DNA from: a virus | Strand: one strand, 5' to 3' | IMG/VR virus record: IMGVR_UViG_3300032070_000031 | Span: 1-21,037 of that record | DNA length: 21,037 nucleotides | Shown: piece after piece, positions 1 to 21,037 of the stretch | Layout: each line of letters begins with the position of its first letter | How positions within the stretch are numbered: the stretch's first letter is position 1 | Made by a program: the position numbers and the translations under genes | The notes under the pieces: model-generated | Seen by the model: only the letters and a program-made list of their open reading frames with translations | The model's database searches: none | What the model was told of the DNA's origin: nothing

Positions 1-1346
1 ACCCGTTTCAAACTTTCCTGAATCATGCCTGCAACCATCTTCAAGTTTTGCGTGCTGCCGCCTCCGCCGCCTATTACCGCGACGAGAGGCGCATGAAACT
101 CGAAACGATAATTAATTGGGGTGCCAGCGTCAATGATAATGTCCGTAGCCTTGCCGCCTGCAGCAAACTGCGCAGCTGGTCCAAGCAAACTGGTAGGCAT
201 AATTTGTCCTGGACCTAAACCATACACGGGTCCGGTACCGCCCAAGTTTTGCCAATCATACCCCCTTGCCGCTTCTGCAGGTGCTTCAATTTTGCGCATA
301 AGTTCATCAAGAACGTTGACGGCATCTTGCAAATCAATTTTCATGGCATTCGCAAAACGGACAGCAACCGCAATTGCGCGGAGCATACTACTTGATTCCC
401 ATGCTTTCGTGTAAGCCTCAACGAAATCTTTGCCGGCTTCACGTGCTTTTTCCACGTTGTAACTACGGATCAAATTGTCAAAAACGCGTTGGTTTACATC
501 TTGCGTCTTTTGAAGTTCAACATTCACGCCCTTGATACGATCCATTGTGTCCTGCCATCGTTTCTGCCAAACTTCAATCCACGGTGCTTGTGTTGACACG
601 ATGCTTGTTGTTTGGGTTAATGTGGTGTTTAAATTTTTCAAAGCTTGGGTGTAATCAGTCACATTAGCCGTTGCACCACTCGGGCCGCTTGGCAACGTTA
701 TGCCAGGCGGCGTCAATAAACCGCTTTTGCCAATTGTTGGAAACTCTGGCATTCCAAACTGTTTTCGCAGACTTAACGCGAACTCACGGACTTGTGGTGC
801 AATGACTATTCCCGCAAGAGGAATTGCAGCTACGGCCAATGAAAGTCCAATGGCAGCAGCTTTAGTTAATTCTAATTCGGTGCGAAGATATTGAATAGTT
901 GTCTTTAGTCCCGTGAGTCCAGTGATCACTGTTGGGATAACACTGACAGCCATCGTCATCATTGTTTTACGTTGATTTTCAGATGCCATATCTGCTCTTT
1001 CAGTAGCTACTTTGTAACTTTCTTGCGCGAGCATCAATCGGTTCTGAGCATCTATTGCTTGCGCACTGCCTTCCCCGTATTTCTCAAGGACTTTGTTCAA
1101 GTTGTTCTGAGCATCACGGACCGACTCTGAGCTTTTCATCACGACGAGGTTTGCACGATCTAGTGCTACTTGGCTATCTCTGACGCGGTCAACCATGTTG
1201 TAAAGGTTAAGCGCGCTCGAAGCAAGGTTGTTGAAACCAAGAACGAGGCTCTTGGCATTGCTGCCCACCTTGCTAATCGTACTGCTGGCATTATCGACTG
1301 CGTTGAGATCAATTTGAAGACGTGTACCTGAAAGACCGTAACTCAT
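1..1346 (-). CDS. Tail tape measure protein, N-terminal part (runs off the left edge)
   Basis: Open for about 448 codons from the ATG at 1346 to the window edge with no stop, so only the N-terminal part is present. Tape measure proteins set tail length and are threaded through the tail tube. The first 40 residues are followed by an Ala/Asn/Gln-rich, helical coiled-coil stretch (about residues 45-120). Next come two hydrophobic segments (about 125-140 and 160-185) of the kind tape measures use in genome delivery, then more coiled coil, and a Gly-rich patch near residue 425 just before the cut. The ATG directly follows the TGA of the frameshift extension of the tail chaperone (TGAATG), the position a tape measure holds in siphoviruses. 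The call rests on position, length and composition rather than a recognised motif. Confidence 0.8.
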   Translation of the reverse strand, partial: MSYGLSGTRLQIDLNAVDNASSTISKVGSNAKSLVLGFNNLASSALNLYNMVDRVRDSQVALDRANLVVMKSSESVRDAQNNLNKVLEKYGEGSAQAIDAQNRLMLAQESYKVATERADMASENQRKTMMTMAVSVIPTVITGLTGLKTTIQYLRTELELTKAAAIGLSLAVAAIPLAGIVIAPQVREFALSLRKQFGMPEFPTIGKSGLLTPPGITLPSGPSGATANVTDYTQALKNLNTTLTQTTSIVSTQAPWIEVWQKRWQDTMDRIKGVNVELQKTQDVNQRVFDNLIRSYNVEKAREAGKDFVEAYTKAWESSSMLRAIAVAVRFANAMKIDLQDAVNVLDELMRKIEAPAEAARGYDWQNLGGTGPVYGLGPGQIMPTSLLGPAAQFAAGGKATDIIIDAGTPINYRFEFHAPLVAVIGGGGGSTQNLKMVAGMIQESLKR

Positions 1347-1529
1347 TCAAACCCTTCTACGATTCACTTTCGCCGTGAACCAGGCAGCCCACTTCAAAAG
1401 AAAAGAAACCTGGAAAGGCGTCAGACTCCCAACATACTCGAGTGTGTACCCGTACTCATGTGCGATAAAACCAATCACTTGCGCGTCTTCATTGTAGTCT
1501 ACGAAACTGCGGATTTCTTCTCCGGTGGC
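1347..1529 (-). CDS. Tail assembly chaperone extension (gpT-like), reached by -1 frameshift
   Basis: A 60-codon reading frame with no start codon of its own, in the -1 frame relative to the chaperone gene upstream, ending in TGA directly before the tape measure ATG. It would be translated only if ribosomes slip back one base on the T TTT TTG run at 1529-1535, giving a fusion of about 177 residues. The encoded segment looks like real protein: it has acidic, aromatic and aliphatic residues in a balanced mix, a Trp-containing helix near the end (KWAAWF) and a basic tail (NRRR). Phage lambda makes gpG and gpGT in this way between the tail tube and tape measure genes, and the layout here is identical. 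The frame and slip site are seen directly; use of the slip is inferred. Confidence 0.75.
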   Translation of the reverse strand, partial: ATGEEIRSFVDYNEDAQVIGFIAHEYGYTLEYVGSLTPFQVSFLLKWAAWFTAKVNRRRV

Positions 1530-1879
1530 AAAAAACCTTCAGCTTCGCTTAGGAGTTGCAGGATCCTCGCACCCTTGCCCATTGGAAACTTCTTGACGTC
1601 CTCAAGAGTCAGTCCAGGATAAGCTTTCTCAAGCATTTTCCAAAGCATCATAGTCGAATACTCTTCGTTTGTCTTAGCCTTACTCAAATCAGCAGTGTCC
1701 TCGAGCACCAAAGGATAATAATAGATTTCTTCGTCGCCATCAAGAACCATGTGTTTCTGAGTAGCTTTTTTCACAAGCATCTTCGGGTCGAATTTCTTTG
1801 CGGCAACACGGCCTTCGGCTTCTTCCTTTTCGAATAGGCGTTTTCCTCTTTCAGCAGGGCCTTCAGGTTTTTCAGTCAT
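1499..1879 (-). CDS. Tail assembly chaperone (gpG-like), zero-frame product
   Basis: Encodes 126 residues from the ATG at 1879, which has GAGG eight bases upstream. A TTG at 1915 would add 12 residues but overlaps the tail tube gene and has a poorer ribosome site. The protein is small, charged and largely helical: an acidic/basic N-terminus, a short beta-like patch with three consecutive Tyr residues, then a helical C-terminus. Tail chaperones coat the tape measure during tail assembly and are not part of the virion. It is recognised by position (between tail tube and tape measure) and by the slippery heptamer near its 3' end, not by a sequence motif. The zero frame stops at TAG (1499), 9 codons after the slip site. 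Confidence 0.72.
   Translation of the reverse strand: MTEKPEGPAERGKRLFEKEEAEGRVAAKKFDPKMLVKKATQKHMVLDGDEEIYYYPLVLEDTADLSKAKTNEEYSTMMLWKMLEKAYPGLTLEDVKKFPMGKGARILQLLSEAEGFLPPEKKSAVS
1529..1535 (-). promoter_or_regulatory. Programmed -1 frameshift slippery heptamer T TTT TTG
   Basis: On the minus strand the zero frame reads GGT TTT TTG CCA. The heptamer T TTT TTG fits the X XXY YYZ rule, so both tRNAs can re-pair one base back. After slipping, translation continues in the 60-codon frame that ends at 1347. A weak hairpin is possible just downstream (CGGA, 7-nt loop, TCCG). A strong stem or pseudoknot is not obvious by eye. Confidence 0.7.
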
Positions 1880-1901
1880 AGGCAAAACCTCAGACAGATC
1901 C

Positions 1902-2300
1902 CTAATACGTGCCAAGCGTTAATGATGCGCCTTCGCCAGAACCGTTCTCGATGACGATACCGTTCTGTTCATCTCGCCAGCCATGGTGGAAAATGATTGC
2001 GTTGGACAACGTGTATTTGGGCTGTCCTGTGGGTGTGCTGTTTGCAGGTCCGAGAATGATCGTCATCTTTGTTCCAGCGAGAACCTGAGCTGCATACGTT
2101 GTATCGATGAACATTTTCTCGAAGCTGAACTTGAAACTCTTGTTTCCACTCTCGAGGACAGCAGGGATATCGCTTGTGAATTTGTAGTCTTTGATAACAT
2201 CTGCGTCCATGTCGAATGTGACGCCTTTGATGTAGCCAGCTTCAGCACCGTTGATTGTGATGCTGCCGTTTCGTCCTATTACTGGTGTTGTATTTGGCAT
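1902..2300 (-). CDS. Major tail tube protein
   Basis: 132 residues from an ATG; a GGAGG lies about 13 bases upstream. The sequence is beta-rich and typical of tail tube folds: an N-terminal strand pair with a turn (RNGSITING), a GYIKGVTF strand, a FKFSFEKMF strand, and a C-terminal strand with a Gly-rich loop (NGSGEGASLTLGTY). Such proteins stack as hexameric rings around the tape measure. At 132 residues it is at the short end for tail tube proteins, so it is probably the bare fold without decoration domains. It lies directly upstream of the tail chaperone, as in siphoviruses. The alternative, a minor tail component of the same fold, is less likely because no other tube candidate is present. 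Confidence 0.75.
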   Translation of the reverse strand: MPNTTPVIGRNGSITINGAEAGYIKGVTFDMDADVIKDYKFTSDIPAVLESGNKSFKFSFEKMFIDTTYAAQVLAGTKMTIILGPANSTPTGQPKYTLSNAIIFHHGWRDEQNGIVIENGSGEGASLTLGTY

Positions 2301-2309
2301 GTTTTTTCT

Positions 2310-2852
2310 TCAACCTCCAACTTTTTTCTTGCTTTGCGGAGATCTGCTCGAGGCAAATCTCTTTCGCAACAAGTTAGACAGGTGACCTGTAAGCATCATT
2401 TCAAGAAATTCGGACTTACTTCCCTCGAAATAGGAATTGCAAACGGGCAACGGCGCCCATTCCCACGTTTCAAAGTGACTCGAGCGAAATTCCTCTTGGG
2501 TGATCCTCTTGAGGACTCGCTCATATTCTTCTTTTGCAGCGATGAACCCTAAACCGATCCATGCACGATAGTACCGATCATTGTCACTGATGAACAGCAG
2601 CATCTTCCTGATAACCGAAAGGAAATGCTGAAAGTTACGATCCTCGAGGCTTGCCAAAGACTGTTTGGGCACATCGTCAAAACGCCCGCAATACACCTCG
2701 AGCAAATAGACATTGAAGAGCTGCTGGAACACATGCTCAAGCATCTTTGACTGAGGATATCGCGCTCGAGTCTCCGGCAGAAGCCGATCAATCACGCGCG
2801 CGCATAGATTCACAATTTTCTTGAAGAGATGAAGTTTGAGTTCAAGGCGCAA
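2310..2852 (-). CDS. Uncharacterised helical protein between tail terminator and tail tube
   Basis: 180 residues from a TTG start (2852) with GAGGAG six bases upstream. The protein is predicted largely helical, with aromatic-rich segments (YLLEVYCGRF, DRYYRAWIGLGF) and a basic Ser/Lys tail. No family is recognised. In the tail operon it sits between the tail terminator and tail tube genes, where siphoviruses usually have nothing or a small tail gene, so a virus-specific tail or neck role is a reasonable guess. It has few Lys-rich coiled-coil heptads and no signal peptide or membrane segment. Confidence 0.6.
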   Translation of the reverse strand: MRLELKLHLFKKIVNLCARVIDRLLPETRARYPQSKMLEHVFQQLFNVYLLEVYCGRFDDVPKQSLASLEDRNFQHFLSVIRKMLLFISDNDRYYRAWIGLGFIAAKEEYERVLKRITQEEFRSSHFETWEWAPLPVCNSYFEGSKSEFLEMMLTGHLSNLLRKRFASSRSPQSKKKVGG

Positions 2853-2862
2853 ACTGATCTCC

Positions 2863-3285
2863 TCAAGGCGTGAAAAACATCAGAGTTCGGAGTCTGACGA
2901 CGCCGCCATAGTACAGTTTTCCTCCTGTACGGATCTCTCCGGGACTGAACATAGTGGGAATAGTGTCTCTCACCACGTTGTTGAGAGTACGGTCCGTGAG
3001 GATCTTGTCGAGGACGTCGCCCATGACTGATACGATATCCGTGAACCAGTTAGTAGGTTCTGTTTCACGAATCAAAATGACAACGCTGATACGGATATTG
3101 TTGTCAAGCATGCTGCCGAACGCTGCCTGCTCAATGTCAGTCGGGTCAGGACTGATTATCGCCATGGGTAATTGTTGAACTTGGAACTTTTCGCCTAAAA
3201 CGACAGTCTTGATCGCTGTAATTGCTTGAAGGGCCGTCTTGACTTGATCGAAAACAGCCTTGTACGAATCATAATACTTTGTCAT
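2863..3285 (-). CDS. Tail terminator / tail completion protein (gpU-like)
   Basis: 140 residues from the ATG at 3285, which shares its A with the TGA of the gene before it (TGATG) and has GAGGT seven bases upstream. An upstream start would add 15 residues but overlaps that gene further. The pattern fits tail terminators: an N-terminal helix (YYDSYKAVFDQVKTALQAI), a strand with the Pro-rich bend often seen in this family (LPMAIISPDP), a strand series (RISVVILIRE) and a C-terminal strand pair (GKLYYGGVVRLRTLMFF). These proteins cap the tail tube at the head-proximal end. Position directly after an HK97 gp10-like gene supports the call. Confidence 0.68.
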   Translation of the reverse strand: MTKYYDSYKAVFDQVKTALQAITAIKTVVLGEKFQVQQLPMAIISPDPTDIEQAAFGSMLDNNIRISVVILIRETEPTNWFTDIVSVMGDVLDKILTDRTLNNVVRDTIPTMFSPGEIRTGGKLYYGGVVRLRTLMFFTP

Positions 3286-3728
3286 CAATAGACCTCGTTC
3301 ACCAGATCCGCCCACAACAGATCTGACCACAACTCAGGAATCTTCCTCTGCACGTCTTCCATCGTTTTGCGTACAAACGGATTCGGCTTCGTCCCCGGAT
3401 GATGAACAATCGGCGAGAAAACCATTCTTCCATTGACCTCGAAAGCCAAAACCTTCGAGAACACCGGGCGAATCTCATGCGGCGCCGTCCCATACTCAAC
3501 GTACACCGCGTAAGGCACAGTTGGACCGACAGATCCTTCCAAACCCTGAACGCGCTTCTCAATGCTTCCAAGCAATCTGCCAGATCTCACTGGAGCCCTA
3601 GCACACATCAATGCGTAACCATAATCCACAGCAGCTCTCACGAGCCCAGGCAGAAGCTTCTCCTCAATTTTGCCTGCAAACAGGGAAAGGTCCAAACCCC
3701 GCTGCGAAACCTGAACCTGAATGCTCAA
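3285..3728 (-). CDS. HK97 gp10-like head-tail joining / tail component
   Basis: 147 residues from a TTG start (TTGAGC). The family pattern is clear: helices around residues 20-45, the conserved APVRSGRLLGSI segment, then VPYAVYVEYGT, and near the C-terminus the HHPGTKPNPFVR motif followed by an amphipathic helix. HK97 gp10-type proteins act at the head-tail interface. The gene lies 3 bases after the connector gene and overlaps the tail terminator gene by one base, so the three are likely translationally coupled. The length is normal for the family. Confidence 0.88.
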   Translation of the reverse strand: MSIQVQVSQRGLDLSLFAGKIEEKLLPGLVRAAVDYGYALMCARAPVRSGRLLGSIEKRVQGLEGSVGPTVPYAVYVEYGTAPHEIRPVFSKVLAFEVNGRMVFSPIVHHPGTKPNPFVRKTMEDVQRKIPELWSDLLWADLVNEVY

Positions 3729-3731
3729 AAC

Positions 3732-4619
3732 TCAACCAGCTACCACAAGCCTTCGCACATAGGGCCTAAGCATGCCCTTGAGTTCTTGGTTGAAAGCTTC
3801 AACCGCAACGACTTTGATGACCATATCGTCTGCCTGGACCTGTGGGCTCACTTTCCGCTGGAGGATCCCGTGAAGCATATTGCAACACACCTGAATGCAA
3901 ACCTGCTTTATGTCATCTGGCGTGCTGCTGAAACCAGCAGTGTACGAGACTCGGATACTCTGCTCAACGATTGCAGGAACCTTGTTGACAAGCATCAGTT
4001 GCCCGGAGGGCAGATTCATTATGTAATCTGGCTCCGTCACAGTCACCCAGTTCGCCGTGATTCCGTATCCTTGATCATTGTATTCTACCTTTGAAACTGA
4101 CAGAACAGGATAGTACAAGAGACTCATCCATGGATACTGAAAATCATGAAACTCATTTGTGAATGCAAGCCCGTCAGAAGCAAAGAAACCAGTCGGAACC
4201 CGACAGAAATTTTCGATCATCGACTGCCCAAGGACAATTAGACTATCCAGGAACGTGTTGAAATCGGAATCACTCGCATATCCCAGATCTGTGTACGCGA
4301 TTTTGCTGTGTGCTTTAACATCAGTGTTCGAGCAGTACGATGCGGATCCTCCGCCGGTGCCACCACCTGAGACTATAACCTCATACACGACGCCCCATGA
4401 GAAAAGATGGTCCGAAAGATCCATCGAACTCAAATTGATCTTGAAGTTAGTTACTCCCGGATCGCTAGGCCAGGAACTGCGACCGCCAAGATCATCAAGC
4501 GGAGTAATACTGATATCTGCAAGAGTCGGAGTTGTTGACAGACCATGCGGCACAGTGACAGACGTATTGCCGGCAGTGATTGTTGCCGTTCCCGTTTTCG
4601 TTGAATAGACAGTTACCAT
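3732..4619 (-). CDS. Head-tail connector (gp6-like) fused to an N-terminal lectin-like beta domain
   Basis: 295 residues from the ATG at 4619. Two parts are visible. Residues 1-85 form a beta-rich domain with the VTVPHGLSTTPT signature (His-Gly-Leu followed by Thr-Pro), seen in virion decoration and receptor-binding beta-sandwich domains. A Gly/Ser linker (SGGGTGGGSAS) follows. Residues 95-295 resemble head-tail connectors: a Cys-Ser-Asn-Thr start, helices, a YYPVLSVSKVEYNDQ strand segment, a VSYTAGF motif, then two helices with DDIKQVCIQVC. Connectors form the ring below the portal. The fusion is unusual, since gp6-like proteins are normally about 100-200 residues and lack such a domain. A similar motif closes the preceding gene. 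Confidence 0.72.
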   Translation of the reverse strand: MVTVYSTKTGTATITAGNTSVTVPHGLSTTPTLADISITPLDDLGGRSSWPSDPGVTNFKINLSSMDLSDHLFSWGVVYEVIVSGGGTGGGSASYCSNTDVKAHSKIAYTDLGYASDSDFNTFLDSLIVLGQSMIENFCRVPTGFFASDGLAFTNEFHDFQYPWMSLLYYPVLSVSKVEYNDQGYGITANWVTVTEPDYIMNLPSGQLMLVNKVPAIVEQSIRVSYTAGFSSTPDDIKQVCIQVCCNMLHGILQRKVSPQVQADDMVIKVVAVEAFNQELKGMLRPYVRRLVVAG

Positions 4620-4634
4620 TCTTTCTCTTGCCTC

Positions 4635-6383
4635 TCAAGTCAACTGAGGATAATCAATTCTTTTCTGGTAGAGAGCATACCAATAGAGCGTTCTTGCGTC
4701 AGTTGCTCCGACCGGCGTTATCGTGCCAGCGTTGTTGATCCAGAAGTCTATTTGGAAATGCGTCGTATTCATGGTCAAGATCGTGGGTTCTATGAGAAAG
4801 GCCGTCGAGTTGATGTAAGCAGAACCGGCGATCTTTACGAAGGTTACGTTTGGCGTGACTCCCAGATTATGTTTGATCCAGGTTCCGTTGATGCAAGACG
4901 TTTCGTTCCCCAAGTTCTCGAGTCGGATGTCTGCGCCTGCCACTCTTTGTTTGACCTGGAGATTCAGATAGTAATCGATATCTCGCCAAGTCAGGACCGG
5001 GAGTCCCCAGCTGCTCACGTTGCCCATGCACTGGTTGAACCAGTAACTCGTCATTGTTCCATGAAAAGTCAGGAAAGCGAGTTCTCCGTTCGAACCCGAG
5101 CCCGTACTGTTAACTGCATACCAGGCAGCAGCGGCGATGACTCCTCCGGCAGCTTTGGTCCCGTTGAAGTTTGACTCTGTCGGGAAGTAGCAACTGAAGA
5201 TGTCCGAGATGTAATTCCACGTTTGATTAGGCCATGGTTTGTAGTTGCTCCAGCCAATGTAGTTGTAATATTGCCGTACCATCTCAAAGTTTGCTGGATG
5301 CCCGGAGGGGAAGCCCATCATGTCAATACGGACGTTCAGGTTTCTTTCGATCCAATCCTTGCTCACTCGGTATTCTTGATCTTGGTCTGCCAGAGTGATG
5401 GTTGCCCCGGTCATGTCCTTGCTAAGATATCCGTGACTGTAGAAACTCCAGCCCGCATCACGCATTTCTTTCAGATTAGTGAGAGTGACATAAGACGTAT
5501 TTGTGGCTCCAGCTTGTTCTACCCAGCGAGAAACGACTCCTTCGCTGCCTCTGAAGCCCCAGATCGACGTCATGTTCTTGAAATACGTGCTGTATTGGAT
5601 GTAGAGGGTATCATCGAAGCAGATCATGAAAGCAGCTTTGCTCACGGCATTCAAATAGCCTTGAACTTCAATGTCTGCGTACGGCGGCACATTCGGATAA
5701 TAGTTGAGAGTGAAATTTCCTCTGAGAACGACTTTCTCAGTTCCTTTGGTCCCATTGTTCAAGTGAGAGAAGGCATATTGAACGGCCAAGGTCTGATTTG
5801 TGTCCTGATAGGCGACTAGTCCACTGCTGCAGTTCTTGACTTTGACCGTGGTGCCATCGAAATCGACAACATAAGCGACTTGCTGATAGGGGTTTGCAAG
5901 GACGTCGGTCCTGTTTTCACCATTGAAAAAGAAGCTATTCGAGCCGTAATGGTTCCTTATTCCTTGATAGTCTTCATCAATAGAAATGTTAGGGCCATAA
6001 GTGACCCCCCCGGCTAGAGTGCAGCCTTTCAGAAGGATCGTTCCACCACTCGTCAGATTTCCGACTGCGGCCACCTGGACCGCTGTCTTGTTGGTGCTGA
6101 ACCAATTCAGCTTCCCGTCGGTCCCGTTCTGCAAGCAATAATAGGCGTCGATGGGGCTGACGATGTAGTCATAGGGTTTCTGGAGCCCACTGAGGCTGCT
6201 GTTGACCGGTGCATCGAGTCGGGCTTCAATCTGGTTAAGACGCTCTTGAATGGTGATATCTACCGTGACGCTTGCTCCGAAATAAGCTGCGACGCCTGCA
6301 CAAAGCAGAATAGCACACAACATCACGGTTTTAGACCATGTCAAACCGTTAAGACTGATCCTTTGTCCCTTACTTTCGACCAT
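4635..6383 (-). CDS. Membrane-anchored, sequon-rich spike with degenerate polysaccharide deacetylase (NodB-like) domain
   Basis: 582 residues from the ATG at 6383 (GGTGA upstream); an upstream ATG at 6395 and a TTG at 6458 are in frame but overlap the previous gene more. Order (numbers from this start): a transmembrane segment at about 19-39; a region (65-235) with two ALQ-like / GGTILLKG-type repeats resembling the entry to a pectate-lyase-like beta helix; a NodB-like core at about 245-470; and a lectin-like beta domain at about 495-575 with HNLGVTP. In the core I see FDD (256-258), SHG (His 317) and a late FHG (His 441). The second metal His of the usual H-x3-5-H motif reads Ser or Lys, and the R-P-x-Y-G motif reads FPSG. 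Activity is therefore doubtful and glycan binding is possible. About 21 N-X-S/T sequons suggest surface exposure. It lies between capsid and connector genes, which fits a head fibre or spike. Confidence 0.7.
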   Translation of the reverse strand: MVESKGQRISLNGLTWSKTVMLCAILLCAGVAAYFGASVTVDITIQERLNQIEARLDAPVNSSLSGLQKPYDYIVSPIDAYYCLQNGTDGKLNWFSTNKTAVQVAAVGNLTSGGTILLKGCTLAGGVTYGPNISIDEDYQGIRNHYGSNSFFFNGENRTDVLANPYQQVAYVVDFDGTTVKVKNCSSGLVAYQDTNQTLAVQYAFSHLNNGTKGTEKVVLRGNFTLNYYPNVPPYADIEVQGYLNAVSKAAFMICFDDTLYIQYSTYFKNMTSIWGFRGSEGVVSRWVEQAGATNTSYVTLTNLKEMRDAGWSFYSHGYLSKDMTGATITLADQDQEYRVSKDWIERNLNVRIDMMGFPSGHPANFEMVRQYYNYIGWSNYKPWPNQTWNYISDIFSCYFPTESNFNGTKAAGGVIAAAAWYAVNSTGSGSNGELAFLTFHGTMTSYWFNQCMGNVSSWGLPVLTWRDIDYYLNLQVKQRVAGADIRLENLGNETSCINGTWIKHNLGVTPNVTFVKIAGSAYINSTAFLIEPTILTMNTTHFQIDFWINNAGTITPVGATDARTLYWYALYQKRIDYPQLT

Positions 6384-6798
6384 TCTGTTCACCATATAAC
6401 TGGATGATTTCCAAGAGGGCAGTAACTTTCTTGCCCATCCAAGACTGAAGTTTCTCAAATCGCCTGTCTTTTCCCATCGCCAAGAAATACACGGTCACAG
6501 GCACAACCGGAGGTAACTTGCCCTTGATGATCTTGGGCCACCTGCACACTCCGCAGGATCCGTGGCGTCGCTTCAAATTCTGACCGCACACATCAACACA
6601 GTCAGGCACGCCAAGAAGGCGCATCAAGAAAGTACGTTTGACACGCTTCCGGTCCGGAACTGAATAGACAGCAAAACTATCGCCCTTCTCGTCGACGGCG
6701 ATTAGAACGTTAGGATTCAACTTCAACATGACTGTTAGACCATGAGCTAGAGCTAAGAGCTCTGCGCGACTCATCTTAGTAAGGTCCAACAACTTCAA
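6370..6798 (-). CDS. Uncharacterised protein with a four-Cys motif, downstream of the capsid gene
   Basis: 142 residues from a TTG start (AGGA close upstream); an ATG at 6774 is an alternative. No family is recognised. Residues 67-85 contain C-x3-C-x10-C-x2-C, which could bind zinc. Around it are basic residues (DRKRVKRTF, LKRRHG). The N-terminus has an amphipathic helix and a strand pair (NVLIAVDEKGDSFAVYSV). The C-terminus is helical, and its last codons overlap the start of the spike gene, so the two may be co-translated. Location between capsid and spike genes suggests a head-associated or spike-assembly role, but this is only context. Confidence 0.55.
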   Translation of the reverse strand: MKLLDLTKMSRAELLALAHGLTVMLKLNPNVLIAVDEKGDSFAVYSVPDRKRVKRTFLMRLLGVPDCVDVCGQNLKRRHGSCGVCRWPKIIKGKLPPVVPVTVYFLAMGKDRRFEKLQSWMGKKVTALLEIIQLYGEQNGRK

Positions 6799-6864
6799 TC
6801 ATTCCTGAAACTTCGAAACTGAAAGAAAGAGGGAAATGAGGTCAGTGAACGCCGTGATTCTTGA

Positions 6865-7911
6865 CTAGGTTTGAGACGTGATTTTCTGGATGCTATTCGC
6901 TACGCCGCCGATTGACCCGCCGTCCATGTGCGTGATAACATAGTTCGAAAGCTCAGTCGGAACTCTGTACAATTCGACTATGGGCTCTTCTTGGAGACCA
7001 GCCCAAACCGCGCTAACGCCTTTAGTTCCCACGTAAGCCAATGTCTTCACGCCTGCAGGACAAACAGTGTCCCAATACGGATCTGCGTACCAGTCGAGAC
7101 CAAGGACCTTCGGAATCTTGCCAGTAGTGAACAAATCTATGAGGGCGCTGTAGAATTGCTTGACATCGTAGCTTGTGGTGAATGCGTTCCACATATTCGC
7201 CGGGGAAGTTGCGATGAAATCGCTTTGGAATCCGAGGTTAGCGTTGTTCTTGATTGCGGTGGCAACCTCAGCAAACGTGAGGCTTGTGCCTGAAGCTGCA
7301 CTCAAGGTTCCGCCTGCCGCTGCCGAGAGCGCTACAGTGACATACTTGAAAATGCCGTTCTTAACGCATGAACCGTGGACGCGTCCCATTTGTTCAATGA
7401 AGTTTATCGCTGAAGTGTTGGCAAGCAGGTCGGAGATCTGTGTGACTTTGCCGAAGGCCTTCATGGTGATTGTTCGTTTCGTCAGAGTCGGATCTGCAGC
7501 GGAGAGCGCAGAACCTTCAGTCCACTCATCAAATCCTGGCTGAGTAATTATTTGAGTGTCAACTGTCTTGCCTGAGCCTTTCGGAACCGTTGCAGGCATG
7601 CATAGATCTCGTGCATCGACCCAGCTCTTGAGCTCCAACAGGGCTCGGGACTGCACCATTGTGGGCAGTGCTACGTTGCTTGTGGTCGTGAGGAGCTCCT
7701 TGACGGTCATTTGTGATTGGTCGCTTTCGTAGAAGCCTTGGAGTTTTTCAGTCAGAGCCTTCTTTTTCTGAAGTGTGAAGAGCTCGCGCATCGTGAGTTT
7801 ACCATACAGTCCCAGGTCTTCTTTGTTGCCAAGCTTCTCTTCAAGCTTTGATAAACGCTCGTTGATCCGCTGGTCAATCGACTTCATAAACTCATCTGGA
7901 TTAAAGTCCAT
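6865..7911 (-). CDS. Major capsid protein, HK97 fold
   Basis: 348 residues from the ATG at 7911, preferred over the ATG two codons upstream because GGGAG is then seven bases away. The layout is that of HK97-type capsid proteins: an N-terminal charged coiled coil (about 1-60), likely the delta or N-arm region, followed by TTTSNVALPTMV, where the mature shell domain probably begins. Next are an E-loop/P-domain series with FDEWTEGSALSAADPTLTKRTI and a long P-domain helix near 160-180, then the A domain with the FIATSPANMW strand-helix and the VLGLDWYADPYW segment, and a C-terminal ELYRVPTELSNYVI strand. The gene follows the protease/scaffold gene, the standard order. The gap ahead of it has a strong hairpin, which may tune expression. 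Confidence 0.87.
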   Translation of the reverse strand: MDFNPDEFMKSIDQRINERLSKLEEKLGNKEDLGLYGKLTMRELFTLQKKKALTEKLQGFYESDQSQMTVKELLTTTSNVALPTMVQSRALLELKSWVDARDLCMPATVPKGSGKTVDTQIITQPGFDEWTEGSALSAADPTLTKRTITMKAFGKVTQISDLLANTSAINFIEQMGRVHGSCVKNGIFKYVTVALSAAAGGTLSAASGTSLTFAEVATAIKNNANLGFQSDFIATSPANMWNAFTTSYDVKQFYSALIDLFTTGKIPKVLGLDWYADPYWDTVCPAGVKTLAYVGTKGVSAVWAGLQEEPIVELYRVPTELSNYVITHMDGGSIGGVANSIQKITSQT

Positions 7912-7947
7912 TTTCATTCTCCCTTGTCAGTTACTTCCCACATTTCG

Positions 7948-7967
7948 CTCTAGGGCTCGCCCTAGAG
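7948..7967. repeat. Perfect hairpin between protease and capsid genes
   Basis: CTCTAGGGC, two bases, then GCCCTAGAG: two 9-base arms, or a realistic 8-bp stem with a CGAG/CTCG tetraloop. It lies in the 112-bp gap between the protease stop and the capsid start, about 37 bases upstream of the capsid ATG. It could be an mRNA processing or stability element that uncouples the abundant capsid protein from the protease. It has no T-run after it on the minus strand, so it does not look like a terminator. Its loop contains one copy of the octamer AGGGCTCG. Confidence 0.6.
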
Positions 7968-8023
7968 AGTCGGAGGGTTGCTGTACCGTTTCATCAAGAA
8001 CTGAACAGACTGAAAAATCCGGA

Positions 8024-9205
8024 TTACTGCGATTTCTTCTCTACTGCTGCAATGAGTTCTTGGCTTACAATGCGAAATGCGTCACTCTTGTCAAGGCCTT
8101 CGCTGCGGAGTTCGTGAAAACGAGCCCAGAAACCTTCCTTCGTCAACAAACATTTGCACGGTTCTTTCTTAGGCTCTTGTTTAGGCTCTTCCTTCGGCTT
8201 CTTCAGTTGCTCGACTTCGCTTTTCAAAGCTTCATACTTGCCTTGAAGATCTTCCATCTTCTTCTCAACAGTCGCTTGGGTAAGGGTTTTCAGGGTCAGG
8301 GCTTGGCGATAACCTTCCAATTCCGCGTACAAAACATTCAGTTTAATGCGTAGCGCGTCTTGTTCAGCAGGCGTAAGTTTCGAGGGAGGCGGAGGCAGTT
8401 CTTTAGGGTAGAGTTGTTGTTCAAGGTCGAATATTACTTTCATTCTTGCTTCTATTTCTGCTATTATTTCGTCAGCCGTCATTTCAGTAAGACTCTTCGT
8501 TGATGAAGTAGGCGGTATTGGATCCTTATTCTCAGTCTTCTCTTCTTTTTCTTCCTTTTCCATTGTTACACCTTTGAAACTTTCAACCAGTCTCTCAACC
8601 GGCATAATACGAGTAAGAGGCACTCCTGGAAGCACATCTTTCGTCAGGTACGCTTTACCCGTGAAAACAAGGCCCTTGCACGCCCATCCTTCCGGCGTCA
8701 AGTCAGATCCGCGAAGACAATCCGCCTCGACACTTACCTGAAGGATCTCGCCCTTCTCCAGCATACTCAGGGCTTTACTTCCCTTCAAAACCCGGTCCAG
8801 ACACTCAACAGTGTCATCTTCGTAGTCAGCGTCGACAATCTGAACTTCCTGCAAAATCTCTGCTGTATGATTCAAATCAGTATGCTTGCCAATCAGAGTC
8901 CTGCAGGCGCGAATAAGCTCTTCACGCGTGTAGACGTTCCAGTTCATGCTTGTCAGGGGAAAGAGGGCTTCAACTTTGAAATATTTTGCCTGGTCATCTT
9001 CTTTGATGAATTGGATGTGCGGTTGAATCCAAGAAAACTTTTCACGAGTCTCTTGTGGATATTCGTAAGGCTTCGTGTCATCAAGGCCTAGTTTCTTCAG
9101 CCAGGCATAGTAGATCTGTTTGCCTTCGTCACATTCAGTCTCGCCTTTGCAGTACCGCCACATGAAAGCATCATATATTTTCTGAAAGTCCAGATGTCTC
9201 GGCAT
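8024..9205 (-). CDS. Prohead protease fused to scaffold domain
   Basis: 393 residues from an ATG. Residues 60-215 look like a capsid maturation protease: strand FKVEALFPLT, a helix (TREELIRACRTLIGKHTDLNH) carrying candidate catalytic His 108 or His 113, and the strand LQVSVEADC with candidate nucleophile Ser 158. After a charged linker (about 215-245) come coiled-coil helices (250-345), a Lys/Glu/Pro-rich stretch and a small C-terminal helical domain (about 350-393) that could bind the capsid shell. Such fusions cleave themselves and the capsid N-arm after assembly. The gene lies just upstream of the capsid gene. It is separated from the portal/MuF genes by the inserted endonuclease, so it probably needs the promoter at 9236-9265. 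Confidence 0.75.
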   Translation of the reverse strand: MPRHLDFQKIYDAFMWRYCKGETECDEGKQIYYAWLKKLGLDDTKPYEYPQETREKFSWIQPHIQFIKEDDQAKYFKVEALFPLTSMNWNVYTREELIRACRTLIGKHTDLNHTAEILQEVQIVDADYEDDTVECLDRVLKGSKALSMLEKGEILQVSVEADCLRGSDLTPEGWACKGLVFTGKAYLTKDVLPGVPLTRIMPVERLVESFKGVTMEKEEKEEKTENKDPIPPTSSTKSLTEMTADEIIAEIEARMKVIFDLEQQLYPKELPPPPSKLTPAEQDALRIKLNVLYAELEGYRQALTLKTLTQATVEKKMEDLQGKYEALKSEVEQLKKPKEEPKQEPKKEPCKCLLTKEGFWARFHELRSEGLDKSDAFRIVSQELIAAVEKKSQ

Positions 9206-9235
9206 TTAGATTCCAACCTCAAGCAGGATGAGCAA

Positions 9236-9265
9236 ACAACGACAATCTTTTAATATTGCCGTTGT
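9236..9265. promoter_or_regulatory. Divergent promoter/operator: inverted repeat around a TATA-like core
   Basis: ACAACGACAAT, 8 bases (CTTTTAAT), ATTGCCGTTGT: 11-base arms matching at 10 of 11 positions and enclosing an AT-rich core that reads TATA-like on both strands. It is about 13 bases upstream of the rightward endonuclease start and about 30 bases upstream of the leftward protease start, suitable for archaeal TATA-to-start spacing in both directions. It is probably a dimer-binding operator controlling both genes; the binding protein is unknown. Confidence 0.5.
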
Positions 9266-9276
9266 CTATTCATGAT

Positions 9277-9300
9277 ACGTGACAAGTTACGTGACAAGTC
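9277..9300. repeat. Perfect 12-bp tandem repeat at the start of the endonuclease gene
   Basis: TACGTGACAAGT occurs twice head to tail. The first copy contains the GTG taken as start codon and the second holds an alternative in-frame GTG at 9291. The repeat could be a binding site for autoregulation, or a duplication left by insertion of the gene. Confidence 0.7.
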
Positions 9301-9848
9301 ATACATTAAGGATCGATCTTCCGACAGCTGAAATTCTTCAGCTTTATCTAGCAGGCGTATCGGAAAATAATCTTGCGAAGCGATTCCAAACTTCACGCGG
9401 TGTTATCCGAAGACGCCTCCTCCGCGCAGGAATAGTCTGTCGTGGACGAAGTCAGGCTGAACTCCTCAAGTGGACTAAGATGAGCCAAGATGCTAGGGCT
9501 CGCCAAGTAGAAGCTGCTCATGAAGCAAAGCGCGGAACAAATGAACCAAGAGACAAACTTTGGAAAGTAAATCCCACTGAAAGCGAGACGTACTTTATCG
9601 GTTTAGTCAATAAGTATCAATGGCCTTTAGCATACTGTGGATCTGGTGGCGTCGTAATCAACGGTTGTAACCCAGATTTTATTCACAAGACCCAAAGGAA
9701 AGTTCTTGAAGTCTATACGGGAGCAAAGCATCTAGAGAAAGGCGAACAGTACGCTAAGGCAGGTTATGAATGTCTTTTCCTTAACATGAGGCAAGCGGAA
9801 CGATTCATAGTTGAGGAAATTCAACAATTCCTACAATCCGCCCCCTAA
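9279..9848 (+). CDS. Free-standing endonuclease: HTH plus Vsr-like nuclease domain (probable homing endonuclease)
   Basis: 189 residues on the plus strand, the only rightward gene within the late block. Residues 16-52 form a resolvase/Myb-like HTH (EILQLYLAGVSENNLAKRF, then SRGVIRRRLLRAGI). Residues 95-185 resemble the Vsr/EDxHD type of PD-(D/E)XK nuclease: acidic residues at 101 and 103, NPDF with Asp 133, KVLEVYTG with Glu 144, His 151, then the AGYECLFLN strand typical of the family. Such genes sit in phages as homing endonucleases. The gene breaks the operon between head genes and overlaps the 3' end of the MuF gene by 18 bases, tail to tail. The start may be the second GTG (9291). No intron or intein is apparent in the neighbours. 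Confidence 0.7.
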   Translation: MTSYVTSHTLRIDLPTAEILQLYLAGVSENNLAKRFQTSRGVIRRRLLRAGIVCRGRSQAELLKWTKMSQDARARQVEAAHEAKRGTNEPRDKLWKVNPTESETYFIGLVNKYQWPLAYCGSGGVVINGCNPDFIHKTQRKVLEVYTGAKHLEKGEQYAKAGYECLFLNMRQAERFIVEEIQQFLQSAP

Positions 9849-10019
9849 TAATATTAAGAGGCATCTACACGATGGATGCACGTTCGGATACCAAACCCAA
9901 TCGTTAGGACCCTTAAGCAAATACGGAAAGGTTCTCTCAGCATCTTCATCACTAATTATCTGCCTGTCATGTTTCAAACAAGCATCACAAGTCTGGTCAT
10001 CCGTTATTGTGACATACAT
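9831..10019 (-). CDS. Minimal MuF-type (SPP1 gp7-like) minor head protein
   Basis: 62 residues from the ATG at 10019, 16 bases after the portal stop. The frame stays open upstream inside the portal gene to 10124, but that part is out-of-phase portal sequence. The signature of the C-terminal MuF domain is complete: TDDQTCDAC (Cys 11, Cys 14), a short helix, WYPNVHPSCRC (His 48, Cys 51, Cys 53) and a hydrophobic end strand. In Mu gpF and SPP1 gp7 this metal-binding domain ends a protein of 200 or more residues with a helical N-terminal part, which is missing here. It lies directly after the portal, the usual place. The Shine-Dalgarno site is poor, so the start is uncertain; the end overlaps the endonuclease gene. 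Confidence 0.65.
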   Translation of the reverse strand: MYVTITDDQTCDACLKHDRQIISDEDAERTFPYLLKGPNDWVWYPNVHPSCRCLLILLGGGL

Positions 10020-10022
10020 GAA

Positions 10023-10040
10023 GCTGAGGTTGGACTCAGC
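10023..10040. repeat. Hairpin at the portal stop codon
   Basis: GCTGAG, six bases, CTCAGC: a perfect 6-bp stem spanning the portal TGA (10036-10038) and ending 4 bases before the chosen MuF ATG. On the mRNA it would hide the region just ahead of the MuF start, which lacks a good ribosome site, so reinitiation after portal translation is plausible. Confidence 0.5.
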
Positions 10041-11436
10041 CAACAGATCCAGAAGCAACGCCGTCTTTGTCAAGATCCTTAGCGAGTTTTTCATACAATT
10101 CCAACCGCTTCTTGCTTTCAACACTCAGGTTCGCAGCAGTTCCAGCAGGAACAAAACGAGCATCAATCACAGTGTTTTTCCCTGCATCTTCCGGATATCC
10201 AAGCCGCTGACGAGCCCAACCAGGACTCACAATCGCATGCTCAATCTCGCCCTGCAACATCTTACTCAAAGCTTCTTTGTCCTCGTTTTTGAGGGGTCTC
10301 CAAACAAGCTTCACGCGTTTCGAGGTCTCCACAAGAGAGAAAATCAGTTTCTCATGCATCCGTTTGATGGCTCGCTGATAATCTCTGACTTCAGCCTCAA
10401 GAATCCGCTCCTGATACTCAGCTGTAGCCATCGTACTTGTACCGCCAAACCCTAAAGCTGCCTCCGGCACCCCTAGTCCAGCAACAAGATTACGTGTGAA
10501 ATGATTCAACAACGGATCAATCGTCTGTCGACCGCCAACACTTGCACTCTGATAGACTTCCTCAATGCCCTCGATCGTCCCGTCGTTGAAGACATCTTCT
10601 CCAGGCTTCCGATTTATGATACCGTTCTTAATCCGGTCAAAAGTTGGTTTGTCGACAGGATTCGCTGCACTTCCAATATTGATGAGCAAAAGAGGATCTG
10701 CACGACGTCTAGCAATCCAAGGCAGCTTCTCCTCCATGAAAAGAAGGGACTTTACTGTTGGAAGTACCCGACGGAGACCACTAATGCCGAAGATTTCCCA
10801 GGGTCGAACCCTGAATTTCAGCGGTATCATCTCGTCTGACTTGATCGTTTCTTTCTTGCCGAACTCAGGCTCGTAAGTGTACTCGATTACTTTTTTTTGC
10901 TTGTCAAATTTCAAGCCGACTTTCATGGGGTTTAAGGGCTCAAGTGAGATTTCCTGGTCTTTGTGGACCCGCCAATACATTGTGCCAAAAATCAGAGCCG
11001 CAAAGGTTCCATCACGGAAAACCGTGTCAGCCTCAATATCTATGAGGAGTTGCTCAACAGTCTTCTTGCTCTTCTCGTCCTCGCATTCCAGATCGTAACC
11101 CATTTGCCAAATCATGAACTGCTTGATGTCAACTGCCCGGGCAACATAGGGAACATAGTCATAGGAATCTAGATAATCTGGAAAATCATTCAGATCATCC
11201 GGATATTTCGCACCACCAACTGTGCCGATACTGACCCTGGCAGCTGTCGCCGGATTAACTGAAGCCTCGATCAGTTTGGCTGCCTGAAGTCTCCCTCGGA
11301 TTCTCGTTTCGGAACTCTGCTGGGACTGCTCGGAACTTGCAATAAGAAAGGCTCCAGACACTTTACCCTCTACAGCAACGAGCCCCTGCAATTTAGGTTT
11401 TTCAGGATCCTTCTTTTTCCTGTGCAGCCAACCCAT
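10036..11436 (-). CDS. Portal protein
   Basis: 466 residues from the ATG at 11436, which shares its A with the terminase TGA (TGATG) and has GGAG ten bases upstream. It fits SPP1/HK97-type portals: a basic, variable N-terminus (1-90); the core with DYLDSYDYVPYVARAVD helices; wing strands (ISLEPLNPMKVGLKFD, VIEYTYEPEFG); the conserved stem region with the FGISGLRRVLPTVKSLLFMEEKL helix; and GLGVPEAALGFG, the loop pattern seen near the crown. The C-terminus carries a long helix and a charged tail. Portals form the 12-subunit ring through which DNA is packaged. Gene order terminase-portal-MuF is standard. Confidence 0.88.
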   Translation of the reverse strand: MGWLHRKKKDPEKPKLQGLVAVEGKVSGAFLIASSEQSQQSSETRIRGRLQAAKLIEASVNPATAARVSIGTVGGAKYPDDLNDFPDYLDSYDYVPYVARAVDIKQFMIWQMGYDLECEDEKSKKTVEQLLIDIEADTVFRDGTFAALIFGTMYWRVHKDQEISLEPLNPMKVGLKFDKQKKVIEYTYEPEFGKKETIKSDEMIPLKFRVRPWEIFGISGLRRVLPTVKSLLFMEEKLPWIARRRADPLLLINIGSAANPVDKPTFDRIKNGIINRKPGEDVFNDGTIEGIEEVYQSASVGGRQTIDPLLNHFTRNLVAGLGVPEAALGFGGTSTMATAEYQERILEAEVRDYQRAIKRMHEKLIFSLVETSKRVKLVWRPLKNEDKEALSKMLQGEIEHAIVSPGWARQRLGYPEDAGKNTVIDARFVPAGTAANLSVESKKRLELYEKLAKDLDKDGVASGSVG

Positions 11437-12851
11437 CAATTTTTATCTCCAACAGTTCCGAAATCAACAAGACCCAACGTCATCTTCGGCTGCTTAACCG
11501 CAGCATACACAGCTAGGCACGTGGCCCAGAATCTATCATCATGCGAACCTTCCGGGTGACTGAATGTATAGATTTCACTCCCAGGCGGCTGCTCCCATTG
11601 CACGACGTTGAAATCAGCCTGAACGTCCTGATCGAAAGGCAATTCAAAGCGCCTTCTAGCCTGCTCAAGAGAGAGCGACTTGTCGCTTTCCCGGACAGTC
11701 ATCATCAATTGCTTCAATGCCATAGCCATGCCATGTTTAAGAGGCTGCGTAAAATCGATGCCGACGATTCCAGGAAAGCCAGCTTTGTTAATTTCCTCAT
11801 CCATCCCCTTTGTGCCAGTGTGATCGTAATAGACAGCTCTAACCTGCTTCCACCGATCGCAGATTGACTTAATATATGCCATCTGCGTCACGTAAGGAGT
11901 ACCTAGACCAAACTTTTTGCAGTGAACTAGCCGGCTGAAATCAGATTCTTTCTGAAGAATCGCCATAGCACCAGGATCTCTATCTCGCCCAAGATCCCAC
12001 CCTATGAAGAACTCACCTTGAAGATTGTCTTCAAACTTTGCAAATTCCAGTTGCTCATTTTGACATCGAATTATCAAGCTGCTCGGCAGAAAAGAAGTCT
12101 CGTCGTCGACGAAACTGCTTTCCATCTCACGCTTCCAACGCCAAGGATCACCAGAATACTGCTCCCGCATTACCTCAACCTGGTACGGATCCAGAGGACC
12201 ATTGGGTTTCTGCACTTCCTTCCAAGTCAAAAAGTACCGGGGAGGATCCCGCTCGAAAATGTTGCCGCTGAAGATTCGGAAGCTCTTGTCATAGCACATC
12301 TTGTAGTAGATGCTGTCTTTGTTCCAGGGCGTGCTTGCCACGTTGATCTGAACAGTCTGCGTAAGCGTCATAGGCAAGAGCGCGCTAAGCCACAGATCCA
12401 CATCTTGACGAACAAAGTTCATTTCATCAATACTGATCTTTCTGGGGCCATGGCCGCGGATCGTGAAAGGCTCCGGCGTCTCAGCAAGAATTATGGTACC
12501 ATTATTGATACGAATTATAGTCTGAAGTTCGCATTCAATGTAAGCATCATAAATCTCCGGGTCCATCCGCGCAAGATGCTCATGAAAAGCTTGAAAATAA
12601 ATCTCTTTGATCTGCTGAAACTTCGGCATAGTCACAATGATCGTGCAGTTCGCATTATGCATACCGAAATACAGGTCATCGCCAGACATCGTCATCGTTT
12701 TACCGGCGCGCCTAGGCCACCGCACAACCTTCAGAGCAGCTGGATCCTGAAGAAACTCAGCTTGATACGAGAACGGTTTGATCTTCAGAATCTTTTCGAA
12801 AAACTCAACCTTATCCACCGGGAGCGGAGGAAGTTCGCGTTTCTTGGCCAT
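11436..12851 (-). CDS. Terminase large subunit (packaging ATPase and nuclease)
   Basis: 471 residues from the ATG at 12851, which follows a GGAAAGGGGG run; an ATG at 12896 would add 15 residues and overlap the small subunit further. The ATPase domain has Walker A RWPRRAGKT (44-52), Walker B ISIDEMN (139-145) with catalytic Glu, and coupling motif ASTPW (172-176). The RNase H-like nuclease has Asp 286 (GWDLGRD), Asp 343 (YYDHTG) and the Asp pair 438-439 (SHDDR). All key residues are intact, so both functions are probably active. It pumps DNA into the prohead through the portal and cuts the concatemer. It overlaps both neighbours slightly. Confidence 0.95.
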   Translation of the reverse strand: MAKKRELPPLPVDKVEFFEKILKIKPFSYQAEFLQDPAALKVVRWPRRAGKTMTMSGDDLYFGMHNANCTIIVTMPKFQQIKEIYFQAFHEHLARMDPEIYDAYIECELQTIIRINNGTIILAETPEPFTIRGHGPRKISIDEMNFVRQDVDLWLSALLPMTLTQTVQINVASTPWNKDSIYYKMCYDKSFRIFSGNIFERDPPRYFLTWKEVQKPNGPLDPYQVEVMREQYSGDPWRWKREMESSFVDDETSFLPSSLIIRCQNEQLEFAKFEDNLQGEFFIGWDLGRDRDPGAMAILQKESDFSRLVHCKKFGLGTPYVTQMAYIKSICDRWKQVRAVYYDHTGTKGMDEEINKAGFPGIVGIDFTQPLKHGMAMALKQLMMTVRESDKSLSLEQARRRFELPFDQDVQADFNVVQWEQPPGSEIYTFSHPEGSHDDRFWATCLAVYAAVKQPKMTLGLVDFGTVGDKN

Positions 12852-13215
12852 CCCCCTTTCCAGGTTGCGCAACAATGTTTTTTGCCGTTGCTTCATTCAC
12901 AAGCATCTCAAGCTTAGCAAGGTCCTTGTCAATCTGTCTCTCATCAATCCCCTGAGCAATTGTATTCATGACTTGCGCAGCGTAAGTGGCAATTCGAGCC
13001 CAGATCTGGCGCTGCTTCATCGTTATAGGCTCTCTTTTGCCATCAGCATATTGAAACTTGTACGTGCCCTTCGCAAACGCAGACGCCATATCAAACAAGT
13101 CCTCAAGGCCTCTGACAGCTTTATTGCGCAAACGTTGAGTATCAAGGTTAAACGTCCTGCGCAACTGGAAAAAACGACGGGCTACCTGCGTTTTACGAGA
13201 CGTTCTACCGCCCAA
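12811..13215 (-). CDS. Terminase small subunit (probable)
   Basis: 134 residues from a TTG start with GGGGGGAG six bases upstream. The protein is basic at the N-terminus (SRKTQVARRFFQLRRTF), then almost all helical, including ITMKQRQIWARIATYAAQVMNTIA, and ends in a Gly/Ser-rich tail that overlaps the large-subunit start by about 40 bases. Small subunits bind the packaging site and are poorly conserved in sequence; the call rests on size, helical character, basic N-terminus and position directly upstream of the large subunit. No classical HTH is evident by eye. Confidence 0.65.
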   Translation of the reverse strand: MGGRTSRKTQVARRFFQLRRTFNLDTQRLRNKAVRGLEDLFDMASAFAKGTYKFQYADGKREPITMKQRQIWARIATYAAQVMNTIAQGIDERQIDKDLAKLEMLVNEATAKNIVAQPGKGDGQETRTSSAPGG

Positions 13216-13238
13216 AACACACTCCCCCCGCCGAAAAA

Positions 13239-13487
13239 TTATCTTTGAAAACTGCCTTGACCACGAGAATCAACTAAAACCTCGCCTTTCATCACATCCG
13301 GCACGTCACTGACTTGAACAGGAATAGGTCCAGCCAACTTTGCGAGAATATCCTCCGGCGACAATTTACAAACAGTCTCCGCACGCAGAGGATCCTGGAA
13401 GCTATGTTGAAAGATCAAGCCTCGAATCTGCCGTCTCAGAATACTTTCAGCACTTCTTTTATGCCTCAAAAACCTTAGAACCTCCAC
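13239..13487 (-). CDS. Small uncharacterised protein, first gene of the head operon
   Basis: 82 residues from a GTG start, ending 23 bases before the terminase small subunit. The N-terminal half is basic and helical (FLRHKRSAESILRRQIRGLIF). The C-terminal half is Pro/Val-rich (GPIPVQVSDVPDV, then KGEVLVDSRGQG). No family is recognised. As the first gene after the AT-rich promoter-like gap it could be an HNH-free packaging accessory or a fragment of an older gene; the sequence does not decide. The ribosome site is weak. Confidence 0.5.
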   Translation of the reverse strand: MEVLRFLRHKRSAESILRRQIRGLIFQHSFQDPLRAETVCKLSPEDILAKLAGPIPVQVSDVPDVMKGEVLVDSRGQGSFQR

Positions 13488-13540
13488 TCACGCCACGTTA
13501 ACCAAGAAAGGACGCAGCGAAACAGAAACTGGCGACTGGA

Positions 13541-13582
13541 CCTGGTTAATTGATATAATGGGTAATTCGCCTTTTAAAAGCT
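13541..13582 (-). promoter_or_regulatory. Candidate late promoter for the head/tail operon
   Basis: The 95-bp gap between the winged-helix gene and the 82-residue gene holds two AT-rich elements on the minus strand: CTTTTAAAAG at 13571-13580 and TTATATC centred near 13553. Archaeal TATA boxes lie about 25 bases upstream of the start site, so the second would give a leader of about 40 bases before the GTG at 13487. CTTTTAAAAG is a perfect palindrome and could also bind a regulator. The rest of the gap shows nothing notable. Confidence 0.45.
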
Positions 13583-14083
13583 TTATGCAGTCGAATCAAC
13601 GTCAATTTGCGGCTTTTCACCGTTCCCCCATGTCTCAACTGCAAAATTCGTAAGAGCCCACTTGTGCCCTCGTTTCTCAAACAAGTCTTCACCAGTCTCA
13701 AGTCTCAACCGTTTATTCATCCGAAGGATCCTTCTGCTCACATGCCAATGATGAAGATGATATTCAGGCAGAGCCGCAGCGACGTCTTTCGGAAAGATGC
13801 CGCCTCGACCAACTTCGAAAACACGCTGCAGAATCTCAAGGTCCACTTGATCCACACAAGCAAATTTCTGTATCAAAGGCGTGTCAAAATGAAAGTAGCC
13901 GGCGCCCTTCAAACCGTTAAGGATTACACGTTGCATCTCTCGAAGTTCACGAATCTCTTTCTTGACGTCTTTCAGAATTTCCAGAGTATATTTGAGACGA
14001 CCGATTTTCTCCTCTTTTGTACGCCCTTTCCTATGATACTGCACAGGGCTCGGGCTAGAAGCTTGTTCGATCTGTTCACCCAT
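13583..14083 (-). CDS. Winged-helix DNA-binding protein (possible late-gene regulator)
   Basis: 166 residues from the ATG at 14083 with GGTGG five bases upstream. After a basic N-terminus there is a coiled coil (about residues 25-60: KIGRLKYTLEILKDVKKEIRE and on), then a winged helix-turn-helix (about 80-150) with DLEILQRVFEVGRGG, FPKDVAAAL, a recognition helix around HWHVSRRILRMNKRL and a wing ending in KWALTNF. The coiled coil suggests a dimer. It is the last gene before the structural operon and its promoter-like gap, so it may switch that operon on or off. This is inferred from position only. Confidence 0.65.
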   Translation of the reverse strand: MGEQIEQASSPSPVQYHRKGRTKEEKIGRLKYTLEILKDVKKEIRELREMQRVILNGLKGAGYFHFDTPLIQKFACVDQVDLEILQRVFEVGRGGIFPKDVAAALPEYHLHHWHVSRRILRMNKRLRLETGEDLFEKRGHKWALTNFAVETWGNGEKPQIDVDSTA

Positions 14084-14238
14084 GGAAACCACCAACATCA
14101 ACACATGCGAAAGTTAAGCCTGCTTGATCTACATCCATAGAGCTCGTATGGGCTCGTCTTGAAAACAATGGACTTTTCCCATGGCCCACATAGGGCTCGA
14201 AAAACCCGTTTGAACGGTCTTCAAGCGACATTATCGGA
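14084..14238. other. Intergenic region with octamer copies and short palindromes
   Basis: About 155 bp between two leftward DNA-binding protein genes. It holds AGGGCTCG at 14192-14199 and the related TGGGCTCG at 14149-14156, with further octamer copies just outside at 14045-14052 and 14280-14287. It also has a GCCC/GGGC inverted pair (14185-14197) and ATGG/CCAT arms around 14168-14182. No convincing TATA box is seen. A 20-codon frame starting at an ATG near 14138 and ending over the next gene's start is too short to support. Confidence 0.5.
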
Positions 14239-15168
14239 TTATCTGACATAGAAGTCTAGCCTCTTGTGATCCGGTCCTAAGGGCTCGTTTTGACGATTAG
14301 CTTCAAGACCTGCAATTTGTTTCAGAAACTCTAGAACCTGAGAACTACATTTCACCAAGTCCTCAGTTGCCCTTGTCAGACTGTCAACTTTCATCTCCAG
14401 ACGTCTCACCGAATCTGGTAACAAGTGACGAGCATGAGCACGTTCCTCACCACTATATTCCTCATGAGGTTCTCGCTCCGGCGGACTGTTATCAGTCGCC
14501 CCAACACCCTCAGTAATTATGGTACCACACTTCACGTCTTCCTTAGCCTCTTCACTGTAAAACCGATAAATCGGCTTATGCAACGGCACACCATCATCCG
14601 ACAACACCATACCAAACCTCTGCTCCAAAACCATCTTCACACGCTCCACAACACGACCAGCATCAACCTTCAACTCATCAACATCAAAACCCCGAAGCCT
14701 ACCAGGATGAATAATCACACTACGACTCGTCTTCACAACCCGCACACCACCAATACGAACACCCAACTTCAACCAATTCCTAGGACTCCCCAACTTCACC
14801 CAGTCAACACGAACCCTCTCCCCCTCCAAAACACCAAACTTGAAAGCATGATCCTCCAACACCACAGGCTCAACACAACACCCCTCACTCCTAGTGAGAC
14901 TCTTTGAACCGAAAGGTGTCAGCTGGTAAATCTTGACGACGTCGGCAACCTGAAGCCGTAGAGCTCCCATGTCCAGCAACTTGTTCTTCCAATAAGTCAC
15001 GTTACTCTTACAGCAACCGAGGACTCGCGCAGTTTCTGTTGCGGTGGATCCAGCACCAAGCTTCTTGAGGACCTGCAGCCCCAACCCTAAGAGTTCAAAG
15101 CGATTATTGAACTGTTGAACTCGACCATTACGAGAAAGCTGATCGCCGGGATGCCTTTTCGAAGCCAA
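14239..15168 (-). CDS. HTH protein with central beta-rich domain and C-terminal coiled coil
   Basis: 309 residues from a TTG at 15168 (AGGT seven bases upstream); a TTG at 15174 is nearly as good. Residues 20-90 form a winged-helix/HTH: LGLGLQVLKKLGAG, TATETARVLGCCKSNVTYWKNKLLDMGAL, then a wing with KIYQLTPFGSKSL. Residues 95-200 are Val/Gly/Arg-rich and beta-like (FKFGVLEGERVRVDWVKLG, VRIGGVRVVKTSRSVIIHPG). After a charged linker, residues 255-290 form a coiled coil (RRLEMKVDSLTRATEDLVK). It may be a replication initiator or a regulator; I do not recognise the family. The central domain is encoded by sequence with extreme G/T bias on the coding strand, unlike the two ends of the gene. Confidence 0.65.
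   Translation of the reverse strand: MASKRHPGDQLSRNGRVQQFNNRFELLGLGLQVLKKLGAGSTATETARVLGCCKSNVTYWKNKLLDMGALRLQVADVVKIYQLTPFGSKSLTRSEGCCVEPVVLEDHAFKFGVLEGERVRVDWVKLGSPRNWLKLGVRIGGVRVVKTSRSVIIHPGRLRGFDVDELKVDAGRVVERVKMVLEQRFGMVLSDDGVPLHKPIYRFYSEEAKEDVKCGTIITEGVGATDNSPPEREPHEEYSGEERAHARHLLPDSVRRLEMKVDSLTRATEDLVKCSSQVLEFLKQIAGLEANRQNEPLGPDHKRLDFYVR
14578..14890. other. Strand-asymmetric tract: about 8% G and about 40% C on the plus strand
   Basis: In 14581-14880 I count 25 G in 300 bases, with C at about 40%. The flanks return abruptly to mixed composition, before 14570 and after 14890. The tract encodes the middle of the HTH protein, so the coding strand is rich in G and T. The sharp edges argue for a segment brought in by recombination from a differently biased source, or for a local mutational process. 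Confidence 0.75.
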
Positions 15169-15203
15169 GAACAAAACCTAGATCAAGATCGTTCCGTGAG
15201 ACC

Positions 15204-15503
15204 TCAGAAGTATCTCGCTGGAATTGAAACGCAAGAGACAAGCGCTGCTCTCAAAGGCAGGCCGTTCTTCAAGATTTCAGTTTCAACGGCTTCCTTTGAG
15301 CTTCCGAATCTACTCTTTAAATGGTCAATGATCAAAGTTCTCTGCTCATCGGTTAGAGCGGCCCAATCTACCAGATAGACTTCCATCGCTCCCTTTCCCT
15401 CAAGCTGTGCTTTATAGGATGAAATTCCCTTGATAGGCACTCCACCATTCGGGAAGACAAAACCCCAAATCTTTTTCCCTTCATCATTCAACAACGCTTT
15501 CAT
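15204..15503 (-). CDS. Conserved-looking small protein of unknown function
   Basis: 99 residues from an ATG with GAGG seven bases upstream; the ATG overlaps the stop of the 47-residue gene before it (ATGA). It reads as a compact alpha/beta domain: a strand pair (KIWGFVFPNGGVPIKG), then EVYLVDWAALTDEQRTLIIDHL, a helix, and a final strand VSCVSIPARYF. The pattern resembles a small family I associate with archaeal viruses and their hosts, but I cannot name it. It has no Cys pair, signal peptide or membrane segment. It closes a run of overlapping genes that begins with the HerA-like ATPase. Confidence 0.7.
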   Translation of the reverse strand: MKALLNDEGKKIWGFVFPNGGVPIKGISSYKAQLEGKGAMEVYLVDWAALTDEQRTLIIDHLKSRFGSSKEAVETEILKNGLPLRAALVSCVSIPARYF

Positions 15504-15643
15504 TTTGAAGCCTCAAATATCTCAGGTGAGTACATCGAAGAGAGTAACGACTCTAGCTGTTCAACAAACCATATTTTACTTGCAACTGCTCTATGTTCAA
15601 GTATCCATTCAATGCGTTCTCTGATCTGATTTTTATTCAGCAT
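15500..15643 (-). CDS. 47-residue protein between zinc ribbon and the 99-residue gene
   Basis: ATG at 15643 with GGTGAGG seven bases upstream. The gene overlaps the zinc-ribbon gene by 11 bases and the next gene by 4 (ATGA). The product is short and helical, amphipathic, with Trp and Glu/Leu repeats (RERIEWILEHR, WFVEQLESLLSSM). The ribosome site and the two overlaps are what support it; the function is unknown. It may be a binding adaptor for a neighbour's product. Confidence 0.65.
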   Translation of the reverse strand: MLNKNQIRERIEWILEHRAVASKIWFVEQLESLLSSMYSPEIFEASK

Positions 15644-15824
15644 TTTGATTCCTCACCTTCACTTCTTCAAATTCTATACTTTCGCAAAAAGGGCAACAAG
15701 GCTTCTCAACAATCACGCGAGATGGCATGTCCAGCGAAAAGGTTGGCGGCGGTCTCTTCTCTACAGAAATCCTCGCTAGCATGGAAAACGTTCTATTACA
15801 GGTTGGATTCTTACACTTCCACAT
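15633..15824 (-). CDS. Zinc-ribbon mini-protein
   Basis: 63 residues from the ATG at 15824, with AGGAGG seven bases upstream and its A shared with the HerA-like stop (TGATG). It has two Cys pairs: C-x4-C near the N-terminus (KCKNPTCNRTF) and C-x2-C further on (KPCCPFCES). Between them is a Pro-rich segment. A single zinc ribbon is likely, for nucleic-acid or protein binding. Coupling to the ATPase gene suggests a shared function, perhaps as a DNA-tethering subunit, but this is inference. Confidence 0.7.
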   Translation of the reverse strand: MWKCKNPTCNRTFSMLARISVEKRPPPTFSLDMPSRVIVEKPCCPFCESIEFEEVKVRNQNAE

Positions 15825-17419
15825 CAAGAAACCTCCTTGATGCGTTCCTTGGCTTCAGGAAACAGCCAGTATTCCCAGCCGCCATTAGAAGCCTCTTGAC
15901 GTTGCAATACTTTCTTCTGAACAACGGTGTCCAAAGAGTCATTCAGCGCCTTCGTGTTAACCTGAACAGCATAAACCTCAGTGATCTTTTTCGCAATAGT
16001 GGTAACACGCCTCTTCTCATTGAAGAAGTCGTGAAGGGCCAATGTTATCAGGCGGCCTTCATGCGTGGACTCATCAGTCTCCACAACTGGCCGAGCGACT
16101 TTGTGCTGAATCTCTGGAATGCTTTCAGTAAGGACGACTGCAGCAGCGCCTTCTTGGGTACTTGAGAGCGACTTTTCGGAGACTTTTGGGATACTCCTCG
16201 CTATCTCTTCGACCTTGTGAATATTGTCGTAGATATTCTGCACATTCAAAACTCGTCGGAGAACGCTCTTCAACTCATCATAAAGTTTCAATTCCTCTCC
16301 CGCATCGTTCACACGTTTTTCCAAATCCTTCTTCACTGACTCTAGAAAAACGACACGCTCTTCGAGTTTCTTCATGTCTGGAGCGCGCGCGGGTTCAGAA
16401 CCCGCCACCTGCGGCCTAGCGCCTGCCTCCATCATTTCTTTCACTGAAAGCTTGATGTTCGCCTTCTCCTGCAGTTGTTCATTCTGCTTTTTCAGGTCCT
16501 GAACCTGGTGCTCGAGGCGCTTGACACTTGACTCTTCTTCTTTCTTAGCAGCGATCGCCTTCGCAATTTCTTCCTGGAGACCTCCCAGGGCTCGCGACAG
16601 ATCCGCAGTGAACGGTTTCGGCTCAATCAGTGGTGTGTCGGCGCCGTGAGGACAGAGACGTTTCCGAACAGCGATCGTGTCGACGCCGCCCTTGTGACTG
16701 ACCACAAACGAGCCCGTAGACAACTTCATAATCTGCTCTTCACTAATGTCCAGATGCTGCTTTTTCACGACAAACATGAGACCAGTTCTAGGGTCAAGGT
16801 CTGCAGGACTCGTGAACTTGCCAAACAAGTTGATGTTGCACTGGCTTAACGGGCTCTTATGGAGATCTGCCGGGCGCTGGCTAATAAGAATAGGGAAAAT
16901 GCCGATTTTGCGGCCGTGTTTTGCGATAAGGCTCACTCGGGACAGAGATTGCTTGGTGACTTGATCCCACATCTGCGGCGCCCAAATATCTGCCTCTTCA
17001 AGAACAAGGAAGAGCACGCGCCTGTACTTCTGTTCGAGGCGGTAAAGATTCCACAAAAAGTTGGAGACAAACTTGATCTGGTCCGCATCATCTTCGATGT
17101 CGCTGACGTTGACGACGAGGCTGATGCCCTTCTCCAAAGCAGCTTTGACATATTCATGTGCAAACGCGGGCTCGAGGGGGAGATCCTGATAAGGCCCACC
17201 GACAACGACCACATTATTGTACCGGGCTTTCAACGTGTGCCACTCAGGAATAGGCTCGATGATGATTACTTGCGCATGATTGTCCAAGACGTCTTCAACG
17301 AGGTCCGCTGCGGCGTTGCTTTTGCCGTGACCACTCATCGCTAATATACTGAAGCGTAAGCCTTCACGCTTGTAATCATCAGTGTCAACAGCAAAATCAG
17401 AAGATAACCGCAACTTCAA
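15824..17419 (-). CDS. HerA/DUF87-type ATPase with coiled coil and C-terminal winged helix
   Basis: 531 residues from a TTG that overlaps the preceding stop (TTGA). The ATPase core spans about 20-280: Walker A AMSGHGKS (27-34), Walker B LFLVLEEAD (137-144) with a Glu pair, and SQRPADLHK (180-188), the sensor/arginine region typical of HerA-like motors. A coiled coil follows (about 285-390), then a linker, and a winged helix at about 450-520 (LITLALHDFF, VTTIAKKI, EYWLF). HerA forms hexameric DNA translocases and usually partners NurA, but no NurA-like gene is in view. Packaging is already served by the terminase, so a role in replication, recombination or segregation is more likely. The long C-terminal addition is unusual. 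Confidence 0.85.
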   Translation of the reverse strand: MKLRLSSDFAVDTDDYKREGLRFSILAMSGHGKSNAAADLVEDVLDNHAQVIIIEPIPEWHTLKARYNNVVVVGGPYQDLPLEPAFAHEYVKAALEKGISLVVNVSDIEDDADQIKFVSNFLWNLYRLEQKYRRVLFLVLEEADIWAPQMWDQVTKQSLSRVSLIAKHGRKIGIFPILISQRPADLHKSPLSQCNINLFGKFTSPADLDPRTGLMFVVKKQHLDISEEQIMKLSTGSFVVSHKGGVDTIAVRKRLCPHGADTPLIEPKPFTADLSRALGGLQEEIAKAIAAKKEEESSVKRLEHQVQDLKKQNEQLQEKANIKLSVKEMMEAGARPQVAGSEPARAPDMKKLEERVVFLESVKKDLEKRVNDAGEELKLYDELKSVLRRVLNVQNIYDNIHKVEEIARSIPKVSEKSLSSTQEGAAAVVLTESIPEIQHKVARPVVETDESTHEGRLITLALHDFFNEKRRVTTIAKKITEVYAVQVNTKALNDSLDTVVQKKVLQRQEASNGGWEYWLFPEAKERIKEVS

Positions 17420-17748
17420 GCAGAAGCCCCCAAATTTGGTGCAGCAACAAGAATTTTCTGCCCAGGCAACGGCGGACGTCGCGGAACATGCCGCTCAAAC
17501 ATGTGCCTCGTCTTCGGATAATATTCAGGACCGAGAACCTTGGGCCAACGGTAAACGTACAACTTCTGTTTCTTGCCACGGTAATAGTAGTTGCAGGCGT
17601 CTGACCGAATTTCGCCAGGCCTTAAGTCGGCAAACTCGGGATACTCTGTTTGAAAATCCTCGACTCTGCTATAGTCAACGGCACTTACCCAACGGTTCTG
17701 ACGCCAACACACCGGGTCTTCATAACCGCATTTTGGGCAGGTCTTCAA
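17416..17748 (-). CDS. Small zinc-finger protein, basic, unknown role
   Basis: 110 residues from the TTG at 17748, which overlaps the previous TGA (TTGA) with GGAG eight bases upstream; a frame extending further upstream is out-of-phase sequence of the neighbour. A Cys pair (TCPKCGYED) opens the protein, with Cys 14 and a later Cys as further candidate ligands. The middle is Tyr/Arg-rich (CNYYYRGKKQKLYVYRWPKV) and the end Pro-rich (RHVPRRPPLPGQ). It resembles a short nucleic-acid binding protein. No family is recognised. Its stop overlaps the TTG of the ATPase gene. Confidence 0.68.
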   Translation of the reverse strand: MKTCPKCGYEDPVCWRQNRWVSAVDYSRVEDFQTEYPEFADLRPGEIRSDACNYYYRGKKQKLYVYRWPKVLGPEYYPKTRHMFERHVPRRPPLPGQKILVAAPNLGASA

Positions 17749-18596
17749 ACTTCGGTCTCCTGGACGTTCCAAATGATCAGAGGCTCCAGGCAGACCGGGC
17801 ACCGACGCCAAACATCATAGTCTTGAACAGTTCGACGGGTCCTGCATTTGCGACAGTAGGCCTCGAAAGAGACGACCCCAGGTGCACTGGCTTTTATAGG
17901 ACTCTTTTGAGCATGGCCTCTTAGGCCTTTCTCGATTTGCTCTTCATGGGTTTGAATTTCCCTTCTAAGGCTCTCTTTCTTTTCGTCGTCACAACAACAG
18001 AGATCCTTAGGCAAACCGCAATCGTGACAAACATTCTCCAGAGCCTTCTGCAGCCCCGGAACGCTCAAGACTTTCTTTGGGCGTCCCCTCTTCCCCGGCA
18101 GAGCCCGACCCGCCTCCACAAGTTTCTTAAATTTCTGCTTCAAGGCCATGACGCTGCGGCCCTTGAACTCTTCCGTGAGGATCCTGCATTTTTCCTTGAG
18201 GCTGCCGGTGAGGTCACTGACTCGCTTGACTAACCGATCTTCGTCTTCTCGGCTCCATTGTGGTCCTTTCATAGCAGATAAGCCGAGAGGCAAAGTCACT
18301 TTGGCAATATGTCCAGGACCTGAACCTATCTTGCGGTCTTTGACTACAGAATGTGGTCGAGAGACGACTCTGGGCTCGTAGACAGTTCTCTCCGTATTCC
18401 CAGACGCTCTCTTCGTGACTGGAACGAGAGTAACAGGCTTTCCATCTACATCAGTGTTAATGCATACGTAGCCGCCTTCATCCAAGCCGACTTCCCAATC
18501 AGGATCAAACTGATCTCCCGGAACAACGATGCACTCACCGTGAGGCGGAACATTCTTCACTGGAAAACGCAATTTCAACTGCTCGAGATTGATCAA
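17745..18596 (-). CDS. Myb/SANT-like, AT-hook-like and zinc-knuckle DNA-binding protein
   Basis: 283 residues from the TTG at 18596, overlapping the previous TGA (TTGA) with GGAGG ten bases upstream. Residues 1-70 are beta-like with an acidic patch. Residues 112-162 form a three-helix Myb/SANT-like unit: PQWSREDEDRLVKRV, a second helix, and KGRSVMALKQKFKKL, with the conserved Trp at its start. GKRGRPKK (168-175) resembles an AT-hook. Two Cys clusters follow: C190/C193/C200-C202 and C248/C251/C266/C269, the last a clean zinc ribbon. It is probably a chromatin-like or regulatory DNA-binding protein. Myb-like units of this kind are uncommon in archaea; a ribbon-like homeodomain cannot be ruled out. 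Confidence 0.7.
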   Translation of the reverse strand: MINLEQLKLRFPVKNVPPHGECIVVPGDQFDPDWEVGLDEGGYVCINTDVDGKPVTLVPVTKRASGNTERTVYEPRVVSRPHSVVKDRKIGSGPGHIAKVTLPLGLSAMKGPQWSREDEDRLVKRVSDLTGSLKEKCRILTEEFKGRSVMALKQKFKKLVEAGRALPGKRGRPKKVLSVPGLQKALENVCHDCGLPKDLCCCDDEKKESLRREIQTHEEQIEKGLRGHAQKSPIKASAPGVVSFEAYCRKCRTRRTVQDYDVWRRCPVCLEPLIIWNVQETEV

Positions 18597-18787
18597 ATGA
18601 ACATAGCCTCCCAACATTCCTTATGATAGTGGCGACGTGAAACCAGACCTTGCTTATCACGAGTTACGACTTCATCGCCCAATCGAAACTTTGTGTCGCA
18701 ACGGCAACATCTTCCAGGATAACCTCGTTCCAAAATCATTGAAAGCCATCTTCTCGACGCTTCAAAAACCCTTCTGGACGAAACCAT
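18593..18787 (-). CDS. Treble-clef-like zinc finger mini-protein
   Basis: 64 residues from the ATG at 18787, which overlaps the previous TAA (TAATG); AAGGAGG lies about 13 bases upstream. A basic N-terminus (SRRVFEASRRW) precedes RCCRCDTKF, a Gly-Asp turn, and RRHYHKECWE, giving a C-x2-C ... H-x2-C zinc site of the treble-clef type seen in PARP-like and related fingers. It probably binds nucleic acid or protein. The stop overlaps the TTG of the next gene. Confidence 0.7.
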   Translation of the reverse strand: MVSSRRVFEASRRWLSMILERGYPGRCCRCDTKFRLGDEVVTRDKQGLVSRRHYHKECWEAMFI

Positions 18788-18900
18788 TACGCTCGAGAAT
18801 CCTCCTTACGTTGGCCGACAACTGCCATAATGTAACCCAGGAGACGGAGAAGCAGTAAGACCGGGGCGAAAAGTTGACTGAAACGTTTCGGTAGCTGCAT
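18787..18900 (-). CDS. 37-residue hydrophobic mini-protein
   Basis: ATG at 18900 overlapping the previous TAA (TAATG), with GAGGT six bases upstream; its own TAA overlaps the next ATG the same way. The product has a basic start, a hydrophobic run (FAPVLLLLRLLGYIMAVVG) that could span a membrane, and a charged tail. A membrane-inserted regulator or a simple translational spacer are both possible. Support comes from the ribosome site and the two-sided overlap. Confidence 0.55.
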   Translation of the reverse strand: MQLPKRFSQLFAPVLLLLRLLGYIMAVVGQRKEDSRA

Positions 18901-19037
18901 TAAGAGACCTCAGTCAATTTTTTCTTATAGCAGCAGCCATATGGCCAGTAACAAGTTTTCGTCCCTGGAGTCTTGTCAGGGCAAGGCTTTCCGTATTCAC
19001 AGACTCCTGTGATTTTTCGTTCTGCAGGCTTTTCCAT
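18900..19037 (-). CDS. 45-residue Cys-rich mini-protein
   Basis: ATG at 19037, sharing its A with the previous TGA (TGATG), and GGAGGG upstream. The product has five Cys: one each in GVCEYG, KPCPD and KTCYW, then a Cys pair in YGCCYK, followed by a basic patch. Zinc or disulphide knuckle likely. Function unknown. Confidence 0.62.
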   Translation of the reverse strand: MEKPAERKITGVCEYGKPCPDKTPGTKTCYWPYGCCYKKKLTEVS

Positions 19038-19195
19038 CAGGAGCCCTCCCCTTTCTTTTTTGACTCTTCAAGATATTTCGCATAGCAACTCTCGCAGAGT
19101 CTGAGTCTTGCTTGCTCACTGACCATGTGAGCATCTCCAAAACTCTTACACTTTCGGCAAACGTAATATTCCCAATTGACTTTCTCTGCACTCAT
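19037..19195 (-). CDS. 52-residue zinc-ribbon mini-protein
   Basis: ATG at 19195 overlapping the previous TGA (ATGA), GGAGG about ten bases upstream. The two Cys pairs are clean: YVCRKCKSF and RLCESCYAKY, with C-x2-C spacing in each and 17 residues between the pairs. The C-terminus is Lys/Glu-rich. This frame is preferred over another open frame at 18997-19191 because it has Cys pairs, a ribosome site and overlaps at both ends. Confidence 0.7.
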   Translation of the reverse strand: MSAEKVNWEYYVCRKCKSFGDAHMVSEQARLRLCESCYAKYLEESKKKGEGS

Positions 19196-19308
19196 TCAGG
19201 CCTAGCCTCCGGGCGCTTCTTTTTCACAACTGGAACCCACTCACCGTTTTCAAGAAGCTCACACAATCTAAAATCTGGAGCAACATGATGACGCGGTCGC
19301 TGACTCAT
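19192..19308 (-). CDS. 38-residue basic mini-protein
   Basis: ATG at 19308, directly after the previous TAG, with AGGAG eight bases upstream; its TGA overlaps the next ATG (ATGA). The product starts and ends basic and Pro-rich (SQRPRHHVAP, KKKRPEARPE) with a short strand pair between. No family is recognised. Support comes from the ribosome site and operon fit. Confidence 0.55.
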   Translation of the reverse strand: MSQRPRHHVAPDFRLCELLENGEWVPVVKKKRPEARPE

Positions 19309-19743
19309 CTACAATCTCTCCTGAGTCATCCGGTGAAGCCTCAATTCTCGAAGCATAACGTCAACTCCCACAATCACATCTGGCTGCGCCATTTGCCAAT
19401 GAGCTTTCAAAACATCTCGAATTTGATCCTGAGACGGCTCCAAAACACGCTGCTCACTATAAGCCAACGTCACAGCAGCCGCTAACGCTGTATTTGCCAA
19501 ATTCAGAAGCTGCTGCGTACTCGTCATGCGAAAATAAGCAACAGGTTTACTCATTGCCCTGTTCAACTTGTGCCTCCGATCGAGAAGCAACTGAACTCGC
19601 AAGGGCTCGCCCTCCCGGTCAACCAAGTCAAACCGGAGGACCTGCTTGAACTCACGCAAAGTATCGTCGCATTCAATTTCCCGCCAGTTGACCATGACAA
19701 GGTCAGATGGCTTAGGGTTACTTTCTTGAACCGCTGCTGTCAA
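19309..19743 (-). CDS. Uncharacterised alpha/beta protein of the early block
   Basis: 144 residues if the TTG at 19743 is used (GGGAGG 11 bases upstream, 26-base overlap with the gene before). The ATG at 19695 is the main alternative, giving 128 residues. The protein has a strand-rich part (VLRFDLVDREGEPLRVQLLL), a Ser/Thr/Gln-rich helix (TSTQQLLNLANTALAAAVTLAY), and a C-terminal helix with RDVLKAHWQM then VDVMLRELRLHR. No family recognised; no Cys pairs, unlike most of its neighbours. Confidence 0.6.
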   Translation of the reverse strand: MTAAVQESNPKPSDLVMVNWREIECDDTLREFKQVLRFDLVDREGEPLRVQLLLDRRHKLNRAMSKPVAYFRMTSTQQLLNLANTALAAAVTLAYSEQRVLEPSQDQIRDVLKAHWQMAQPDVIVGVDVMLRELRLHRMTQERL

Positions 19744-19936
19744 GCTTCGTCTGACCTCCCTGACTGATCTTAACGTCAAATTCTGAGTCAAGCTCAAAAC
19801 TGTCGAGTTGCTGCATCACTTCCAGCTTCAAAAGAAGCTTCTCGCCTTCAGCAGACACTAGAACAACTGTCGGAGTCTTGTCTTTCCCTCTCAAACCGAT
19901 ATCAGTAACTTTCATGAGACGTTCCAACAAGCTCAA
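19718..19936 (-). CDS. 72-residue uncharacterised protein
   Basis: TTG at 19936 overlapping the previous TGA (TTGA), with GGAG five bases upstream; an ATG at 19915 is an alternative. The product looks like a small beta barrel or sheet: MKVTDIGLRG, TPTVVLVSAEGEKLLLKL, then an acidic patch (LDSFELDSEFDVKIS). Single-strand DNA binding (OB-like) would fit such a pattern, but no motif proves it. Confidence 0.55.
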   Translation of the reverse strand: MSLLERLMKVTDIGLRGKDKTPTVVLVSAEGEKLLLKLEVMQQLDSFELDSEFDVKISQGGQTKLDSSGSRK

Positions 19937-20040
19937 TCAGGCTCCGGCAATTCCTTACGAGAGTCTTTGAACAATTTTCGGACTGCAACAGCGAGCTCGT
20001 GCAAAAGAGCGGCACGACTATGATCATCTATCCCTGACAA
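19933..20040 (-). CDS. 35-residue helical mini-protein
   Basis: TTG at 20040 with GAGGAGGG six bases upstream; the gene overlaps the end of the ribbon-helix-helix gene by 17 bases and its TGA overlaps the next TTG (TTGA). The product is one amphipathic helix (AALLHELAVAVRKLFKDSRK). The strong ribosome site is the main evidence. Confidence 0.55.
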   Translation of the reverse strand: MSGIDDHSRAALLHELAVAVRKLFKDSRKELPEPD

Positions 20041-20206
20041 TTGGAGCCCTCCTCTTCAATGCCTCTAAACGAAGCCTTGCTGCTTCGGCGACAAACTCGG
20101 CATTGCTCCTGTACGGTCCATTAGGCCTCACATGCTTCTCCTGAATTTCATCAACAAGCGAAGCCATGAGACTCACATTTCTGAACCTCTTCTCCTTAGA
20201 TTCCAT
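20024..20206 (-). CDS. Ribbon-helix-helix regulator, leftward operon leader gene
   Basis: 60 residues from an ATG with GGAGG seven bases upstream. The fold pattern is clear: a strand with FRNVSLMASLVDEI, helix, YRSNAEFVAEAARLRLEAL, then a basic tail. Such proteins bind operators as dimers through the paired strands. It is the first gene of the leftward early block, so autorepression at the TATA box just upstream is likely. It is paralogous to the divergent gene at 20362, sharing the RN-S strand pattern, YRS-A-F and RLE-L. Confidence 0.75.
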   Translation of the reverse strand: MESKEKRFRNVSLMASLVDEIQEKHVRPNGPYRSNAEFVAEAARLRLEALKRRAPIVRDR

Positions 20207-20266
20207 GCCTAAACCTCCTTCAATATTGCTCTATTCTTAAATGAACTTCTCCTTCCACCTGAGGTT

Positions 20267-20274
20267 CTATATAA
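20267..20274 (-). promoter_or_regulatory. TATA-like box of the leftward early promoter
   Basis: TTATATAG on the minus strand, about 60 bases upstream of the leftward ribbon-helix-helix start, preceded by AAAGTG in the place of a BRE. A start site near 20245 would leave a leader of about 40 bases carrying the GGAGG ribosome site. Confidence 0.5.
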
Positions 20275-20318
20275 CACTTTAGAGCAAAAATGCGTTAACT
20301 TTACATGATGAGAATAAG

Positions 20319-20331
20319 GCATTTATAATGC
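20319..20331 (+). promoter_or_regulatory. TATA-like box inside a palindrome, rightward early promoter
   Basis: GCATTTATAATGC: 5-base arms GCATT/AATGC around the TATA core. It is about 35 bases upstream of the TTG start at 20362, giving a very short leader. An AGAGC/GCTCT pair (20281-20285 and 20338-20342) flanks the element, making a second possible operator. A bound dimer would block TBP directly. Confidence 0.5.
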
Positions 20332-20361
20332 AAACATGCTCTAGTTTATTGGACGAGATAG

Positions 20362-20751
20362 TTGACTGAAAAACCATCGTATAGAAATATCAGCATGAAA
20401 ACTGAGTTAGCTGACGCAATCGAAGATTACATAAAAGCGCACCTGGAACTCGGATACCGGAGTCTTGCGCAGTTTCTGGAGGATTCGAGCCGCAGAAGAC
20501 TAGAGGAATTAAGAAGTCAGGAACAAGAGGTGCCGCGAATGGAAAAGATTAACTGCGACAATGAGGGTTGCAAAATCCACGACCGGAAACTCGGGAGGGT
20601 CGCAGATATAACGTTCAAGCCTTCCGGGATCCGCTGTAGCCTAGACGAAAGAAGTAATTGTGAACATATCAAGTTTGCATTAGAGCACCGTGACGTCAAA
20701 GAAATCATAATGAAGAAGCGGAAGCAGGGGTGGAAGCTTTCAGACGTTTAA
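20362..20751 (+). CDS. Ribbon-helix-helix regulator with C-terminal Cys/His domain
   Basis: 129 residues from a TTG; a later ATG at 20395 would cut into the N-terminal strand. Residues 1-55 form the ribbon-helix-helix (YRNISMKTELADAI, then GYRSLAQFLEDSSRRRLEEL). Residues 60-129 hold a candidate zinc site: NCDNEGCKIHD, then RCSLDERSNCEHIKFAL, and a helical basic tail. Added metal-binding tails occur in archaeal regulators of this class. Divergent from, and paralogous to, the leftward regulator; the pair probably controls the early/late or lysis/latency choice. Confidence 0.75.
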   Translation: MTEKPSYRNISMKTELADAIEDYIKAHLELGYRSLAQFLEDSSRRRLEELRSQEQEVPRMEKINCDNEGCKIHDRKLGRVADITFKPSGIRCSLDERSNCEHIKFALEHRDVKEIIMKKRKQGWKLSDV

Positions 20752-20766
20752 GGGGAGGTGAAAAAC

Positions 20767-21037
20767 GTGCCATTATTTGGAAAAAAGGAGAAAACCGAAT
20801 TTAAAGGGCAGTACTTGGGCGGCCATCCGGCTTACCCGAAAAAGCGAGATGTAAAAATCAAAGTATGTGAGGCTTGCCTTGAAATTCCCGAGTTGAACCT
20901 GAATATTCGTTATGATAATATCAAGAAGATTGAGAACACAACGAAAGATAAGATGAGTGCTGGCCGGGTGTTACTGCTCGGCGTTGTTGGAGCTCTATGG
21001 AAAAAGGAGCAAATCTTGACAGTTCTGACAGTCCAGA
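20767..21037 (+). CDS. Small conserved-looking protein, PH-like start (runs off the right edge)
   Basis: GTG start with GGAGGTG six bases upstream, 15 bases after the regulator stop; 90 codons remain open to the window end. The product starts with PLFGKKEK and contains FKGQYLGGHPAYP, strand-like segments, one C-x2-C (VCEACLEI) and a hydrophobic patch (GRVLLLGVVGALW) followed by a basic residue and strands. The pattern suggests a PH-like beta domain. The function is unknown; it is co-transcribed with the regulator. Confidence 0.6.
   Translation, partial: MPLFGKKEKTEFKGQYLGGHPAYPKKRDVKIKVCEACLEIPELNLNIRYDNIKKIENTTKDKMSAGRVLLLGVVGALWKKEQILTVLTVQ

Follow-up and report, generated by a model that had tools for sequence, protein, structure and literature searches.

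The window, i.e., the whole stretch of DNA analysed here, is a 21,037-base virus record (IMGVR_UViG_3300032070_000031) with structural genes on the minus strand. A gene coding for a 132-amino acid tail tube protein (1902–2300, minus strand; Pfam Phage_tube_2, E = 2e-5, below the curated cut-off) is the upstream neighbour of an ORF (1499–1879, minus strand) that starts with ATG at 1879–1877, ends with TAG at 1501–1499, and codes for a 126-amino acid product. Based on an alignment with 22 relatives, an AlphaFold2 model, and Foldseek comparisons, this product is taken to be a G-like tail assembly chaperone. A tape-measure-like gene (3–1346, minus strand) lies further downstream and runs off the end of the window; it was named by context, from its position and homologues, because it has no Pfam match above the cut-off. 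The order tail tube, G/T, tape measure, with the tail tube gene adjoining G, is the same in the window and in its relatives.

Within G, a slippery heptamer, T TTT TTG (1529–1535, minus strand), with UUU as the P-site and UUG as the A-site codon, is present in the codon context GAA GGT TTT TTG CCA. The position of the heptamer and its phase relative to the ATG at 1879 are as given in the initial annotation of this DNA. Past the slip site, the 0 frame of G continues through 1499–1528 (minus strand) and overlaps a −1 frame extension, T (1347–1529, minus strand). Read from 1529, the T extension codes for 60 residues (ATGEEIRSFVDYNEDAQVIGFIAHEYGYTLEYVGSLTPFQVSFLLKWAAWFTAKVNRRRV) and ends with TGA at 1349–1347, immediately followed by the tape-measure ATG at 1346–1344. 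The predicted G-T fusion is thus 117 + 60 = 177 amino acids long, with the junction EGFL-ATGEEI (in a longer form, ...ILQLLSEAEGFL-ATGEEIR). The length of the −1 frame, its end at the tape-measure ATG, the size of the fusion, and the gene order had all been read correctly in the initial annotation. The T extension can be reached solely via a −1 shift. The statement that T lacks a start codon is correct for the stretch ahead of the T core, but not for the conserved core itself, which contains the sole start codon of the window's −1 frame, a GTG at 1478–1476.

The T domain was predicted by AlphaFold2 to form four helices (pLDDT 92), and the G protein to combine helices with a beta hairpin (pLDDT 81). 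When the G model was compared with viral protein models using Foldseek, tail assembly chaperones and phage proteins without a name made up most of the matches. The best matches to tail assembly chaperones had probabilities of 0.98–1.00 at modest E-values of about 0.02, and the second-best match was the tail assembly chaperone of Halobacterium phage ChaoS9 (probability 1.00, E = 0.018). At these E-values, the predicted G fold resembles those of tail assembly chaperones, one of them encoded by a halovirus. Fold searches of the PDB with the G and T models gave no significant match. At the sequence level, the window G did not match any of the curated tail-chaperone models above cut-off; its Pfam and PHROG matches were weak, looked spurious, and were set aside. 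Phage_TAC_7 (the P2 gpE family) weakly matched one of the 22 G relatives (E = 2e-4) and left the window G unmatched.

Several other features of the window were observed. The tape-measure gene is a mosaic: only its first 183 residues align with four close relatives (73–80%), and the entire stretch aligns at 92–93% with two other relatives. Between the capsid and head–tail connector genes, a gene at 4635–6458 (minus strand) codes for a protein of 607 amino acids that weakly matches polysaccharide deacetylase (E = 0.002); since the gap between capsid and connector genes is much shorter in several relatives, the gene looks like an accessory insert. The head gene block is interrupted by a 189-amino acid ORF in the opposite orientation (9279–9848, plus strand), which has no Pfam match and adjoins a short Mu gpF-like ORF (9831–10124). 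It is possibly a homing-endonuclease-like insertion that split the gene.

Conservation of the G/T junction and coding constraint on T

To collect relatives, the proteins encoded by G and by the capsid, tape-measure, and tail tube genes were used as queries, along with the T extension, and frames were analysed with profiles built from 22 relatives. In addition to the window, 68 distinct loci were recovered, 56 on virus contigs and 12 in proviruses of six Bathyarchaeia genomes, giving 69 distinct G/T junctions. At every one of the 69 loci, the T-like domain is offset by −1 from the frame of G, and an in-phase heptamer of the form X XXU UUZ (U UUU UUN, G GGU UUU, A AAU UUU, or C CCU UUU) is located at the junction. 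T TTT TTN alone accounts for 45 loci. It is overlapped by G GGT TTT at 14 loci and, as T TTT TTC, by A AAT TTT at four; G GGT TTT alone is present at four loci, while A AAT TTT alone and C CCT TTT alone are found once each. Complete T extensions are 52–68 residues long, and the 0-frame stop is located 4 to 35 codons past the slip site. In none of the relatives are G and T fused in a single frame, nor is the extension broken in any. We therefore consider the frameshift cassette to be real, since all 68 distinct relatives keep both the frame relation and the slippery heptamer, as proposed when the locus was first described as a −1 frameshift of the G/GT type.

The background frequency of such heptamers is low. 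Of the 8481 codon positions that precede the site in these G ORFs, 5 had an in-phase heptamer with TTT as YYY; in other window genes, the count was 5 of 4178. This is a rate of ~0.1% per codon, versus 69 of 69 at the junction. On a tree of G-T proteins, at least ~22 changes of heptamer state were counted (an approximate figure, since the tree was a quick one and some of its forks are weak), and a valid slippery site is present in all 70 rows. Beyond the Bathyarchaeia set, C CCT TTC and A AAT TTC are the heptamers at this position in two extra distinct sequences from other Thermoproteota genomes. Three loci of non-Bathyarchaeia Thermoproteota (L179, L180, and L181) carry related cassettes, with a tail tube gene and G/T, that have these two sites.

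A different arrangement is seen at one Bathyarchaeia locus (L176; G085:C130:20000-39000). The G homologue encoded there has GGG TTT CTA in place of the heptamer and is not followed by T; a tape-measure-like ORF starts inside the end of G, overlapping the G stop codon. This locus, where T and the heptamer are both gone, is a natural negative control.

Substitutions in the T extension beyond the G stop were counted among close relatives, and were distributed as 52, 31, and 111 over codon positions 1, 2, and 3. In the group of the window, dN/dS of the T extension was 0.07–0.20, while the values for the other two frames were mostly 0.7–2.9 (extreme values of the L122/L125 and L108/L131 pairs and 'nan' entries, which stem from pairs that are almost invariant or were misaligned in an ungapped comparison, were ignored). 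Judged by these substitution patterns, the −1 extension evolves as a protein under purifying selection.

Host of the window virus

A relative of the window major capsid protein (MCP; 54% identity) is encoded in a contig of a Candidatus Bathyarchaeota MAG (G001), which also contains two integrase-like ORFs and a tRNA-Pro gene. When 257 Bathyarchaeia genomes were searched with the T profile, 12 loci were found in six genomes, two of them on one 2.2-Mb contig; the G profile returned the same loci plus the T-less locus L176. Five Bathyarchaeia genomes encode TerLs with 62–69% amino acid identity to the window TerL (11436–12896, minus strand), and the HerA-like ATPase of the window is 65% identical to one in a Bathyarchaeia genome. 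No match to the MCP or the tail tube protein was found among 50,697 phage records. Together, the proviruses in Bathyarchaeia, the TerL and HerA homologues, and the lack of a phage match for the capsid and tail tube proteins indicate that the window virus is very probably archaeal, as originally suggested. The host assignment is drawn from relatives and gene exchange. A CRISPR spacer link was sought by a DNA search of the 257 Bathyarchaeia genomes; this revealed gene homologues (the best with 77% identity over 1 kb) and no confirmed spacer-like match. The sole spacer-like candidate region was rejected, as no repeats were present there.

The converse possibility, that the virus infects bacteria rather than archaea, appears very unlikely. 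It could be argued from the weak family matches of the window proteins, and from the fact that TerL matches those of distant bacterial phages (21–25% identity). Yet proviruses with the same cassette reside in Bathyarchaeia chromosomes, the TerL and HerA matches there are far closer, and the MCP and tail tube protein are unmatched in the phage records.

Some host genomes carry more than one proviral tail cassette: two related ones are present on the 2.2-Mb contig G053:C1 (L173 and L174), and four in G089, which suggests frequent multiple infection or integration. TerL of the window is only ~34% identical to TerLs of virus relatives whose capsid proteins are 95–97% identical to that of the window, pointing to a swap of the packaging gene.

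Proposed synthesis of the G-T fusion

We consider it highly probable that the locus is a tail chaperone cassette of a Caudoviricetes virus of Bathyarchaeia, or of closely related Thermoproteota, with G-T made by −1 frameshifting. The simplest reading is that two tRNAs slip in tandem by −1 at U UUU UUG. We infer the occurrence of the shift and its efficiency, as well as the binding roles of the products, along the following lines. Most ribosomes would finish G at its stop codon, yielding the 126-amino acid chaperone. In a minority of ribosomes positioned at U UUU UUG, the P-site tRNA-Phe and the A-site tRNA-Leu would both slip back by one base onto UUU UUU, and translation in the −1 frame would produce the 177-amino acid G-T fusion. 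By analogy with lambda (reviewed in PMC5009743), G may coat the tape measure protein, and a few G-T molecules may recruit tail tube subunits via the helical T domain. In the same analogy, G-T would start polymerisation of the tube at the right ratio.

Stimulatory elements were looked for around the heptamer. Folding of the RNA past position 1529 had been proposed in the initial annotation; no downstream structure was found, as 65-nt segments past the heptamer had a mean z of 0.08 (n = 69) versus −0.11 in the control. Internal Shine-Dalgarno sequences were not enriched either (mean match 3.2, versus 2.98 in controls). The heptamer thus appears to work without these helpers. A missing wyosine pathway was rejected as a cause of slippage, since 204 of the 257 Bathyarchaeia genomes, those of the provirus hosts among them, encode a member of the TYW1 family.

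Three other explanations of the frame arrangement were weighed. RNA polymerase, rather than the ribosome, might slip on the T run and generate mRNAs coding for the G-T fusion. There are six T's in the window and seven or more in 13 relatives, a length that is prone to slippage in some organisms. However, the T runs of relatives with G GGT TTT, A AAT TTT, C CCT TTT, C CCT TTC, or A AAT TTC are just 3–4 long, and such short runs argue against polymerase slippage as a general mechanism. At every site, moreover, the X XXY YYZ pattern and its phase with the codons are kept, features relevant to ribosomes but not to the polymerase, and we regard this explanation as highly improbable. Slightly less credible still is that T is translated alone, without a fusion, through internal initiation or through reinitiation (translational coupling). 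The GTG at 1478–1476 inside the window T core and the close overlap of neighbouring genes would be compatible with it. Yet in 61 of the 69 loci there is no ATG, GTG, or TTG ahead of the T core glutamine, which argues against independent initiation; the exceptions are scattered and not at a conserved place, and the conserved heptamer would be left unexplained. Lastly, the frame change could have resulted from a sequencing error or decay of a disrupted gene, for which the homopolymer speaks and nothing else does. The probability of this is negligible: it is refuted by 69 distinct sequences that all keep this frame relation, by the conservation of G, and by the purifying selection acting on the −1 frame.

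Beyond ribosomal frameshifting as such, we moderately favor a more specific reading. The cassettes may represent an old chaperone lineage of Bathyarchaeia/Thermoproteota viruses that relies on a bare U-rich heptamer with no RNA-structure or Shine-Dalgarno helper, in hosts that have the wyosine pathway (which acts on tRNA-Phe). The heptamer would turn over between U UUU UUN, G GGU UUU, A AAU UUU, and C CCU UUC under selection for slipperiness, and would be lost only together with T.

Relation to known tail chaperone cassettes

The heptamer of lambda, G GGA AAG, differs from that of the window, and the ratio in lambda is 30:1. The lambda G/G-T system is otherwise similar to the window cassette in having a small chaperone gene directly before the tape measure gene, and a short −1 extension with a slippery heptamer close to where G ends (PMC5009743), although curated lambda-type chaperone models do not match the window G. 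The −1 frameshifting of tail chaperones is widely conserved in long-tailed phages (PMC5009743). In phage P2, E and E+E' are made from gene E with a T6G slippery site (Christie et al. 2002, as described in PMC3931495). As far as that description goes, P2 shares with the window the identical T6G site, a −1 extension without a ribosome binding site, and the location in a tail operon (PMC3931495). Unlike the window virus, P2 is a bacterial myovirus; the window G has no sequence match to P2, and no tail sheath gene was recognised in the window.

The initial annotation overstated the novelty of the finding for archaeal viruses, since −1 frameshifted tail chaperones have been reported for HVTV-1 and HCTV-1, -2, and -5 (PMC8211752, PMC5009743), and the tail chaperone of Hardycor1 is also frameshifted (PMC7911831). 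These archaeal viruses share with the window the gene order and the −1 frameshift. The sites reported for haloarchaeal viruses, in contrast, are G GGA AAx or A AAA AAC and not U-rich (PMC5009743). In the GenBank annotation of HCTV-2, a joined chaperone is present between the tail tube and the tape measure, and its A AAA AAC site was recovered by our scan. The HCTV-2 extension is far longer than the 52–68 residues of the window-type T, and comparison of G and T profiles with HCTV-2 gave no significant match. The ChaoS9 chaperone is just 11% identical to the window G despite the fold match. Judged by their description, Fuxiviridae and Kunpengviridae, the Caudoviricetes of Bathyarchaeia (PMC10848311), are head-tailed viruses with the same host class as the window virus; the main text of PMC10848311 does not mention frameshifting or chaperones, and the other literature on Bathyarchaeia viruses that was consulted is likewise silent on frameshifting.

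As the trick itself is known from lambda, P2, and haloarchaeal viruses, the novelty of the finding is moderate. What is added is the extension of tail-chaperone frameshifting from haloarchaeal viruses to viruses of uncultured Bathyarchaeia and of other Thermoproteota, the occurrence of U-rich sites in archaeal viruses, and comparative support that is far denser than in the few earlier archaeal cases. The T-domain profile can serve to find fusions that are otherwise unannotated, and to correct gene calls in archaeal virus genomes. The ~70 natural slippery sites, together with the lineage that is devoid of T and the heptamer, are ready constructs for studying codon-pair slippage on archaeal ribosomes, and this large natural series makes the mechanism directly testable. 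If the reading of an old bare-heptamer lineage is true, these viruses would hold a naturally occurring mutational series in which −1 frameshifting by archaeal ribosomes could be followed.
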